Assembly: GCF_900128445.1 (NCBI RefSeq)
Contig: NZ_LT671417.1
Coordinates: 372,001 to 436,000 of the forward strand
DNA: 64,000 nt
From: Thermophilibacter provencensis
GTDB lineage: Bacteria; Actinomycetota; Coriobacteriia; Coriobacteriales; Atopobiaceae
Reading direction: 5' to 3'
Of this stretch, positions 1 through 64,000 are shown in pieces. The notes under the pieces were generated by a model. It was not told the origin of the DNA, did not search any database, and worked only from the letters and a program-made list of their open reading frames with translations. Position 1 is the stretch's first letter, and every line of letters begins with the position of its first letter. The translations under genes were made by a program, and so were the position numbers.

Positions 1-1061
1 AGGCAAGCGTGTGGGTGGCGCTCTTCTGCTCCACGGCCGGCTATACCGTGCAGAACCTCGCCTCGGGAACCGGCGAGCTGGTCTTTGCGCTGCTCCCGCT
101 TGTTGGCGTGGACCCGCGCGACCCCATGGTCGCCCTAGTCACGTGGGCGCTCACCGCCGTGGCGGTCTTTGTGCCGTGCCACCTGCTCGTGGGTCGCAAG
201 ATCAGCAGCGAGGGGCTCGCGCAGGTTGAGGACCGCTCGATGCTCGCCATGATGGCGGTGGTGTCCCTTGTGGTCATCGGGTTTGACCTCACAATCAAGC
301 TGCTCTTTGAGCAGGGCCTCGGCCTGGGGTTCGTCGTGGTGCTGCGAGTCTTTCACGCGCTCGCATGCGTCTTCACGCTCTCCATGGAGTACGTTCTGCT
401 CTACCGCCGCCACCTCGAACAGGACATGGCCGCCGCCGAGCACCTGCTTGCCGAGCGCGAGCGCCAGTACCGCATGAGCCGGGAGAACATCGAGGCCATC
501 AATATCAAATGTCACGACATCAAGCATCAGATTCGCACGCTCGCCGAGAGCGGTCCCTCCGTCGACGCCGGTGTGCTCAGCGACATCGAGCGCGAGGTCA
601 GCGTCTATGACTCGGCCGTGCAGACGGGGAACGAGGCCCTGGACACCATCCTCACCGAGAAGGGCCTCGTCTGCGAGCAGCGCGGGATAACGCTCACGTG
701 CACGGCGGACGGCTCGGCGCTCGGGCGAATGGCGCCCGCGGACCTCTATGCGCTCTTTGGCAACGCGCTCGACAACGCCATCGAGGCGGCAGGCGCGATC
801 GATGACCCGGCCCGACGCTCAATCACGCTCTCCGTGCGCGCCGTCGTGGGCGTGGCGACCGTGCACGTGGAGAACTACGTTGCCATCGCGCCGCGCTTCA
901 CGGCGGACGGCCTGCCCGAGACGACCAAGGGCGACCGCGCCAACCACGGCTTTGGCACCCGCTCCATGCGCGCCATCGCCGAGCGCTACGGCGGCACGCT
1001 CACCGTGGGCTGCGAGGACGGCGTGTTCCGCCTCGACGTGATGATCCCGCTAGTCGTGTAA
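1..1061 (+). CDS. GHKL sensor histidine kinase, 5' end outside window
   Basis: The gene is already open at the window edge and ends at a TAA. About 350 residues are visible: several hydrophobic segments, then a dimerisation helix with the phospho-acceptor region NIKCHDIKHQI, then a GHKL ATPase with N-box FGNALDNAIEAA and G-box HGFGTRSM. It is a close paralogue of the complete kinase at 5192-6601; alignment suggests roughly 115 N-terminal residues with the first membrane helices lie upstream. Kinases of this AgrC/VirS-like type sense an extracellular ligand and phosphorylate a LytTR response regulator, which by analogy should lie just outside the window. The ligand is unknown; no AgrB/AgrD-like peptide genes are visible here. 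Confidence 0.9.
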   Translation, partial: ASVWVALFCSTAGYTVQNLASGTGELVFALLPLVGVDPRDPMVALVTWALTAVAVFVPCHLLVGRKISSEGLAQVEDRSMLAMMAVVSLVVIGFDLTIKLLFEQGLGLGFVVVLRVFHALACVFTLSMEYVLLYRRHLEQDMAAAEHLLAERERQYRMSRENIEAINIKCHDIKHQIRTLAESGPSVDAGVLSDIEREVSVYDSAVQTGNEALDTILTEKGLVCEQRGITLTCTADGSALGRMAPADLYALFGNALDNAIEAAGAIDDPARRSITLSVRAVVGVATVHVENYVAIAPRFTADGLPETTKGDRANHGFGTRSMRAIAERYGGTLTVGCEDGVFRLDVMIPLVV

Positions 1062-1070
1062 GCCGCGCGA

Positions 1071-1140
1071 GGGCGTGCAAAGGGGACAGGCACTTTTGCA
1101 CGCATGCCCGTGCAAAAGTGCCTGTCCCCTTTGCACGCCC
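1071..1140. repeat. 70-bp perfect palindromic element (32-bp arms)
   Basis: Two perfectly complementary 32-bp arms flank a 6-bp centre. The core reads AAAGGGGACAGGCACTTTTG. It begins 9 bp after the kinase stop codon. The core resembles the shorter hairpin at 33932-33962, so these two form one subfamily of REP-like elements. It could act as a terminator, but there is no T-run. Confidence 0.9.
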
Positions 1141-1153
1141 CCTTCGCACGCCA

Positions 1154-1186
1154 TGGGCGCCGGCCCGCAGTGCGGACCGGCGCCCA
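1154..1186. terminator. GC-rich hairpin between convergent genes
   Basis: TGGGCGCCGG pairs with CCGGCGCCCA around a 13-base loop. It lies between the 3' ends of the convergent kinase and glycosidase genes, so a bidirectional terminator role is plausible. No clear T-run follows on either strand. Confidence 0.4.
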
Positions 1187-1190
1187 AAAC

Positions 1191-1220
1191 CTGACAGTTG
1201 ACCCTGTCACCTTTGTCAGG
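1191..1220. repeat. Half-copy of the CTGACA palindromic element
   Basis: This 30-bp segment matches the right arm of the perfect 68-bp palindrome at 17943-18010 (ACAGTTGACCCTGTCACC followed by TTTGTCAGG). The TGA stop codon of the downstream-ending glycosidase gene lies inside its terminal CCTGACA motif. Confidence 0.8.
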
Positions 1221-4200
1221 ATTCGCGCTCGGCCTTACGCTTCACGTGGTTGCGCCATCCGGTGAAGCCAATGAGGGCGAGGCCCGCCACGGCCACAACG
1301 TTGACGCCGAGCATGAGCGCCTCGACCTTCTGCATGCCAGGCTTGTAGACGCTGCCGGGCATGGCGCCGTCCATGGCGTTGGAGTTGGCCACGGTATAGA
1401 GCAGGTGGTGGATCGCCTCGCGACCGTAGTGATACTGAGCCGCGTTATTCTCGTCGTACGTCCACCGACTCGTCTGGTCCTGATAGGTGAGCTTGGAGTC
1501 ACCGCCGGCCTCGATCATCTGGTAGGCATCCATGAAGACGCCGGTGTTGGCGTTGTCTGTGATGATGAAGCCGTCAAAGCCCCACTCGTCGCGGACGAGC
1601 TCGGTAAGCAGGGCGTACGAGCCGCCCGTCCACGTGGCGCCAATGCGGTTGAAGCCGGTCATGACGCCCCGACAGGCGCGAACCTGCTTCGTGGCATTGG
1701 AGTAGGTTCCGTCGCCGTTGTCCTCGAGGTAGTTGAGGTCGACGTCGCCCACCTTCATGCACATCTCGAAGGGCTCGAGGTAGATCTCGCGGATGGACTG
1801 CTCGTTGGCCCAGGTGGCAATGGAGAACTGGCCCTCGCGGTCGCCGCGGTGGTTCTCCTGGTCGTTGAGGGCAAAGTGCTTGATCATGGCGTAGACGCCC
1901 TTGGAGGCGGCGCCCTTGACCTCGAGCGAGCCGATCACGCCGGAGAGGAACCCGTCCTCGGAGTAGTACTCGCCGTTGCGGCCGGTGAAGGGCGTGCGGT
2001 GGATGTTCATCGAGGGGGCGTACCAGCCGTTGGTCGTGCCCATCGCGGCGTCGTTGCCGATCATCTCGCCGTAGTCGAGGTAGATCTCCTGGTTCCAGGT
2101 CTGCGTCACGGTGACGGGCGTGCAGAAGGTGAGGCCGTTGCCGCCGTAGATGAGGCCGGAGGCGGTGTCGGCGTCGATGGCAAACGGCTTGCCCACGCTC
2201 TCCAGCGCCTCGGTGCCGTAGCCGCCGCGGGCGATGGTGAGGTCGTAGTCCTCGGGCGTCAGCTGGTCGAGCAGGTCGTCCCACAGGGGGTCGTCGTAGT
2301 CCTTGCCGCGCAGGTCGATCAGCGTGAGGCCGTTGTCCGCGCCATAGACCGGCTCGTCGGTGATGCTCGCCGGGTTCACGGGGTTACCGGACTCGGTGGA
2401 GTCGAGCTGGGCCACCAGCTCGTCGGACGCCTCCTTCACGTAGAGGAGCGAAGCCGGCTGGCCGTCAAGCTCGCCGTTGATCTCGTTGCCCCAGGTGGAG
2501 ACGGTGCCCTCGAGCGGGGTGCCGTCGTGCGCGGGCCAGGTGCCCGTCCAGTCGGCGCGCGTGAGGTACGTGGCGTCGCCGGCGGCCTCCTCAAAGAGGT
2601 TCTCGACCTTCTCGCCTGTGTAGGAGTCGGCGGCGTAGGTCGTGGCGTCCACGTCCGCGTTGTCGGGCACGTAGGTGGCCGTCATCGCGGCGTTGCCCTC
2701 GGCGTCCATGCCGTCGGCCGTGGTGTAGCCCTTGGCGGCGAGCACGTTGTTCACCGCGTCGTGCGCTTCGCGCCCGGCGGTCACGTAGTAGGTGCCCGCG
2801 TCCAGGATGTAGGTCCCGGCGCCGTTGGCGTCGTAGGCCTTGAGCTGCTCCTCGCTGAAGGAGATCTCCACGGTCTGGGACTCGCCCGGCTCGAGGAGCC
2901 CGGTCTTGCCCAGGCCCACCAGCTCCACGGCGGCCTTCTCCACGCCGTTGGCGCGGTCGTAGTCCGTGTAGGGGCTCTGCGCGTAGAGCTCCACCACGTC
3001 CTTGCCGGCCACGTCGCCGGTATTGGTCACCGTCACGCGCGCGGTGCACGTGTCGCCGTCCCAGCTGGTCTGGAAGTCGGACCACTCGAAGGTGGTGTAG
3101 GAGAGGCCAAAGCCAAACGGGTGCGTGACCTCGTCCGCGTAGGAGAAGTCGCCGGCGTTGCCGGTCCCCATCACGACGTCCTCGTAGCGGGTCTCGTAGT
3201 ACTTGTAGCCCACGTAGATGCCCTCGGCGTACGTGACGTAGTTGTACTTGGTGAGCTCGCCGCTCTCGTCCACGTACTGGTAGTCGCCAAAGTTCTGGGC
3301 GGCCGGGCTCTTGAGCGGCTCGCCGGAGAAGGTGTCCGCGGTGCGGGCGGACGGGTTGATGTCGCCCGCGAGGATACCCGCCAGCGAGTCCAGGCCATAG
3401 GTGCCCGTGGACGGCACAAAGAGCACGGACTTGATGTTGGGGAACTGCTCGAGGAAGTCGAGGTCCAGCGCAGACGCCGTGTTGACAATGAGCACGGTGT
3501 TGTCGAAGTTGTCGTTCAGGTACTGCAGGATCTCGAGCTCCGTGGAGTCCGGCTCCAGGTAGGTGCGCGCCTGGTCCTCGGGGTTGTCCGCGTGACGGTA
3601 CATGGAGCGCGGCATGTCACGGCCCTCGCCGGCCACGCGGCGCAGCACGAAGACCGGCGTGGTGCCCTCGGCGCTAGCAAGCACGCCGGACTCCTCCATC
3701 ACGGAGAGCGGGCACTCGTTGATGGAGAAGTCCTCGTCGTCGCCAAAGCTGATGGAGCCCGAGCCCATCGTGTAGGCGGCGCCCTCGCCCGAGGTGTAGA
3801 AGTCGAGCAGCTCCTCGTTCACCGTGAGGCCGTGGGCCGCAAAGGTGCTCAGGAAGGTGGAGTTGTCCACCTTGCCGCCGCCGGTGAGCTGGCTGACCAT
3901 GCTCTGGCTGCTCGTGAGGTTCTTGACCGACTCGCTGAAGAAGCTGAGCGTGGTGCCCTCGGCCAGCGGCAGGCTCTCGCCCTCGTTCTGGAGGAGCACG
4001 TAGCCCTCCGCGGCAATCTGCTTGTCAAGCTCCCCGGCGGCCGCCTTGAGCTCGTCGACGCTGGCGTAGTCGGCCTTGTTGTAGTCGAGGTCAAGGCCGC
4101 TCGCATCAACGCCGCCGTTGTCCCACGACTGCTCGTAGCCAAGCATGGAGTCAACCATGCGGCTGAAGCCGCTGTAGAGCCCCGGGAGCACGAAGTTGTT

Positions 4201-4299
4201 CACCGCGAGCAACGCCACGAACACGACGGCCACCGCGACCTTGACGACGGACTTCACCACCCTTCCCACCTTGCGAGCGGTGCTGATCTGCTTTGCCAC
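1216..4299 (-). CDS. Membrane-anchored glycoside hydrolase family 3 protein, reversed domain order
   Basis: A predicted beta-glycosidase of 1,027 residues. One hydrophobic helix near residues 16-40 and a second at the C-terminus followed by basic residues suggest anchoring at both ends with the enzyme outside. Domain order is the reverse of classical GH3: the alpha/beta sandwich domain comes first (AEGYVLLQNEGESLPL near residue 100), then a fibronectin III-like domain, then the catalytic TIM-barrel-like domain with IKHFALNDQE and the nucleophile Asp915 in FIITDN. Reversed order is known in some Ruminococcus and Butyrivibrio beta-glucosidases. The GTG start at 4299 is preferred over an ATG 45 bp upstream because GGGAG sits 6 bases before it. 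It is convergent with the partial kinase and divergent from the LytTR regulator gene. The substrate cannot be read from sequence. Confidence 0.9.
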   Translation of the reverse strand: MAKQISTARKVGRVVKSVVKVAVAVVFVALLAVNNFVLPGLYSGFSRMVDSMLGYEQSWDNGGVDASGLDLDYNKADYASVDELKAAAGELDKQIAAEGYVLLQNEGESLPLAEGTTLSFFSESVKNLTSSQSMVSQLTGGGKVDNSTFLSTFAAHGLTVNEELLDFYTSGEGAAYTMGSGSISFGDDEDFSINECPLSVMEESGVLASAEGTTPVFVLRRVAGEGRDMPRSMYRHADNPEDQARTYLEPDSTELEILQYLNDNFDNTVLIVNTASALDLDFLEQFPNIKSVLFVPSTGTYGLDSLAGILAGDINPSARTADTFSGEPLKSPAAQNFGDYQYVDESGELTKYNYVTYAEGIYVGYKYYETRYEDVVMGTGNAGDFSYADEVTHPFGFGLSYTTFEWSDFQTSWDGDTCTARVTVTNTGDVAGKDVVELYAQSPYTDYDRANGVEKAAVELVGLGKTGLLEPGESQTVEISFSEEQLKAYDANGAGTYILDAGTYYVTAGREAHDAVNNVLAAKGYTTADGMDAEGNAAMTATYVPDNADVDATTYAADSYTGEKVENLFEEAAGDATYLTRADWTGTWPAHDGTPLEGTVSTWGNEINGELDGQPASLLYVKEASDELVAQLDSTESGNPVNPASITDEPVYGADNGLTLIDLRGKDYDDPLWDDLLDQLTPEDYDLTIARGGYGTEALESVGKPFAIDADTASGLIYGGNGLTFCTPVTVTQTWNQEIYLDYGEMIGNDAAMGTTNGWYAPSMNIHRTPFTGRNGEYYSEDGFLSGVIGSLEVKGAASKGVYAMIKHFALNDQENHRGDREGQFSIATWANEQSIREIYLEPFEMCMKVGDVDLNYLEDNGDGTYSNATKQVRACRGVMTGFNRIGATWTGGSYALLTELVRDEWGFDGFIITDNANTGVFMDAYQMIEAGGDSKLTYQDQTSRWTYDENNAAQYHYGREAIHHLLYTVANSNAMDGAMPGSVYKPGMQKVEALMLGVNVVAVAGLALIGFTGWRNHVKRKAERES

Positions 4300-4393
4300 G
4301 TTCTTCTCCCTTCCCCTGGCGGGCGGCCGGCATGCCGCCCGCATCCTATCCTGACGCTCAGCTTACGTTCAGCCCCGCCCCGGAGGGGATGTG

Positions 4394-4427
4394 TGACAGA
4401 ATCGGTCGCGGGGCATGACATATTCGG
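4394..4427. promoter_or_regulatory. Direct repeat TGACANANTCGG, candidate LytTR binding site
   Basis: TGACAGAATCGG (4394-4405) and TGACATATTCGG (4416-4427) start 22 bp apart, two helical turns, in the divergent region between the GH3 gene and the LytTR regulator gene. LytTR-type regulators such as AgrA bind pairs of about 9-bp direct repeats with this spacing. Inference: autoregulatory or glycosidase-controlling site. Confidence 0.5.
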
Positions 4428-4438
4428 AGGGCGGCGGG

Positions 4439-4470
4439 TCATGACAAACGACCCGGTCACCTTTGTCAGG
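4439..4470. repeat. Diverged half-copy of the CTGACA element
   Basis: The right part (GTCACCTTTGTCAGG) equals the arm end of the palindromic elements at 1191 and 17943, while the left part has diverged. It lies directly upstream of the response regulator gene, unlike most copies, which sit at gene 3' ends. Confidence 0.65.
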
Positions 4471-4481
4471 TTGGGGGACGC

Positions 4482-5192
4482 ATGTACCGGATGCTCATCG
4501 TGGAGGACACGCCGGCCGAGGCCGACCTCCTGCGCGGCTACCTGCAGAGATACGCGGGCGAGAAGAACCTGTCCTTCTCGATAGACGCCCTGCCCTCCGC
4601 GCTCGAGCTCGTCAACTCCCGGCACGTGGCCGACCTCGTCTTCATGGACATCGACATGCCCGGCATCAACGGCATGGAGGCGGCGGAGATCCTGCGCGGC
4701 TACGACACCGAGACGCCGCTCGTCTTTGTGACGAACCTCGCCCAGTACGCCGTGCGGGGGTATGCCGTCGACGCCGTCGACTTTGTGGTCAAGCCCGTGG
4801 AGTACGGCGACTTTGCCATGCGCATGGACCGCGCGATGCGCGTGGTGGCGAGAAACGCGGCGCGCGCCCTGGCGCTGCCCACCGAGGACGGGGTGCGCGT
4901 GGTCTCACAGGGCGACGTCACGCACGTCGACCTCGTCAAGCACGATGTGCGCTACCACCTTGCCGACGGCACCGAGCTGCGCGAGCGCGGGAGCCTGCGC
5001 GCGGCGGAGCAGAGGCTCGACCCGCAGTCCTTCCTGCGCATATCCTCCGGCTGCCTCGTCAACATGGCGCGCGTGGAGCGCATCGGCCGCGAGTCCGTGA
5101 CCGTGACGGGAGGCGTCGAGCTCTTCTACAGCCGCTCGCAGCGCAAGCGCGCCCTCGAGACGCTGGCCAACTACGTGGGGAGGAGCTTCTGA
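4482..5192 (+). CDS. LytTR-family response regulator
   Basis: A 236-residue two-domain regulator. The receiver has the acidic pocket Glu8-Asp9, the phospho-acceptor Asp56 in FMDIDMPG, Thr84 and Lys104 (VVKPVE). Residues about 135-235 form a LytTR DNA-binding domain (SFLRISSGCLVNMARVERI). The TGA stop overlaps the ATG of the next gene by one base, so it is translationally coupled to its GHKL kinase. It probably controls neighbouring surface or sugar genes; a direct repeat upstream (4394-4427) may be its own binding site. Confidence 0.95.
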   Translation: MYRMLIVEDTPAEADLLRGYLQRYAGEKNLSFSIDALPSALELVNSRHVADLVFMDIDMPGINGMEAAEILRGYDTETPLVFVTNLAQYAVRGYAVDAVDFVVKPVEYGDFAMRMDRAMRVVARNAARALALPTEDGVRVVSQGDVTHVDLVKHDVRYHLADGTELRERGSLRAAEQRLDPQSFLRISSGCLVNMARVERIGRESVTVTGGVELFYSRSQRKRALETLANYVGRSF

Positions 5193-6601
5193 TGGAGGCC
5201 CTGTCGGCCGGATCGGCCCTTGTGACGGCAGCGGCCTCGGCGCCGGGCGCGGCCGGGCCGGTCGAGCTTCTCGCCTACGCGCTCTCCTTCCTAGTGACGG
5301 TTGTGAGCCTGGGGGCCGGGATCGGCATGTTTGCCCTGCGCCTTGAGCGGCGCGACGGCTTCTGGGCGCGCACGGCGCTTCTCGCCGGCGTGCTCGTAGT
5401 GGGCGCCTCCGTGGCTGCGGTGCCGTCGCTCTCCGCGGTGCCCTCCCCGGGCGCGGAGCCCGTCGCTTATCCCGGTCAGCTGCTGGCCTTCTCGACGATC
5501 CTTGCCGCCGCGGTGGCCGTGGTGCTGTGGCTCTTCCACGCCACGCCCTGGACCGCGCTCTTCTGCTGCACGGCAGGCTACGTCCTGCAGAACTTTGCCT
5601 CCGGGCTTACCGAGCTCGTGTGGCTTGCCTGCGGCGTGGCCGAGACGGCCGACCCCACGCTGCGCGGGCACCTGGTCCGCTTTGCGCTCAACTCCGCCTG
5701 CATCGCCGTGGTCTACGTGCCGTTCTACCGCGTGTTTGCGCGCCACATCAACCGCGAGGGGCTCGAGGGCATCACAAACCGGCTGCTGCTCTTTGTGATG
5801 GTGGCGGTGATGCTGGGCGTCATCGGGTTTGACCTGGTAATCAAGGACCTCGCGGACGGCGGGCTCGCGCTGCCCTACGTGGCGGCGCTGCGGGGCTTCC
5901 ACGGCCTCACCTGCGTGCTCACCTACGCGCTTGAGTACGAGCTCCTGGTGAGCCGCCGCCTCGAGGTAGAGCGCGCCGCAACGGAGCACGTGCTCGCCGA
6001 GCGCGAGCGCCAGTACGAGCGCAGCCGAGAGAACATCGAGGCCATCAACGTCAAGTGCCACGACATCCGCCACCAGATCCGCCAGCTCGCCGGGGGCGGC
6101 GCCGCGGTTGACCCCGCCATGCTCGGCGACATCGCGCGCGAGGTGGACGTCTACGACTCCACGGTCCGCACCGGCAACGAGGCGCTGGACACCATCCTCA
6201 CCGAGAAGAGCCTCGCGTGCCGGCGCGCGGGTGTCACGCTCTCGTGCATCGCCGACGGCTCCGCGCTGGACTTCATGAGCGCCGCGGACATCTACGCCTT
6301 CTTTGGCAACGCGCTCGACAATGCAATCGAGGGGGTCGCGCGGCTTGGGGACCCGCAGCGCAGCAGCATCTCGCTCGTGGTGCGCCGCGTGGTCGGCGTG
6401 GTCTCCGTTCACGTTGAGAACCCCTGCCCCGACGACGTGACGATGCGCGACGGCCTGCCCGTCACCACCAAGGAGGACCGCGTGAGCCACGGCTTTGGCG
6501 TGCGCTCCATGCGCCTCACGGTGGAGCGCTACGGCGGCACGCTCACCGTCCTTGCCGAGGGCGGCCGCTTCCACGTGAACGCGATCTTCCCCGCGACCTG
6601 A
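5192..6601 (+). CDS. GHKL sensor histidine kinase, partner of the LytTR regulator
   Basis: A 469-residue membrane kinase. About six hydrophobic segments fill residues 25-250, followed by a helical dimerisation region with KCHDIRHQI (candidate phospho-acceptor His290) and a GHKL ATPase with N-box FGNALDNAIEG (Asn373, Asn377) and G-box HGFGVRSM near 434-440. Organisation matches AgrC/VirS-type kinases that signal to LytTR regulators, and the regulator gene overlaps its start codon. It is a paralogue of the partial kinase at the window start, implying a duplicated signalling module. The TGA stop lies inside the palindromic element that begins at 6596. Confidence 0.93.
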   Translation: MEALSAGSALVTAAASAPGAAGPVELLAYALSFLVTVVSLGAGIGMFALRLERRDGFWARTALLAGVLVVGASVAAVPSLSAVPSPGAEPVAYPGQLLAFSTILAAAVAVVLWLFHATPWTALFCCTAGYVLQNFASGLTELVWLACGVAETADPTLRGHLVRFALNSACIAVVYVPFYRVFARHINREGLEGITNRLLLFVMVAVMLGVIGFDLVIKDLADGGLALPYVAALRGFHGLTCVLTYALEYELLVSRRLEVERAATEHVLAERERQYERSRENIEAINVKCHDIRHQIRQLAGGGAAVDPAMLGDIAREVDVYDSTVRTGNEALDTILTEKSLACRRAGVTLSCIADGSALDFMSAADIYAFFGNALDNAIEGVARLGDPQRSSISLVVRRVVGVVSVHVENPCPDDVTMRDGLPVTTKEDRVSHGFGVRSMRLTVERYGGTLTVLAEGGRFHVNAIFPAT

Positions 6602-6664
6602 CAAGGGTGACAGGGGAAACTGTCATGAAAGTTCATGACAGTTTCCCCGTCACCCTTGTCAGGT
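6596..6664. repeat. CTGACA palindromic element, about 69 bp
   Basis: Arms of about 33 bp, complementary apart from a one-base bulge, around a two-base centre. The outer ends read CCTGACAAGGGTGACAG and the core TGTCATGAA. The stop codon of the preceding kinase gene is the TGA in the left terminal motif. Confidence 0.9.
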
Positions 6665-6695
6665 CGCCCTTGCCAGGTCTCAGCGCGGTTTGGGG

Positions 6696-6817
6696 TGCTT
6701 AACCTTTTGGGGTCGTTGCGGGGCGTGGAGGCGTCATCTCCGCGCGCGCCGCGCAACGACCCCGGTTTTCTAACGCGCGGGCGCAGGCGGCCCGCAACGA
6801 GCCCAAAAGTCTAAGCA
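6696..6817. repeat. Nested inverted repeat between convergent genes
   Basis: Outer imperfect arms (TGCTTAACCTTTTGGG and its near complement CCCAAAAGTCTAAGCA) enclose an inner perfect 12-bp stem GGGGTCGTTGCG/CGCAACGACCCC. The right arm overlaps the TAG stop codon of the PH-domain gene. It may act as a bidirectional terminator for the convergent genes. Confidence 0.7.
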
Positions 6818-8568
6818 GCACGGTTCGGACGGAACCACGCGAGAAGCGCATCGGCAACGTCGGCGGGAAGGTCGCGCAGCCCGAGGCCATCGGTGCAGGA
6901 GGAGGCCGTCCGGACCCTGAGGCTCGCCACGCCCGCGCGCCGCTGGAACGGGTTGGCCGAGAGGGAGAGATGCTGCAGGTGGGCGCGCGGCACCACGACG
7001 CTGCGCCGCGTGAGGCCGCCGGAGATGAGCACGAGCGCGCGGGCGGCATGGCCGTAGCGCGCGGAGCGCCAGGCGAGAAGGGCGTCGGCCACCAGCCCCG
7101 CGAGCAGCACGACGCTCAGGATGGCCGCCGCCACGACGAGCGGCGACATGAGCCACGCCGCATGCTCGGCAAGGCCCGAGAGCCCGAAGAGCCACAGCCC
7201 GAGCCCCGCCAGCCCGGCGGCGAACGGCCACCAGATCACGGCGCGCGTCACCGCCCGCCGCAGGGCCACGCTACCAAGGCGCCCCAGCTCAACGCTGCCG
7301 AGCATGCCCGCGTAGCCCGGCAGCACCTCGGCGAGAAACCCGTCGAGCTCGCTCATGCGCAGAAACGGGTGGATGACGACCTCACCCGCAGGCTCGCCGC
7401 CCTCCTCGCCAACGCCGGCCACCACGACGGCGCGAACCTCCGCATAGCCGATGAGCTGGCGAATGACCCCCTGCCGAACACTCACGTACTGGACGCGCTC
7501 CGTCACCAGGGTGCGCGACGAGCGCGACAGCAGCCCGTGCTCCACGACCACGCGGTCGGCATAGCGCTCCACACGATAGCCCGCGTAGCGCACGAGGTTG
7601 AGCACAAAGGACACGGCCGCCCCCAGCAGGAGCGCGACGGCGAGAAACGCCAGCACCACGGGCACGATCACCGGCGCGATGCCGGCCACGAGCTCCTCGC
7701 CTCTGCCCACGATGTCGAGCATGCCCCACTCGATCAGCTGGTTTGCCCCGTTGGCCAGGAGAATCACAAGCGCGAGGGCCTGGCTGCCGGCGCTCATCTG
7801 CGAAGCCGCGGCGAGCATCAGGGCACGGCCCTCGAGCGTGAAGACAGCAAGCGGGCGCTCCTCGGGGCCGGGCGCGGAGACGTCCCCCGGCGCATCGACA
7901 GCATCCCGCTCGCCCGGCCGCCCCTCGGCGGCGCGCTTGCGGCGGAAGAGCTCCGCGCGCAGCGCCTCGGCCTCGCCCGCGCGAAGGCCGCGCAGCTTGG
8001 AGGCGTCATCCTCGGCCGCCGCGGCGCCCGTGTCCAGATTCAGCGTCATGAGGCCGAGCAGGCGCTCGAGCAGCTCCGAGCTCATGGTCACGGTGTGGAT
8101 GTGCTCATAGGGCACGGTGAGCTGGCGGCGGTTGACAAGACCCCAGCGCACGACGAGCCCATCGGGGGTGAGCTCCCACGTCCGCGAGCGCCAGATGGCG
8201 TAGCAAAGCCCGAGGCATGCCGCGAAGATGAGCGCGGCCGCGATGACCGTCTGCACGAGCGCGGCCGCGTCGCCGGAGAGAATGCTGCCCATTCGCGCCG
8301 CGGCGAGAAGCGCCACGAGGCCCGATGCCGCCTTGATCGCCTCCGTCAGCACGGAGAGCGGGTTGGCGCGATGCGCCGCCGACGACAGGGCGGCGCCGTC
8401 GGCGTCCGCCTCGCGCTCAAAGAGCGAGCGCTCGGGAACGGCGAGGCGCTCGAGGTCCCGCTCGATCTGGCCGATGGACGCGGGGCCGCGCGGGGCGTCC
8501 GTCGCGCGTCTCGGGCTGCGCGGGCGTCTCGGGCTGCGCGGGCGTCTCGGGCTGCGCGCTCTTCTCAA
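6811..8568 (-). CDS. PH-domain membrane protein (YdbT-like)
   Basis: From the only available in-frame start, a TTG, the product is 585 residues with several membrane segments and three bacterial PH domains (bPH2): one after the first two helices (LTPDGLVVRWGLVNRRQL), one mid-protein (DRVVVEHGLLSRSSRT) and one near the C-terminus (ISGGLTRRSVVVPRAHLQ). It follows a YdbS-like gene, the arrangement of ydbS-ydbT in Bacillus, where the pair confers resistance to certain bacteriocins. The 5' end is odd: the TTG start gives an Arg/Pro-rich leader, whereas a GTG at 8632 overlapping the upstream stop opens a natural-looking Glu/Gln/Pro-rich leader in another frame. A frameshift or sequence error between about 8450 and 8560 is possible. 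Its role here is unproven. Confidence 0.8.
   Translation of the reverse strand: MRRARSPRRPRSPRRPRSPRRATDAPRGPASIGQIERDLERLAVPERSLFEREADADGAALSSAAHRANPLSVLTEAIKAASGLVALLAAARMGSILSGDAAALVQTVIAAALIFAACLGLCYAIWRSRTWELTPDGLVVRWGLVNRRQLTVPYEHIHTVTMSSELLERLLGLMTLNLDTGAAAAEDDASKLRGLRAGEAEALRAELFRRKRAAEGRPGERDAVDAPGDVSAPGPEERPLAVFTLEGRALMLAAASQMSAGSQALALVILLANGANQLIEWGMLDIVGRGEELVAGIAPVIVPVVLAFLAVALLLGAAVSFVLNLVRYAGYRVERYADRVVVEHGLLSRSSRTLVTERVQYVSVRQGVIRQLIGYAEVRAVVVAGVGEEGGEPAGEVVIHPFLRMSELDGFLAEVLPGYAGMLGSVELGRLGSVALRRAVTRAVIWWPFAAGLAGLGLWLFGLSGLAEHAAWLMSPLVVAAAILSVVLLAGLVADALLAWRSARYGHAARALVLISGGLTRRSVVVPRAHLQHLSLSANPFQRRAGVASLRVRTASSCTDGLGLRDLPADVADALLAWFRPNRAA
8513..8566. repeat. Tandem 18-bp repeats in the PH-gene leader
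   Basis: Two exact 18-bp units (GGGCTGCGCGGGCGTCTC) and a diverged third lie where the two candidate reading frames of the PH-domain gene conflict. Unit length is a multiple of three, so copy-number change alone would not shift the frame. Confidence 0.75.
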
Positions 8569-8628
8569 ACTGCGCGCCCTTCTCGAGCCGCGCGTTCTTC
8601 TCGGCCCTTCCGCCCTTCTCGCCGGCGC

Positions 8629-9108
8629 TCACACGTCCTCCTTGGCAAGGCGTGCGAGCTCGGCCACGCGGTCGCGCAGCCTGTTGGCATCGTCCTCTGC
8701 GAGGCCGGGAATCTCGAAGCTCTCCCCGGCGGTGGAGACGGTCACGCTGGCCAGGCCGTGCGCACGCAGGATGGGGCCCTGCTTGGTCTGCACGTGCTGG
8801 ACGCGCACGAGCGGCACGAGCGTGCGCTTCTTGGTGAAGACGCCGCTGTAGAGGTCGACGTCGGTGGGCGTGACGTCGTAGCGCCAGGTGGCGTACTCGA
8901 CGCGCGGCGAGACAAGCATGTCGCCCACGCAGATGGCCTCGATGACGCCCGCGACGAGGTAGACCCAGAAGACGTCACCGCCCAGGTGGCGCACGATGAG
9001 CCAGGCCACAACGGCCAAGGCCGCCACCGCCACAATGCCAACGAGGCTGGAGATGTACCACACCCGCAGCATGCGCGGGTCAAGCCGGTGCGAGGGCAGA
9101 TCTGACAT
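8629..9108 (-). CDS. PH-domain membrane protein (YdbS-like)
   Basis: A 159-residue protein with two N-terminal membrane helices (about residues 15-60) followed by one bacterial PH domain (bPH2; SGVFTKKRTLVPLVRVQHVQ). The ATG at 9108 has AAGGA upstream and is preferred to a longer frame that starts inside the repeat. It lies directly upstream of the YdbT-like gene, whose possible GTG start overlaps this stop codon. In Bacillus the YdbS/YdbT pair forms a membrane complex; the function in this organism is inferred only. Confidence 0.88.
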   Translation of the reverse strand: MSDLPSHRLDPRMLRVWYISSLVGIVAVAALAVVAWLIVRHLGGDVFWVYLVAGVIEAICVGDMLVSPRVEYATWRYDVTPTDVDLYSGVFTKKRTLVPLVRVQHVQTKQGPILRAHGLASVTVSTAGESFEIPGLAEDDANRLRDRVAELARLAKEDV

Positions 9109-9173
9109 GCGGGTCCTTCCGACAGGGCGGCCACGGAGACATTCTCTCACGACCTGACAGGGACAAGGGGCAT

Positions 9174-9242
9174 CCTGACAAAGGTGTCGGGGCATACTGT
9201 CATGAGCCTTTCATGACAGTTTGCCCCGACACCTTTGTCAGG
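9174..9242. repeat. CTGACA palindromic element, about 69 bp
   Basis: Left arm CCTGACAAAGGTGTCGGGGC and a matching right arm with near-perfect complementarity around TCATGAGCCTTTCATGA. A further TTTGTCAGG follows, and the TGA stop of the second glycosidase gene (9247-9249) lies in that extra terminal motif. A partial copy precedes it at about 9152-9172. Confidence 0.88.
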
Positions 9243-9246
9243 TTTG

Positions 9247-12200
9247 TCAGGAGCGCCCGCGGCGGCGAGCAAGGGCGCGGTGCACCCACGCGATTACACC
9301 CACGCCCGCCACGGCGTCGGCAATCGCAAGGGCGGTCCCCACGTAGTTGAAGCCCTGCGTCTTGACCGGCCGCTCGATGCCCGGCTCGCCCACGCTCGCC
9401 GCGGCCTCGTTATAGGCCAGGTTGGTGGCTCGGGCGTTGAGCCACGTGTAGAGCACGTTTTTGGTGGCGCGCCGCAGGTTGGTGAGGTAGCTCACGGCGC
9501 GAGGCTCCTCGGGCGTGCCCTCCGCGGCCAGAAGCTCGTCCTGCGTGAAGCCGTATGCAAAGGCACCGTTGCGGAAGACGCCGTCCATGTAGAGGTCGCC
9601 GCCGGCACGCAGCATCTCGTCCGCGTTCATGTACGTCTGATGGTCGGCGTAGTCCGTGATGACGGCGCCCTCGAAGCCCCACTCGCCGCGCAGCACGCTC
9701 GTGAGGAGGGCGCGGCTGCCGCCCGCCCACGTGGCGCCGATGCGGTTGTACGAGGTCATGAGGCCCGTCGTCCCGCGCTCGACGGCACGCTGGAACGGCG
9801 CGAGGTAGATTTCGCGCAGTGCCTGCTCCGTGAGCCACGTATAGAGCGAGTCTCGGTAGGAGTCCTGGTTGTTGACGGCAAAGTGCTTGAGGAAGGCATA
9901 CGTGCCCGCATCGCGCGCACCCGCGACCACCTCGGCGGCCATGGTGCCGCACAGCAGCGGGTCCTCGGCGTAGTACTCATAGTTGCGGCCGCCCACGGGC
10001 GTGCGGTGAACGTTGGCGCATGGAGCGTACCAGCCGTCCACGCCGATCATCGCGCACTCCAGACCCACTTGCGCGCCGTACTCGCGCACAAGCCCGGCGT
10101 TCCACGTCTGCGCGAGCACCGTCGGGCCGGGGTAGCCCACGCCATAGCTCAGCTGGTTGAACGAGCCCACCTGCGCAGGGCCGTCCACCTCCTTGGTGCG
10201 CGGCTTGCCGATCCCGTCGATGCTCCCCGTCGCCAGGTACCCGTGGAGCACGAGCCGCTCCATGTCTGCCAATGAGACGTGGTCGAGCAGGAGCTCCCAG
10301 CGCGGGTCGTCATAGTCCAGGCCCAGCTCGCGCCCCATCTGCGTGAGCTCGCCGTCTTCCGTGAGCTGCCAGTAGTCGCCCGCGGCCGAGGCGAGCGGCT
10401 GGTCGAGCGGCGTGGCGAGCTCGCTTTCGTAGCGACGCGCGTCCGCCTCCACGCGGTCCTCGCCGTAGAGGTTGAGGGCCATGACGTTGTCCGTCATGGC
10501 GCGGTTCGCGCTCCCCTGGCGCGGAAACGTCCCCGCGAAGTCCGCGCGCGTGAGGTAGGTGATGCCGGCGTCGGAGTCCGAGCCGTCAATGGAGACGCCG
10601 TCCTCGGCGGACTCGCCGGTGAAGCGGTTGGTCACGGTGGCGCCCGTCTGGAGGTCGCGCTCGCAGAGCACGTCGGAGGGAAGGTAGTAGGTCGTCCGCG
10701 CGTAGTCGCAGTCCGCAAGCTCGTGCGCGTTGCGCTTGAGCTCGACCACATACTCCCCCTGCTCGAGCTCGTAGCCCGCGAAGCCGTTGCCGTTGGCGTC
10801 GTAGCAGTCGTAAGAGGCGACGTCGTCGAGGGCGAAGGAGAGCGTCACGTCCTGGCTCTCCCCCGGCTGCAAAAGGCGCGTCTTGACAAAGGCCACGAGC
10901 ACCGTCGAGGCCTTCTCGACGCCGCCGGGCTCGTACGGGGGCGTGCAGTAGAGCTGTACCACGTCGCGCCCGGCAACCTCCCCGGTGTTGGTGACGCGCA
11001 CGGTGACGGAGACGTTCGTCTCGCGGCCTACGCGCATGCCCTGGCCGGGCGTCCGCGCCGTGACCTGCCACGAGAAGGACGTGTAGCTGAGACCGTAGCC
11101 AAACGGGTACTGGACCACGGCATCGTAGCCCGTGCCGTGCTCGTTCTCCACGCCGTCCCAGAAGCCCTCGGCGTCAGCCGTCTCGTACCAGCGGTATCCC
11201 ACGTAGATGCCCTCGACGTAGTCCACGAAGCGCACGCCGTCGTAGGTCTCGGTCACGCCCACGTTGGCGTTGAGCGTGCCGTCGGCCGGGTAGAGCCCCG
11301 TGCCGTTGGTATATGTCCCCTCGCCCATGGCGCCCGAGTTGGCCCAGCTTGCGGCCGTCTCGAAGGCGTAGGCATAGGTGTCCACCGTGCGGCCGGAGGG
11401 ATTGACGTCACCCCAGAGGGCGCCGACCACGGCCCGCGCGCCCACCTCGCCCGTGGTTCCCACGATGAGGGCGGCGTCTATCCCCGGGATGGTCTCGAGC
11501 TCGCCGAGCTCCATCGTGTTGGTGGAGTTGATCAGCACAACCACGCGCTCATAGGTCGCGCCCACATAGCGCAGCAGGTCCTCCTCCTCGCGCGAGAGCT
11601 CGAGGTAGCCGCGCGTGACGTCGACGTCCACCTCGCCGTCGCGGCCGCTCACCTTATACTGAGCGCTCGGGCAGTCGATGGACTCCCCGGAGACGCGGCC
11701 GATAACCACGATCGCCGTGTCCGAGTACTTCTCCGCAGCGGTGAGAAGGTCCTCGGAGTAGCACGTCCTGTCTCGGACGCTCGGCTCGTAGAGGCGGCAG
11801 AACTCGGTGTCGTGACTGTTGAGGGCGCCCGCGGAGCGATAGGCGCGCTCGCCGTGGAAGCCGCGGTACATGTCTGTGAGCTGCGTGTTGTACGCAACGC
11901 CCCGCTCCTCGAGCGCGTCGAGAAGCCCCATCGTCTCACCGGCCACCTGGCCGGAGCCAGAACCGCTCGCCACCCACTGCGTGGACGCCCAGCCAAAGAC
12001 GTTGACCTGCGTCACGTCTGCGGGAAGGGGCAGCGCCCCATCCTCGTTGCGCAGCAAGACGATGCCCTCGGCCTCCACGCGCTCTGCGAGCGCGCGGCCC
12101 TTCTCCATCGTTGCATCGCGCTCCTCGGGCTCGACGTTCACAACGTCAGTGCCCAAGAAGGAGTCGACCGTGTCACCAAGAAGCGCCATGGCCACGTTGG

Positions 12201-12279
12201 CCGCCACGAGCGCGCCGACCGCCATCACGGCGCCCGCGCACGCGACCACCCTCACGACCCTGCGACCCCTCTTGCCCAC
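9247..12279 (-). CDS. Membrane-anchored glycoside hydrolase family 3 protein, second copy
   Basis: A 1,010-residue paralogue of the enzyme at 1216-4299, with the same plan: N-terminal membrane helix (about 8-33), GH3 C-type sandwich domain (AEGIVLLRNEDGALPLP), fibronectin III-like domain, GH3 catalytic domain (FLKHFAVNNQD; nucleophile Asp876 in AVITDYAD), and a C-terminal membrane helix ending in an Arg-rich tail. The GTG start has GAGGAGG 5 bases upstream. The two proteins differ clearly in sequence, so the duplication is not recent. Likely an extracellular, membrane-tethered beta-glycosidase; substrate unknown. Its stop codon lies in a palindromic repeat. Confidence 0.9.
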   Translation of the reverse strand: MGKRGRRVVRVVACAGAVMAVGALVAANVAMALLGDTVDSFLGTDVVNVEPEERDATMEKGRALAERVEAEGIVLLRNEDGALPLPADVTQVNVFGWASTQWVASGSGSGQVAGETMGLLDALEERGVAYNTQLTDMYRGFHGERAYRSAGALNSHDTEFCRLYEPSVRDRTCYSEDLLTAAEKYSDTAIVVIGRVSGESIDCPSAQYKVSGRDGEVDVDVTRGYLELSREEEDLLRYVGATYERVVVLINSTNTMELGELETIPGIDAALIVGTTGEVGARAVVGALWGDVNPSGRTVDTYAYAFETAASWANSGAMGEGTYTNGTGLYPADGTLNANVGVTETYDGVRFVDYVEGIYVGYRWYETADAEGFWDGVENEHGTGYDAVVQYPFGYGLSYTSFSWQVTARTPGQGMRVGRETNVSVTVRVTNTGEVAGRDVVQLYCTPPYEPGGVEKASTVLVAFVKTRLLQPGESQDVTLSFALDDVASYDCYDANGNGFAGYELEQGEYVVELKRNAHELADCDYARTTYYLPSDVLCERDLQTGATVTNRFTGESAEDGVSIDGSDSDAGITYLTRADFAGTFPRQGSANRAMTDNVMALNLYGEDRVEADARRYESELATPLDQPLASAAGDYWQLTEDGELTQMGRELGLDYDDPRWELLLDHVSLADMERLVLHGYLATGSIDGIGKPRTKEVDGPAQVGSFNQLSYGVGYPGPTVLAQTWNAGLVREYGAQVGLECAMIGVDGWYAPCANVHRTPVGGRNYEYYAEDPLLCGTMAAEVVAGARDAGTYAFLKHFAVNNQDSYRDSLYTWLTEQALREIYLAPFQRAVERGTTGLMTSYNRIGATWAGGSRALLTSVLRGEWGFEGAVITDYADHQTYMNADEMLRAGGDLYMDGVFRNGAFAYGFTQDELLAAEGTPEEPRAVSYLTNLRRATKNVLYTWLNARATNLAYNEAAASVGEPGIERPVKTQGFNYVGTALAIADAVAGVGVIAWVHRALARRRGRS

Positions 12280-12351
12280 GCGCCCTCCTCAGATCGACGA
12301 GCCTCGCGGCTCCCGTCCTATTCTAACGACCCTCCACGACACGGCATGGGC

Positions 12352-12469
12352 TACAATGACGGTTGGAAAATCCCCTAAGAGAAGGGTCCGCATGAAACCT
12401 CGACCTCACAGTCGATGACCTGCGGCGCGCTCCCGTGGCGCGTCGAGTGACGCAAGCGAAGGAGCGCAG
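12352..12469 (+). promoter_or_regulatory. Promoter -10 and ~105-nt leader before the Mg operon
   Basis: GGGCTACAATG contains an extended -10 hexamer TACAAT (12352-12357). Transcription from about 12364 would give a leader of about 105 bases with a potential GCGCGCTCCCGTGGCGCGTC stem before the AAGGAG of the first gene. I could not match it to the M-box or yybP-ykoY riboswitch, so regulation by the leader is only a possibility. Confidence 0.45.
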
Positions 12470-14326
12470 ATGATCTACCTGTCCCAGCTACTGGGCAACC
12501 CCGTTCTGGATGCCGACGGCGAGAAGATCGGCACGGTTTCCGACCTCGGCATCGCCACCGGCGAGGTTTTCCCCCGGGTCACGAGCCTTGCCTTCATGGG
12601 CCCCGGGCGCACGCCGATCATGATCTCCTGGCGCAAGTACGTCGAGCGCTATGACGAGAACGAGGTCAACCTCAAGGTCATAGCCACAGACCTGCGCTTC
12701 TCGTACCTCCAGCCGGACGAGGTCCTTCTCGCCCGCGATATCCTGAACAAGCAGATCGTGGACACGCACGGTATGCGCGTCGTCCGCGTGAACGACCTCA
12801 AGCTCTCGGACACGAGCTCCACCCAGCTGCGCCTGCTCGGCGCCGAGGTGGGCGCCCGCGGCCTCCTGCGCAGCCTCCACCCCGCGCTCGAAAGCGTGGC
12901 GCTGCGCCTGGCGCGGACCTTCGGCCACCCCATGCCCGAGAGAATCATCGCATGGAACTACATGGACCTCGTGGAGCGCGACCTCTCCAACGTCAAGCTC
13001 TCCGTGAGCCACAAGACGCTCGACGACATGCACCCCGCCGACATCGCCGATATCATCGAGCGGCTGGACCCGCGCCTGCGAGGCCAGGTCTTCGCGCAGC
13101 TTGACGATGAGCAGCGCGCCGACGCCATGGCAGAGTTCGACGACGATGCCATGGCCGCCGAGCTCATGGGCTCGCTCAACGAGACCGACGCCTCGCGCAT
13201 GCTGGCCGAGATGGACCCGGACGACGCCGCCGAGCTTGTCTCCGAGCTCGACTACGACAAGGCCGAGAAGCTTCTGCGCCTCATGGGCGTGCAGGAGCAG
13301 CGCGCCATCCGCCAGCTGCTGGGATACCGCGAGAACACGGCAGGCCGCATCATGACCTCCGAGGTCGCCACTGTGCCCGACGACGCCACCGTGGCCGATG
13401 CCGTGGAGATGCTGCGCGGGCTGGACGAGGACTTCGAGTCCGTGCGCTACGTCTACCTCACCGACGAGGACGGCAAGCTCGCCGGCGTGGTGACGCTTCC
13501 CGGCCTCATCGTGGCCGACCCCGAGACGAGACTCTCCGAGCTCGCGACCGAGGACCTCATCACGGCGAGCCCCGAGGACGACCAGGAGGACGTCGCCGAG
13601 GACATCGCCAAGTACAACCTGCTGGCCATGCCCGTCGTGAACGATGAGGGGCGCCTTCTGGGTATCGTCACCGTGGATGACGCGCTCGACGTCCTGGAGG
13701 AGGAGCACGCCGAGGACCTGCGCGTTGCCGGCGGCTCCGCGGATGGCGAGGACTCCGGGCACGCGAGCACGCTCATCTGGCTCGTGCGCCGCAACGTGTG
13801 GGTGGTCCTGTGGGCCGTCGGCGTCGTGGCGCTCGCCCTCGTCGCGGGGACGCGGCTCGGCCTTGGCGAGACGCTTGCCGCCACCATCCCGCTCGCCGTC
13901 GCGCTCGTGCTCGCGGACGACTCCGTGAGCTACGTCACCAACTTTTTCCTCGAGAACGACCCCGATGACGAGGACGCGCCCTCCGCGCTCGGCTTTGCGT
14001 TCAAGGGATTGGGCCTCGGCGTCGCGCTCGGCGCGCTCGTGGTGCTCATCGTCCTCGGGCTCGAGAGCGTCATCGCCTCCCCCGCCGTGCCCTCCTCGGT
14101 CGAGCGGCTCGGCCCCGCGCTCTCCGCGGGGGGCGTGGCCGCGGCCGTCTCCACGTTCGTCTCGTTTGCGACCACGCCCATCTACCTGGCCGTCCTTCGC
14201 CGACGTGACGAGGCCAACAAGGAGACCTCCGGCTTTACGCTCTCCCTCGTCTCCATGCTGGTTGCCGTGGTGGTGTTCCTAGCCGCCGTGCTGGCGCTCG
14301 CCGGACCCCTGGGGCTGGTGCGATGA
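12470..14326 (+). CDS. PRC-barrel / MgtE_N / CBS-pair membrane protein
   Basis: A 618-residue protein: PRC-barrel-like N-terminus (about 1-75), a linker of PRC-like sequence, MgtE intracellular N domain (about 180-285; LDDMHPADIADIIERLDP), a CBS pair (about 290-425) and four to five membrane helices (435-618). In true MgtE channels the N and CBS domains sense cytosolic magnesium. The membrane part lacks the MgtE signature with GGN and GxQ; at that position it reads PLAVALVLADDSVSYVTN. It is therefore probably not a standard channel and may be a regulatory partner or divergent transporter. AAGGAG lies 5 bases before the ATG. It overlaps the start of the NRAMP-like gene (ATGA), so the two are translationally coupled. 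Confidence 0.85.
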   Translation: MIYLSQLLGNPVLDADGEKIGTVSDLGIATGEVFPRVTSLAFMGPGRTPIMISWRKYVERYDENEVNLKVIATDLRFSYLQPDEVLLARDILNKQIVDTHGMRVVRVNDLKLSDTSSTQLRLLGAEVGARGLLRSLHPALESVALRLARTFGHPMPERIIAWNYMDLVERDLSNVKLSVSHKTLDDMHPADIADIIERLDPRLRGQVFAQLDDEQRADAMAEFDDDAMAAELMGSLNETDASRMLAEMDPDDAAELVSELDYDKAEKLLRLMGVQEQRAIRQLLGYRENTAGRIMTSEVATVPDDATVADAVEMLRGLDEDFESVRYVYLTDEDGKLAGVVTLPGLIVADPETRLSELATEDLITASPEDDQEDVAEDIAKYNLLAMPVVNDEGRLLGIVTVDDALDVLEEEHAEDLRVAGGSADGEDSGHASTLIWLVRRNVWVVLWAVGVVALALVAGTRLGLGETLAATIPLAVALVLADDSVSYVTNFFLENDPDDEDAPSALGFAFKGLGLGVALGALVVLIVLGLESVIASPAVPSSVERLGPALSAGGVAAAVSTFVSFATTPIYLAVLRRRDEANKETSGFTLSLVSMLVAVVVFLAAVLALAGPLGLVR

Positions 14327-15570
14327 TGAAAGGAGACGCCCCCTCTTCGCCGCTCGAGCCGCGACGCATCCTGGCGGCGATGGGCCCCGGCATGGTGGCC
14401 GCCCTCGCCGGCGCGGACGCGGGCGGCGTTGCCACGTACTCCAACGCCGGCGCGCTCTTCGGCTTCAACCAGCTCTGGACTGTTCCGGTGATGTGCTTTC
14501 TGCTCATCGTGGCGCAGGAGACGTCCGCGCGCATGGGCTGCGTCACGGGCAAGGGCTTCGCCTCGCTCATCCGCGAGCAGTTCGGCGTGCGCCTCTCCGT
14601 CGTGGCCATGCTCGCCCTCCTCATCTCAAACACCACCGTCACGCTCTCCGAGTTCGCGGGCATCGCTTCGGCGCTCGCCCTCTTCGGCGTTCCCCCGATC
14701 GTATCCGTGCCGGTGGCGGCGCTTGCCATCTGGCTGCTCACGATGAGCGGCTCGTATCGGCGCATCGAGAAGGTCCTCCTCGCCATCGCGTGCGTTTTCG
14801 TGACCTACGTCATCGCCGGCGTTATGGTGGGGCCCGACTGGGGCGACGCCCTGCTCCACACCGTGGTCCCACACGTCACGGCCTCCCCGCAGTACCTCTC
14901 GCTGCTGGTCGCGAACGTCGGCACCACCATCGCGCCCTGGATGCTCTTCCTCGCCCAGAGCAACGTGGTCGAGAAGAATGCGCGGGCGGCCGACCTGCCC
15001 TACCAGCGCATCGACACCGTGACGGGGGCCGTGGTGGCAAGCGCCATCTCGTGGTTCATCATCCTTACGACGGGGGCCGTGCTGAACCCGGCCGGAGTCG
15101 TCGTGAACGGCGCGGAGGACGCCGCGTCGGCGCTCGCGCCGCTCGTCGGCAGCTACGCGGAGGCGCTCTTCGGCGCGGGTCTTGCCGGCGCCTCGCTCCT
15201 CGCGGCCTGCGTCCTGCCCGGCATCACCTCAAGCGCCATCTGCGAGGCCTTCGGCTGGGAACGCGGCGCGGACCGCAGCTGGTCGGAGGCGCCCGCCTAC
15301 CGGGGAATCATCACGGCGGTCATCGCCATCTCCGCCGTCGTGGTCGTGCTGCCCGACGTCAACCTCTTCGGAATCATGATGGTGGCGCAGGTCATAAACG
15401 GCGTCCTGCTACCCGTCCTCCTCGTCTTCATGGTGCTCATCGCGAGCGACCGCCACGTGATGGGCCGATATGCGAACGGCCGCGTCTGGAACGCGCTCAC
15501 GTGGTTCACCATCGTCGCCGTGGCCATCCTCACCGTCGTGATGTTCGCGATGCAGGCCATGGGGATGTGA
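14323..15570 (+). CDS. NRAMP/SLC11 family transporter, NRMT-like (probable Mg2+)
   Basis: A 415-residue, about 11-helix SLC11-fold protein. Canonical manganese/iron transporters carry DPGN in helix 1 and MPH in helix 6. Here helix 1 has Asp32-Ala-Gly-Gly35 and helix 6 has TTIAPW (201-206), so the helix 1 Asn, the metal-ligating Met and the His are all missing. These replacements match the NRAMP-related magnesium transporters (NRMT) characterised from Eggerthella lenta, a relative. Coupling to an upstream gene with MgtE-type magnesium-sensor domains supports magnesium as substrate. Automated annotation would probably call it a divalent metal or manganese transporter. Confidence 0.88.
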   Translation: MMKGDAPSSPLEPRRILAAMGPGMVAALAGADAGGVATYSNAGALFGFNQLWTVPVMCFLLIVAQETSARMGCVTGKGFASLIREQFGVRLSVVAMLALLISNTTVTLSEFAGIASALALFGVPPIVSVPVAALAIWLLTMSGSYRRIEKVLLAIACVFVTYVIAGVMVGPDWGDALLHTVVPHVTASPQYLSLLVANVGTTIAPWMLFLAQSNVVEKNARAADLPYQRIDTVTGAVVASAISWFIILTTGAVLNPAGVVVNGAEDAASALAPLVGSYAEALFGAGLAGASLLAACVLPGITSSAICEAFGWERGADRSWSEAPAYRGIITAVIAISAVVVVLPDVNLFGIMMVAQVINGVLLPVLLVFMVLIASDRHVMGRYANGRVWNALTWFTIVAVAILTVVMFAMQAMGM

Positions 15571-15596
15571 CGGCAGGCGCGCGGCCCATCCTCCAG

Positions 15597-15816
15597 TGCA
15601 ATCAGGCGGATAGTGTGAAAAAACCGGGCGCCAGCATGCAGTCAGGGGGATAGTGCGAAGCACTTTTCGCGCCCCGGGCCTCCTTCGCCCCTCCTTCGCT
15701 TAACGCCAACTGGGGTTTTGCCAGGCGGCTACCCAAGGACCCCTCGGAAACCCTTCACACTATCCCGCCGATTGCATGCCGGCGCCCGGTTTTTTCACAC
15801 TATCCGCCTGATTGCA
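15597..15816. repeat. 220-bp inverted-repeat element, GGATAGTGTGAA family
   Basis: Arms of about 64 bp (15597-15660 and 15752-15816) are inverted copies with few mismatches. Each arm holds two copies of a module of the form TGCAATCAGGCGGATAGTGT, followed by GAA. A second copy of the element is at 31210-31441. No convincing gene lies inside. It fills the gap between the NRAMP-like gene and the FUSC gene. Confidence 0.88.
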
Positions 15817-15914
15817 GGCCACGCGCCGCAGAGCACCCCTGCCCCGCTCGGTATCTTGCGCAACCCGACGTCGCCTTTGCGGTATGGTCGAAGTGAGGCG
15901 AGGGAGGGGCGAGG

Positions 15915-17939
15915 ATGCGTTCGGAGAGCGTGCGCGCATGGGCTGAGGACTGGCGGGGTCGCTTTGTCGACACGCTGCCCACCATTCTCTTCTTCATCGC
16001 GCTCTTCTGGATCGTGCACCTTGCGTTTGGGTCCAACTACCTTCTCGCGGTTTCCCCGTACACCTCGCTCTTCCAGGCGCGACTGCGAAAGTACAACCCG
16101 CCGGGACAGTATGCCCGGTTCGTGCTGGTGAGTGCGCTCGCGCTCGTTGCAGCGCGCGTGGCCGTCATCGGCGTCGTGCCGTGCATCGCCGTGAACCTTC
16201 TCATGCCGTTCCTGCTCGTCTTCATGCGCTCGTCGCAGCTCAACCCAAGGCGGTACTTCCCCTACACGATGCTCTTCTGCTTCCTCGAGCTCCGGCCCGA
16301 GGCCCTCGTGGACACGTTCGCGACGCAGGCCCTCGTGCTCGCCACCTGCTGCGTCACCCTCATCGTCACGCTCGCCGTGGCAGGACGCCTCCAGCATCAT
16401 GCGCAACGAGCCCGCACGCGCCTGCATGAGCTCGTCGGCCGACTCGCCGACGATCTGACCCGGGCATCCAAGGGCGGCGTCGGTCCCAACCTCAGCTCGG
16501 AGCTCCTCCGGCTCCGACGTGACTTCGCCCGCATGGCCTACACCGCCCGGGAGGACTCCTCGGCACCCGTCCGCGTGCAGAACCTCCTCGACATGTTTGC
16601 GACGCTCGCGCAGCGGACCGCCTACCTCGCCGGAAACTTCGACTGGGATGCGAGCCACCAGGAGGATCACGCACGAGCCCTCAGCGAGCTCGGGCGGCTT
16701 ACGCACGACCTCAACGCCGCGCTCGAGGGCGACGTCTCAGCGCGCTGCCACAGGCTCATCCCCCGCGCGCAGGAGCTGCTCGACGGGACGAGCATCGCCG
16801 AGGACCGCTTCCGCATCTTCTATCAGAGCTACCTCAACCTGGTGCTGCTCATCTTGCGCACCGCGCCCGACCCGCACCAGCGCCCCTGGCGCCTCTCCGC
16901 CTCCGACCTCGCGCGCGTGACGAGCTTCCGCAAGCGCCTCAGCCTCGAATCCTTTGAGATGCGCTTCTCCATTCGCTGCGGCGCCGTCCTCGCCGTGAGC
17001 TGCGCCTCAAACCTGCTGTTCCCCGTTGATCACCTCTACTGGTTCGCCCTCCACGCCTTCCTGCTGCTGCAGCCCTTCCCGCACGAGTCGCTGCACCGCA
17101 TGCGCACCCGCATGGTGGGGACCGTAATCGGATGCCTCTTCGTGCACGGCCTGGCGCTGCTCAACCTCGGCTGGGTCGAGGTCACCATCCTCGGGATGTT
17201 CCTCGTGGGGCCGATGTATGCCACCAAGCCCGGCTCCGTTCCGTCAGCGTTCTTTGCAACCGCCTACGCCGTCTCCATGGCGTCGGTCTCCATCGACGAC
17301 CGCTACGCCACCACCATGCGCATCGCGAGCCTCCTGCTCGCCATCGCCACCGTCGCGATCGTCAACCGCTTGGTGTGTCCCACCTCGGAGCGTCGCCTCT
17401 TCGTAGCCAACTTCCACCAGATGATCGGCATGGTCGGGCGCTACTGGCGCCTCATCCGCCTCACTCTCACGCACCGCGTGGACACCGTCGTCTCGTCCGA
17501 GACCCTGCTTCACTTCCAGATGCTTCACACCCAGGCGACGGAGTTCGTCGAGTCCCTCGACGAGGCGGGCGAGAAGGACCGCGAGATCGCCGAGCTGGCG
17601 CGCTATCGAGACGCGGCGGATCGGGCGCTCTTCTGCCTCTGGGAGATCATGTGCGAGCTCGAGCAGCTTGAGCTGCTGGTGCGTCTGCGCGAGGTGGGAG
17701 ACGACGAGCAGCCGCTCTTCGAGCGGATCATCGACCTCACCGAGGCGAACTGCGACCCACGGCGCTTTGGCACGGGCGTTGACGCGGCGGAGGAGATGCT
17801 CTTCGAGCTTGAGGAGCCGGACCTTCGCTACGTTCTCGAGCAGTACGTCGACCGCGCGGGGGAGCTGCGCCTCGCCATCGACGACGCCCGAGGGGCCCTC
17901 GTGCAGCGCCCCACCTACGTCGAGGAAATTCGTCCGTAG
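15915..17939 (+). CDS. FUSC-family membrane transporter
   Basis: A 674-residue protein with two blocks of membrane helices (about 20-160 and 355-500), each followed by a long soluble region. This is the duplicated layout of FUSC/YccS/aromatic acid exporter proteins, including the FUSC-like segment FSIRCGAVLAVSCASNLLFP. Members export aromatic acids or related compounds; the substrate here is unknown. A purine-rich GGAGGGGCGAGG precedes the ATG. The stop codon is followed after 3 bases by the perfect 68-bp palindrome, and the next gene is convergent. Confidence 0.85.
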   Translation: MRSESVRAWAEDWRGRFVDTLPTILFFIALFWIVHLAFGSNYLLAVSPYTSLFQARLRKYNPPGQYARFVLVSALALVAARVAVIGVVPCIAVNLLMPFLLVFMRSSQLNPRRYFPYTMLFCFLELRPEALVDTFATQALVLATCCVTLIVTLAVAGRLQHHAQRARTRLHELVGRLADDLTRASKGGVGPNLSSELLRLRRDFARMAYTAREDSSAPVRVQNLLDMFATLAQRTAYLAGNFDWDASHQEDHARALSELGRLTHDLNAALEGDVSARCHRLIPRAQELLDGTSIAEDRFRIFYQSYLNLVLLILRTAPDPHQRPWRLSASDLARVTSFRKRLSLESFEMRFSIRCGAVLAVSCASNLLFPVDHLYWFALHAFLLLQPFPHESLHRMRTRMVGTVIGCLFVHGLALLNLGWVEVTILGMFLVGPMYATKPGSVPSAFFATAYAVSMASVSIDDRYATTMRIASLLLAIATVAIVNRLVCPTSERRLFVANFHQMIGMVGRYWRLIRLTLTHRVDTVVSSETLLHFQMLHTQATEFVESLDEAGEKDREIAELARYRDAADRALFCLWEIMCELEQLELLVRLREVGDDEQPLFERIIDLTEANCDPRRFGTGVDAAEEMLFELEEPDLRYVLEQYVDRAGELRLAIDDARGALVQRPTYVEEIRP

Positions 17940-17942
17940 CGT

Positions 17943-18010
17943 CCTGACAAAGGTGACAGGGTCAACTGTCATGAAATTTCATGACAGTTGACCCTGTCAC
18001 CTTTGTCAGG
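17943..18010. repeat. Perfect 68-bp palindrome, type copy of the CTGACA element
   Basis: Two 34-bp arms with no loop and no mismatch; the centre is CATGAAATTTCATG and the ends are CCTGACAAAGG/CCTTTGTCAGG. It lies between the convergent FUSC and aldo/keto reductase genes and could form a cruciform or a bidirectional RNA hairpin. Perfect symmetry suggests recent insertion or maintenance by selection. Confidence 0.95.
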
Positions 18011-18023
18011 ACGCCACCTGCCC

Positions 18024-18884
18024 TCAGAGCATGCCGCGGGCGAGCATGTCGGCCGGGTCCTGACGGTTGACGTTCGTCGCCGGATCCCCAAAGAGGCGGG
18101 CATCCGGGCTGTTGAGCGCCGAGATGGCGGCAAGCTCCGCCTCCGCGAGCAGCGGTGCCACCTCCGCGGCGGCAAGGTTCTCCCGCATGCGGGCCACGTG
18201 CGCGGACTTGGGCAGGACCACCCTCCCCGCCCGCAGGTGCCAGCCAAGAATCACCTGCGCCGGCGAGGCGCCGATCCGCTCCGCCGCGGCCACGACCGGC
18301 TCGGCAGCGAGGTCCCCGCCATGGCCGAGCGGCGCATACGCCTCGACCACGATGCCGCGCTCGCGACAGTAGGCCTCCAGCGCCGGGCGCCAGAAGCTCG
18401 GATGGCTCTCCACCTGGTCGATGGCGGGAAGCACCCCGACCTCGTCGGCCAGCCGCTCGATGTGCTCGGGAAGGAAGTTCGAGACGCCAATCGCCCTGAC
18501 CGTGCCCTCGTCGAGCAGCCGGGCCATCGCACGCCACGAGTCAACGTAGGTTCCCAGCGCAGGGGCAGGCCAGTGGATGAGGTACAGGTCGACCACGTCA
18601 ACGCCCAGGGCGGCGCGCGATGCCTCAAAGGCGCGCAGCGTGGAGTCGTACCCCTGCTCGAAGGTCCGCAGCTTGGTCGTCACAAAAACCTCGCCCGCAA
18701 GCCCCGTTGCCGCGAGCGCCGCTCCGACCCCCGCCTCGTTCATGTATGCGGCCGCGGTGTCCACGTGGCGATAGCCCAGTGCCAGCGCCTCCTCCACGGC
18801 GGCCTGCGCCTCGTCGGGGCGCATCTGGAGCGTCCCAAACCCAATCTGCGGAATCTCAACGCCACCCGCCAGCATGACTCCCAT
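18024..18884 (-). CDS. Aldo/keto reductase
   Basis: A 286-residue NADPH-dependent oxidoreductase of the diketogluconate-reductase-like AKR group. The catalytic tetrad is visible: Asp42, Tyr47, Lys71 and His104, along with the family signatures IGVSNF and LPKSAHVARM. The start ATG at 18884 has AGGAG upstream; a GTG two codons earlier overlaps the stop of the PP2C-like gene, so the two genes were once a coupled pair. The physiological substrate is unknown. Confidence 0.92.
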   Translation of the reverse strand: MGVMLAGGVEIPQIGFGTLQMRPDEAQAAVEEALALGYRHVDTAAAYMNEAGVGAALAATGLAGEVFVTTKLRTFEQGYDSTLRAFEASRAALGVDVVDLYLIHWPAPALGTYVDSWRAMARLLDEGTVRAIGVSNFLPEHIERLADEVGVLPAIDQVESHPSFWRPALEAYCRERGIVVEAYAPLGHGGDLAAEPVVAAAERIGASPAQVILGWHLRAGRVVLPKSAHVARMRENLAAAEVAPLLAEAELAAISALNSPDARLFGDPATNVNRQDPADMLARGML

Positions 18885-18886
18885 GC

Positions 18887-19692
18887 TCACTCCTCTCCCC
18901 CAAGCCAGAACACGCTTGCGTCATCCGACCTCTTGAGACGAGGGTACTGCACGTAGTCCGCGTCCTTCTCCTCAAGTCCCCTGAGCTTTGCCACCAGCCC
19001 CTCGATTCGCTTGACGGACAGCGCAGGCAGCTCGGTCGCAGCATCGGCCAGCCCAAAGGAGCCGAACGCCCGCCACATCCCGTCGCTCATGCCGGCAACC
19101 GCAACCACCCCCGAGCGCGGAATCGTCGCGCGACGTAGGTGGGCCAGCCCGGCGCCGGAGGGGTCCAGGCACCAGTATCCCCCTTCGGCGTTCCGCATTC
19201 GACGGTGGTCCAAGATGACGTCATCCACCAGCGCTCGCTTCTCCGGACCTGAGAGGGCACGCCCGCAAGCCACAGCACGCTCGCCGCTCACGCGGAGAGC
19301 TTCGGCATCAAGCCCCTCGAGCACCTCGTCCGTCGAGAAGAGCGTCGAGCCGTCGCGCATGACGGCGACGAGCGGGGAGTCCCCCAGCCCATAGAGCTCC
19401 ACGGCATCGGCGGACACAATCGCAAGCGCGAGCGTCGCCGAAGGGATGGCGTCTGGGTCGGCCTGTGCGAGCGGGCAGCCGAGAGCCGCCTCAAGCTCCG
19501 CGCGGGCGGCGGCGACGGCGGACTGGAGCGCCTCCTCGGCCGAGGCCCCCGCGTCAAGCGCCGCGCACGCGCCGGCGCCCACCATGTGGGAGAACCACTG
19601 CGCATTGCTCCCGAAGCGACCCGCAAAGAGCGGCGCGCCCGCAAGCCCCGTGGCCCCGTCGATTACGATGCCGTAGCCCGACGTCGACCGGA
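18887..19692 (-). pseudogene. PP2C-like protein phosphatase, 3' part, split by an IS
   Basis: This is the larger part of a PP2C-type Ser/Thr phosphatase gene. Motifs include GYGIVIDGATGL, where the ATG initiating many automated predictions (at 19585) is really internal, MSDGMWRAFG and the C-terminal SDDASVFWL. Reading upstream, the frame runs without a stop straight into the insertion sequence. With the IS and one copy of the target duplication removed, it joins in frame to a 20-residue N-terminal piece at 21040-21099, restoring a 285-residue protein. The fragment contains no frameshift, so inactivation is probably recent. It ends overlapping the aldo/keto reductase start region. Confidence 0.85.
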
Positions 19693-19733
19693 GGGTTATA
19701 GGACAAAATGTGTGTCTCGGCGGAACGCCTGTC

Positions 19734-20852
19734 CTAGTCCAGCCAGAAGGTATACGGGTCCTTGTGGTGGAGCTCCTCCCAGACTACCCGGTCGCCCCAC
19801 TCCGGGCCCCCGTCGTCGCGCTTGGGTGATGCCGAGTAGGTCCTGTAGAGCAGGTCGATGTCGTCGTCCGTTGGCATGGAGGCGAGGATTCCGCGCGCGT
19901 CCCTCGGGCTCTCTGTGTGCAGGTAGCACCACCAGAAGACCGCCTTCACGCGCCGCATGGTCGACATGCCGCGATGGTTCCTGAGCATGTCCCGGAGCTG
20001 CGCGTTGACCCCTCCCTCGATCGCGTTGTTGGTGCGCGGCAGCGGCCCCTCCGCCGTCAGTGCGGGGTCCAGGTAGGTGAAGAGGGTCCCCCGCGAGACG
20101 AGCCGCGAGAGCGAGGAGCGGGCCTTCCTGAGCCTCTCGTGGGTGAACTGGCGCCTCCCGTCGACGTACGAGACGTCCTCGAGGAAGTCGGCCCAGAACT
20201 CGCACCACTGCAGGTAGCGCTCAACCCACCAGTCGGCCTGGCGGAGCGTCTCGAGGTGCATCAGCTCGAGCGCGAGCGCGTAGAGCTCCCTGCCCGCCTG
20301 GAGCCTCGGGCGCGAGGTGGTGTAGCGCCTCACCTGGCAGAACGCGTGGAAGAGGCACCTCTGCACGCGCGTCCTCGGCCACGCGCGGCGCCTGGCCCTC
20401 TCGAAGCCCGTCCCGCCGTCGCACACCACCACGTCCGGGGCCGGGATCGGCGCCATCAGGGCCTCCCACGCCCTCGAGGTCTCCGACTGCGCCATGTACC
20501 ACGACACGACGAAGCTCCCGTCGTGCGCGATCAGGACCACGAGGTCGCGGGCGAGCCATATCCCGTCGACGAAGAGCACCCTGCGGACCTCCCCGGTCGG
20601 CTCGGGCATGGGCCACACCCGCCAGAACCCGGCGGTCCTCCTCCTGAACGTGCGCCCCTGGCCGGGCATCGAGAGCTGGGTGTCCTTCGAGGTCAGCCAC
20701 GCCAGGAACTCACCGAGCCTCGCGGCCGTGTCGTCGTAGGAGAGCGTCGTGGAGGCGCCGCAGGAGCCACACCTCCACCTCTGCGCGCCTGCGCTCGTCT
20801 TCCCGTTCCTCTTCATCGCCGCCCCGCAGGAGGGGCACCTGACCGCCTTCAT
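19734..20852 (-). CDS. IS1249-type DDE transposase
   Basis: A 372-residue mutator-like transposase. An N-terminal zinc ribbon (Cys6, Cys9, Cys28, Cys31) precedes a DDE catalytic domain with Asp96 (FVDGIW), Asp145 (VVCDGGTGF) and Glu279 (TNNAIEGG). The His-rich CLFHAF segment is typical of the IS256/MULE superfamily. It is apparently intact, with 41 bp from the stop codon to the IS end, so the element may still be active. Confidence 0.95.
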   Translation of the reverse strand: MKAVRCPSCGAAMKRNGKTSAGAQRWRCGSCGASTTLSYDDTAARLGEFLAWLTSKDTQLSMPGQGRTFRRRTAGFWRVWPMPEPTGEVRRVLFVDGIWLARDLVVLIAHDGSFVVSWYMAQSETSRAWEALMAPIPAPDVVVCDGGTGFERARRRAWPRTRVQRCLFHAFCQVRRYTTSRPRLQAGRELYALALELMHLETLRQADWWVERYLQWCEFWADFLEDVSYVDGRRQFTHERLRKARSSLSRLVSRGTLFTYLDPALTAEGPLPRTNNAIEGGVNAQLRDMLRNHRGMSTMRRVKAVFWWCYLHTESPRDARGILASMPTDDDIDLLYRTYSASPKRDDGGPEWGDRVVWEELHHKDPYTFWLD

Positions 20853-20982
20853 CCGCGAACCTCGATTCCGCCGGGTTTAACGGTCGGATTTTCCGTCATC
20901 GACCTGCGGAAACGAGTTGCGAACGGACACACTTTCTGTCCGAGTGGTTAAATTCGCCACATGGATTTAAGGCCGAGAAAAA

Positions 20983-21008
20983 GGGGCATCGACCTGCGTC
21001 GATGCCCC
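20983..21008. terminator. Hairpin inside the IS, upstream of the transposase
   Basis: GGGGCATCGAC and GTCGATGCCCC form a perfect 11-bp stem with a 4-base loop near the right end of the IS. On the transposase strand it lies upstream of the gene. It could block impinging transcription or translation of the transposase, a known device in IS elements. Confidence 0.55.
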
Positions 21009-21039
21009 TGAAACGGACACACATTTTGTCCTATATCCC

Positions 21040-21099
21040 CGACCGGACGAAGTCCTCGTTCACGGCGTTCCCGCGGGCTGTGAAGTGAAAGTGACGCAT
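21040..21099 (-). pseudogene. PP2C-like phosphatase, 20-codon 5' fragment
   Basis: ATG preceded by GGAGGAAGCCG opens the sequence MRHFHFTARGNAVNEDFVRS, ending exactly at the target duplication. Codon phase matches the 3' fragment on the far side of the IS (next residues TSGYGIVIDGATG). The NEDF motif is typical of the first PP2C strand. This is the promoter-proximal remnant of the split gene. Confidence 0.8.
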
Positions 21100-21235
21100 C
21101 GGCTTCCTCCGCCGCATCAGGGGCGGACCGCCCTCGGGAAGATTGCCTTTCTAGGATAGTGCAGCATTTCCGCACCAAGGTGCCTTGGCGCACAAATACT
21201 GCACCAAGGCAAATGGGCGGCAATCCTTGGACACC

Positions 21236-22666
21236 CTACTCCGTCGCGGCGGTCGGCTCCGGCGCATCCTCCTCGACGGGCGTATAGAACACGTCGAGAA
21301 CCGTCTCGTAGACGGCGTCCTGATCCAGGTGGTACTCGACGTACTGCTCTCCCTTCACGGGCTCTCCCGCGAGCGTGACCACGTTGAGCTCGCTCATCCC
21401 GTGCTCTAGGAGCGTCGCGGCGAGATAGCTGAACTCGCCCAGCTCGAGGTTGGTTGACGAGTAGTCGAGCGCCGTCTGGTAGAGACCCACCAGGATGCCC
21501 GGATCGCCCGCCGCGTTGCCCACCGCCTGCGAGAAGAACGCCCTGAGGTACTGCGACTGGCGCGCCTGCCGATCGAGCGAGGAGGTCAGCTGCGAGGTGT
21601 CGCGGTACTGCACGTAGCGCATCGCGTTGCTTCCGTAGAGCTTGATGGGGACGTCCTTCACGATGGCCGTGTTGGGGATGGACGAGAGCGGGGTCACCGT
21701 CACCCCGCCCGCCGCGTCGTTGATGGGGCCGATTCCGTTCATGTCCAGGGCGAAGTAGTAGTTCATCGGCATGTTGTACAGCACGCGCGAGACCGCGCGC
21801 ACCACGTTCTGCGCGCTCGAGTCGTAGCCGTCGCCATAGCTGAAGGCCAGGGCGATCTGCATCTTGTCCTGACCAAGAAACGCGTCGCCAACGTTCTCGT
21901 CCACGTCCACCATGGTGTCGCGTGGCACGCCGATGACGCGCATCTCTCCCGTGCGGGTATCCATCGTGACCACCATGATCGCGTCAGCCTGGCCTGCCGC
22001 ACCCGTCTCCGACACGTCCTGCCGCCGGTCGTACCCCATGACCACAATGGAGACGATGTCCTCGTTGTAGCGATACTTCTTGCCCTGGTACTCCACGGTG
22101 AGGCCCTCGTCCTGCGTGTCGGCCTCCTCGACGGTCTTGATGTCCTGTGGCCTGGAGGCCTCCTTCAGCGAGCGGCCGCCCTCCTCGATCATGTGCGCCA
22201 CGGCCAGCGCCGCACCCCCCGTCACCACCGCAAGGACGAGCACGATCACGCCCACCACCCTCAGGCGCCGCAGCAGGCGCTCCCGCTTGTGGCGGCGGAT
22301 GCTCTCCTCGCTGCGCCGACGCCTCTGCGGCAGCTCCTCCAGCGACGGCCAGGCGGGCTCCTCGTCAAGAGCAGCGTTGGCCCCGGTATGGATAGAGCCG
22401 TCTTCTGGATCGGGCCCGGAGGTCGCCCCCTTGGGGACACCATCGGCTTCGAGGCTCGCGTCCGTGCGAGCGTCGGCGCGCTCCATTGCGGGAACCCCGT
22501 CGCCCCGGTCGCCGGGGGCGGGGACGTCAGCCCGCTCCGGACCGTCAGCACCGTCTAACCAGTCAGAACTTCTGAAGTGACGCCCTCGAGGGATAGGCTC
22601 GTCCCGGGGAATCAGGTCCTTCTCGCCAGAGGGCCTCTCGCCTGCGTCCTCCCTCACGTCGCTCAC
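21236..22666 (-). CDS. LytR-CpsA-Psr (LCP) family wall-polymer ligase
   Basis: A 476-residue protein. An unusually long, acidic cytoplasmic tail (1-115) and an Arg-rich stop precede one membrane helix (about 136-158); the extracellular LCP domain follows (about 215-370) with DAIMVVTMDTRTGEMRVIGV, VPRDTMVD and the Arg-rich SLDRQARQSQYLRAFF. LCP enzymes attach undecaprenyl-linked teichoic acid or capsule polymers to peptidoglycan. It starts at a GTG overlapping the stop of the sortase B gene (GTGA), so the two are coupled. With the nearby capsule-control genes, capsule attachment is the likeliest role. Confidence 0.92.
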   Translation of the reverse strand: MSDVREDAGERPSGEKDLIPRDEPIPRGRHFRSSDWLDGADGPERADVPAPGDRGDGVPAMERADARTDASLEADGVPKGATSGPDPEDGSIHTGANAALDEEPAWPSLEELPQRRRRSEESIRRHKRERLLRRLRVVGVIVLVLAVVTGGAALAVAHMIEEGGRSLKEASRPQDIKTVEEADTQDEGLTVEYQGKKYRYNEDIVSIVVMGYDRRQDVSETGAAGQADAIMVVTMDTRTGEMRVIGVPRDTMVDVDENVGDAFLGQDKMQIALAFSYGDGYDSSAQNVVRAVSRVLYNMPMNYYFALDMNGIGPINDAAGGVTVTPLSSIPNTAIVKDVPIKLYGSNAMRYVQYRDTSQLTSSLDRQARQSQYLRAFFSQAVGNAAGDPGILVGLYQTALDYSSTNLELGEFSYLAATLLEHGMSELNVVTLAGEPVKGEQYVEYHLDQDAVYETVLDVFYTPVEEDAPEPTAATE

Positions 22667-23490
22667 CTCGTCTCCACGTCGCTCACGAGCACGCCCGTCA
22701 CCAGGTAGCGATTGCCGCTCACGGAACCCTCGCGCGGGCAGGTGCTCAGCTGCACGATGCGGTCGTCAGCGGAGAGCGTCGCGCCCTCGCGGACGTTCAC
22801 CACCATCGACACCGGGCTCAGGACCGACTCAAAGTACTGCTGGCGCACCTCGGGGTCGGAGAAGTCAAAGCTGTTGAGAATATGGCGGTCATCGTATCGA
22901 TACGCCGAGATGATGCGATAGGTGAGGATGTGGCCGGGAGTATAGATGTACATATCCTCGTGCGCGGCAAAGTACTCCGGGTCCTCAAACTTGTGCAGGT
23001 CGGCAAACATGAGTCCGTCTGACGAGTTGTGGCCGTAGAGCACCGTGACCGGGTCCGAGAAGTCCGTCGCGTTCATGCTCTGGCTATAGATGCTCCCGTA
23101 GACGGAATAGTTTCCGTCGAGGTCGCGCCGCAGGTAGAAGTTATCGTCCGTGGCGCTCTGGACAACTGGGTAGTTGACCTGCGTGTCCGGGATGGTGATC
23201 CAGGCGTAAACGTCGGGATGCTCGGCCTTGAGGGTGGGAAAGTCTACCGGGTTGGCAGGGCGCGCGTCCTCGACGGGCTCGGTCGGGGCTTGCTCCGCGG
23301 GAGCCTCGAGGTCGGGGCCATCCTGCTGCTCGGCACGGACGCGCTCGGCGGCCATGTTCTGCATCACGAAGTACGCAACCCCGCACCCCGCAATCGCCAG
23401 GAGGACGACAAGCGCCGCGACCAGTGGCACCACGCCCTTGCGGCGAGAAGAACTCGCCCCCTGCGCGCCCCGCTCTTCCCTCTTGCCCAT
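22663..23490 (-). CDS. srtB: Class B sortase
   Basis: A 275-residue transpeptidase with one N-terminal membrane helix (about 20-45). The catalytic triad is His154 (LYGHNSSDG), Cys251 (LSTCPREG) and Arg261 (GNRYLVTG). The WITIPDTQVNYPVVQS segment is typical of class B. It sits between a small surface protein with a C-terminal membrane helix and the LCP ligase, overlapping the latter. The neighbouring surface protein is a candidate substrate, although it lacks an obvious LPXTG-type motif. Confidence 0.92.
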   Translation of the reverse strand: MGKREERGAQGASSSRRKGVVPLVAALVVLLAIAGCGVAYFVMQNMAAERVRAEQQDGPDLEAPAEQAPTEPVEDARPANPVDFPTLKAEHPDVYAWITIPDTQVNYPVVQSATDDNFYLRRDLDGNYSVYGSIYSQSMNATDFSDPVTVLYGHNSSDGLMFADLHKFEDPEYFAAHEDMYIYTPGHILTYRIISAYRYDDRHILNSFDFSDPEVRQQYFESVLSPVSMVVNVREGATLSADDRIVQLSTCPREGSVSGNRYLVTGVLVSDVETR

Positions 23491-23533
23491 CTATGCCTCT
23501 TCATTCCGTGCGGCCCACTGGGCCGAATCCTAC

Positions 23534-23562
23534 AAAAAGGGACCCGCCGCACGACGGGCCCC
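23534..23562 (-). terminator. Rho-independent terminator after the surface-protein gene
   Basis: On the minus strand GGGGCCCG pairs with CGGGTCCC (one G-U pair) and is followed by TTTTTGT. It lies between the surface-protein stop and the sortase start only 40 bp away. Sortase and LCP expression probably depends on read-through or on a promoter inside this short gap. Confidence 0.75.
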
Positions 23563-23604
23563 TCATCCTTCATTTAACGCCCGGAGTTCCGGGCGAGCGG
23601 TTCG

Positions 23605-24204
23605 CTACTCGGAGACCTTCTTGCGAAGGGCGACGGCAACCGCGCCGGCGCCGGCGACCGCAACCAGAGTCACGACGGCGACGGGAGCGGAGTTGACGTC
23701 CGTCGCGGGGGCGGTGGCGGAAGTATCGGTGGCAACGCCGCCGTCAGCCGGAATGGTGGACTCGTCGACCACGATGGAGAAAACGGAGAGACGATCGACG
23801 GTGATGGTCACGGTGCCGTCGGCGGCAACGGTGGCCTCCTGGACGTCGGTGGTGCCGTCACCGTGCTCAATGTAGACCGTGGCCTTGGCGCCGGCGTACT
23901 GAGAGCCAACGCTGAAGGTGAGGGAAAGCTCGGTGAAGGTGACGTCGCCGTGCTCGAGCACCTCGAACGTGGCAAGCGGGGTGACGCCCTCGGGCACGTT
24001 GGAGGCAACGATGTTCTCAGGCTCCACGGAGATGTAACCGCTGCCGGAGGCGCTGGAGACGTCGCCGGAAACGGAGATGGCGACGCCCGTGCCGGGAGCG
24101 GTGACCGTGGTACCGCTGGGGCTGTTGAACTGCGCGGCCAGGGCGACCGTGGGCAGGGCAAGCATCATCGTAAAGGCAGCGAAGGCGCTCACGAGCTTCT
24201 TCAT
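23605..24204 (-). CDS. Small secreted surface protein with C-terminal membrane helix
   Basis: 199 residues: a clear signal peptide (1-23, ending ALAA), a beta-rich central region without a recognised domain, and a C-terminal hydrophobic helix followed by RKKVSE. The tail layout resembles a sortase substrate, but no LPXTG or NPXTN motif precedes the helix (the local sequence is PATDVNSAPVAVV), so it may simply be membrane-anchored or use an unusual motif. A class B sortase gene follows. Its promoter resembles that of the capsule operon. I do not recognise the family. Confidence 0.8.
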   Translation of the reverse strand: MKKLVSAFAAFTMMLALPTVALAAQFNSPSGTTVTAPGTGVAISVSGDVSSASGSGYISVEPENIVASNVPEGVTPLATFEVLEHGDVTFTELSLTFSVGSQYAGAKATVYIEHGDGTTDVQEATVAADGTVTITVDRLSVFSIVVDESTIPADGGVATDTSATAPATDVNSAPVAVVTLVAVAGAGAVAVALRKKVSE

Positions 24205-24240
24205 TTGTGGTGTCCCTTCTCGTCTCGAGCGGGAGAAGGT

Positions 24241-24294
24241 ACCCCCTCCCCCATTAATGCTATGACTCTAGCAGCCTTAGGGTTATTTGGTCAA
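24241..24294 (-). promoter_or_regulatory. Promoter of the surface-protein gene with shared G-rich box
   Basis: On the minus strand TTGACC (24294-24289), an 18-bp spacer and TAGAGT (24270-24265), then AATGGGGGAGGGGGT (24255-24241). The same arrangement precedes the capsule operon at 26798-26855. The rest of the 24205-24471 gap shows no gene. Confidence 0.6.
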
Positions 24295-24471
24295 TCATCA
24301 GGCGAGGACAATTGGAATTTCCTTACCGCGTGCGGACGTGAGCGGGGGCACCGTTTGAGCTGCCGGCCACGAGCCGCGGCGCCTTCAATCCTGTCGATGG
24401 GGCCTCGCGTCCCACGAGGGGGCCATAGGCCACCATGACGCCGGCGGGCCAAGGCAAGAAATCCGGACCTC

Positions 24472-25134
24472 TTACGCCCTCATGTGCGCACCCCTCCTCG
24501 GGTACTCGCGGACGGCGCGGGCAAGGAGGCGATAGTGCTCTGGCCGATGGGCGTCGCTCGCGATGTAGCGATACAGGTTGCGCTCAAAGAGCTTCTTGGC
24601 GGGGCGCTTTTCTCGTCCCAGCCTGCCGCCGGCAATGAAGTCGGCGGACGCCTGAAGCTTGCAGCCCATCCGCACGAGGCGCTCCGCGAGCTCGACGTTG
24701 CGCTGCACGGCCCGGTAGCGCTCCGGATGCGCGATGATGACGTCAAGCCCCAGCCCCTGCAGCTCGTAGATGGTGCGCTCGTACTCCCTGAAGTCGCCCT
24801 CATCGCACCGGGAGTCCAGCTCGAGGAGAAACTCCCCCGTCTCCTGAAACGCCAGGCGAGGGCCCCACTCTCGCACCCCCAGCCGAACGAGCTTGGCGTG
24901 GGCCACCTCAAAGCCCATGCGAACCGGCATTCCCGCCTCTTGGGCGCGCGGCCGGAACTCATGAAAGGCGGACCACATGGCGTCGTAGTCGAAGTACGGG
25001 CTGCGCGCGTGGGGCGTGCACACGATGCTCGTCACGCCGGCGGCCCGGGCGGCCTCCACCATGGCGAGGCTCATTGCCATGTCGCGCGCTCCGTCATCGA
25101 CGCCGGGCAGGATGTGGCAGTGCATGTCCCTCAT
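24472..25134 (-). CDS. cpsB: CpsB/CapC-type PHP tyrosine-protein phosphatase
   Basis: A 220-residue PHP-family metallophosphatase. Metal-binding motifs are visible: DMHCHILPGVDDG (His5, His7), TPHARSPYF (His42), IIAHPERY (His136) and SDAH (Asp194, His196). These enzymes dephosphorylate the bacterial tyrosine kinase encoded just upstream and so reset capsule or exopolysaccharide polymerisation. GGGGAGG precedes the ATG; the gene lies 45 bp after the kinase stop codon in the same operon. Confidence 0.93.
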   Translation of the reverse strand: MRDMHCHILPGVDDGARDMAMSLAMVEAARAAGVTSIVCTPHARSPYFDYDAMWSAFHEFRPRAQEAGMPVRMGFEVAHAKLVRLGVREWGPRLAFQETGEFLLELDSRCDEGDFREYERTIYELQGLGLDVIIAHPERYRAVQRNVELAERLVRMGCKLQASADFIAGGRLGREKRPAKKLFERNLYRYIASDAHRPEHYRLLARAVREYPRRGAHMRA

Positions 25135-25179
25135 GCCGTCCTCCCCTCGGTCTCATGTCGGCGCGGCGATGGCCCTGGG

Positions 25180-26046
25180 CTACTCGTCCTCGTAGCTCCT
25201 CGGTTGATAGTGCGTCCCCGCGAGGAACTGCGCCGTGCTGTCGGGAGCGACTCGAGCGTCCTGCGGCAGCGGGCGCAGGCCGGAGTCCTGGGGCCCCGGC
25301 GCCGAGGCGAGCTCGGGCTCTGCGGCCGCGCGACTGATGACCGGGGCGTCCAAGTCCTTCTCGCCCGCCCGCGCGGAGCCCTGATCGTAGTAGCTGTAGT
25401 AGTAGTCGCCGCGCTTGGTGTCGCAGTAGTTGAGCACGGCACCGATGACGTTGGCCTCCGCCTTGCGAAGCTGGTCATAGGAGGAGATGAGGTCCTCGCG
25501 CTTGACAAAGTCCTCGCGCACCACGAGCAGCGTGCCGTCCGCCACCGAGCCGAGCACTGCCGCATCCACGAAGGTGGAAAGGGGCGGCGTGTCAAAGATC
25601 ACGTAGTCATACGTGCGCCGCAGGCTGTCCACGAAGCGGTGGAAGCGGCGAGAGGAGAAGATGTCCACCGGGTTGGGGATGTGGGGCTCGGCATCCAGGA
25701 ACCAGAGGCTGGACTTGCCCCCCACGGCAACCACGGCCTCGTCCAGCGCCGCCTGTCCGGAGAGCACGCTGTAGATGCCGTTGCGCGGGTGCGCGCCAAG
25801 CACGCCGGCGAGGGTACGGCGGCGGAGGTCGCCCTCGACGATGAGAACGTCCTTGCCGCCCGCGGCGAGGGCGCGGGCGAGCTCGATTGAGATGGTGCTC
25901 TTGCCCTCGTTGGGAATGGAGGACGTCACCACGAGGGTCTTGACGGGGTTGTCGACGGATGCGAAGCGGATGTTTGCGACAAGCGTCTTGACCGCGTTCT
26001 GGAGGAAGACGGTATCGCTGGTCCCCCTATTGGAGCGCCTGGGCAT
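25180..26046 (-). CDS. cpsD: CpsD-type bacterial tyrosine kinase
   Basis: A 288-residue P-loop BY-kinase. Walker A SSIPNEGKST (about 42-51), Walker A' VLIVEGDLRR (Asp73) and Walker B VIFDTPP (Asp152) are present. A tyrosine cluster GDYYYSYYDQG (215-220) is the likely autophosphorylation site; it is followed by an extra 65-residue Pro/Ala-rich tail, unusual for the family. It is activated by the membrane protein of the overlapping upstream gene (the stop and start codons share one base) and counteracted by the downstream phosphatase. Confidence 0.94.
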   Translation of the reverse strand: MPRRSNRGTSDTVFLQNAVKTLVANIRFASVDNPVKTLVVTSSIPNEGKSTISIELARALAAGGKDVLIVEGDLRRRTLAGVLGAHPRNGIYSVLSGQAALDEAVVAVGGKSSLWFLDAEPHIPNPVDIFSSRRFHRFVDSLRRTYDYVIFDTPPLSTFVDAAVLGSVADGTLLVVREDFVKREDLISSYDQLRKAEANVIGAVLNYCDTKRGDYYYSYYDQGSARAGEKDLDAPVISRAAAEPELASAPGPQDSGLRPLPQDARVAPDSTAQFLAGTHYQPRSYEDE

Positions 26047-26711
26047 TATCGGCCCCCCTTCATGGTTGGTATGCGGCCGATCACGGGGATGCCGAGGAGC
26101 TCCTCGACCTCCTCCTGGCTACGGACGCGCGTGTTGAGCATGTCTGCGACCACCACGATGGCGATGGCCGCGAAGAGGCCGGCCATGAGGGCCACGGCAA
26201 CGTAGAGAGGGCGGTTGGGGCCGCTGGGGCTCTCAGGCGCCTGGGCCTGGTCGATGGCGTTGACGCTCTCGATGCTCATGACCTCCTGGGCGATCGCCGA
26301 CACGCGCTCGACCATGGTGTTGGCGATGTTGGCGGCGGTCTGCGGGTCGGGACCCGTGACGGAGAGGCCGACGACGCGCGAGGTGGTCTCGCTGGTCACG
26401 GCGATGTCGTAGCCGTTCAGGTTCTCAAGCCCAAGGTCGGCCGCCGTCTCGTTCTTGACGCGGTCGCTCGTGAGCAGCGTCGAGACGTCGTTTGAAATCA
26501 TCTGGGAGGCGTTGAGGTCAGTCGAGAGGTTGTTGCTCGTGGCGCTGCCGTCCTGCTGCATGGCCAGGACGTACATGTTGGTGGAAGCGGTATAGGTGTT
26601 CCCCATGAAGAGGTATGCGTAGGCACCCATGGCGACGGCACATGCGAGCGGCAGCGCAATCACGAGCCTAAGGTGCTTTTTCAGCAGCTGGAGCAGTTCA
26701 AGCAGGGTCAT
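26046..26711 (-). CDS. cpsC: CpsC/Wzz-type chain-length and kinase-activator protein
   Basis: A 221-residue Wzz-domain membrane protein: helix one at about 17-35, an extracellular region with NTYTASTNMYVL, a proline-rich PESPSGPNRP before helix two (about 168-190), and a cytoplasmic tail (SQEEVEELLGIPVIGRIP) that would contact the kinase. In Gram-positive capsule systems this adaptor and the kinase form a split Wzc. It is the first gene of a three-gene operon. No glycosyltransferase or flippase genes are in this window, so polymer synthesis must be encoded elsewhere. Confidence 0.92.
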   Translation of the reverse strand: MTLLELLQLLKKHLRLVIALPLACAVAMGAYAYLFMGNTYTASTNMYVLAMQQDGSATSNNLSTDLNASQMISNDVSTLLTSDRVKNETAADLGLENLNGYDIAVTSETTSRVVGLSVTGPDPQTAANIANTMVERVSAIAQEVMSIESVNAIDQAQAPESPSGPNRPLYVAVALMAGLFAAIAIVVVADMLNTRVRSQEEVEELLGIPVIGRIPTMKGGR

Positions 26712-26797
26712 CGCGGGCCCGGTCTCCTTTCATGTGCGGGGGCATGAGCCCACCGCTCGGCTGGGGCCGCGCGAGGCATTGCTGCCGCCTCCAACAG

Positions 26798-26855
26798 ACC
26801 CCCTCCCCCATTTTCACATCTATCTACTCTAACCTTATGGGAGGGGGAAGGTCGA
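26798..26855 (-). promoter_or_regulatory. Capsule-operon promoter with shared G-rich box
   Basis: On the minus strand TCGACC (26855-26850), an 18-bp spacer and TAGAGT (26831-26826), then the identical 15-mer AATGGGGGAGGGGGT (26812-26798) found at the surface-protein promoter. The remainder of the 26712-27038 gap shows no gene. Confidence 0.6.
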
Positions 26856-27038
26856 CATCATTTGTATGGTTTGGGGCTTTGCATACGGTTTCTTAACAGG
26901 GCTATGCGTCATTGCGCATTACGCGGGCCTGTCGGCAAATGAGGGCGCGCCCCGCCCGACGCTCGCCTGCGAACGTCATGGCTCGCGGTGGGTCATCTGG
27001 CAGGGCGCACTTATGAGCTGGGCATTGGGCCCGCTGAG

Positions 27039-28088
27039 CTATCGGCCCTTGCTCGCCTTGTCGAACTCATCCTTGAAGGAGCCGAACATCTTGCCGAGCG
27101 AGCCGAGCTGCTTGCCTGCGGCGCGGGCCACCTTGTCGCCGGTGGTGGGCTTCTTTGGCGCCGCCTTCGCGGCCGGCTTCTTGGGGGCAGCCTTCTGGGT
27201 CGGCGCTGCCGCAGGGGCAGGCTGCTCGGGGGCTGGGCGATACGTCTTGGGGGCGGGCCGGTCGACGGGCGCTGCGGCCACGCGCTCGGGCAGGCCCTCG
27301 GCAGGCTTGGTCACGCGCACGTCGACTGCCTCCATGGCGGGCGGCTGAGGGGCTGACTCGTCCCTCTCGCCCTCCTCGTTGGCGTCCTTGATGGCGCGCT
27401 GCGCCCTGCCGATCATCTTGCCGAGGGCGAAGGAGCCCTTGTCCACGGCCTCGCCGGCCGCGGTGCCGACCTTCTTGCCAACCTCGGCGCCCTTCGCCTT
27501 GGCACGGGCATATCCCTCACCCGCCGCACCGGCAAGGCCGCCATCAAGCGCCACGGCGTGACCGCCCGCGTCCACAATCATGCAGCCGTCACGGTAGCCG
27601 CGCAGCATGTCCGGCGTGATGACGAAGGAACCGAGAAGGGCGTGCGGCACGCCCCCGTCCGTCGAGGAGAAGCGAGAAACCTCGCCGGTCTTCTCGTTGA
27701 ACTCTGCGTCTGAGACGTAGCCAAGCGGCTTTCCCTCGACGGTCTTGGCATCCATGCCGGACCAGATGATGCAGGCGTCCCAGTCGAGGTCGAGGCGGCG
27801 GATGGCGGCGTCATCGAGGCCGTCCTCCGGGCGGGTGACGGTGACGGTGCCATCCGAGGCGAGCTCGAACGAGTCAAGCGCAACGAAGGCGTCATCGCGC
27901 TTGATGACGCCGGCGACGTCCGGGCGTTTGACGAGCATGCCCACGACGCTTCTCCCATCAGGAGAGAAGACCGCGTTGTGGACCTTGCCGAGACGCTGGA
28001 GACGCTCGGTTACGGTGCCGTCCTTCTGGGTCTTGGGCTTCTTGGGAGCGAAGACCCTGAGGCCGACGAGCTGGCTGACTTTGAGCAC
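27039..28088 (-). CDS. PRC-barrel domain protein with Ala/Lys/Pro-rich tail
   Basis: A 349-residue, probably cytoplasmic protein. The N-terminal half contains two PRC-barrel-like beta modules (VSQLVGLRVFAPK and GKPLGYVSDAEFNEKTGEV). A glycine/alanine/lysine-rich segment follows, then a low-complexity Ala/Lys/Pro tail. PRC barrels occur in RNA-processing and photosynthetic proteins and often mediate protein contacts; no function can be assigned. It is last in a run with the YtxH-like, cyanophycin-domain and CNNM genes, only 8 bp after the YtxH-like gene. The start is a GTG with a weak ribosome site. Confidence 0.8.
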   Translation of the reverse strand: MLKVSQLVGLRVFAPKKPKTQKDGTVTERLQRLGKVHNAVFSPDGRSVVGMLVKRPDVAGVIKRDDAFVALDSFELASDGTVTVTRPEDGLDDAAIRRLDLDWDACIIWSGMDAKTVEGKPLGYVSDAEFNEKTGEVSRFSSTDGGVPHALLGSFVITPDMLRGYRDGCMIVDAGGHAVALDGGLAGAAGEGYARAKAKGAEVGKKVGTAAGEAVDKGSFALGKMIGRAQRAIKDANEEGERDESAPQPPAMEAVDVRVTKPAEGLPERVAAAPVDRPAPKTYRPAPEQPAPAAAPTQKAAPKKPAAKAAPKKPTTGDKVARAAGKQLGSLGKMFGSFKDEFDKASKGR

Positions 28089-28096
28089 GGGCGGCC

Positions 28097-28552
28097 CTAG
28101 ATCGCGGGAATCTCGTCGTCGTCCTCGGCGTCGACGACCTCGACGTGCACGGCCTCGGCGGGGGCGGACTCGGGGGTGATGTCGTCGGCCATGGCGGCGA
28201 CGCGGTCGCTCACGGAGGAGACGGCATCGCTCACCTGGGAGGAAGCGTCGGCGACAGCGTTTGAGAGAGACTCGCGAAGCTGGTCCATGCGCTCGCGGGC
28301 GAGGTCGACCTTGGCGCGAAGCTCGTCGGTCTTGGCGTCGACGGTGGGGCGGAAGTCGTTGATCTTGTCGTTCACGGCGCTGGCGCCGCGCTCGTAGGTG
28401 TCAACGGCGGAGTCCCAGGCGTCGTTCATGGCGTCGGCAGCCATGGCACGGCTCTCGGCGCCGGAGCGCGGGGCGAGCATGAGGCCAGCGATGACGCCGG
28501 CGCCGGCGCCCACGATGCTGCCGAGGACAAAGCCGATGGTCTTCTTGTTCAT
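28097..28552 (-). CDS. YtxH-like membrane-associated protein
   Basis: A 151-residue protein with one N-terminal membrane helix containing the glycine-rich motif FVLGSIVGAGAGVIAGLMLAP, typical of YtxH/GvpP-type stress proteins, followed by a long amphipathic helix or coiled coil (DKINDFRPTVDAKTDELRAK) and an acidic tail. AGGAGG lies 5 bases before the ATG. It sits in an envelope-associated operon. The role is unknown; related proteins are general-stress proteins in Bacillus. Confidence 0.82.
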   Translation of the reverse strand: MNKKTIGFVLGSIVGAGAGVIAGLMLAPRSGAESRAMAADAMNDAWDSAVDTYERGASAVNDKINDFRPTVDAKTDELRAKVDLARERMDQLRESLSNAVADASSQVSDAVSSVSDRVAAMADDITPESAPAEAVHVEVVDAEDDDEIPAI

Positions 28553-28617
28553 GTCTTCCTCCTGTCGGTTTGTGCTATGCAGGGCGCGCGTGCTGCGCCG
28601 AATTGCGTCTGGTCGTG

Positions 28618-29589
28618 CTAGCGAACGAGGTGCGGGCGCGGGGCGTCAATGAGGTCCCAGGGATCCGCAGGCTTGGCAGGCTCGGGCTCCGGCTCAGAAT
28701 CGGGATCGGGTTCCGGTTCCGGCTCCGGCTCCTCGGCCGCCTCCCCCGGCTCCGGGGACGGGACGGGGTCCTCATACGGCTCGGGAGCTTCCGGCAGGGG
28801 CCTCCCGTCCTCGATGGGCTCAGGTCCCTCCTCAACCGCCGGCTGAGGCTCGGGCTCCGCCTTGGGCGCGGCGTCGGCAGGCATGAGATCGGAGATTGGA
28901 CGCATGACGGTGGTCTCACCCGGCCCCTCGGGCGCGGGCTCAGACTCGGCCGCGAGCTCAACCGGCTCCTTCTCGGGCCACGCCGGAACGGGCCCGGGCT
29001 CGGGCTCCTGGAAAGATTCTGCGGTCGCAAGGTCGGAATCCCCCTCGGCGGCAGATTCGGGCTCGGACTCGATGCCCCTCTCAGTCGGGGGGTCGGGCTC
29101 CGGGGAGCCCCCGTCCTTCTCGTCCAGGCTCTTAACGAGGGCGACCAGGCCCTCAACGGTAGCGGGCACGTCCGGCCTGGGCTCACCCGCTCCGGAGAAC
29201 GCCCATTGGAGAATCCAGACCGCACTCGAGAGAGCGCCGGCCACGAGCACGTCATCCGAGCAGGCGAGCGTGATCTGATAGAGGCGATCGTCCAGCTGCG
29301 TAGTGCGACCGCTTGAGATGTCACCGGCGATGTCCGTCTGCGCAAGGAGCTCAACGGTCACGTGCTCGAGCAGGTGCGCGAGCTCGGTGTTGCCAGCGAC
29401 CTCGGTAAAGCGCTCGGAAGAGTCCCCGAGGCAGATGTGGTCAACGAGTCCGGGCAGGAGGTCAAACACGTGGGCGGTTGCCTCGATGTCGTCGCTCGTC
29501 ATGACAGGAGCGCTCGGGGCAAGGGCAACCACGGCCTCGAGGTTCCTCGGACCGACCGTCACCTTCCGGATGTCAAAGAGCTGGGCCAT
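28618..29589 (-). CDS. Cyanophycin-synthetase N-domain-like protein with acidic tail
   Basis: 323 residues from an ATG with GGGAGGG upstream; a longer start 51 bp earlier has no ribosome site. Residues about 1-160 contain LLPGLVDHICLG, a segment ending LAHLLEHVTVELLAQ, then GRT and YQITLACSDDVLVAG. This order resembles the N-terminal substrate-binding domain of cyanophycin synthetase (LxxHxC, then GHVxEHxxLExQ, then GRT). No ATP-grasp or Mur-ligase domain follows; instead there are about 160 residues of Glu/Pro low-complexity sequence. It is thus not a complete cyanophycin synthetase. Function unknown; it might bind a peptide or polymer. It lies downstream of the CNNM gene. Confidence 0.7.
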   Translation of the reverse strand: MAQLFDIRKVTVGPRNLEAVVALAPSAPVMTSDDIEATAHVFDLLPGLVDHICLGDSSERFTEVAGNTELAHLLEHVTVELLAQTDIAGDISSGRTTQLDDRLYQITLACSDDVLVAGALSSAVWILQWAFSGAGEPRPDVPATVEGLVALVKSLDEKDGGSPEPDPPTERGIESEPESAAEGDSDLATAESFQEPEPGPVPAWPEKEPVELAAESEPAPEGPGETTVMRPISDLMPADAAPKAEPEPQPAVEEGPEPIEDGRPLPEAPEPYEDPVPSPEPGEAAEEPEPEPEPDPDSEPEPEPAKPADPWDLIDAPRPHLVR

Positions 29590-29666
29590 CGAGCTCCCTC
29601 CCTCGGTCCGCGCGGGACGCGGCGACTGTGATTCACCCATTGTAGTGAAACTCGGCGGAAGAGGCC

Positions 29667-31013
29667 CTACTCCTTCGACGAGTCGACGTTCTCCTCAGTC
29701 TCAGCGTTCTCCAGGTCCCCCTCGGCGAGCGGCTCGGGGGCAATGACGCGGAGCATGGAGAGCCGGCGACCGCGCATAGACTGCACGCGGAACTGATAGC
29801 CGTCCTTCTCGATGACGTCACCAGGGCGCGGGAGCTTGTCGGCGAGCTCGAGCACGAAGCCGGCGACGGTCTCGTACTCCTCGTTGTCCTCGATGGGCCA
29901 GCCAAGTTCGATGGCGTCATCGATGGAGAAGCGGCCGTCGACGAGCCACTCGCGGTCGGAGAGCTGCGTGAGGTACTTGTTGTCGGGGTCGAACTCGTCC
30001 TCGATCTCGCCGACGACCTCCTCGACGATGTCCTCGATCGTGATGATGCCGGCCGTACCGCCATACTCGTCGACGACGATGACCATCTGGTCATGGCTTG
30101 ACTGCATCTCGGACAGCAGCGGGATGATGTCCTTGGTGTCGGGCACGTAGTCGGCGGTGCGGACGTGAGCGGCGACGGCATCGGAGCCACGGCCGTCATC
30201 GAGGATGGGGCTGATAAGGTCCTTGATGTGCGCGATGCCCACGATGCGGTCAACGGAGTCGTGGTAGATGGGGATGCGCGAGTAGCCGGTACGGCGCATG
30301 ACGGTGAGGACCTCGGAGAGCGTGGAGGTGTCCTCCATCGCCGTCATGTCCACGCGAGGGACCATGACCTCGCGGGCAATGGTGTCGCCGAGGTCGATGA
30401 CCTCGTGGATCATGGACTTCTCCTGATCCGTAAGCTCGTCGGCGTCCGTCACCATGTACTTGATCTCCTCCTCGGAGACGCCCTCGCGCTCGTCGGCGGA
30501 GGCGATACCCAGAAGGGCGGAGAGGCCGTTGGCGGACTTGGAGGTCAGCCAGACGAAGGGGCGCGCGACGTGCATGAACGTGCGAATGACGCCCGAGACC
30601 GACTTGGCGACGCCCTCTGAGTCCGCAAGCGCGATGCGCTTGGGGACGAGCTCGCCGACCACGATGGAGAGGTAGGAGACGGCGAGCGTGATGATGACGG
30701 GGGCGAGCGGCTGGGCGATGGCCTCCGGCATGCCGAGGCTCATGAACCAGCTGCCGAGCGGATCGGAGAGGCTCGTGCTGGCGAAGGCCGAGGAGGCAAA
30801 GCCGACGAGCGTGATGGCAACCTGAATTGTGGCGAGGAACTGGCCCGAGTCGGCGGAGAGCTTCAGGACGGCCTGCGAACGCTTGTCGCCCTCCTCTGCC
30901 TCTGGTTCGAGTATCGCTCGCTTTGCGGATACTACGGCAAGCTCCGACGCGGAGAAATAGCCGTTGGCGAGCGTGAGCAGGAACGTGACGACAATACTGA
31001 TGGCTACGTCCAT
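29667..31013 (-). CDS. CNNM/CorC-family (hemolysin-like) membrane protein
   Basis: A 448-residue protein: DUF21/CNNM membrane domain (1-190; NGYFSASELAVVSA and the VGELVPKRIAL signature), a CBS pair (about 205-340; REVMVPRVDMTAME, VDEYGGTAGIITIED) and a C-terminal CorC_HlyC domain (about 350-430). Family members are implicated in magnesium or cobalt efflux and envelope homeostasis; the haemolysin name is historical. It is first in a minus-strand run of four genes. AAGGAGGT is present but 13 bases from the ATG, longer than usual. Confidence 0.93.
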   Translation of the reverse strand: MDVAISIVVTFLLTLANGYFSASELAVVSAKRAILEPEAEEGDKRSQAVLKLSADSGQFLATIQVAITLVGFASSAFASTSLSDPLGSWFMSLGMPEAIAQPLAPVIITLAVSYLSIVVGELVPKRIALADSEGVAKSVSGVIRTFMHVARPFVWLTSKSANGLSALLGIASADEREGVSEEEIKYMVTDADELTDQEKSMIHEVIDLGDTIAREVMVPRVDMTAMEDTSTLSEVLTVMRRTGYSRIPIYHDSVDRIVGIAHIKDLISPILDDGRGSDAVAAHVRTADYVPDTKDIIPLLSEMQSSHDQMVIVVDEYGGTAGIITIEDIVEEVVGEIEDEFDPDNKYLTQLSDREWLVDGRFSIDDAIELGWPIEDNEEYETVAGFVLELADKLPRPGDVIEKDGYQFRVQSMRGRRLSMLRVIAPEPLAEGDLENAETEENVDSSKE

Positions 31014-31209
31014 GCGCGTGTGCGCGACCTCCTTGGTCTTGGGTCAGATACATGCCTCCGGCAGGGACGATGGAGCCATCGGCACAATGGATTGATTCTA
31101 GCAGGTCTGGACCGCGCACGCATTCAACGTTATCTGAGGCCTAGGCCGCTGTGCTACGGGTTCTATGGGCGCTCGCGCCGATTTTTCGTCGCGGCGGTCG
31201 CCGTGATTT

Positions 31210-31441
31210 TGCAGTCGGGGGGATAGTGTGAAAAAATCGGCCGTTGCCCTGCAATCAGGTGGATAGTGTGAAGGTTATTGTGGCCTCGCATGCGTATTCA
31301 GGAAGGTCTCCGACCCGGCCAAATGGCAAAACGCCTGTTGGCATTTTGCCAACTACTCAGCCGATGCCCCGGAACCCTTCGCACTATCCCCCTGATTGCA
31401 GGACGGCCGCAGGTTTTTTCACACTATCCCCCCTGATTGCA
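31210..31441. repeat. 232-bp inverted-repeat element, GGATAGTGTGAA family
   Basis: Second copy of the element at 15597-15816. Arms at about 31210-31273 and 31376-31441 each carry two 23-bp modules of the TGCAATCAGGTGGATAGTGT type; the loop contains its own small stem (AAATGGCAAAACG and GGCATTTTGCC). It lies between the 5' end of the CNNM gene and the 3' end of the next gene. The remainder of the 31014-31478 gap shows no gene. Confidence 0.88.
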
Positions 31442-31478
31442 CGAACCACGCCTCCTCAAACGTGACAAATGGACACGA

Positions 31479-32507
31479 CTAGATGACCGAACCCGTATAT
31501 GGGTGCTCCATCTCGTGCTTTGCGGTCTCCTCGCTCACGGGGCCGAACAGCTCCTCCCTCAACCGCCTCCTGCAATCGAGCATATGCTGGGACGCGGGCC
31601 GTCTGTAGATGCCAAGAGTCTGAGCGAGCTGTGTCATGAAGCTGTTGAGCTCGTCGTTCGTTTTCAGGACGTCGTTCATGAGCCTCATGACGTGATAGCC
31701 CTCGCTCTCGAAGGCGCGCCGACGACGCTCGTCGCGGTTCATAGCCGATGGCCCCCGGTGATACTTTTGGCTTTCATATTCAAGCATCACCTTCCTGTCG
31801 GGCCAGTAGAAGTCTGGTTTGAGCGCGTCTGATCCCACGATAGCCCCCAGATGGCTGGAGAGCCTGATTGAGGGGTTCATCACAAAGCCGGAAAGGCCGA
31901 AGCCGCCCATCGAGCGGGGCATCATGAGAATGATTGCGACGTCGGTCTCGCGCGGGGAGTTGGAGTTCGGAACAACGTACCTGAGGGCGTCGGCCGCGAT
32001 TCTTGACCCGCGCGTACGGGTCGCACGGCACGACCGGGCATATCCCTTGAGCTCGCCAAGGTCGAGCAGCGGATGAAGGTCCTGGACCACATCCGACCCC
32101 TGGCCCGCCTCGAAGCCGTAGGTCCCCGTCATCTCGTATGCGATGCGCGCAAGCTCGACCGGTATCGACCCACGGGCGAGCTGAACCAGGACGGCGGGCA
32201 TCCGACAGATCGCGATGTCATCGTCAATAAAGAAGAGGCTCTTCGGCGGCAGAGGGGCGGCGCACGAATGCGCTCTGATAATCGGGCTTCTCATGCGTGT
32301 CTCGACCTTTGACGCAACGACGTCTATCGGGGCCTCGGTGCCGAGCAGCTCGATCGCACGGCGCGCGAGGGAGGTCGGGCTCTGAGGCAGACGGCCGTAC
32401 GTCCTGCCCACCACCTCAGGCTCTTGGAGGCTGCTTGAGGCGACCCTCGCCGCGCGCCAGAACTCAAGCGCAGTGTTATACCCGATTATCAGCATCTGCT
32501 CAGCCAT
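31479..32507 (-). CDS. AbiEi/DUF559-like orphan protein with nuclease-like C-terminus
   Basis: A 342-residue protein I do not recognise by name. It starts with GYNTALEFWRAAR, like the SALxLWGL segment of AbiEi-like proteins after their winged helix, then has a central AbiEi-like region and NSPRETDVAIILMMPRS, echoing the SPLExxLRxxL segment that precedes DUF559 domains. The C-terminus (KPDFYWPDRKVMLEYESQKY, then RDERRRRAFESEGYHVMRL) fits a PD-(D/E)xK/Vsr-like fold with Asp232, Glu243 and Glu245. The usual catalytic Lys is replaced, so activity is uncertain. A related protein lies at 37707-38675. No toxin partner is adjacent. Confidence 0.75.
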   Translation of the reverse strand: MAEQMLIIGYNTALEFWRAARVASSSLQEPEVVGRTYGRLPQSPTSLARRAIELLGTEAPIDVVASKVETRMRSPIIRAHSCAAPLPPKSLFFIDDDIAICRMPAVLVQLARGSIPVELARIAYEMTGTYGFEAGQGSDVVQDLHPLLDLGELKGYARSCRATRTRGSRIAADALRYVVPNSNSPRETDVAIILMMPRSMGGFGLSGFVMNPSIRLSSHLGAIVGSDALKPDFYWPDRKVMLEYESQKYHRGPSAMNRDERRRRAFESEGYHVMRLMNDVLKTNDELNSFMTQLAQTLGIYRRPASQHMLDCRRRLREELFGPVSEETAKHEMEHPYTGSVI

Positions 32508-32571
32508 ATATCATCCATTCCATGTTAGAAATACAGGTTAACTATATAGGATTTGCTGAGCATACTAATAT

Positions 32572-32609
32572 GAAAGAAACCGCCCGGAAGCGGAGTCGCT
32601 CCCGGACGG
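32572..32609 (-). terminator. Rho-independent terminator of the flavodiiron gene
   Basis: On the minus strand CCGTCCGGGAGCG pairs with CGCTTCCGGGCGG around a 4-base loop and is followed by TTTCTTTC. It lies 29 bp after the stop codon. Confidence 0.85.
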
Positions 32610-32637
32610 TCGTTCTTCTTGCCTGATGACTGCGAGT

Positions 32638-33822
32638 CTACGCCGTGAGCTCCTTCACGGCCTCGGTGGCAGCGGTCAGCTGCTCGTCAGAGGGGATCCA
32701 GTTGATGGCAAGGGTCTTCACCGGCATCTGGAAGCCCGCGGCCTCAAGCTCCTTGGCCACGTTGTTGGGGCCCATCGGCGCCCACCCGTAGGAGCCGAAG
32801 GCCAGGCCCACGCGGTTCTCGTTCTTGGGCGAGAGGCCCTTCATGTACGTGAGGAAGCTGGCAACCGTGGGCAGCATCTGGCTGTTGAGCGTCGGGGAGC
32901 CCACGCACACGTACTTGCAGTCCATAAAGACGTCCATAACGTTGGAGATGTGGTTCTCCTTGAGGTCCATGAGCTGCGCCGAGATGCCCGCTGCGAGGAA
33001 GCCGTCCACGAGCGCCCGGGCGATCTTCTCGGTGGAGTGCCACATGGAGTCGTATACCACGAGCGCGCGCTCCTGGACCTCGCCGGAGACGAAGCCCTCG
33101 TAGGCGGAGAGGATGTCCTCGACGTGGCCGCGCCAGATGACGCCGTGCGCCGGGCAGATCATATCGAGCGCGTCCGGGCCGAGGCCGCGCACCGCCTTCA
33201 CGGCCGCGGTGGCCTGCGCGCGGTAGGGCTGCACGATGTTGGCGTAGTACTTGTGCGCCTGGTGCATGACCTCACAGAGGTCGTTCTCATCATCGAAGCG
33301 GTTGGAGCTGGCAAAGTGCTGGCCGAAGGCGTCGTTGGAGAAGAGGATCTTGTCGTAGGCGTCATAGGTGACCATGTTGTCCGGCCAGTGGACCATCGGC
33401 GTCTGCACGAAGGTCAGCGTGCGCTTGCCGATGCAGAGGGTGTCACCGGTCTTGACGCCATGGTAGCCGAGGTCGCCGAAGTGCGCGGTCATGTTCTTGA
33501 CACCCTGCGGCGCGGAGCAGTAGATCTCTGCCCCGGGAGCGAGCTCATGAATCACGGAGGTGGAGCCGGAGTGGTCCATCTCGACGTGGTTGGCGATGAG
33601 GACGTCGATCTTGGAGGGGTCGATCACCGAGGAGATGCGCTCGAGGAGCTCGTCCTTGAATGTGATCTTGGCGGTGTCGATGAGCGTGACCTTCTCGTCC
33701 AGGATGAGGTAGGCGTTGTATGTGATGCCCGCCTCGGTGGTGTAGCCGTGGAACTCGCGGGCGTTCCAGTCGAGCGCGCCGACCCAGTAGACGTCCGGCT
33801 TGATCTGAACTGCGGAGAGCAT
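32638..33822 (-). CDS. fprA: Flavodiiron protein (FprA-type)
   Basis: A 394-residue flavodiiron protein that reduces oxygen (or nitric oxide) to protect anaerobes. The metallo-beta-lactamase-like domain carries the di-iron ligands: His79, Glu81, Asp83, His84 (NHVEMDHSG), His145, Asp164 and His226 (PAHGVIW). The flavodoxin domain follows from about residue 255 (VVYDSMWHSTEKIA; SYGWAPMGPN). The ATG at 33822 has GGAGG 5 bases upstream and gives the family's usual length; a longer frame adds 15 unlikely residues. Monocistronic, with its own terminator; no rubredoxin gene is adjacent. Confidence 0.95.
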   Translation of the reverse strand: MLSAVQIKPDVYWVGALDWNAREFHGYTTEAGITYNAYLILDEKVTLIDTAKITFKDELLERISSVIDPSKIDVLIANHVEMDHSGSTSVIHELAPGAEIYCSAPQGVKNMTAHFGDLGYHGVKTGDTLCIGKRTLTFVQTPMVHWPDNMVTYDAYDKILFSNDAFGQHFASSNRFDDENDLCEVMHQAHKYYANIVQPYRAQATAAVKAVRGLGPDALDMICPAHGVIWRGHVEDILSAYEGFVSGEVQERALVVYDSMWHSTEKIARALVDGFLAAGISAQLMDLKENHISNVMDVFMDCKYVCVGSPTLNSQMLPTVASFLTYMKGLSPKNENRVGLAFGSYGWAPMGPNNVAKELEAAGFQMPVKTLAINWIPSDEQLTAATEAVKELTA

Positions 33823-33931
33823 GGTTTCCTCCTGTGCTGTGGGTACGTGTTGGTGCTTCGGCGTCAATCCTAGCAGAACGGGCGGTCGGACCCGTGGGAC
33901 CGACCGCCCGCGTGGGGGTCACGATGGCAGG

Positions 33932-33962
33932 GCGTGGAAAAGTGACTGTCCCTTTTCCACGC
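33932..33962. repeat. Short palindromic element of the GGGACAG type
   Basis: Arms GCGTGGAAAAG/CTTTTCCACGC flank TGACTGTCC. Sequence and symmetry match the core of the 70-bp element at 1071-1140. It abuts the TAG stop codon of the EF-G-like gene and may double as its terminator. Confidence 0.75.
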
Positions 33963-36037
33963 TACTTCTCGCCGGCGGCGCGGCGGGCGGCGTAGTCCTC
34001 CGCCAGGCGCTGCTGGATGTCGTGCGGCACCTGCTCGTAGCCGCTGACCTCCATCTCAAACTCGCCGGTGCCGCGAGAGAGCGAGCGCAGGCGGGTGGCG
34101 TAGTCGGTGACCTCGGCGTACGGGACGGTGGCGGAGATGGTGGTCTCGCCTGCCGCGGCGCCGGTGCCGGCCTCCATGCCCTCGACGCGGCCGCGGGATG
34201 CGGAGACGTCGCCCATCACGGAGCCGGCGTAGCTCTCGGGCACGGTGATGCGCAGGTGCGCCATGGGCTCGAGAAGCACGGGCTCGGCCTGCGCGACGGC
34301 CTTCTGGAAGCCGATGCGTGCCGCGGTCTTGAACGCCATCTCGTTGGAGTCGACCGGGTGGTAGGATCCCTCGTAGACGGCACACTTGACGTCAATCATC
34401 GGGTAGCCGGCGAGCACGCCCTCACGCATGGTCTCCTGAACGCCCTTGTCGATGGCGGGAATGAAGCCGCGCGGAATGTGGCCGCCCACGACCTCGTCCA
34501 CGAACTCGTAGCCGGCGCCCGGGTTGGGCTCGATGCGCAGCCAGCAGTCGCCGTACTGGCCAGCGCCGCCGGTCTGCTTCTTGTGACGGCCCTGGGCGGA
34601 GGCCACGCGGCGGATGGTCTCGCGGTACGGGATCTTGAGCGCCACGGTGTGGGCCGTGATGCCCGCGCGGTCCTCAAGGCGGTCGAGAAGGACGCTGACC
34701 TGAGCCTCGCCGATGGCGGAGATGACGGTCTGGCCGGTGTCCTCGTCGCGCTCGACCTTGAGGGTGGGGTCGGCGTCCGCGGACTTCTCGAGGAAGGCGT
34801 AGAGCTTGCCCTCGGTGCCGCGCGCGTCGGGCTCGATGGCGATGCGATAGAGCGAGTTGGGGAAGCGGAACTCGGCGGCCTCGACCTTGCCGGTGACGGA
34901 GAGCGTGTCGCCGGTCATGGCCTCGAGCTTGGGGACCACGACGATGTCGCCAGCGGCTGCGGACTGGACGTCGGTGGTCTCCTTGCCGCACATCTGGTAG
35001 AGGTGGCCGAGGCGCTCGGACTTGCGCGTGCGCGCGTTGGTGAGCTCCATGCCCGGCGTGACGGTGCCGGCGAGGACCTTGAGGAAGGAGAGGCGGCCGT
35101 TCTGCGGGTCGTTCAGGGACTTGAAGGCAAAGACCACGGGGCGCTCGTCGTCCTCGGAGATGTCGAGCTGCTCGCCGTTCACGAGCGGGATGCGACCAAA
35201 GTCGGCCATCGTGGGGAACCATGCCACGGCGGCGTCCATGAAGGAGATGACACCTTCCTCGCGCACGCAGCTGCCGGCAAAGACGGGGACAAAGACGCGG
35301 TCGCGGATGGCCTTGGCGAGCAGGCCCTCGAGCTCGTCCTGCGTGACCTCCTCGCCCTCGAGGTACTTCATCATGACCTCGTCGTCAGCCTCCACGACAA
35401 GCTCGGTGAGCTGGGCGCGGGCGGCCTCGGCGGCCTCGGCGAACTCGGCGGGAACGTCCTCGACGACGGGCTTGCCGCTCTCCAGGTGGCGCGCCTTCAT
35501 GTGGACGACGTCGATGATGCCCTTGAAGGCCTCGCCGGAGCCCATCGGAATGGTCACGGGCGCGAGGCTGTTGCCAAAGCGGTCCTGAAGGGCGGACATG
35601 GCGACGTCAAAGTCCGCGTCAGGACGGTCGATGCGGTTGACGAAGATCGCGCGCGCGAGGCTCTGCTCCTCGGCGGCGTACCACAGGCGGGTGGTGATGG
35701 TGCCCGGGCCCGAGGCGGCGTCGACCATGAAGAGCGCGGTCTCGCACGCGCTCATGGCGGCGTAGGCGTCACCGACGAAGTCGGGGTAGCACGGGGCGTC
35801 GAGCACGTTCAGGCGCGTACCATCCCAGATGATAGGGGCAATGGAGGTGGAGATGGAGAAGCCGCGCTCCCCCTCCTCGCCGTCGTAGTCAAGCGTGGGC
35901 TTGGTGCCGGCGTGGCCGCCGAGACGGGTGGTACGCCCCGTCAGGTGAAGCATGGCCTCCGCCAGCATGGTCTTGCCCACGCCGCCTTGGCCCACAAGGA
36001 CCACGTTCTTGACCTTCTCCGCTCCCTTTGCAGCCAT
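33962..36037 (-). CDS. EF-G-like translational GTPase paralogue
   Basis: A 691-residue protein with the five-domain EF-G layout. It belongs to the divergent EF-G2-like group of Actinomycetota: G1 is GQGGVGKT (16-23), G3 is DAPCYPDF (80-87) instead of DTPGHxDF, so the catalytic-loop His is Tyr84 and the Gly is Cys83, and G4 is NRID (134-137). GTP hydrolysis may be slow or different. Domain IV retains QTGGAGQYGDCWLRIEP. Such paralogues are not the housekeeping translocase and their role is unsettled. GGGAGG precedes the ATG. A housekeeping fusA is not seen in this window. Confidence 0.9.
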   Translation of the reverse strand: MAAKGAEKVKNVVLVGQGGVGKTMLAEAMLHLTGRTTRLGGHAGTKPTLDYDGEEGERGFSISTSIAPIIWDGTRLNVLDAPCYPDFVGDAYAAMSACETALFMVDAASGPGTITTRLWYAAEEQSLARAIFVNRIDRPDADFDVAMSALQDRFGNSLAPVTIPMGSGEAFKGIIDVVHMKARHLESGKPVVEDVPAEFAEAAEAARAQLTELVVEADDEVMMKYLEGEEVTQDELEGLLAKAIRDRVFVPVFAGSCVREEGVISFMDAAVAWFPTMADFGRIPLVNGEQLDISEDDERPVVFAFKSLNDPQNGRLSFLKVLAGTVTPGMELTNARTRKSERLGHLYQMCGKETTDVQSAAAGDIVVVPKLEAMTGDTLSVTGKVEAAEFRFPNSLYRIAIEPDARGTEGKLYAFLEKSADADPTLKVERDEDTGQTVISAIGEAQVSVLLDRLEDRAGITAHTVALKIPYRETIRRVASAQGRHKKQTGGAGQYGDCWLRIEPNPGAGYEFVDEVVGGHIPRGFIPAIDKGVQETMREGVLAGYPMIDVKCAVYEGSYHPVDSNEMAFKTAARIGFQKAVAQAEPVLLEPMAHLRITVPESYAGSVMGDVSASRGRVEGMEAGTGAAAGETTISATVPYAEVTDYATRLRSLSRGTGEFEMEVSGYEQVPHDIQQRLAEDYAARRAAGEK

Positions 36038-36178
36038 AATGCCTCCCTTGGACGGGGTCTGTGCACGATGTGACTCACCTTACCCACGTTTGGTCGCGAC
36101 GTTGCGCACATATCGGGCAGCGGGCGATAAGAACGGTGAGGGCGCGCGGGGGCGCGAAGGGGACGGGCGTGCGCCAGC

Positions 36179-36355
36179 TCACTGGTCGTCGCTCTTCTCG
36201 TCCTTCTTGGGGAGGCGTCCTGCGCGACGCAGGGCGTCGCGCAGGATCCACTCGACCTGTCCGTTGGCGCTGCGCATCTCGTCCGCGGCCCAGCGCTCAA
36301 CCGCGGCCCAGACCTCCGGGTCTATACGCAGGGGATATTGCTTGCGGGCCGCCAC
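36179..36355 (-). CDS. Small ribbon-helix-helix (Arc-like) protein
   Basis: A 58-residue frame starting at [23 protein letters not shown], then [20 protein letters not shown] and a basic/acidic tail. The short strand (KQYPLRID) followed by two helices with an S-x-N-G turn and EWILRDAL matches Arc/MetJ-type DNA-binding proteins. It begins 12 bp after the stop of the SPFH gene, a pairing I recall from other Actinomycetota. It may repress the pair through the palindrome at 37447-37458. It was located by reading the frame directly, being short. Confidence 0.75.
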
Positions 36356-36367
36356 GTCTTCAGCGCC

Positions 36368-37387
36368 CTACTGGTAGAGGGAGCCGGTGTTGAGGACGGG
36401 CTGGGCCTCGGACTCGCCGCAGAGGACGACCATCAGGTTTGACGCCATCACGGCCTTGCGGTCCTCGTCGAACTCCACCACGCCGCCATCGGAGAGCTCC
36501 TTGAGCGCCATGTCCACCATGGAGACCGCGCCCTCCACGATCTTCTTGCGCGCGGCGATGATGGCCTCGGCCTGCTGGCGGCGCAGCATCGCCTGGGCGA
36601 TCTCCGGCGCGTAGGCGAGGTGCGTGAGGCGGGCGTCGTCCACGGAAACGCCGGCCGGGGCGAGGCGACGGTCCAGCTCCTCCTTGAGGGTGGCGGAGAC
36701 CTCCTCGATGTTGGAGCGCAGCGTGATGGAGCTGTTGGAGGCGTCGTCGTCCTCCATGTGGTCGTAGGCGTAGACGCTCGCCACGTGGCGCAGCGCGGTC
36801 TCGGTCTGCATGGCCACGTAGCTGGGATAGTGGTCCACGTCGAAGAGGGCCTTGGCGGTATCGGCCACGTGCCAGACCACGACGGTCGCGATCTCGATGG
36901 GGTTGCCCATCTTGTCGTTGACCTTGAGGCGGTCGCCGTTGAGGGTGCGGGCGCGCAGGGAGACCTTGGTGGAGAGCGCCTTGGTGGCCGCCGCGGCCTT
37001 CACGGAGGGTGTGCCCTCCTCCAGGCTGATGTCAACGGAGGCGCCGGTGCCGTCCGAGCCCAGGCTGTGGCTGTAGAAGGGGTTCACCCAGTAGAAGCCC
37101 GACTCGCGGACCGTGCCCACGTAGTTGCCAAAGAGCACGAGCACGCGGGCCTGCCCGGGCTGTAGCGAGAAGAACCCACAGGTGACAATGATGGCCACGA
37201 TGAGCAGCACGATGCCGCCGACGAGCAGCACGGGACCGGTGACGGGCGCGGGGACGCCGGCCTCCTCGGCCGTGGCCAGGATGACGATGCCCTGGACCAT
37301 GCCCCAGATGGAGGCGACGTACGCGGCGAGGGTGACGAAGAGCATGGGCCAGCCGGACGCGGCGCGGGCCTGCTTTTCTACGGTCAT
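36368..37387 (-). CDS. SPFH/band 7 (stomatin-like) membrane protein
   Basis: A 339-residue protein with two N-terminal membrane helices (about 15-38 and 50-72) followed by an SPFH domain ([28 protein letters not shown]) and a C-terminal helical region ([20 protein letters not shown]). Stomatin-like proteins form membrane scaffolds, often linked to proteases or microdomains. The ATG at 37387 has GGAAAGGA upstream; a longer frame without a ribosome site was discarded. It is co-oriented with a 58-residue ribbon-helix-helix gene downstream. Confidence 0.92.
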
Positions 37388-37706
37388 TGCAGTTCCTTTC
37401 CTGGTGACGGGCACGCCCCGGGGTGGGCGTCCTCGACTGAGTTCATTGTGATATCACATTGGTTTCTTTGCAAGGGCAGGCCGCTCGGACGAGATGCGTT
37501 TCGGTGAGCGGTGGTTGATGGGTTGGCGCGCCATGTTGTTTCAGTGGGCAACAACAGCCTTAATAAGGTACGTCGTGAGCCTGACACGTTGGGCTACCTG
37601 CTCTTTTCCCAATCTTCGATTGCATCAGGAACGCTTGGAGGCAGCTCTGAGCAAGCGGCGCTCCCTAAGCTGGACAAGTTACGGCGCATAGATTGGGGGA
37701 TGCAGG
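37388..37706. other. Intergenic region with palindromes, no gene seen
   Basis: This gap between the divergent SPFH and nuclease-like genes holds the TGTGATATCACA palindrome and a second small palindrome CCTTAATAAGG (37558-37568), which may lie in the promoter of the rightward gene. No supported coding sequence was found. Confidence 0.6.
37447..37458. promoter_or_regulatory. TGTGATATCACA palindrome upstream of the SPFH gene
   Basis: A perfect 12-bp palindrome about 60 bp upstream of the SPFH start codon, where an operator would overlap the promoter. Size and symmetry suit a dimeric or tetrameric ribbon-helix-helix repressor; the partner gene encodes one. Inference only. Confidence 0.55.
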
Positions 37707-38675
37707 ATGGGAGTATGCCTTGGCTTTGAGTCCGCCCTGGAGTACTGGCTTACGAAGCAAGGGGGCGAGGCTCTGCCGGAGGAGGTCGAGAGCTGGAGGC
37801 TGGCTTACGCCGTCGCGAGTTCGCGGCTCCTTGCCAGGGAGGGCCTTCCGCTCGAGCCCCGCAACGAGCGACCCCTGCACCTACTTGTGCAGCAGCACGC
37901 GGTGAAGCACCGCCTCGACAACATCGCCGTGCACGTCTGCCAGACCAAGCTTCCCGCCCACTCGTTCAGGAGGCTTGGCGGCGACAGCCTCATTGCCTCG
38001 CCAGAGCTCACCTTCCTTCAGATGGCCCAGGGCCATTCCCTGCTTGAGCTAATCGAAATCGGCTGCTACCTCTGCTCGACCTTCTCGATTTCCTCACGTG
38101 GGCGTGGTTACACGGGAGAGCGGCAGCAGCTGATGTCGCTCGACGACCTGACGCGATACCTGAACTCCCTGCCAAGACGGACGCGCGGGAGAAACCAGGC
38201 GCTCCAAGCACTCCCGCACATTGTCGAGCTGACCGCCTCTCCCATGGAGGTTCACCTGGCGATGCACTACGGGCTGCCGCCAGAGCATGGGGGAAGGGGC
38301 CCAATCGCCATCTCTGCCAATCAACCCATCGAGATCGACGAGCACGCGCAGAGGCTTCTGGATGAGCACTATCTCAAGGGCGACCTCTACCTATCCGAAT
38401 ACGAGGCCGACCTTGAGTACGACAGCAGGGAGTTCCACACGGGAAGCTTCCGCCTTGATCACACGCAGGCTCGCAGGAATGTGCTTGAGGCGATGGACAT
38501 CAAGACCATCTCAGCCACCCAGGGGCAGATCAATACGCTCGAGCACTTTGATGACTTCACCTGGCTGCTCGAAAAGAGAATCGGCCGCGAGCACGCCATT
38601 CCCACGCCGGCGCAGCGCGCTGAGCAGGAGAGCCTCTTTCAGTGGCTCAACGACGAAAAGCGGACCCTTTTCTAG
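37707..38675 (+). CDS. AbiEi/DUF559-like orphan protein, second family member
   Basis: 322 residues, related in layout to the protein at 31479-32507: N-terminal FESALEYWLTK, central SPELTFLQMAQGHSLLELIE, the SPMEVHLAMHYGLP helix, and a C-terminal strand-helix unit (GDLYLSEYEADLEYDSREFH) in which Asp226, Glu237 and Asp239 could occupy the Vsr-like catalytic positions. The following RRNVLEAMDIKTISATQGQI corresponds to the helix and strand that close DUF559-type folds. Overall identity to the other copy is low. No partner gene is adjacent. Function is unknown; RNA/DNA-directed defence or an antitoxin-derived role are possibilities. Confidence 0.75.
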   Translation: MGVCLGFESALEYWLTKQGGEALPEEVESWRLAYAVASSRLLAREGLPLEPRNERPLHLLVQQHAVKHRLDNIAVHVCQTKLPAHSFRRLGGDSLIASPELTFLQMAQGHSLLELIEIGCYLCSTFSISSRGRGYTGERQQLMSLDDLTRYLNSLPRRTRGRNQALQALPHIVELTASPMEVHLAMHYGLPPEHGGRGPIAISANQPIEIDEHAQRLLDEHYLKGDLYLSEYEADLEYDSREFHTGSFRLDHTQARRNVLEAMDIKTISATQGQINTLEHFDDFTWLLEKRIGREHAIPTPAQRAEQESLFQWLNDEKRTLF

Positions 38676-38732
38676 CTTCGCCGCCCAACACATCCGGCGC
38701 AGGGAACCGCTCGGCACGAGGCCGGGGGAGAG

Positions 38733-38869
38733 CCCGACTTTGTAGTGTGCTTCGCGCCCGGCTCCCCGGGTACACTACAAACCGCGTAACCCGTCTAGCT
38801 GGAAGTTTGCGCCGATTTCGTTTGTAGTGTACCCGGGGAGCCGGGCGCGAAGCACACTACAAAGTCGGG
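38733..38869. repeat. Perfect 49-bp inverted repeat with 39-bp loop
   Basis: The arms (38733-38781 and 38821-38869) are exact reverse complements; each holds TTTGTAGTGT and CCGGGCGCGAAGCACACTAC. The element lies between the 3' end of the nuclease-like gene and the methyltransferase gene. It is unrelated in sequence to the other inverted-repeat families here. Confidence 0.93.
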
Positions 38870-38945
38870 GCAGCGAGTGGAGGCGGCCCACGTGCGACGT
38901 AAGCTCGGATATGATGGTCTATCGGCTTGAGAAACCGGAGGCCGC

Positions 38946-40112
38946 ATGGGATACAAGACGTACACCTGCCCCATTTCACGAGACTGCGGAGGCTGCGAGT
39001 GGCTCGCGGTCCCCTACCCCATACAGCTGCGGCGCAAGCAGGAGCAGGTCGAGGGCCTGCTGGGCGAGATGCTTCGCGCGGACGGCGGCAAGCTCGAAGG
39101 CATCCGCGGGATGGACGAGCCTCTGCGCTACCGTCACAAGGCGGCGACCCCGTTTGCCCACGCTCCGCACGGGCGCGTGCTGAGCGGATTCTACGCAGCC
39201 GGAACGCACCGGATCGTGCCCTGCGCGGAATGCCTCGTCGAAGATGACCGGGCGCGGCGCATCCTAAACGCCGTCGCCAGGGTCTCCGAGAGAATGCACA
39301 TCCCGCCCTACGACGAGGATCGCGGCACCGGCGTGCTGCGCCACGCCGTCGTGCGCTGCGGATATGCGACCGATGACGTGATGCTCGTGCTGGTGACGCG
39401 CGTAGATGAGCTTAGAAACCGTGAGCGCCTGGTGGGCGAGCTGCGCGCGGCCTGCCCTGAGGTCACGACCATCGTGCAGAACGTGAACAGCCGCAGGACG
39501 AACGCCATTCTCGGCCACCGGTGCCATACGCTCTACGGACCTGGCATCATGCACGACGAGCTGCTCGGATGCCGTTTTGAGATCGGTCCCACGAGCTTCT
39601 ATCAGACCAACCCCCAGCAGACCGAGGTTCTCTACCAGCTGGCAATCGAAGGGACCGGCAACGCGGAGCGCGTGCTCGATGCGTACTGCGGAACGGGAAC
39701 TATCGGCATCTGCGCGGCGGCACGACGACCTGGGCTGCGAGTCATCGGAGTTGAGCGAGTCGCCGCCGCCGTGTCCTGCGCACGGCGCAACGCCCAGGCA
39801 AACCACGTCGAGGAGCGGAGCTCGTTCGTGGCGGCTGACGCCACGGAATGGATGGCCGGCCCCGGACGCGCCGAGCGCTTCGACGCAATCATCATGGATC
39901 CCCCGCGCGCCGGGAGCACCCCGGAGTTCCTTGGCGGGGTGGCGGCCCTTGCGCCGGGACGCGTCGTCTATGTCTCCTGCAATGTCGTGACGCAGGCGCG
40001 CGATATCGAGCTTCTTCGCTCGCTGGGATACCGGATCGAGAGCGTGACCCCCGTCGACATGTTCCCCCACACCAGGCACGTCGAGAGCGTCGCCGTGCTG
40101 GCCCGGCGCTAG
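38946..40112 (+). CDS. RlmD/TrmA-family RNA m5U methyltransferase
   Basis: A 388-residue SAM-dependent enzyme that methylates uridine C5 in rRNA or tRNA. An iron-sulphur motif is formed by Cys8, Cys14, Cys17 (CPISRDCGGC) and probably Cys96 (PCAEC). The SAM-binding motif is VLDAYCGTGTIGI, followed by MDPPRAG; the catalytic Cys345 lies in YVSCN and the C-terminus has DMFPHTRHVE. No N-terminal TRAM domain is present, as in several RlmC-like members; which uridine is modified cannot be told. GGAGG lies 4 bases before the ATG. Confidence 0.93.
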   Translation: MGYKTYTCPISRDCGGCEWLAVPYPIQLRRKQEQVEGLLGEMLRADGGKLEGIRGMDEPLRYRHKAATPFAHAPHGRVLSGFYAAGTHRIVPCAECLVEDDRARRILNAVARVSERMHIPPYDEDRGTGVLRHAVVRCGYATDDVMLVLVTRVDELRNRERLVGELRAACPEVTTIVQNVNSRRTNAILGHRCHTLYGPGIMHDELLGCRFEIGPTSFYQTNPQQTEVLYQLAIEGTGNAERVLDAYCGTGTIGICAAARRPGLRVIGVERVAAAVSCARRNAQANHVEERSSFVAADATEWMAGPGRAERFDAIIMDPPRAGSTPEFLGGVAALAPGRVVYVSCNVVTQARDIELLRSLGYRIESVTPVDMFPHTRHVESVAVLARR

Positions 40113-40156
40113 GGAGCCGCCGGCCCAGACGGCGGCGCGATCAAGCCCCCAGAACA

Positions 40157-40191
40157 GCGCGGGCCGCCACCAAGCTAGTGACGGCCCGCGC
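40157..40191. terminator. Bidirectional hairpin between convergent genes
   Basis: GCGCGGGCCG and CGGCCCGCGC form a 10-bp GC stem extended inward by further pairs (CACC/AGTG region). It lies between the methyltransferase and purN stops. Tails are only weakly T-rich. Confidence 0.6.
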
Positions 40192-40210
40192 GAGGTCTGG
40201 CAAGCAATGC

Positions 40211-40825
40211 CTACTCAGGGTCTATCGCCACGGTCCCGTTGTCCCTCACATGCACGCGGCCAGCGGAGATGAGGCTCACGACCTCGGGATAGAGCTCGTG
40301 CTCGATCTCGTGGATGTGCTCCTCGAGCTCGTCGACCGACCAGCCCTCCTCCACCGGAAGCGCACGCTGCGCGATGATGGGGCCGGCATCGTAGTCCGCG
40401 TTCGCGAAGTGCACGGTCACGCCCGTGACCTTAACGCCGCGGTCGTAGGCGTCCTGGATGGCGTGGGCGCCCGGGAAGCTCGGCAGCAGCGCGGGGTGCA
40501 GATTGACCACGCGGTTGGGGAACGACGCAAGGATGGGGTCGTGCACCTTGCGCATGTAGCCCGCCATGATGACGTACTCGACGCCGTGGCGCTTGAGCTC
40601 GGCGGCGATGATCTCGTCGGCCTGCTCCGGATCCGCGTACACGTCCTTGGAGAGCGTGAGCGTCTGAATGCCGGCAGCCTCCGCACGCTTGAGGCCGTAG
40701 GCGCTTGGGCGCGAGCTCACCACAAGCTCGATGGTGGCGTCAAGCGAGCCATCCGCGATGCGGTCGATGAGCGCCTGCAGGTTGGTGCCACTGCCCGAGA
40801 TGAGAACACCGATCCTAACGCTCAT
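40211..40825 (-). CDS. purN: Phosphoribosylglycinamide formyltransferase
   Basis: A 204-residue folate-dependent GAR transformylase, third step of de novo purine synthesis. It has the N-terminal VLISGSGTNLQALID, the catalytic region VVNLHPALLPSFPGAHA (His before the LLPSFPG signature) and VTVHFANADYDAGPII. The ATG at 40825 overlaps the end of purM by 11 bp and defines the conserved N-terminus; a longer frame would add 28 unrelated residues. It is the last gene of the run. Confidence 0.97.
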   Translation of the reverse strand: MSVRIGVLISGSGTNLQALIDRIADGSLDATIELVVSSRPSAYGLKRAEAAGIQTLTLSKDVYADPEQADEIIAAELKRHGVEYVIMAGYMRKVHDPILASFPNRVVNLHPALLPSFPGAHAIQDAYDRGVKVTGVTVHFANADYDAGPIIAQRALPVEEGWSVDELEEHIHEIEHELYPEVVSLISAGRVHVRDNGTVAIDPE

Positions 40826-41906
40826 CGTCGTACACGACCTTCCCCTTCTCGCCCGGAACACCGGCGATGACCTCGCCCATGACAAACGGCGCAAACCCCG
40901 CGTCCTCAAGCGCCGTCACCACGGCGTCCTTGTCCTCGGCGGCGCAGATGACGCTCATGCCCACGCCCATGTTGAACGTGCGATACGCCTCCTCGAGCGT
41001 GAGCTGGGCGGCATCGATCATGTAGGTGATGACGGGAGGGATGTCCCACGCCGGGCCGGAGGCTCCCCCACGATACACGAGCGCGTCGAGACCCTCGGGC
41101 ATGGCGCGGTCGAGGTTCTCGGTGATGCCGCCTCCCGTGATGTGGGCCATCGCGTGGATGGGGGCACCGGCGCGCAGCGCCTTGAGCAGGCCGCCGGCGT
41201 AGATCGTGGTCGGGCGCATCACGGCGTCGGCGATCGACTCACCGCCCAGCTCGGGCAGCGGGGTCTCCAGCTCCTCGACCGTCTTGCCCTCGATGGCGAC
41301 CTTGCGCACGAGCGAGTACCCGTTGGAGTGGATGCCCGAGCTCGGCAGGCCGAGAATCACGTCGCCCTCGCGCACCTTGTCGGGGCCGATCATCTTGGGT
41401 CGGTCCACCACGCCCACGACGAAGCCGGCGAGGTCGTAGTCGCCCTCGGCCATGACGCCGGGGTGCTCGGCCATCTCGCCGCCCACGAGCGCGCAGCCAC
41501 TCTTGCGGCAGCCCTCGGCAATGCCGCCCACGATCTTGGCCACGTGCTCGGCACGCAGCTTGCCGATGGCAACGTAGTCGAGGAAAAACAGGGGCTCTGC
41601 GCCGATGGGGACCACGTCGTCAACGCACATGGCCACGAGGTCCTCGCCCACCGTCTCATGACGGTCGAGCAGCTGCGCGATGGCGAGCTTCGTGCCCACG
41701 CCGTCGGTTCCCGAGACCAGAATCGGCTCCTCCATGTCCTTGAGACCGGCGGCCGAGAAGCACGACCCAAACCCCCCGAGGCCGCCGATGACCTCCGGTC
41801 GGCTGGTCGTCGCCACGGCAGCCTTGATCGCGTCGACGGCACGGGCTCCCTCAGCCGTGTCGACGCCGGCATCCGCATAGCTCACATGCTTGGTGTTCTC
41901 GGCCAT
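40815..41906 (-). CDS. purM: Phosphoribosylformylglycinamidine cyclo-ligase
   Basis: A 363-residue AIR synthetase, fifth purine step. Typical motifs are YADAGVDTAEG, the segment VSGTDGVGTKLAIA, VGEDLVAMCVDDV, GGEMAEHPGVM and ITGGGITENL. It lies 34 bp downstream of purF and overlaps purN, so translation is coupled at the 3' end. Length and motifs are normal for the family. Confidence 0.98.
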   Translation of the reverse strand: MAENTKHVSYADAGVDTAEGARAVDAIKAAVATTSRPEVIGGLGGFGSCFSAAGLKDMEEPILVSGTDGVGTKLAIAQLLDRHETVGEDLVAMCVDDVVPIGAEPLFFLDYVAIGKLRAEHVAKIVGGIAEGCRKSGCALVGGEMAEHPGVMAEGDYDLAGFVVGVVDRPKMIGPDKVREGDVILGLPSSGIHSNGYSLVRKVAIEGKTVEELETPLPELGGESIADAVMRPTTIYAGGLLKALRAGAPIHAMAHITGGGITENLDRAMPEGLDALVYRGGASGPAWDIPPVITYMIDAAQLTLEEAYRTFNMGVGMSVICAAEDKDAVVTALEDAGFAPFVMGEVIAGVPGEKGKVVYDDER

Positions 41907-41940
41907 CTCGCTCCTTTCCGCCAGAGCCGCCCGGGACCCC

Positions 41941-43482
41941 CTAGGCGTTCAGGCATTGCTCCGCTTCTTCGAGCGGCATGTGCGAGGTCGCAGATGCCGC
42001 CTCGAGGTTGTTGGGCTCGTACCCGGGCAGGAACTTGTCCTCCCAGAACGAGCGGGGTATCTCCACGGGGTACTCCCCGGTAAAGCACGCCTTGCAGTAG
42101 CCGCCCCGAGGAACGCAGTCGAGCAGGCCCTCGATGGAGAGGAAGCCCACCGAGTCCGCCTCGATATAGGCGCGGATCTCCTCGAGCGACATGTTGGCGG
42201 CAATGAGCTGGTCTTGGTTTGCCGTATCAATGCCGTAGAAGCAGGGCCACGTGACCATGGGGGACGCCGAGCGAACGTGCACCTCGGTTGCGCCGGCCGC
42301 CTTGAGCATGCGCACGATCTGCCGAGAGGTGGTGCCGCGAACGATAGAGTCGTCGACCATCACCAGCCGCTTGCCCCGCACCACGTCGGGCAGGGCGTTG
42401 AGCTTCAGGCGGACGCCCATCTGCCGCAGCTCGGGCGTGGGCTGGATGAAGGTACGCGCCACGTAGCGGTTCTTGATGAGCCCGGTCCCAAAGGGAATTC
42501 CCAGCTCCTGGGCAAACCCCTCCGCGGCGGGCGTGCCCGAGTCCGGCACGGAGATCACGAGGTCGGCCTCGACGGGCGTCTCCTGAGCAAGCCTGCGCCC
42601 CATGTTGTGGCGCATGAGGTAGAAGCTCGAGCCGTCCTTCACGGAGTCGGGGCGCGAGAAGTACACGTGCTCGAAGATGCAGTCGGCACGGCACCCCGGC
42701 TCGCATCCGCGCTCGGAGCGCAGGCCGTCCTCCGAGATGCGGACGATCTCGCCGGGCTCGACCTCGCGCACGAAGGTCGCGCCCGAGATGTCGAGCGCGC
42801 AGGTCTCGCTCGCCACGACCCAGCCGTCATCCCCCAGCCGGCCCAGGACGAGCGGGCGGATGCCGTGCGGGTCGCGGAACGCATAGAGCGCGTTCTCGCG
42901 CACCAGGACCATGGCGTATCCGCCCTCGAGCATGCGCATCGTGTGCGCGATGCCCGTGCGCAGGCGACCGGCTCGCTGCGTGAAGTATCCGATGAGCTTC
43001 GCGGCGACCTCCGAGTCCGTGCTCGACCGGAAGGGAATCCCCATCTCGATGAGCTCTCGGCGGAGGCTGTCAAAGTTGACGAGCGTGCCGTTGTGCGCGA
43101 GCGCAATGATGACGTCATTGATGGTGGAGAGGTGCGGCTGCGCAGACTCCCACCCCTTGGCCCCCGCGGTGCCATACCGACAGTGGCCGCACGCCACCTT
43201 GCCCGGCATCGCCGCAAGGTCGGCGTCGGAGAACACCTGGGTCACGAGGCCGAGGTCCTTGCGGATAAGGACCGTCCGCCCGTCGCCCACGGCGATTCCG
43301 GCGGACTCCTGGCCGCGATGCTGGAGGGCGCGCAGGGCGAAGTACGTCATGCGCGCGACATCGCGCCCCGGAGCCCAGACGCCAAAGACACCGCACTCCT
43401 CGTGCAGCTTGTCGTCAGGGCAATCGGCGGGCCGGGGCATCCCGCCCCGCGCCACGGCGGTGTCACCAGAGAGCGTCGTCAC
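41941..43482 (-). CDS. purF: Amidophosphoribosyltransferase
   Basis: A 513-residue enzyme that commits PRPP and glutamine to purine synthesis. The glutamine-amidotransferase nucleophile is Cys30 (EECGVFG), implying a cleaved 29-residue propeptide as in Bacillus PurF. The PRPP loop is VMVDDSIVRGTTS. Cysteines in CEPGCRADC and the C-terminal LDCVPRGGYCKACF fit the iron-sulphur-cluster type. The GTG at 43482, with GGGGGA upstream, lies 8 bp after the sortase stop codon; a 20-codon longer frame would overlap that gene. Confidence 0.97.
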   Translation of the reverse strand: MTTLSGDTAVARGGMPRPADCPDDKLHEECGVFGVWAPGRDVARMTYFALRALQHRGQESAGIAVGDGRTVLIRKDLGLVTQVFSDADLAAMPGKVACGHCRYGTAGAKGWESAQPHLSTINDVIIALAHNGTLVNFDSLRRELIEMGIPFRSSTDSEVAAKLIGYFTQRAGRLRTGIAHTMRMLEGGYAMVLVRENALYAFRDPHGIRPLVLGRLGDDGWVVASETCALDISGATFVREVEPGEIVRISEDGLRSERGCEPGCRADCIFEHVYFSRPDSVKDGSSFYLMRHNMGRRLAQETPVEADLVISVPDSGTPAAEGFAQELGIPFGTGLIKNRYVARTFIQPTPELRQMGVRLKLNALPDVVRGKRLVMVDDSIVRGTTSRQIVRMLKAAGATEVHVRSASPMVTWPCFYGIDTANQDQLIAANMSLEEIRAYIEADSVGFLSIEGLLDCVPRGGYCKACFTGEYPVEIPRSFWEDKFLPGYEPNNLEAASATSHMPLEEAEQCLNA

Positions 43483-43490
43483 ACTTCCCC

Positions 43491-44600
43491 CTACTCGCTC
43501 GCGGCTGCCGTCGCCGCCGCAGCCTCTGACTTGAGCGCACACACTAGAATAACGCGACCCTTGTCGCTGTCCTCGTAGTAGCAGGTGCAGAGCGAGAGCG
43601 CCTTGGTCATCCCGTTGATGACCTGGGCGGCGTCGCCCCTGCTCGCCACCGCCTGGCCCAGCAGGCCCGAGAGGTAGGCATGCAGCTCGTCCGTCGACCC
43701 AAAGTTGAGCTGGCGGACGTTGGTGTCATCCGCCGTGGTCTGGTAGATGAACAGCGGCTCCAGCTCGTAGCTCGCCTCCTCCGTCACGTACCAGACGGTA
43801 GAGATGCTGTCGAACACCTGCTGGTCCTGCATGTCGGAGACCGGCTTGAACATGGAGCCGTTGCGCAGGTGGTGGCCATAGATGATTGTCTGGGCGTCAA
43901 CCATTCCCGGCTTGGCGTTCTCGTAGTCCAGAAAGATCTGACCACCGAGCGAGTACGTCCCCTCGGCGCTGGTGTGCAGGTACTTCTCGTTATCCTGGGC
44001 CTGATAGACCGGGTAGTTGACGCCCGTGCCCGGAATCTGCACCCAGCCGACCACGTCTCCGTTCACGGCCTTGAGGCCCTCCCAGTCGACCTGCGGGGCG
44101 GTCGAGCCGTCGTCAGAAAGCGTGGCGTACTCCGCAAGCTCCTCGTTGATCCGCTCCTGTTCGCCGTACTGCCACTGGTTGTAGATGAACATGCCCGCGG
44201 CGGCGGCGATCAGGCCGATGCCCACCACGAACAGGATGACCGAAAGCACCCGCGCCACGCGCTTCTTGGGGTCTCGGCTCCGGCGCCCGGAAAGGTCATA
44301 CGGGTCGGTCTCTACAAAGCGCGGCTCCCTGCGTCGGCGGTCATGCCCGCGAGAGGACCCGCCGGGGTCGGACACCACAGAGACAAACCCCTCGCTCGCC
44401 CGGGGCATGCCCGCGGCATGCGGGTTGCCCGCCGGGGCGTGATACGACTCGTCGCCGCCGCGGCGGGTGTGCAGACGTCGGGACGGATCGTCGTCCGTCG
44501 CATGATGAGGCGCGGCATGGGCCGACCTCGACGACGGGCGAGAAGGACGCGCGAATCCCCGCGGGTCGGTCCCTTCGGGCTGCTTGAAGTGAGACGCCAT
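43491..44600 (-). CDS. srtB: Class B sortase within the purine gene run
   Basis: A 369-residue class B-type sortase with an unusually long, His/Arg-rich cytoplasmic N-terminus (about 115 residues) before the membrane helix (117-140). Catalytic residues are His243 (IIYGHHLRNGSMF), Cys340 (LSLCTCYYEDSD) and Arg349. Class B features include GWVQIPGTGVNYPVYQ. It lies between purE (12 bp upstream) and purF (8 bp downstream) on the same strand, apparently in one transcript. No substrate gene is adjacent; candidates are the surface proteins elsewhere in the window. Confidence 0.93.
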   Translation of the reverse strand: MASHFKQPEGTDPRGFARPSRPSSRSAHAAPHHATDDDPSRRLHTRRGGDESYHAPAGNPHAAGMPRASEGFVSVVSDPGGSSRGHDRRRREPRFVETDPYDLSGRRSRDPKKRVARVLSVILFVVGIGLIAAAAGMFIYNQWQYGEQERINEELAEYATLSDDGSTAPQVDWEGLKAVNGDVVGWVQIPGTGVNYPVYQAQDNEKYLHTSAEGTYSLGGQIFLDYENAKPGMVDAQTIIYGHHLRNGSMFKPVSDMQDQQVFDSISTVWYVTEEASYELEPLFIYQTTADDTNVRQLNFGSTDELHAYLSGLLGQAVASRGDAAQVINGMTKALSLCTCYYEDSDKGRVILVCALKSEAAAATAAASE

Positions 44601-44612
44601 GCGCGGCTCTCC

Positions 44613-45074
44613 TTATGCCTCGGCCATCTGGCGCTTGAACTCGACGACCTTATCGCGATACTCCGGCATGGTGGCGCCGAGGATCTGCGTGGCGTAGATG
44701 GCCGCGTTCTTGGCGCCGTTGATGGCCACGCAGGCCACGGGCACGCCAGACGGCATCTGCACCATGGAGAGCAGCGAGTCCATGCCACCAAGATCGGAGG
44801 TCTTCATCGGCACGCCGATGATGGGCAGCGGCGTGAAGGCGGCAACGACGCCGCCGAGGTGCGCCGCTTTTCCGGCGGCGGCGATGATGACCTTGAGGCC
44901 GCGGTCGGCAGCGGAGCCCGCCCACTCGTGAACCTTGTCGGGGGTGCGGTGCGCGCTGGCAATGACCAGCTCGTACGGCACGCCAAGCTCCTCAAGCTGC
45001 TTGGTGCACGCCTCCATGGTGGGCATGTCGGACTTTGACCCCATGATGATTCCCACGAGCGGCTGGTCTGCCAT
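44613..45074 (-). CDS. purE: N5-carboxyaminoimidazole ribonucleotide mutase
   Basis: A 153-residue class I PurE. Signature motifs are [12 protein letters not shown], the segment [30 protein letters not shown] and [17 protein letters not shown], then the C-terminal [24 protein letters not shown] lies 5 bases before the ATG, and a longer frame through the promoter was rejected. It is first in the order purE, sortase, purF, purM, purN. No purK is visible. Confidence 0.97.
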
Positions 45075-45106
45075 GATGCTCCTCTCGGTTGGTTTGTCGC
45101 TCCCCC

Positions 45107-45112
45107 AGTATA
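45107..45112 (-). promoter_or_regulatory. Candidate -10 of the purE promoter
   Basis: TATACT on the minus strand, 33 bp before the purE start codon, within GTCGCGTATACTGG. The -35 region is weak. The 45113-45329 gap otherwise shows no gene and no purine riboswitch that I could recognise. Confidence 0.45.
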
Positions 45113-45329
45113 CGCGACCTGCCCGAAGGCGGCATCGCGTGCGGGCGCGCCGGCGCACAGAGCTCTTCCGCATGCGTATCGAATCCTACTCGCAACCTTT
45201 CCTCCACAGGGCGAGCACATTGACGGGGCGAGACATGCCAAATGGCGCATCAAGACCCCGCGGGCAGGAAAAAGGACTATCCTTGCCTGCGTACGCTGGT
45301 CCATCAGTCCGCGGACAAAGGAGAATCCC

Positions 45330-46205
45330 ATGAACAACGCCAGCAATCTGTACCTCTACCAGCGCGAGGGCGGCTACCTGCCGCGTGTCGCGGCCGTCCA
45401 TGACCTGTGCGGCTACGGCAAGTGCTCGCTCGGGATTGCGATCCCCGTGCTCTCGGCCGCCGGCATCGACGTGTGCCCCGTCCCCACGTCGCTCTTCTCG
45501 GCGCACACGCGCTTCCCCAAGTTCTACATGCACGACACCACGCCCATGCTCACCGAGTACCTCGACGCGTGGCGCGAGGAGGGCATCGAGCTCGACGGCA
45601 TCTACTCGGGCTTCCTGGGGTCGGCCGAGCAGGTAGACGCCATCCTGCGCCTCTATCGCGAGTACCCCAAGGCACTCCGCATCGTGGACCCGGTGATGGG
45701 CGACGGCGGCTCCAAGTACCCCACCTACACCGACGAGATGTGCGAGGCCATGAAGGGCCTGGTGGATGGCGCTGACGTGCTCACGCCCAACCTCACCGAG
45801 GCCTCGATCCTCACGGGCATCGCCTACGCGGGGCAAGACGTCGACGAGGTCTATATCAAGGGCATGATGGAGGCGCTCCTTGGCATGGGCGCGAAGTCCG
45901 TGGTGCTCAAGGGCATCGTCCACGAGGGCGAGAGCATCATCCGCAACTACGTGAGCGTGGCGGGCGGAGAGATCGAGGAGGTCTCGAGCGAGCTGCTCCC
46001 CTACATGCTCCACGGGACGGGCGACCTCTTTGCGTCTGGCCTTACCGCGGCCATCTACGCTGGGGAGAGCCTGCTCTCCGCCGTCGAGTTTGCCGGAAGC
46101 CTCGTGCGTCACGCCATGGGGATCACGCCGGAGCAGCCTGACTACCAGGTTCGCGGCGTCAGCTTTGAGAGCGTCCTCGGAGACGTGACCGCCCTGCTCG
46201 CATAG
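45330..46205 (+). CDS. Pyridoxal/pyridoxamine kinase (PdxY/PdxK-like)
   Basis: A 291-residue ribokinase-superfamily enzyme that phosphorylates vitamin B6 forms. Motifs: AAVHDLCGYGKCSLG at the substrate site, VDPVMGDGG, LTPNLTEASILTG and the ATP/anion-hole motif HGTGDLFASGL with the catalytic Asp. Length fits PdxY-like kinases. AAAGGAG lies 6 bases before the ATG. It is divergent from purE and monocistronic, with a terminator 32 bp after the stop. An HMP kinase role is less likely because of length and motifs. Confidence 0.92.
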   Translation: MNNASNLYLYQREGGYLPRVAAVHDLCGYGKCSLGIAIPVLSAAGIDVCPVPTSLFSAHTRFPKFYMHDTTPMLTEYLDAWREEGIELDGIYSGFLGSAEQVDAILRLYREYPKALRIVDPVMGDGGSKYPTYTDEMCEAMKGLVDGADVLTPNLTEASILTGIAYAGQDVDEVYIKGMMEALLGMGAKSVVLKGIVHEGESIIRNYVSVAGGEIEEVSSELLPYMLHGTGDLFASGLTAAIYAGESLLSAVEFAGSLVRHAMGITPEQPDYQVRGVSFESVLGDVTALLA

Positions 46206-46236
46206 CACGCCGTTTCCAGACAAGGTGCGCCGCCCA

Positions 46237-46265
46237 GCCCCGCCCCTGTGGCGGGGCGCTTTGTT
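46237..46265 (+). terminator. Rho-independent terminator of the B6 kinase gene
   Basis: GCCCCGCC pairs with GGCGGGGC around a 5-base loop and is followed by GCTTTGTTT. Confidence 0.85.
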
Positions 46266-46350
46266 TCGGGGTTGCATAACCCGACACTTCAGGGCGTTGT
46301 TCGCTCGTTTTGTCAGGTTATGCGACGTCGCCCCCGGCGCCGGCACCGAG

Positions 46351-46391
46351 ATACAAAACCGCCCGCAGGACCTGCGCGATCCTGCGGGCGG
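46351..46391 (-). terminator. Rho-independent terminator of the zinc-ribbon gene
   Basis: On the minus strand CCGCCCGCAGGA pairs with TCCTGCGGGCGG around a 9-base loop and is followed by TTTTGTAT. It lies 22 bp after the stop codon. Confidence 0.85.
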
Positions 46392-46412
46392 AAACGTGGA
46401 GCTCAGACGGGA

Positions 46413-48107
46413 CTACAGGCAGAACCCAACGACAATGGCAAGCTCACGGGCCGGGTTGCGATAGTAGTGCGGGCTGCCTTCTGGCGTGACCGTCATGTAG
46501 TACTCCCCCGAGCTGGGCTCGGGCGTGCGGAGCCACCAGTCCTCGCCGCTCTCAAGGCGGAGGTAGTCAAAGCCGTCGTTCCAGGTCACCCCAGCGTCCG
46601 CAAAGACGTCGTACTGGCCGCCCTCCATGAGGTAGCCCGTGTAGTCAGAGTTGGTGGTCTGGGCCGCAACGTCGCCCGAGAGCTCCGCGCAGGAGGGGAT
46701 CCACACGCTCTCGGAGGTGGTGGACTGCCCGCCGCCCGATCCGGCGGGGTTGTTGGTCACCTTGTCAACCGGCACGATCGCGGACGCCAGCTCCTCGGGC
46801 AGCTCGCCCATGAGAGTCTGGTTGAGCCAGGAGCGCAGCGTGGTCTCCTCCCAGGGGACCGACTCACCCGACGCGTTGAGCGGCTGCGTCCCCACCAAGC
46901 CACGGGCCACAAAGCTGATGCCCGCCAGACCCGAGCCGTCGGACTTTGCGTCCTGACGGAACCCCGCGATGGTCACGGGGACGCTGGTGCCACTGGAGAG
47001 CTCAAGGGTCTTGGTGTTCTCGAGGTTCAGCCTGCCCGAGGCGTCACACAGGTTGTACTGGGCGGCGATCTCTATCCCGGCCTCGTCGCTCTCGACAGCG
47101 GCTATGAGGGCCGATATCTGCGAGAGCTCCTTCCACGAATAGTCGGCGAGCGCGGAGCGGACCTCGGGGGCACCCTCGGAGACGGGCTCCTCCTCTTGCT
47201 CCTCCTGGGGCTCGAGCGTCTCGACCGGCTCGGTCGAGGGCTGCTCGACCGGAGGCGCGGGCTCGTCCTCAGGGGCGAACGGGCCCAGCCAGCTCGTGGC
47301 GACCGCATAGCACACGCCGCCGACGAGAAGTGCGGCGATGGCGGCGCAGACGCCAAGAACGACGCGGCGGTCGGGCTGAAAGCTCCTCATGCGGTCGCCC
47401 ACGCGCGCGGCGCCGCCCCTCACGCGGTCGAAGGCCTCCGTGGGGAACGAGGAGGCATGCGCATCGTCATCGCCGGCGGGGGCGGGCTCAAAGTCAGGCG
47501 CGGAGTCGACCGCGGGTCGGAACTGGATGCTCGACGTGTCGTCAGCCTCGGTGGACGACACGCCATCCAGGTCGGGAAGATCGCGCAGCTCCTGCTGGAG
47601 CTCTGGCTCAAGCTCGGAGGCAGCGGGGCCCTCGCTGGAGGGCATGGCAAAGTCGACGGTCTTCTCGGCATCAGGCGCATCGTTGGCGGCTGCAGGGGCT
47701 GCCTCAGGCGCCCCCATCGTCTTCGGGGCGTCGGCCACTTCCTGCTCCTGCGCCGGCGGCTCCTGCGGTACGGGAGCAGACGCTGCGGCGCGCTCGCGGA
47801 GCGCCCTTCGCGCCGCGGCAGACTCCTCGGGACGGAGCGCGTCATAGGATGCGTTGTAGTGCGTGTAGGGCGAGCGGCGAGAAGCGCTCTGGCTGCTGTG
47901 GGGAACGTACGGGCGCGGGATGCGCGGCGTCACGCGCACCGCGCGGGGTGGCGGCGCGACAGGCACCAGCGGCACCGCTCCAGCGGCCATAGGGTCGAGG
48001 GGCTCCTCGAGTTTCTTGGGGGCCGGCACCTCTTCGACCGGGGCACCGCATCCGGGGCAGAAACGAGCCTTCTCGGGCAGCTCCTCACCGCACTTCTTGC
48101 ACTTCAC
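46413..48107 (-). CDS. Zinc-ribbon membrane protein with DUF6273-like domain
   Basis: A 564-residue protein. An N-terminal zinc ribbon (MKCKKCGEELPEKARFCPGC) is followed by about 240 residues of Pro/Ala/Glu-rich disordered cytoplasmic sequence, one membrane helix (about 262-285; VVLGVCAAIAALLVGGVCYA), an acidic linker, and an extracellular C-terminal domain with VPWEETTLRSWLN, then ESVWIPS and DWWLRTPEPSSGEYY. The WEESxLRxWLN and WWLRxPG pattern is that of DUF6273 domains found on many surface proteins. The GTG start has AAGGGA upstream. Function unknown; it lies between the B6 kinase and a repeat-rich surface protein and has its own terminator. Confidence 0.85.
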   Translation of the reverse strand: MKCKKCGEELPEKARFCPGCGAPVEEVPAPKKLEEPLDPMAAGAVPLVPVAPPPRAVRVTPRIPRPYVPHSSQSASRRSPYTHYNASYDALRPEESAAARRALRERAAASAPVPQEPPAQEQEVADAPKTMGAPEAAPAAANDAPDAEKTVDFAMPSSEGPAASELEPELQQELRDLPDLDGVSSTEADDTSSIQFRPAVDSAPDFEPAPAGDDDAHASSFPTEAFDRVRGGAARVGDRMRSFQPDRRVVLGVCAAIAALLVGGVCYAVATSWLGPFAPEDEPAPPVEQPSTEPVETLEPQEEQEEEPVSEGAPEVRSALADYSWKELSQISALIAAVESDEAGIEIAAQYNLCDASGRLNLENTKTLELSSGTSVPVTIAGFRQDAKSDGSGLAGISFVARGLVGTQPLNASGESVPWEETTLRSWLNQTLMGELPEELASAIVPVDKVTNNPAGSGGGQSTTSESVWIPSCAELSGDVAAQTTNSDYTGYLMEGGQYDVFADAGVTWNDGFDYLRLESGEDWWLRTPEPSSGEYYMTVTPEGSPHYYRNPARELAIVVGFCL

Positions 48108-48279
48108 GTTGGGTCCCTTCCCTAGCTCTCCAAGCTTTTACGTTAACACGACAGAGGTTAGGGAAGTATTAGAACGTCTCATACCGTCGACAGACGGTGC
48201 CGTATAAAGGGGCCGTTGAGGGCTCGCGGCAAGTTGGTCGCCGGAGGCGTTAGGGCCCGAGGCATTCAAAGGGAAAAGA

Positions 48280-48307
48280 GCCGCACGGGAACGGGAACCC
48301 GTGCGGC
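48280..48307 (-). terminator. Rho-independent terminator of the repeat-protein gene
   Basis: On the minus strand GCCGCACGGG pairs with CCCGTGCGGC and is followed by TCTTTTCCCTTT, 30 bp after the stop codon. The rest of the 48108-48338 gap shows no gene. Confidence 0.85.
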
Positions 48308-48338
48308 CCTTGCGGGTCGTCAGCTCTGCGTGGGCAGA

Positions 48339-50852
48339 TTACTGCTCGTTGCGACGACGAAGGATGAAGCTAGCGGCGGCGGCCATGAGGCCAGCGATGC
48401 CGATGCCGGTAACAGCGACGGCGTTGGTGGCGTCACCGGTCTCGGGGACCTCGGACTTGGCCTCCTCGGACTCCTGAGGAGTCTCGGGGGTCGCGGCGTC
48501 ATCACCGGGGATAACCTCGTCAACGTTCTTCTCCCACTTGGCCCAGAGGGTCATGTCGGAGGTGACGGGGGCCGAGAAGTCCCACGCCTGGGTCAGCGCG
48601 GTGTCGAAATACCAGCCGAGGAACGTCCAGCCATCGCAAGTAGGCGCAGGGGGCTCAGCGACCGAATTACCGTCCTCGACCTCAACAACGAGGTTGGTCG
48701 TGTTCGAGAGGCAATCATCAAAGGTGACCTTGTGGGTCTCAGTCTCCGGATCAGCGTTCTTCTTCCAGTTGGCGTAAACGTTGATCTCGGTCACCGTCTC
48801 ATCGCCGGCGTAGCGAACAGTCGAAAGATCGGTGTAGAGGTGCTCGGTGTCGCCCTCGAAGTTCCAGCCGATGAAGGTGTAGCCGTCCTTGGACGGGCTA
48901 ACGACGCCGCTCCACTCGGTAGTGCCATTCTTCACGGCGCCAGTGCCAAGAAGCTCCTCGCCGTCCCAGTAGTTGACGTTGATGTAGTCGGCGTAGGGAT
49001 CCTCGATCTTGGTCCAGTTGGCGTAGAGGTTGATCTCCTTGACGGTCTCGTCGCCAGCGTAACGAACAGTCGAGAGGTCCTTGTAAAGGTGCTCGGTGTC
49101 GCCCTCGAAGTTCCAGCCGTCGAACACGTAGCCGTCCTTGGTCGGGTTGGCGATGCCGCTCCACTCGTTGGTGCCGTTCAGGACCGCACCGGTGCCGAGC
49201 AGCTCGTCGCCGTCGTAGTAGTTGACGGTGATGTAGCCCTCGTACGGATCAGAAACCTCATCCCAGTTGGCGTAGAGGTTGATCTCGGTCACGGTCTCAT
49301 CGGCACCCATGACAACCTTAGAGAGGTCAGGATTAATCAGGGTCTCGCCCTCAAAGGTCCAGCCCAAGAAGCTGTAGCCATCCTTGGACGGGCTGGTCGG
49401 ACCGCTCCACTCGCTCGTACCGCGCTTCACGGCACCAGTGCCGAGCAGCTCCTCGCCATCCCAGTAGTTGACGTTGATGTAGTCGGCGTAGGGGTCCTCG
49501 ATCTTGGTCCAGTTGGCGTAGAGGTTGATCTCCTTGATAGTCTCGTCGCCCGTGTAGCGGACAGTCGAGAGGTCCTTGTAGAGGCGCTCGGTGTCGCCCT
49601 CGAAGTTCCAGCCGTCGAACACGTAGCCGTCCTTGGTCGGGCTGTCGACGCCGCTCCACTCGTTGGTGCCATTCTTCACCGCACCAGTGCCGAGCAGCTC
49701 GTCGCCGTCGTAGTAGTTGACGGTGATGTAGCCCTCGTACGGATCAACATCCTTCTCCCAAACAGCGCGGAAGGTAAGCTCGCTAACCTGATCATCAGCA
49801 GAAATGACCACAGACTCAAGGTCCGTCATGATGTCAGAGGCACCGTCCTGCTGCCAGCCTACGAAGATGTAACCGTCCTTGGTGGGAGCGTCGAGAACGC
49901 CAGACCAAATTGAGGAGTTGTTCAGGACAACAACGTCGCGAATGAACTCGTCACCATCGTAAAGGTGAACGGTGATGTAGCGCTGCTCGGGCTCCTCAAC
50001 GGCATCCTTCGTGAAGTGGGCGACGATGGTGTCGGTCCAGGTGACGGGGACGGCCCCCTCCTTGATCGGCTCGTCATAGCCTGGCCACGTGAAATAGGCG
50101 AAGGTGTAACCCTCCTTGGAGGGCACCGCGCCGGAGTAGCTCAGAACCTCGTCGGTGCTGAGAACCTGAATGGTCTGCCCGAGGTCGTTGCCCTCCTCGT
50201 CAACAACCTTGTAGGTGATGTAGTGGGCCTCGGGCTCCTCAACGGCATCCTTCGTGAAGTGGGCGACGATGGTGTCGGTCCAGGTGACGGGGACGGCCCC
50301 CTCCTTGATCGGCTCGTCATAGCCTGGCCACGTGAAATAGGCGAAGGTGTAACCCTCCTTGGAGGGCACCGCGCCGGAGTAGCTCAGAACCTCGTCGGTG
50401 CTGAGAACCTGAATGGTCTGCCCGAGGTCGTTGCCCTCCTCGTCAACAACCTTGTAGGTGATGTAGTGGGCCTCGGGCTCGGACGCATCGTCAACGAACT
50501 TAACGTAAATGAAAGTATCCTCATTAATCACAGTCGAGAGATCCAGCGGCTGGCCGTTGGCTCCAACCCACTGAATAGTCTTGCCCTCAGGCACCGTAAT
50601 GTTTACTGCAATACTAGGAACAATGTTCTCCAGCGTAGTTCCAGCGCTCCACTTGATGTTGTCGCCTGAATAAAGCGCCTCGCCCGTGTCCCAGTTGGTC
50701 ACCCACACGCCATACTGCGCAGTTTCAGACAGGTTGTTCTTGGCCAGGACGCTTTCACCCTGCGCCAGCGCCGTAGCAGGCACGCTGGTAAGAACCATAG
50801 ACAGTGACAAGCCCGCTGTCACCGCCGCGTTGAATACACGCTTCTTGTCCAT
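48339..50852 (-). CDS. Sortase-anchored surface protein with InlB B-type repeats
   Basis: An 837-residue wall protein: signal peptide (1-31, ending ALAQG), an N-terminal domain, two identical 81-residue modules (HYITYKVVDEEGNDLGQTIQ and so on), then about six Listeria-Bacteroides (Flg_new/InlB B) repeats of the form KDGYxFxGWxFEG, and a C-terminal VPETG (802-806) sorting signal with hydrophobic helix and RRRNEQ tail. The V in place of L is a common LPXTG variant. B-repeats act as spacers that project adhesins or bind host components. AAAGGAG precedes the ATG. Near-identical repeats at DNA level invite copy-number change by recombination. Confidence 0.93.
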   Translation of the reverse strand: MDKKRVFNAAVTAGLSLSMVLTSVPATALAQGESVLAKNNLSETAQYGVWVTNWDTGEALYSGDNIKWSAGTTLENIVPSIAVNITVPEGKTIQWVGANGQPLDLSTVINEDTFIYVKFVDDASEPEAHYITYKVVDEEGNDLGQTIQVLSTDEVLSYSGAVPSKEGYTFAYFTWPGYDEPIKEGAVPVTWTDTIVAHFTKDAVEEPEAHYITYKVVDEEGNDLGQTIQVLSTDEVLSYSGAVPSKEGYTFAYFTWPGYDEPIKEGAVPVTWTDTIVAHFTKDAVEEPEQRYITVHLYDGDEFIRDVVVLNNSSIWSGVLDAPTKDGYIFVGWQQDGASDIMTDLESVVISADDQVSELTFRAVWEKDVDPYEGYITVNYYDGDELLGTGAVKNGTNEWSGVDSPTKDGYVFDGWNFEGDTERLYKDLSTVRYTGDETIKEINLYANWTKIEDPYADYINVNYWDGEELLGTGAVKRGTSEWSGPTSPSKDGYSFLGWTFEGETLINPDLSKVVMGADETVTEINLYANWDEVSDPYEGYITVNYYDGDELLGTGAVLNGTNEWSGIANPTKDGYVFDGWNFEGDTEHLYKDLSTVRYAGDETVKEINLYANWTKIEDPYADYINVNYWDGEELLGTGAVKNGTTEWSGVVSPSKDGYTFIGWNFEGDTEHLYTDLSTVRYAGDETVTEINVYANWKKNADPETETHKVTFDDCLSNTTNLVVEVEDGNSVAEPPAPTCDGWTFLGWYFDTALTQAWDFSAPVTSDMTLWAKWEKNVDEVIPGDDAATPETPQESEEAKSEVPETGDATNAVAVTGIGIAGLMAAAASFILRRRNEQ
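49991..50476 (-). repeat. Two tandem 243-bp coding repeats
   Basis: Copies 49991-50233 and 50234-50476 encode identical 81-residue modules and appear identical or nearly so at base level, including synonymous positions. This points to recent duplication or gene conversion. Confidence 0.9.
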
Positions 50853-50956
50853 TTGAACTCCTTTTCCCGTTTTATCCCCACCCGCTCTTTAGAGACGGGT
50901 AGATGAGCCCATCGATTGATGTGCTAGTTCATTCCATCACCGGGTTTCAGGAGTCT

Positions 50957-50966
50957 GTTGCGCAAC
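50957..50966. promoter_or_regulatory. GTTGCGCAAC palindrome, copy 1
   Basis: A perfect 10-bp palindrome 105 bp upstream of the repeat-protein start codon in the divergent region shared with the FHA gene. The same motif (one base changed) is at 51098 and again at 52356. A half-site GGTTGCG follows at 50973. Confidence 0.6.
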
Positions 50967-51097
50967 ATTACTGGTTGCGTTCAGTTTGCTGCATTTGAGT
51001 AAAAGTGCTGGTAGCTAGTTAATGACGTATCGTCGTATGACTACCACTTACTGAACTACCCTTGAATCGACCTTTCACCTTGCGGTACAAACTGCTT

Positions 51098-51107
51098 GTT
51101 GCACAAC
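51098..51107. promoter_or_regulatory. GTTGCACAAC palindrome, copy 2
   Basis: A one-mismatch version of the palindrome, lying 37 bp before the preferred ATG of the FHA protein gene and 132 bp from copy 1. Confidence 0.55.
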
Positions 51108-51143
51108 GTGAGCATTACGTTACTCGATGGTTATGAGCACGCA

Positions 51144-52151
51144 ATGCCCCCGATTGACAGCGGAGAGGGACGGGTCATCAGGGAGGTGATACCGCTGGAG
51201 ACGCCAAGCTCCTTCATGTTCGCGGACCTTCGCAAGTTTGGAAAGCTCACCAACCGCGACGCCGCCCAGGAGCTCCTGAGCGCCACGGTGACCTATGGTG
51301 GCAAGGCGCCCCGCATGCGCATCAACGACCGCACGTTCCTCTCGCGGCAGATCGTCCACGCCCTCCCCGGCCAGACGCACCCCGAGCTGTTTGCCGACTT
51401 CTTCCAGAGTTCCCAGACGCTGACGTCGCGCGTCATCGCCAACCGTCCCAACCCCGCAACGGCGCGCGAGGAAGTTCGCGCGCACTACTGCGGCGATGCC
51501 GCCCTGGGGATGCAGCGCGTCCTGCGAGACTTCGATCTTGACGACACGCTCTACGCCAATGCCATCAGCCGCATCTCCGCGGCGAAGTTCCGCTCGGAGT
51601 CAGACAGGACCGTCCTCTACGTGATGCTCTTTCTCACCATTGGGTGCCTCGCTGACCCGCAGCGAGCCGTCTCCATCGTCGAGCGCTTCGTCGAGTACAA
51701 GCTCGCCATGGACATCGGCACCGTGGAGATGGACGTGGGCGCCGGGTACGAGGACGGGGCCGATGCGGAACACGACGAGGTGCTTCTCGGCCTCCTACGC
51801 ATCTCCGGAGGCACCGCGCGCCCGCCCATCCATCCGCTCGCGACGACCGACGAGGGCACGCTCGTGGGCTCCCTCGTCGAGGGCGCGGACGTCATCAACG
51901 ACGTCGATGTGGACGTGAGCCGTCGTCACCTACGCGTCTGGCGCGACGGGGCGCACTGGTACGCTCAGGGACTGGGGTCCACAAACGGGACGACCCTCAT
52001 CCCCGGCGACGGGGGCGACGCCGTCACCATAGAGCCCCCGAGGGCAAAGCGCGCGCACGACGGCAGCTACCCTCCCGTTGAGATCAGCAACAGCGACATC
52101 CTCTGCCTCGGTGCCACGACGCGCTTCCTCGTGATGCGAATCACTTCCTAG
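51144..52151 (+). CDS. FHA-domain protein
   Basis: A 335-residue protein with an unrecognised N-terminal region (about 1-230, largely helical) and a C-terminal FHA domain with the motifs DVSRRHLRVW and GLGSTNGTTL, which bind phosphothreonine. The next gene encodes a Ser/Thr kinase, a likely source of the ligand. The start is uncertain: TTG at 51096, GTG at 51108 and ATG at 51144 share the frame, none with a good ribosome site; the ATG is chosen because it leaves the GTTGCACAAC palindrome in the untranslated leader. No signal peptide or membrane helix is seen, so it should be cytoplasmic. Confidence 0.85.
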   Translation: MPPIDSGEGRVIREVIPLETPSSFMFADLRKFGKLTNRDAAQELLSATVTYGGKAPRMRINDRTFLSRQIVHALPGQTHPELFADFFQSSQTLTSRVIANRPNPATAREEVRAHYCGDAALGMQRVLRDFDLDDTLYANAISRISAAKFRSESDRTVLYVMLFLTIGCLADPQRAVSIVERFVEYKLAMDIGTVEMDVGAGYEDGADAEHDEVLLGLLRISGGTARPPIHPLATTDEGTLVGSLVEGADVINDVDVDVSRRHLRVWRDGAHWYAQGLGSTNGTTLIPGDGGDAVTIEPPRAKRAHDGSYPPVEISNSDILCLGATTRFLVMRITS

Positions 52152-52355
52152 ACTCCCGCGCCCAACGCACGGATTCCTTACCCATAACCTGCCACGCTGT
52201 GACGCGCCTCACGCGACGTCCTTCTCGCTGTCCTGACATACGCCGAGGCGGCGCAAACGGAACGGGCGCAGCAGGACGGACGGCATTCCGGGGCGTGCTA
52301 TTTGCTATGACGACGTTACGTAGCTCACGGGTTGATCACATTTTTCCAGTAAGAC

Positions 52356-52365
52356 GTTGCGCAAC
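52356..52365. promoter_or_regulatory. GTTGCGCAAC palindrome, copy 3
   Basis: Identical to copy 1 and 71 bp upstream of the kinase start codon. The 52152-52436 gap otherwise shows no gene. Confidence 0.6.
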
Positions 52366-52436
52366 TTGAATCATGCCGCTGTTTCTACGATTGTCTCGAC
52401 CTGTTCCAGACGCTTGGAACTGGGAAGAGGTACCCC

Positions 52437-53666
52437 TTGACATTGGAAGGTAACGACAGGGAGCAGAGCTGCCCTACAGAGATAATTCGCCTACGTGACT
52501 TCACCCCCGCATTTGGCATCATGCCCGCGCGGATGGGTGAGGTTCGTCGTAGGTTTGAGACGCTCCTCGCCCCATCGGCCTCTTCCGACGCCCTGTCATC
52601 CGAGGGAAATCCCGTCCTCAGCGCGCAGAACACCGCTGGCGAGACCTTTGCGCTCAAGCTTCTCAAGCCTCCCTCCCGCGCTCATGCGCCGGGCGACAAG
52701 ACCCCGGACCCGGAGACCCTGCGCATGGTGATGTCAAGCAGGGAGCTGGCGTTCGCAGAGGAGTACCGCAGCATGCTTGCCGTTTCGTTTCTGAGGGGGT
52801 TTCCCCGGGTCTACGGATTTGGCATTGCGTCGGGAGGCCGAGCGGATAGGGAGCGCTCGTCGTCAGACGGCTGGGAGAGACCGGCAATCGTCATGGAGTG
52901 GATCGAGGGCCCCACACTCAGGGAGGCCCTCCCCCACCTCCCCGCGAGGACCTATGTGGACGCCTCCGGCGCGCTCCGGCGCTCAGTTCTCCCAGAGATC
53001 GCCGTGTCCCTGGGGGTCGCCATGCTCGACATCCTCCTTGGGGCCGGGGAGCTGGACTGCACGTTTCTTCACCGCGACCTCTCGCCGCGCAACATCATTG
53101 TGCGCACGTCCGTGACGAAGCTCTCCGAGCAGATTGCCTCCTCGACCTTTGACCTGCGCATTGTGGACCTGGGAAGCTCCTCCGTCCTGCGCACGAACGA
53201 GCGCGGCATCACGCTCACGCACGATATCTGGAGATTTGGCACCATAGAGTACGCCGCTCCCGAGATGCTGACGCGCGACGTTCCGGAAGTCTCTCGCCTG
53301 CGATACTCCGCGACGGTCGACACCTACGCGATCTGCAGCATGCTCTACGAGATGGTCTGCGACCGAACACCCTTTGAGCTCGGACGTCGCCCCAACTCGT
53401 CACCCTACCTCATCAAGATGCGAGAGCATCCCGAGGTGCCCATTTGGCTCGACGGAGACGCACGGGCGCTCGTCAGGCTGCTCGCGCGGGGCCTCAGCGC
53501 AGACCAGTCGATGAGATACACCCCCTCCGAGCTGCGCGAAGCGCTTCTCTCCTGGCCCAACGAGGGCAAGTCGCCGGTGGGCCGCGCGCGAAGGGGACAC
53601 CGCCGCTCCCTTCTCTCAGCGCTCGCGGGCGCCGCCCGCGAGTGGGCGCGCGAGCGGCAGGGATAG
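52437..53666 (+). CDS. Ser/Thr protein kinase (Hanks-type), cytoplasmic
   Basis: A 409-residue eukaryotic-like kinase: ATP-binding Lys74 (TFALKLLKPP), catalytic loop HRDLSPRNI (His212, Asp214, Asn219), magnesium-binding DLG at 244-246 in place of DFG, and TIEYAAPEML for the activation segment end. The glycine-rich loop is poorly recognisable. The C-terminal tail is Arg-rich with no membrane helix or PASTA domains, so this is not a PknB-type wall sensor. A TTG start is used because GAAGAGG lies 6 bases upstream; internal ATGs at 52521 and 52533 lack ribosome sites. It neighbours the FHA gene and shares the upstream GTTGCGCAAC motif. Confidence 0.88.
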   Translation: MTLEGNDREQSCPTEIIRLRDFTPAFGIMPARMGEVRRRFETLLAPSASSDALSSEGNPVLSAQNTAGETFALKLLKPPSRAHAPGDKTPDPETLRMVMSSRELAFAEEYRSMLAVSFLRGFPRVYGFGIASGGRADRERSSSDGWERPAIVMEWIEGPTLREALPHLPARTYVDASGALRRSVLPEIAVSLGVAMLDILLGAGELDCTFLHRDLSPRNIIVRTSVTKLSEQIASSTFDLRIVDLGSSSVLRTNERGITLTHDIWRFGTIEYAAPEMLTRDVPEVSRLRYSATVDTYAICSMLYEMVCDRTPFELGRRPNSSPYLIKMREHPEVPIWLDGDARALVRLLARGLSADQSMRYTPSELREALLSWPNEGKSPVGRARRGHRRSLLSALAGAAREWARERQG

Positions 53667-53722
53667 AGAGCGGAAAGGCGGTCGGGAGCGGCGCCTCGAG
53701 TGCGGGCGCGACGCCCCGACCC

Positions 53723-54520
53723 CTAGTTGCCGCTCAGAATCTGGACCGGCGTGAAGGACGTCGTGATCTTGTCGCGCAGCTCGCCCTGGATGGACTCGTC
53801 GAGGCCTGTGATGTGGAGCGAGAGCTGGACGCCATCCGCAGACTGCGTCTTGGTCCACACGTAGGTGATGTACGACGTCACGTCCCCCGTAGGCTTGAGG
53901 AAGCCGAAGAGCGCGGACTGCTGAATCTCCCCGTCCTCGCTCATGTGCACGTTGACGTGGTACACGACGGTGTTGATATTGGGGTTGAGCAGGCAGTTGA
54001 CCGCAAAGGCCTGGGCCTGGACGCCAGAGCCCGCAAAGCACTCAAGCGCGTTCTCGGAGCTCGTGTCGGTAACGGTGACCTCGACGCGCCCGGTGTTCTC
54101 GTCCGCCTCCTGGACGGAGAAGTCCTCCGGGAACTGCGTGAAGCCGTTGCCCCACTCCACGCCGCCGCGCAGCGCCGAGGCAACGGTGCGCACGGTGACG
54201 CTCTCCGTGAGGTTGGACGTGTTGGCGCGACGAATGAAGCCAAAGGCCACCTGGCCTACCACCACGGCAACAAGGAAGATCAGCACAAAGGAGACGGCGG
54301 TCTTGGTGATGACCTTGCCCACGTTGGAGCCGGAGGGGTCCTCCTCGGACAGGGGGTCGATGTCGAGCGAAACGCCCTTCTCCTTGCGGTGCGCGCGCTG
54401 GCGACGGGCGCGCTCCTCGTCGGAGTGACCGGTGTGGTCGACGGTCGCAAACAGCGTCTCGGCCTCGTCAGGCGAAAGCGCACCCTTCTGGATGCGCGCA
54501 ATCTCGCGTTTCTTTGCCAT
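53723..54520 (-). CDS. Single-pass membrane protein of unknown function
   Basis: 265 residues: a charged cytoplasmic N-terminus (1-70), one membrane helix (about 70-95; TAVSFVLIFLVAVVVGQVAF) and an extracellular beta-rich domain with no recognised family. Only 1-2 cysteines are present. It is convergent with the kinase gene. GAAGAGAGAG precedes the ATG. The kinase, FHA protein and this protein may work together, but its phosphorylation is speculation. Confidence 0.8.
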   Translation of the reverse strand: MAKKREIARIQKGALSPDEAETLFATVDHTGHSDEERARRQRAHRKEKGVSLDIDPLSEEDPSGSNVGKVITKTAVSFVLIFLVAVVVGQVAFGFIRRANTSNLTESVTVRTVASALRGGVEWGNGFTQFPEDFSVQEADENTGRVEVTVTDTSSENALECFAGSGVQAQAFAVNCLLNPNINTVVYHVNVHMSEDGEIQQSALFGFLKPTGDVTSYITYVWTKTQSADGVQLSLHITGLDESIQGELRDKITTSFTPVQILSGN

Positions 54521-54733
54521 CTCTCTCTTCCCCGTCGCAGGACCAGGCAGCCAAGAAGGCAGCGCGCGGTCACAACAGCCCTTGCATCAGTATACGCATT
54601 CGGCCCTGCAACCCGCAGAACTTGACAGTTTGCTCAGGTGCGCGGCCAAGTTGGCCACGCGAGCGAGAAGAGATGCTGCGGCCCGGTCCGCGAAGAGTGC
54701 GTCATACCAAAGGCATCAAGCGACGCATGGTTC

Positions 54734-54930
54734 TTACAGCTCGAGGATTTCTCCCCAGACGAGGCGGGCCTTCTTGCCGTCCGAGATGATGAGACGTTAC
54801 CGCCCCGACGGTCGGCGAAGGAGCACATCATCTCGTACACATCACGCTCGGGCTTTCCGTCACGGCACTTGAGCTCGGTCACGAGCCCCTCTCCGGAGCG
54901 AATGTGACTGAGAAGGTCGTTGGTATCCAT
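54734..54930 (-). pseudogene. Truncated, frameshifted AlbA_2 (Schlafen-like) DNA-binding gene
   Basis: From the ATG at 54930 the frame reads MDTNDLLSHIRSGEGLVTEL, then KCRDGKPERDVYEMMCSFAD and RRGGNV, closely matching the start of AlbA_2 domains (TExK, then ExVCAFANxxGG). The expected LLGV continuation is lost; a shifted frame gives LIISDGKKARLVWGEILEL and a stop. Intact relatives run to 400 or more residues. It is therefore a remnant, perhaps of a regulator whose operator is the repeated GCGACA/TGTCGC sequence upstream. Confidence 0.6.
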
Positions 54931-54945
54931 GTCAGAACGTCCTGG

Positions 54946-55072
54946 TGCGACAGTGTCGCCCCCGATGTCGCGACATTGTCGCTTGAATTGAGCATCTCGC
55001 CTCACCTCATGTTGGAAAAAGCGGGAGAGGGCCCATGCGACAGTGTCGCCCCCGATGTCGCGACATTGTCGC
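54946..55072. repeat. Two identical 37-bp direct repeats of GCGACA/TGTCGC sites
   Basis: Copies at 54946-54982 and 55036-55072 are identical and start 90 bp apart. Each contains four GCGACA or TGTCGC half-sites, including the palindrome TGTCGCGACA. The sequence after each copy (CATGTTGG, then GCGGG) is also similar, indicating a tandem duplication of about 90 bp. Only two copies exist and no cas genes are near, so it is not a CRISPR array. Confidence 0.85.
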
Positions 55073-55310
55073 GCGCGGCACGGGTGTCGCCCCATGTTGG
55101 CAGGAGCGGGCTACGCGCCCAAGGTTGTAGAGGAAGCGTGCCACAGGGCGAGAAGAACGTCGCCCGTGCCCTGGACACGGGGCAAGCTTTGGCCACGGAT
55201 GCCTTGCCAGCCGACGTCACAATTCGGCCGCACAATTACATCGTTTGAATCGATGATTGTCTCGTTGAATCGGCACGTCGTATCGGAATCATTTGACATC
55301 TCACGTTCTG

Positions 55311-55332
55311 AAAAGACCGGGCGCATCCGGTC
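55311..55332 (-). terminator. Rho-independent terminator of the pilus locus
   Basis: On the minus strand GACCGG pairs with CCGGTC around a 6-base loop and is followed by TTTTC, 8 bp after the last sortase stop codon. Confidence 0.8.
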
Positions 55333-55340
55333 AAGCCGCC

Positions 55341-56321
55341 TCAGTCAAAGTGCGCCCCACCTGGACCACGACGGGACCCCCGGCGAGCCATGCTCACCAG
55401 CACCCAGACTCCAAGCCCCAGCACGATGAGAAGGCCGGCAAGGCGCAGGACGTTCTCCAGATTGAGGAGCGGGGAGCCTTCCGACCAGCCCGGCCATATG
55501 GCGTGGGTCACCGTAGCGGCAACCGCCTCAGCGGGCGAGGGAGCAAGTTCGGCCGCATCGTCAGAACGCTCGCAGCGCACGAGGTAGCGCTGATAGTTAT
55601 GTCCATAGGGGTGGCACGTGAGCAGCGTCACCATGTCGCGCCCCGGCTCCACCGCAAGCGCCCCGGTGTCGTTGGGGTCAATCACGTCAAATCCGACGAC
55701 CTGGTACGTGAGCGTGTCCCACGGCGTCTCAATGATCACCGCGTCACCGATCTCGAGCGTCTCTATGTCGCGGAACATGCTCAGCCCCACGCGCGGCCCA
55801 CGATGGGCGGCTATGACGCACTGCGTTCCGTCTCCTCCCGTGGGCATGGAGGTCCCTGCCAGAACCGCGGCGCCACGGTCGAGATTCTGCTGCGAGGCGC
55901 CGAGATAGAGCGGGATGGTCTCCCCGAGCCGGGCAATGGTCACGCTCCCGACGATCCCGTCGGGCAGCCCAAGGGCCGCCAGGTCGTCGCTCGCAAACGC
56001 AAAGGGGTCGTTCACGGCATCTCCCGTACCGTTGCGAACCTCATCGTTGTAGGCAAGAAGCTGCTCGTAGGTGTCATCGCCCTCTTTGGGGCGATAGTCG
56101 GCCGTCTCGTCCGTCATCTCGCCCTGAGCGCGGTCCGCCACCACAACCTCGGAGCGCCACGCTGCCAGCGCCTCGCTCGTCTCCTCCTGTGCCCGCGCTG
56201 ACGAGAGGATGGGATACAAGACAAACCCCACGCCAACAAGCAGCATGATGACGCCCGCCAACAGCGAGACGACCCTGCGCGCACGGCGAGAAGGACGCGC
56301 CTGACCACTGGCCCTACTCAC
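55341..56321 (-). CDS. Class C (pilin-polymerising) sortase
   Basis: A 326-residue class C sortase with N-terminal (about 17-40) and C-terminal (about 290-315) membrane helices. The lid motif Asp105-Pro-Phe107 blocks the active site as in pilin polymerases; catalytic residues are His173 (AAHRGPRVG), Cys236 (LLTCHPYG) and Arg245. The GTG at 56321 overlaps the end of the upstream sortase gene; longer frames lie over that gene. It is last in a four-gene pilus locus. It differs from its neighbour in the His/Cys surroundings, suggesting separate roles or substrates. Confidence 0.92.
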   Translation of the reverse strand: MSRASGQARPSRRARRVVSLLAGVIMLLVGVGFVLYPILSSARAQEETSEALAAWRSEVVVADRAQGEMTDETADYRPKEGDDTYEQLLAYNDEVRNGTGDAVNDPFAFASDDLAALGLPDGIVGSVTIARLGETIPLYLGASQQNLDRGAAVLAGTSMPTGGDGTQCVIAAHRGPRVGLSMFRDIETLEIGDAVIIETPWDTLTYQVVGFDVIDPNDTGALAVEPGRDMVTLLTCHPYGHNYQRYLVRCERSDDAAELAPSPAEAVAATVTHAIWPGWSEGSPLLNLENVLRLAGLLIVLGLGVWVLVSMARRGSRRGPGGAHFD

Positions 56322-57399
56322 GGAAGTGCTTTCCGCCGCGACGAACATCCGATTCGTGCCCGTTGCGGTCGGGGCCCCTCTTGCCTCGGTGCATTGCGCG
56401 GTCCGCGGCGGCACGACGGGCGGCTCCCGAGCCTCGAAGGACGGGCAGGACGCCCACGGGACGACCGGGGCTCGATGAGGCCTCGGAACGCGCCGATCCG
56501 CCCGGCACCTCCGCGACGGAGCGGCGTCTCTTAACGGCACGAAGAGCGAGCGTAACCACGGCGATAAGCACGACAGCCACCAAGAGCCCTATTCCCACCG
56601 CAGTGAGCCAGGAGCGGTCTGCCACGGGGGCGTACCCATCCGGGAACGTCTGGGTGGCGTCCTTGTTGAGCCACTCGTCCGGAACATCGCAGCGCTCCGC
56701 GTGAACCAGAAGGCGATGCGTATTCACGCCATAGGGCGTGCAGGTGACGAGCGTACAGAGGTCGCGCCCCTGCTGGATGACCAGACTCTGGGTCTCCTCG
56801 GGGAGCACCGTCTCTATGTCGTAGACGCGGTAGGCGTGGCCCTCGCCGAGCACCTGGATGATGAAGTAGTCCCCCACCTCAAGCTGATCGAGGTCGTCGA
56901 AGATCTTCCCAGAGGGCAGGCCCGTGTGACCGGAGAGCACACAATGGCTCGACTCACCACCGATGGGAAGGGACGTTTCCTCGAGATGGCCCACGCCCTT
57001 CTCGAGCACATCGCTATCGACGGTATGGTAGATGGGCTCCTCCACCTGGATGCGCGGGATGTAGAGCGTACCCATCACGCCATCGCCCGCGATGTTGAGC
57101 GCCGCGTCGTACGCGCCGTCCTGCGGCCGAAGCGCCGCAGGGTCAAAGGGGTCCGTGACCACCGTGCGACTGCCGAGCAGGTCGGCGTTGTACGCGAGAG
57201 CCGCCTCGCGCTCCGCGGAGAGGTCCTCCTCGGCGACCTCCTCCACGGCGCTCTGCTGGAAATCGATGACGTTGCCCTGCGCCTGTTCAAGCAGATAGTT
57301 GCTCACAAAGGGATACGCCAGAAACCCGATGCCCACCAGGAGGATGAGCACCGCAGCAACGACGATGAGTCGTGTCTGTGCCTTTCGGCTGAGAGCCAT
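56314..57399 (-). CDS. Class C (pilin-polymerising) sortase
   Basis: A 361-residue class C sortase. N-terminal helix (about 10-32), lid motif Asp83-Pro-Phe85, catalytic His158 (LSGHTGLPSG), Cys220 (LVTCTPYGVN) and Arg229, then a second membrane helix (about 265-287) and a basic cytoplasmic tail of about 70 residues that is longer than usual. It lies 149 bp downstream of the backbone pilin gene and overlaps the second sortase by 8 bp. It probably links pilin subunits through isopeptide bonds. Confidence 0.93.
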   Translation of the reverse strand: MALSRKAQTRLIVVAAVLILLVGIGFLAYPFVSNYLLEQAQGNVIDFQQSAVEEVAEEDLSAEREAALAYNADLLGSRTVVTDPFDPAALRPQDGAYDAALNIAGDGVMGTLYIPRIQVEEPIYHTVDSDVLEKGVGHLEETSLPIGGESSHCVLSGHTGLPSGKIFDDLDQLEVGDYFIIQVLGEGHAYRVYDIETVLPEETQSLVIQQGRDLCTLVTCTPYGVNTHRLLVHAERCDVPDEWLNKDATQTFPDGYAPVADRSWLTAVGIGLLVAVVLIAVVTLALRAVKRRRSVAEVPGGSARSEASSSPGRPVGVLPVLRGSGAARRAAADRAMHRGKRGPDRNGHESDVRRGGKHFRE

Positions 57400-57445
57400 G
57401 TCACCACGTTCCTCGTATCAGACCGTTCTCCCTTGCGACGAAACC

Positions 57446-57515
57446 CGTTCGCCGAAGAGGCTCAGCCGCGTGGTGAGCCCCTTCGGCGAACGGCACCCGG
57501 CTCGAACCGGGTGCC
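57446..57515. terminator. Two strong hairpins between pilin and sortase genes
   Basis: CGTTCGCCGAAG pairs with CTTCGGCGAACG (57446-57492) and GGCACCCGG pairs with CCGGGTGCC (57492-57515). Neither is followed by a T-run. They may partly stop transcription or protect the pilin mRNA end, giving more pilin than sortase. Confidence 0.6.
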
Positions 57516-57548
57516 GTCGTCACGTGTCTGCGACGTGCGCGCTAGACG

Positions 57549-59009
57549 CTAGTTGTTGTGCTGCCTGCGGGCACGAACGATCAGCGCAGCAGCACCGGCG
57601 ATAAGAACGACGCCAGTAGCGGTGATGGCGATGGTGCCCTCGCCGCCCGTCACCGGGAGGGACGGGGTCTTGGTGTTGGTGATGGCGTTACCGAGAGTCA
57701 CAATGAGGTCGGCTTCCTGCGCATCGCCTTCCGTGACCGCATTAATCGTTACAGGAATGGGCGTCGTATCAAGCTGATACCCCTCAGGGGCGTCGGTCTC
57801 AACGAGAAAGTACGTCCCCGCCGGAAGGTCAGAAATGGAGCCCATGCCCTGGTTGTCAGCATTAGTCGTAATGGCGCCGACAGACGTGTTGGGGTCGCTT
57901 GCATCAGTGCGCACATCGAACGTGGCGGTAAGGTACGTGGTGGTGCTATCCTTGTCGATCTTCTGAATCTGGATGGTGTAGGTGTAGAGCTTCACCTCGT
58001 CCTCGTCGGTGTCGTAGTCGCCCGCGACGTACGGATCGCGTGCAAACTGGACCGTGGCTTCGTTGTTCTCGATGGGACCGGAAAGGGCAGCATCACCTAC
58101 CGTGGCGGAGTAGGTCACCTCTACCGTCCAGCCAGCATAGTTCGAAATCGCATCATAGTCGAACACAATCTCAAAGGTCTTGCCGTTGAGGCCGTCAGCA
58201 GGAGTGAGGCTATAGTGAATCCCCTCTGCAAGGGGCGTTTCCTGACCACCCGCGGCAGGCCTGACCGTCACCGCGATGTCGTTGTTAAAGGACAGGCCAT
58301 CAGACATGGTGTCACCAATGGCGAAGCGCTCGTTGATAGCATCCGCGGGATAGGCGGGGATGACAGACGTAATCGTAAAGGGAACTTCGTCGCCCGGCTT
58401 ATAGTCACTCACAGGACCATTCTCGCCATTGATCGTCTTGTCAACAGGAGGCTGCTCGATTGACTTCATTTCCATGTCAACGTCATCGTTAGCCAGCGTC
58501 CAGTTCCCATCGTCGCCCTGCACGGGCTCGAGCTTCGCAATAGCGCGATCGTAGATCCTCGTGGAACCACCGGTGGGCGTGACGATGATGAGGTACTCAC
58601 CGTCTTCGAGACCGTTAAACGTCACCGAAGTCTGGTTTGGTTCGACAACGTCACTATGAATATAGCTGGGCGAGAAGTTGTTATCGGAGTCCAACACATA
58701 GGACGCCATCGTATTCGCGTAACCCTTGATGGCAGTTCCATCATCCTCAGCATCGCGATACTCAACACGACCAATGCCGAAATCAGCCGTAAACTCCCAA
58801 TCAACCGTGTTGCTGCTCGAAACATAGCTGAAATCGACAACCTTATAGAGGGTTACGGTCTCGTTTTGATGAACGTTGCTGACCGTAATGTTGCCGGTCT
58901 GCGTAGTATACGCAGCCAGCGCCGTCGCAGGGAGGGCGGCGAGGGCAACCAGAACCGCAGCGAACGCGGCAAGAAGCCCCCTCAGACCCCAACTCTTCTT
59001 TCTAGCCAT
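57549..59009 (-). CDS. LPXTG-anchored backbone pilin (SpaA/FimP-like)
   Basis: A 486-residue major pilin: signal peptide (1-33, ending ALAAY), several Ig-like domains, an E-box YFLVETDAPEGY (Glu404) that catalyses intramolecular isopeptide bonds, and the LPVTGG signal (451-456) followed by a hydrophobic helix and RARRQHNN. A lysine in the middle (YKPGDEVPFTITSVIPAYPA region or PPVDKTING) would accept the sortase link; I cannot fix which one. AGGAG precedes the ATG. It is flanked by the tip adhesin and two class C sortases. Confidence 0.93.
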   Translation of the reverse strand: MARKKSWGLRGLLAAFAAVLVALAALPATALAAYTTQTGNITVSNVHQNETVTLYKVVDFSYVSSSNTVDWEFTADFGIGRVEYRDAEDDGTAIKGYANTMASYVLDSDNNFSPSYIHSDVVEPNQTSVTFNGLEDGEYLIIVTPTGGSTRIYDRAIAKLEPVQGDDGNWTLANDDVDMEMKSIEQPPVDKTINGENGPVSDYKPGDEVPFTITSVIPAYPADAINERFAIGDTMSDGLSFNNDIAVTVRPAAGGQETPLAEGIHYSLTPADGLNGKTFEIVFDYDAISNYAGWTVEVTYSATVGDAALSGPIENNEATVQFARDPYVAGDYDTDEDEVKLYTYTIQIQKIDKDSTTTYLTATFDVRTDASDPNTSVGAITTNADNQGMGSISDLPAGTYFLVETDAPEGYQLDTTPIPVTINAVTEGDAQEADLIVTLGNAITNTKTPSLPVTGGEGTIAITATGVVLIAGAAALIVRARRQHNN

Positions 59010-59068
59010 GTTCTTCTCCTTCCGCCGCTTCGCGGCATTAATGGCTATAACTTCCGTTACGTATGCAA

Positions 59069-59083
59069 GCGGTCATAGACCGC
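59069..59083. other. Small hairpin between adhesin and pilin genes
   Basis: GCGGTC pairs with GACCGC around TAT in the 86-bp gap between the two pilus genes. There is no T-run, so mRNA processing or attenuation is more likely than termination. Confidence 0.4.
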
Positions 59084-59095
59084 GAATTGCTGTGG

Positions 59096-62000
59096 CTACC
59101 GATCGAACGCCCGACGCCTGCTCCAGAGCGCATACGCGCCCAGCGTCACCGCGGCAACGCCCGTGGCTGCGAGAGCGGTGCGCCCGTTGCTTCCCGTGGC
59201 AGGAAGACTGGGAATTGCCTTATCGGAGACCGTCAACTCGACGGTCGCCACCTGATAGTCGGCATCACCTTCGGGCCCCGTTGCAGCGCTTGAATAAACC
59301 GTCTCGGACGATTCCGCTCCTGGGAACGTTATGGCCGCCATGAAGGGATGCGTTTCCTCTGGATATTGCTGGTCTTCACCATTGTTCTCTGAGAAGACGA
59401 TCTTCACAGCACCGTCCATGAGCTGATATCCGTCGGGCGCCTGCGTCTCAACGAGGAAGTAGGTCGTGCCGAGAACGAATTTGTACTTGTCTGGCTCAAA
59501 GCGAGCGATACCGCCCTGGCCGGTTGTCACCTCAGCCGCACCGCTGCCAGCCGAACCCATAGGCTGATCGACGCCCTCATCGAACTGCTCATTCCCGTTG
59601 GTGTCCACATAGAGCGCAAAGCCCGCGCCCTCAAGCGTCTTTAACGCATCGTCGGCATCGTTCTTGGTCACCTGCAGTGCCGGAAGCACATCGGGACCGG
59701 GCAGGCTCACCGAGAGTCGACCGTTGTTGCCGAGGTAGACCTTGAAGTGGCCCGCCTGATGGTCGGTAGTGGGCTCGTCATTGTTATCAACAAAGGTGGG
59801 GTAATAGGGGGCCAGTGCAGTGCCCGTCTGGTTGGCGTTGGGATCCTTATTTGCGGCAACCACGTCAAGCAGGTTTCCCAGCCTCGGTGAACCCTCGAGA
59901 ATGCAAAGCTGGCCCTCTGCATTCTGCCCAACAAAACCGCTCAGGGTGCTGCCATCGCGTCCAATGACGCGCTGCACCTTTGATGCCCCTTCGTAGTATT
60001 CGATGAGGAAATAGTAGGTGGTTCCCGCTTGGACGTTACCTCCGTTCACCGGATTGCCGAGCACTCCACCTTGACCCAAAACACCCTCGGTACCGCCGGT
60101 ATACAGCGGCGTATCCTCTTGGATGAAGTAGAACGGGTTGTCATCCGCAGGCGTGAACGTCATGGTTGCATCGCCAACGGTAACAGTCTCGTCACCATTA
60201 ATCTGACTTGCTCCTGAGTAAGCGTTGCTATAGAAGTACACCGAATTGGACCCATCGGAGTGACTCGTCAGGTAGCTCTCGGCCACCCCGTTAAAGGAGC
60301 CAGAGTCGTTATTCCAAGCTCCATCGCCCTCAACAATCGAGCCATTCCCATCGACTACTCCGCCGGCGACGCCGACTTCATATACAAGGCGCAGCGGATA
60401 GACGTTATTGGTGTAGGTCTCTTCAGGATTGTTGGATACCGTCGTACCGTCCGACTTAACCGTCACATAGTTGATGCGGAGCGGGATGAGCGCTGCAGGA
60501 ATCTGCACCGTCAGCTCCTGCTTGCCCGTCGTATTGTCCCTCGATACCCGAATGATGATGTTGTTCACACTCTGATTGCTGTAAAGAGCACTTTCAACGC
60601 TGTCCGTACCTTTGCCGTCAGCCTGCGTGTTCAGCGTATACGTGGTAACCGTTGCACCATTTTCTTGAGAATTGTGTTGATCGCTCACAACGAATGTCGT
60701 GTCACCAAACAGAAGGCCTGTAATCCCCTTGACCTCCATGTAGTCGCCAATGGGGTCGGTATAGGTGATATAGCCATCATGAAGCGGGGTCTGCGTGCCT
60801 CCGGTGGTCTCGGTGGGAATCTTTGCTGAATCGGTGATTGCACTGGTGATTTGCTGGAAAGCATTATTCAGCTCATCGGAATTCGTCGCCGCAAAGTAAC
60901 GATCGACATAGTAGAGGCTATCGGGGTTGTTGGAATCGTTGCGGGGAATCTCAACCTGATAAGCGTAGTTGCCCGAGTTATTGCCAAGCTCACCATGAAC
61001 GATAGTCCTATTGTTATTCTGATAGCTAGCCCAAGCTTCAGACACCTCTTGCACCTGCTGCTCAGTACTGGCTGCGCCCAAGGCCGTACTTTCCGGGTTA
61101 AGCACAACGTCGACCATCTCTTGCATGGCAAGCGTCTGCTGATCGGTACTGAAGCCGATGGTATAGACGCGGCAGTATGCGTTGTCGGCATTGGGAGCTT
61201 TATCCTCGCTTGCCTGCTGCCGGTAGTTCGCCGTAATTTGATTCTTCTTATAGGATGCGGTCAGCAGGGCCATGAAGCCGTCGGCGGAGTGCGGGTTGCT
61301 TGTGTCACCTCGGCCGATAATCGTGTCGCTTGCCAAGCGGCTCCACCAACTACCGCTCTCGGTTGTCCTATCTGAATCGACATCATACCTGCTATCGTTA
61401 TTATCTCGGACCAGAGTATCGGTCACTGGCCACCCGTATCCTTCTGGATACCAAGTCGCATCGGTCGCAGAAGAGAAGGATGTCGGTGCGCCGTCAGACA
61501 TAAGCACCACGTTGGGGATACGCGTATACGTAGTCTCCTCGTAGGTATACGCTGAATCAACCCCTGTCAGCATCGACATTCCGAGATGCATACCGGCTTG
61601 AATGTTGGTGCCGCCCGCGGTAATCGCATCCTGATTGTTGATATTGCAATGCACCGTAGCTTCCGCCTCGCGCTTACCACTGGTGCTCTCATATGGTTCA
61701 AACCTTGTTATCTGAAGGTAGTTCCCACTTGGCGCGTTAATGTTCCTCGCTTCAGTCAATTCTAGAAGCGTGGATGCGGTCCCGTTAAATACCGCAATGC
61801 CGATGCGATTCTCGGGGTTATCCTCAACCAGTGTGGCGATGGTCGTGTTGAGGGAGTCCACCATTGCCTGAAGTCGAGACTGAGACCGCGCGTATTCATC
61901 CGGGCCTTCAACCGTCTCCTGTGAACTCTGGCCCCAGTTCATGCTTCCCGAGAAGTCAAGGACAAAGACTACGTCCACCGGAATCTTGGGCAGCTGAGTT

Positions 62001-62392
62001 ATCTCCTGAGAGGTAGCCATCGCGGAGTATGTGACGAGGAAGTCGCCGTTATACTTCTTCTCGAGCGAATGGGATGTTGCACTGCCATTTTCATCCACGC
62101 CGCTGAACGTAACACTGTCCCCGGCGGAGACGGATTTATCCGCCCAAACGCGACCAGAGTACCGCGTTGAGATGGTTTCGGAACCGGCAGTTCCGGGCAT
62201 CCCGAATATATCTTTGTATGCATCCGCCGTCGAGGCATCCGCCACGTAGTTAGTTGCCCCGTCTGTGTTAGCCAGCGCCATCTCCGCGCCGGCAAACACG
62301 CAGACTGCAAGGACAGAGAGGAGCGCCATGAGCGCGCCCATCGCCTTGAAGGTACCCCCGGCCCTCTTGATCGCTCTCAGACTACGTGCCAT
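59096..62392 (-). CDS. VWA-domain LPXTG pilus tip adhesin
   Basis: A 1,098-residue surface protein: signal peptide (1-41), a von Willebrand A domain (about 138-470) with MIDAS residues Asp146, Ser148, Ser150 (VLDFSGSMNWG), GGTN and LMSDGAPT, long beta-rich middle domains, an E-box-bearing SpaA-like domain (YFLVETQAPDGYQL) and the LPATG signal (1063-1067) with membrane helix and RRRAFDR tail. VWA tip proteins mediate adhesion in streptococcal and actinomycete pili. The ATG at 62392 has GGGAG upstream and is preferred to one 18 bp earlier. It is first in the pilus locus, downstream of an AT-rich control region. Confidence 0.94.
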   Translation of the reverse strand: MARSLRAIKRAGGTFKAMGALMALLSVLAVCVFAGAEMALANTDGATNYVADASTADAYKDIFGMPGTAGSETISTRYSGRVWADKSVSAGDSVTFSGVDENGSATSHSLEKKYNGDFLVTYSAMATSQEITQLPKIPVDVVFVLDFSGSMNWGQSSQETVEGPDEYARSQSRLQAMVDSLNTTIATLVEDNPENRIGIAVFNGTASTLLELTEARNINAPSGNYLQITRFEPYESTSGKREAEATVHCNINNQDAITAGGTNIQAGMHLGMSMLTGVDSAYTYEETTYTRIPNVVLMSDGAPTSFSSATDATWYPEGYGWPVTDTLVRDNNDSRYDVDSDRTTESGSWWSRLASDTIIGRGDTSNPHSADGFMALLTASYKKNQITANYRQQASEDKAPNADNAYCRVYTIGFSTDQQTLAMQEMVDVVLNPESTALGAASTEQQVQEVSEAWASYQNNNRTIVHGELGNNSGNYAYQVEIPRNDSNNPDSLYYVDRYFAATNSDELNNAFQQITSAITDSAKIPTETTGGTQTPLHDGYITYTDPIGDYMEVKGITGLLFGDTTFVVSDQHNSQENGATVTTYTLNTQADGKGTDSVESALYSNQSVNNIIIRVSRDNTTGKQELTVQIPAALIPLRINYVTVKSDGTTVSNNPEETYTNNVYPLRLVYEVGVAGGVVDGNGSIVEGDGAWNNDSGSFNGVAESYLTSHSDGSNSVYFYSNAYSGASQINGDETVTVGDATMTFTPADDNPFYFIQEDTPLYTGGTEGVLGQGGVLGNPVNGGNVQAGTTYYFLIEYYEGASKVQRVIGRDGSTLSGFVGQNAEGQLCILEGSPRLGNLLDVVAANKDPNANQTGTALAPYYPTFVDNNDEPTTDHQAGHFKVYLGNNGRLSVSLPGPDVLPALQVTKNDADDALKTLEGAGFALYVDTNGNEQFDEGVDQPMGSAGSGAAEVTTGQGGIARFEPDKYKFVLGTTYFLVETQAPDGYQLMDGAVKIVFSENNGEDQQYPEETHPFMAAITFPGAESSETVYSSAATGPEGDADYQVATVELTVSDKAIPSLPATGSNGRTALAATGVAAVTLGAYALWSRRRAFDR

Positions 62393-62442
62393 ATGCCCAC
62401 TCCCAACCATTCTGCTGCGTCTTAGCTTCGGCTTAGCGTCGC

Positions 62443-62505
62443 GATAGAGTTATTCAGCTAATTGTTTGGAACTCTATCAGTAGGGGGGTACAAAAAACAA
62501 TACCC
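62443..62505 (-). promoter_or_regulatory. Candidate promoter/operator of the pilus locus
   Basis: An inverted repeat GATAGAGTT/AACTCTATC (62443-62451 and 62470-62478) encloses 18 bp; its distal arm contains TAGAGT, a possible -10, with TTGTTT 18 bp upstream. The G-rich boxes GTACCCCCCTACT and GGAGGGGGTAT flank the -35 region on the minus strand, echoing GGAGGGGGT at the capsule and surface-protein promoters. Confidence 0.5.
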
Positions 62506-62720
62506 CCTCCGTCTTTTTTACAATCTAATTTATTATCATTTGTTAATGATCATACTACTAATGTTTACTTTATACTTAGTTTCTTTAGTTTATAGATATG
62601 TATTCTTCTATTTGTTTATATGTCTGTATCTCAGATTGTTAAAACTAAAAAGTGTAGTAGGGGGTATTTTGTTACCCATCACACCCTTTCATTTTTCTGA
62701 AAGATAACAATCTAGGATTA
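62460..62720. other. AT-rich non-coding segment
   Basis: About 260 bp of strikingly AT-rich sequence in a GC-rich window, for example TTTATACTTAGTTTCTTTAG. It carries three copies of a TAGGGGGTA-like box on either strand. The frames within it are hydrophobic low-complexity translations without ribosome sites and are not believed. It could be a regulatory silencer target or a transferred segment. Confidence 0.7.
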
Positions 62721-63221
62721 CGTGATGTATTCTGGGGTTCTGTGGGTCACCTCAGATGTCTTTGCTCCCGAAAGGCAGTTGCTGAGAAGAGCGTTGGAGC
62801 GCCGCGCTCCCTCCCTGGTCTGACCGTGCCAGACGGACCCACCGCTGCGCGTAACGTGGAGACACACGCTGTGCGCACGGTCGACTGCCCCACATCGGAT
62901 ACAACATACGAATCTCTATATAGAATCGAGAAGGCCATGGGCGTTCATTGAGGCAATCCTCTGATCCGGAACGACGCACCCCACCTTCATCCCCTTGACC
63001 AGCGCCGTGCAGAGGCCCGTGCGGGTACGGGACCGAGCTGGGGGGTCGTCGACGATCCCACGCGGGTAGCCCGTCACCGCTTATGCTCAAAGGCATAACC
63101 GCAGGGCTGTTTCCTCGGAAGCTCTCCAACCTGTCGGCATCGCCGCATAAAGGAAAATATCAGGTCAGGGCTCCTCCTTGACTGAATAGGAAAAATTAGG
63201 AAATAAAGGAAAGGAGACGAC
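62721..63221. other. No supported gene; possible remnant
   Basis: Short frames exist on both strands but none has a ribosome site or a recognisable motif. One minus-strand reading between about 62950 and 63060 (VKGMKVGCVVPDQRIASMNA) looks protein-like and might be a gene fragment. AAAGGAAAGGAG before 63222 is the ribosome site of the next gene. Confidence 0.4.
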
Positions 63222-64000
63222 ATGGTCCACGATGAGATCTTCTCTCCGTCATTTGGCAACAGGCCGTCATACCTTGTGGGACGCCAGGACATCATGACCT
63301 CCCTCATCGAGGGCCTGCGCAGCGCGCCCGGAAGCAAGGACCGGGCCGTCGTGCTCCTCGGACAGCGGGGCAGCGGAAAGACCGTCCTCCTCTGGGAGCT
63401 TGCGGAGCGGGCGGCAAAAGACGGGCTTGTGATTGCCTCGCCCACAATTGCCTCGGAAGCAATGCTCACTCGCATCGTCGAAAAGATTCAGGAGAGCGGG
63501 GCTCAGTACGTCGAAGGCACGCGTTCCGCATCGCTTTCTGGTGGCAGCCTCGGCGCGCTGGGATTCTCCTTTGGACTTGAGTTCATGCGCGAGGTGGAGA
63601 AGACGAAGTCCACGCAGTACAAACTTGTTCGACTTGCCCGCGAGGTAACGTCAGCCGGCCACGGAACGCTCATTCTTGTGGACGAGCTGCAGGCAAACTC
63701 CCCTGAGGTGCGGCAGCTCGTAACCGTGTATCAGGAGATGGTCGGAGAAGGGCTTGACGTCTCCCTTGTCATGGCGGGACTGCCTGGGGCGGTCGCAGCC
63801 ACGCCCAACGACCGCGTTCTGACGTTCCTCAACCGGGCACGAAAGATCAAGCTTTCCAGCCTTTCCATCAGCGACATCGATGCGTTTTACGCAGATGCGT
63901 TCGCGCGGCTTGGAATCTCGATCGACGCTTCCTTGCGAAGGGAGGCCGCGCAGTTCACGCAGGGATCTCCGTACATGCTGCAGCTCGTTGGCCACGCCAT
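63222..64000 (+). CDS. AAA/ORC1-like ATPase, 3' end outside window
   Basis: The first 259 residues of a P-loop ATPase that stays open to the window edge. Walker A is GQRGSGKT (47-54), Walker B is LILVDELQ (Asp154, Glu155), preceded by SFGNRPSYLVGRQDIM, the start typical of ORC1/Cdc6-like or AAA_16 ATPases. KLSSLSISDIDAFYADAFAR fits the lid region. AAGGAG lies 5 bases before the ATG. Such proteins are found singly, in defence systems or with DNA-binding C-terminal domains; the missing part is needed to decide. Confidence 0.85.
   Translation, partial: MVHDEIFSPSFGNRPSYLVGRQDIMTSLIEGLRSAPGSKDRAVVLLGQRGSGKTVLLWELAERAAKDGLVIASPTIASEAMLTRIVEKIQESGAQYVEGTRSASLSGGSLGALGFSFGLEFMREVEKTKSTQYKLVRLAREVTSAGHGTLILVDELQANSPEVRQLVTVYQEMVGEGLDVSLVMAGLPGAVAATPNDRVLTFLNRARKIKLSSLSISDIDAFYADAFARLGISIDASLRREAAQFTQGSPYMLQLVGHA

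Follow-up and report, generated by a model that had tools for sequence, protein, structure and literature searches.

The closest characterised relative of the transporter considered here is EleNRMT (7qia; PMC8806188), an NRAMP-related magnesium transporter (NRMT) that was studied as a lone transporter. In proteoliposomes, EleNRMT is reported to transport without a partner, and it also carries Mn2+ in vitro (PMC8806188). The signature of NRMTs is the presence of DxxG and TxxA/T motifs, which replace the DxxN and A/CxxM motifs (PMC8806188). The pairing of NrmT with an MgtE-like gene, and the idea that this gene provides feedback, have already been published by Shin et al. in 2014 (PMC4072509). 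In the systems that they describe (the Ca_c0685 operon and Acp2976/2977), an NRMT gene lies beside a homologue of the MgtE cytoplasmic domain, often with an M-box riboswitch, which is found upstream of many, though not all, of these MgtE-like genes (PMC4072509). The Acidobacterium capsulatum NRMT is reported to have behaved as a manganese transporter, and co-expression of its partner gave no further rescue (PMC4072509).

MgtE itself (2zy9, 5x9h; TIGR00400) is a channel that comprises an MgtE_N domain, a CBS pair, a plug-like helix and a membrane domain. The roles of its sensor site residues, including the Mg4 ligands, have been described (PMC5882242), as have its pore motifs, PX6GN and P(D/A)X4PX6D (PMC9276622).

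The core pairing is thus already known. As far as the open-licence literature shows, what is new is a pore-less MgtE membrane domain, a highly conserved PRC part and a fusion to the magnesium pump MgtA. Shin et al. describe cytoplasmic-domain homology; the term PRC is absent from their main text, and no account of a pore-less membrane domain or an MgtA fusion was found there (PMC4072509). Titles in the open-licence literature yielded no PRC-MgtE-CBS protein, pore-less MgtE or MgtA fusion, which is a weak form of absence.

The gene pair and its transporter

The window is a stretch of 64,000 nucleotides from Thermophilibacter provencensis, and all features described here lie on its plus strand. 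The ORF listing confirms the overlapping gene pair reported in the initial annotation: a partner gene at 12470..14326 (618 aa; Pfam PRC, MgtE_N and CBS matches) and an NRMT gene at 14323..15570 (415 aa; PF01566, E 1.6e-86), which share an ATGA overlap at 14323..14326. The partner fits the 2014 description, as a neighbour of NRMT that shows homology with the MgtE cytoplasmic domain, and differs from it in having a pore-less membrane domain as well.

The best solved relative of the window NRMT is EleNRMT (486 bits; the next scores 95.5 bits), and the two appear to be transporters of the same kind. In their alignment, the helix 1 motif DAGG (14416..14427, residues 32-35) places D32 at EleNRMT D55 and G35 at G58, while the helix 6 motif TTIAPW (14923..14940, residues 201-206) places T201 at T224 and A204 at A227. 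DAGG and TTIA conform to the NRMT signature. E110 and Q356 correspond to EleNRMT E133 and Q379, and all EleNRMT site residues that were checked are present. The alignment bears out the earlier observation that DAGG (D32-A-G-G35) stands in place of DPGN and APW (A204-P-W206) in place of MPH. Both helix 6 histidines are replaced, by W206 and A211, which are unable to take protons. Together, these comparisons identify the product of the downstream gene as an NRMT, a predicted magnesium transporter. Unlike EleNRMT as studied, it is encoded together with a partner.

The DxxG motif is common to 144 of 147 distinct partner-linked NRAMPs. All 18 second Nramps that were sampled lie away from any partner, three of them in genomes that have no partner.

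The T. provencensis genome contains two CorA matches and one MgtA match, and the same search gave no MgtE match. The NRMT as the sole magnesium importer of this genome was accordingly rejected.

A partner with a sensor half and a degenerate membrane domain

The partner begins with a PRC barrel (residues 1-61, 12470..12652; PF05239, E 2.1e-10). Residues ~76-168 (12695..12973) include many columns that are invariant among 28 relatives, and the strands of the structure model (mean pLDDT 92 for the partner) suggest a second PRC-like beta barrel with following helices. No separate Pfam match was obtained for this region in the window protein, and we read it as a probable second PRC on the basis of the predicted structure. 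A tandem-PRC gene, standing alone, adjoins NRMT in six loci.

An MgtE_N sensor domain (residues 187-289, 13028..13336; PF03448, E 5.1e-24) and a CBS pair (residues ~290-410, 13337..13699; PF00571, E 2.3e-22, in two stretches) follow. These domains and the added PRC all exceed their Pfam cut-offs, in keeping with the architecture first proposed. The predicted model and the alignment with MgtE also place a helix (residues 402-419, 13673..13726) at the position of the MgtE plug helix.

Within this sensor half, D251, E255 and D404 align with MgtE D91, D95 and D247, and E412, E415 and D416 with MgtE E255, E258 and D259. The Mg4 sensor pair (the D91 and D247 columns) is Asp in 107/107 relatives, and the D95 column is D or E in 104/107. 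The MgtE E255, E258 and D259 positions are often changed in ten Eggerthellaceae-type rows. The window protein has P/G at the MgtE ATP ligands R187/D188 and Asn at the Mg5 ligand D226.

The carboxy-terminal part (residues 431-611, 13760..14302) is a degenerate MgtE membrane domain. By hhalign, it matches the MgtE transmembrane domain at 98.9% (E 2e-17, 176 columns), against 0.1% for a membrane-protein control (the NRMT). The fold matches MgtE 4u9l with a Z of 12.4 over 164 residues; ranks 1-5 of the VIA search have Z of 11.4-12.4, with designed helical proteins next at 11.0. The top ranks include 4u9n, which we take to be MgtE. Foldseek reached only E 0.04-0.07 for this fold. No PF01769 match is listed for the window partner, which also misses the NCBIfam MgtE cut-off (TIGR00400; 209.7 vs 232.75 bits). 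Several relatives score near or above the PF01769 cut-off of 27.6 bits, namely L137/L138 (~61 bits, with the pore motif missing), L102 (28.4) and L110 (26.2), as well as six NRMT partners from the class survey described below (26.7-33.1 bits, five above the cut-off). Given the hhalign contrast and these relatives, the possibility that the membrane part is unrelated to MgtE was rejected.

The pore residues of this domain are replaced. In the merged alignment, the TM2 pore-loop site (residues 474-488, 13889..13933) has A482-D483-D484 at the MgtE GGN, and Met596 (14255..14257) occupies the position of the TM5 pore Asp (MgtE D432), which is present in 8/8 MgtEs and in 0/70 relatives of the window protein. 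The PX6GN and P(D/A)X4PX6D motifs are absent from the window partner by alignment, and occur in 2/111 and 0/111, respectively, of the partners that have a membrane domain. The initial annotation had described a membrane part lacking the MgtE pore signature. The loss of the signature holds, and the description can be refined, since the part is not merely lacking a motif but is a homologous MgtE domain with its pore residues replaced. Judged from these substitutions, the partner can probably no longer conduct as MgtE does. It shares MgtE_N, the CBS pair, a plug-like helix and the membrane fold with the MgtE channel, but has gained PRC, lost the pore residues, falls below the TIGR00400 cut-off and is encoded with an NRMT.

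Linkage, M-box and fusion to MgtA

The survey of adjacency in Coriobacteriia suggested with the initial annotation was run on 149 genomes of the class, which overlap with the 80 named loci discussed below. NRMT was found in 121, the partner in 125 and both in 120. In all 120, the two genes are adjacent and co-oriented. Measured from match end to match end, the gap has a median of 87 nt and never exceeds 607 nt; the partner comes first in 119 and NRMT in one. This linkage is far beyond chance. In 15 of the 121 NRMT genomes, none of CorA, MgtA or a strong MgtE is listed, a count that depends on an MgtA threshold of E <= 1e-150, leaves out CorC/CNNM and includes some incomplete genomes. Among the 80 named loci, the module adjoins NRMT in 74, is fused to MgtA in three, is adjacent to MgtA in one and is cut by a contig end in two.

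An M-box magnesium riboswitch lies upstream of the pair in 8 of the 11 named NRMT-linked loci scanned, and in four of six further ones. None was found in the window between 11800 and 16200 at E <= 1. The NRMT signature, a co-occurrence that is almost complete and the M-box upstream in relatives together give good support to the magnesium role first proposed for the pair.

In three MAG records, the module and the P-type pump MgtA form one ORF, in frame. MgtA (TIGR01524) is a Mg2+ ATPase, that is, a magnesium importer of a family unrelated to NRMT. In the tree, the fused modules nest among mainly NRMT-linked ones. To our knowledge, the usual MgtA has no such module domain. Sequence comparison indicates that this module does not belong to NRMT alone and that relatives of it have moved to MgtA, which suggests an interchangeable magnesium feedback subunit shared by unrelated transporters. 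The chances are about even for a broader version, a transporter-independent subunit whose PRC/MgtE_N/CBS module, shared with the MgtE channel, plugs into at least three unrelated importer folds (its own MgtE fold, now pore-less, NRMT and MgtA) through PRC docking, with a dead channel regulating a live carrier.

Probable feedback on transport and its alternatives

The best explanation, to which we give a probability of roughly two in three, is that the pair consists of an NRMT magnesium importer and a dedicated cytoplasmic magnesium sensor that exerts feedback on transport. The partner retains the MgtE_N/CBS sensing domains, preceded by an added PRC part, and the MgtE membrane domain would serve, in the window's lineage, as an anchor or docking piece. 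The partner is predicted from its retained residues to bind Mg2+, and would presumably contact NRMT and inhibit it, letting go as Mg2+ falls. In the studies cited here, NRMTs are described as characterised alone and without a feedback mechanism (PMC4072509, PMC8806188), for which the partner is a concrete candidate. It may also give a function to the 'MgtE fragment' that was left without an assigned role in 2014, and with the MgtA fusion the sensor idea can be examined in a single polypeptide. If the reading is correct, an ion channel would here quite plainly have become a regulatory subunit.

The initial annotation had proposed a pseudo-MgtE acting as sensor or gate within one uptake unit. 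Conserved sensor residues, the lost pore and the MgtA fusion favour the sensor or gate. Because NRMTs work alone and co-expressing the A. capsulatum partner brought no additional rescue, the partner is probably not a required part of such a unit, and a role in feedback is the likelier one. These same observations, and the manganese transport ascribed to the A. capsulatum NRMT (PMC4072509), also count to some extent against the feedback reading, as do the missing M-box in the window, the changed ATP and Mg5 ligands and the frequent changes at MgtE E255, E258 and D259 in the Eggerthellaceae-type rows.

Alternatively, the partner could aid the folding, insertion or stability of NRMT in a chaperone-like manner, its sensing residues being held by structure. 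The strong conservation of the PRC part and the lone tandem-PRC genes beside NRMT are compatible with such a role, as is a membrane domain that is free to diverge and that Eggerthellaceae-type partners lack. However, Clostridium NRMTs and EleNRMT are reported to function without a partner (PMC4072509, PMC8806188), the Mg4 pair, unlike the variable ATP site, is invariant, and an unrelated pump carries the module as a fusion. We consider this role improbable.

It is slightly less probable still that the pair handles manganese in vivo, with a sensor that responds to Mn2+ or adenine nucleotides rather than Mg2+. The A. capsulatum NrmT is reported to have rescued a mutant in manganese import, and to have needed low millimolar magnesium to rescue a magnesium mutant (PMC4072509); the Mn2+ transport by EleNRMT in vitro points the same way (PMC8806188). 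Against this stand the conserved EleNRMT magnesium-site residues that were checked, the M-box upstream in relatives and the fusion to a magnesium-type P-ATPase. A functional channel for Mg2+ or another ion, with an altered pore and operating in parallel to NRMT, is very improbable. In its favour, the MgtE fold is kept and E or D occupies the second loop glycine position in 43/70 relatives. Against it, the TM5 Asp and, in nearly all partners, the pore motifs are lost, no residue is invariant across the 70 membrane domains and one clade (Eggerthellaceae-type) lacks the domain altogether, as in the partner of an Eggerthella sp. locus (L217).

Some modules without a nearby NRMT also weigh against the feedback reading, namely those of f6, f34, f50 and f85. 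The partner does not always adjoin NRMT outside the class. No NRMT was found in the fetched stretch of loci L102-L109, L112 and L138, and in the four genomes tested from f34, f50 and f85 (G327, G375, G210 and G406), NRMT is located on a different contig from the module. In f6 genomes, the module persists and NRMT was not found. More distant modules, in genomes of the phylum (L129-L134) and on a Tsukamurella plasmid (L250), are likewise without NRMT. A DUF1003 gene adjoins the distant modules L131 and L250.

Linkage of the partner and transporter genes

The partner gene (12470-14326, +), which encodes a protein with PRC, MgtE_N and two CBS stretches (Pfam), overlaps the NRAMP gene (14323-15570, +). 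The closest solved relative of the NRAMP protein is the Eggerthella lenta magnesium transporter EleNRMT (E 7.5e-145, 486 bits, against 95.5 bits for the runner-up). The initial annotation placed the protein in this NRMT group, and the alignment agrees: all six checked EleNRMT site residues (D55, G58, E133, T224, A227, Q379) are retained, as D32, G35, E110, T201, A204 and Q356. W206 and A211 replace the two helix-6 histidines of other NRAMPs. Directly downstream of the NRMT gene is a 64-nt inverted repeat (15597-15660 / 15753-15816, 92%); this stretch has 38 matches in its own genome, on both strands, and therefore resembles a dispersed family of hairpin-like repeats.

The adjacency of the two genes recurs across the class Coriobacteriia. 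In 149 genomes drawn evenly at completeness >= 80, partner matches are listed for 125, NRMT matches for 121 and the two together for 120; these counts exclude the weakest matches and include some genes cut by contig ends. In all 120, the two genes share a strand and lie at most 607 nt apart between match ends. The single NRMT without a partner among the matches listed is a partial hit, in G096. Partner-only genomes comprise one in which the gene adjoins mgtA (G023) and four of family f6 (G008, G011, G020, G026). The f6 modules (L063-L066) differ at the C-terminus, which in L064-L066 is complete and longer; their four genomes have no NRMT match, and some of their neighbours, read from sequences, resemble genes for phosphoribosylamine-glycine ligase and 5-formyltetrahydrofolate cyclo-ligase.

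DxxG occurs in 144 of 147 distinct partner-linked NRAMPs. Second Nramps fetched from the class (n = 18) carry DPGN/MPH (4), GPGT/TTIVPY (10) or DPSG/TTITPY (3), or are incomplete (1); by coordinates, none is located at the partner, which 3 of their genomes lack. The GPGT/TTIVPY proteins (L222-L227, L229, L230, L238, L239) have lost the metal-binding helix-1 Asp and have no partner close by. Strong MgtE matches occur in 3/121 genomes with NRMT versus 15/28 without; these genomes are not independent, and the rarity is compatible with replacement.

Magnesium riboswitches (M-boxes) precede the partner in 8 of 13 scanned loci, or 8 of the 11 that are NRMT-linked, and are absent from both MgtA-linked loci among the 13. 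The aptamers score 110-136 bits (cut-off 44) and end ~200-330 nt before the partner start. Five of 20 further loci have one: four of the six with the module (the PRC-MgtE_N-CBS part) beside NRMT, plus L240, whose module has no adjacent NRMT. A c-di-GMP-II riboswitch lies a little downstream of one NRMT gene (L117:5809-5874).

A membrane domain related to MgtE

The AlphaFold model of the partner (89 aligned sequences; mean pLDDT 92, pTM 0.65) superposes over residues 182-612 on full-length MgtE 5x9h (Z 28.3, rmsd 4.3, 406 residues). For a separate model of the membrane part (residues 431-618; pLDDT 94.8, pTM 0.89), VIA ranks 1-5 are MgtE structures, 4u9n among them (Z 11.4-12.4, 164-166 residues). 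Designed helical proteins come next, at Z 11.0, and Foldseek gives E-values of only 0.04-0.07, so the fold match by itself is weak evidence. Homology to MgtE is more strongly supported by profile-profile comparison (98.9%, E 2e-17, 176 columns; control 0.1%). The PF01769 cut-off is passed by L137 and L138 (~61 bits) and by five NRMT partners of the class (28-33 bits).

The upstream protein was initially said to lack the MgtE pore signature, and its aligned relatives have likewise lost the pore Asp. We aligned 70 membrane domains (rows below 85% identity in the N-terminal part, excluding contig-cut L057 and L191 and the f6 forms) with eight MgtEs. All 8 MgtEs have the TM5 Asp, compared with 0/70 partner-type domains. 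Two loop glycines are retained in 4/70 and 1/70, and a structural Pro, Arg and Ser in 66, 48 and 46 of the 70. Among the 111 distinct NRMT partners that have a membrane part, a pattern search at any position finds PX6GN in 2 and P(D/A)X4PX6D in none, compared with 6/8 and 2/8 MgtEs (rows L001, a cut window copy, and L134, no MgtE, were dropped). Because only two MgtEs match it, the second pattern sets the bar too high, and the Asp column of the alignment is a better criterion.

Eggerthellaceae-type partners lack the membrane domain and form one clade inside the domain-bearing partners (quick tree); they end in a 44-52-residue tail that looks, by eye, like a single hydrophobic stretch. Neither the MgtA fusions nor several of the more distant NRMT partners have the domain. 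The domain is thus dispensable in some lineages, whereas the cytoplasmic part is retained.

Sensor residues and a putative mechanism

Based on one alignment to MgtE, the ligands of magnesium sensor site Mg4, D91 and D247, are Asp in 107/107 modules. Positions D95 and D250 are D/E in 104 and 106, E258 is Glu in 81 and D259 is Asp in 78, the remainder being mostly gaps. D226 is less well retained (Asp in 52, Asn in 47; the window partner has Asn), and so are the ATP ligands R187 (kept in 79) and D188 (kept in 47), replaced in the window partner by P and G. Site roles follow passages of two MgtE papers (PMC5882242, PMC5529423).

At high cytoplasmic Mg2+, the MgtE_N-CBS dimer would probably bind the ion and close, by analogy with MgtE, whose gating is described in PMC8104411. 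The closed partner would then probably restrain NRMT rather than plug a pore of its own; the PRC part, together with the dead membrane domain in those partners that have one, would probably hold it in place. The domain facts and gene linkage are established; binding, contact and the sign of the effect are inferred. Pairing, M-box control and the feedback proposal are already known: passages of Shin et al. 2014 (PMC4072509) describe an MgtE-like gene adjoining most NrmTs, M-box control and a proposed feedback role, transporters that function without that gene, and an A. capsulatum pair that leaned to manganese. The words operon and CBS are absent from the EleNRMT paper (PMC8806188). Open-licence literature, a weak guide to novelty, yielded nothing on the pore-less domain, the PRC part or the MgtA fusion.

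The module beside other proteins

Three Actinomycetota loci encode the module and a P-type ATPase in a single ORF: L122 (= L142; Candidatus Solincola; TIGR01524, 1077 bits), L143 (Candidatus Geothermincola; module 91% identical) and L144 (another Actinomycetota MAG; module 64%, ORF ending at the contig edge), the last two assigned by a two-sequence profile. The fusion is found in 2/18 genomes of the order of Candidatus Solincola, counting Candidatus Solincola itself and another that is probably the L143 genome. At L210, which is the L068 locus, mgtA is followed immediately downstream by a free module that has no membrane part. Searches for NRMT gave no match in the L143, L144 and L210 genomes and one, on a separate contig, in that of L122. 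A careful tree of 44 selected modules requires at least two changes for those linked to MgtA and places them within a clade supported 100/99, in which 26/32 rows are NRMT-linked; a quick tree of 107 modules agrees on this placement. We read this as movement of the module between transporters.

The NRMT and module pair also occurs on plasmids of Alicyclobacillus, Serratia, Leifsonia and Arthrobacter, whose NRMTs carry DAGG or DAGA and TT(I/V)APW. On a conjugative IncHI2A plasmid (L248, CP068396.1:282273-290478), the pair is flanked by two ISEc33 transposase genes. A separate tandem-PRC gene adjoins NRMT in six loci (families f34, f40, f50, f85), which would make the PRC part the putative docking piece. 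Elsewhere, PRC / MgtE_N / CBS genes overlap or abut a DUF1003 membrane protein gene (L250:3483-5296, L131:2369-4356), possibly a further membrane partner. Full-length modules of f34, f50 and f64 (L102, L103, L105-L109, L112) have no NRMT in the stretch and recurring neighbours that, read from sequences, are MerR-like, Mut7-C-like and bifunctional-nuclease-like.
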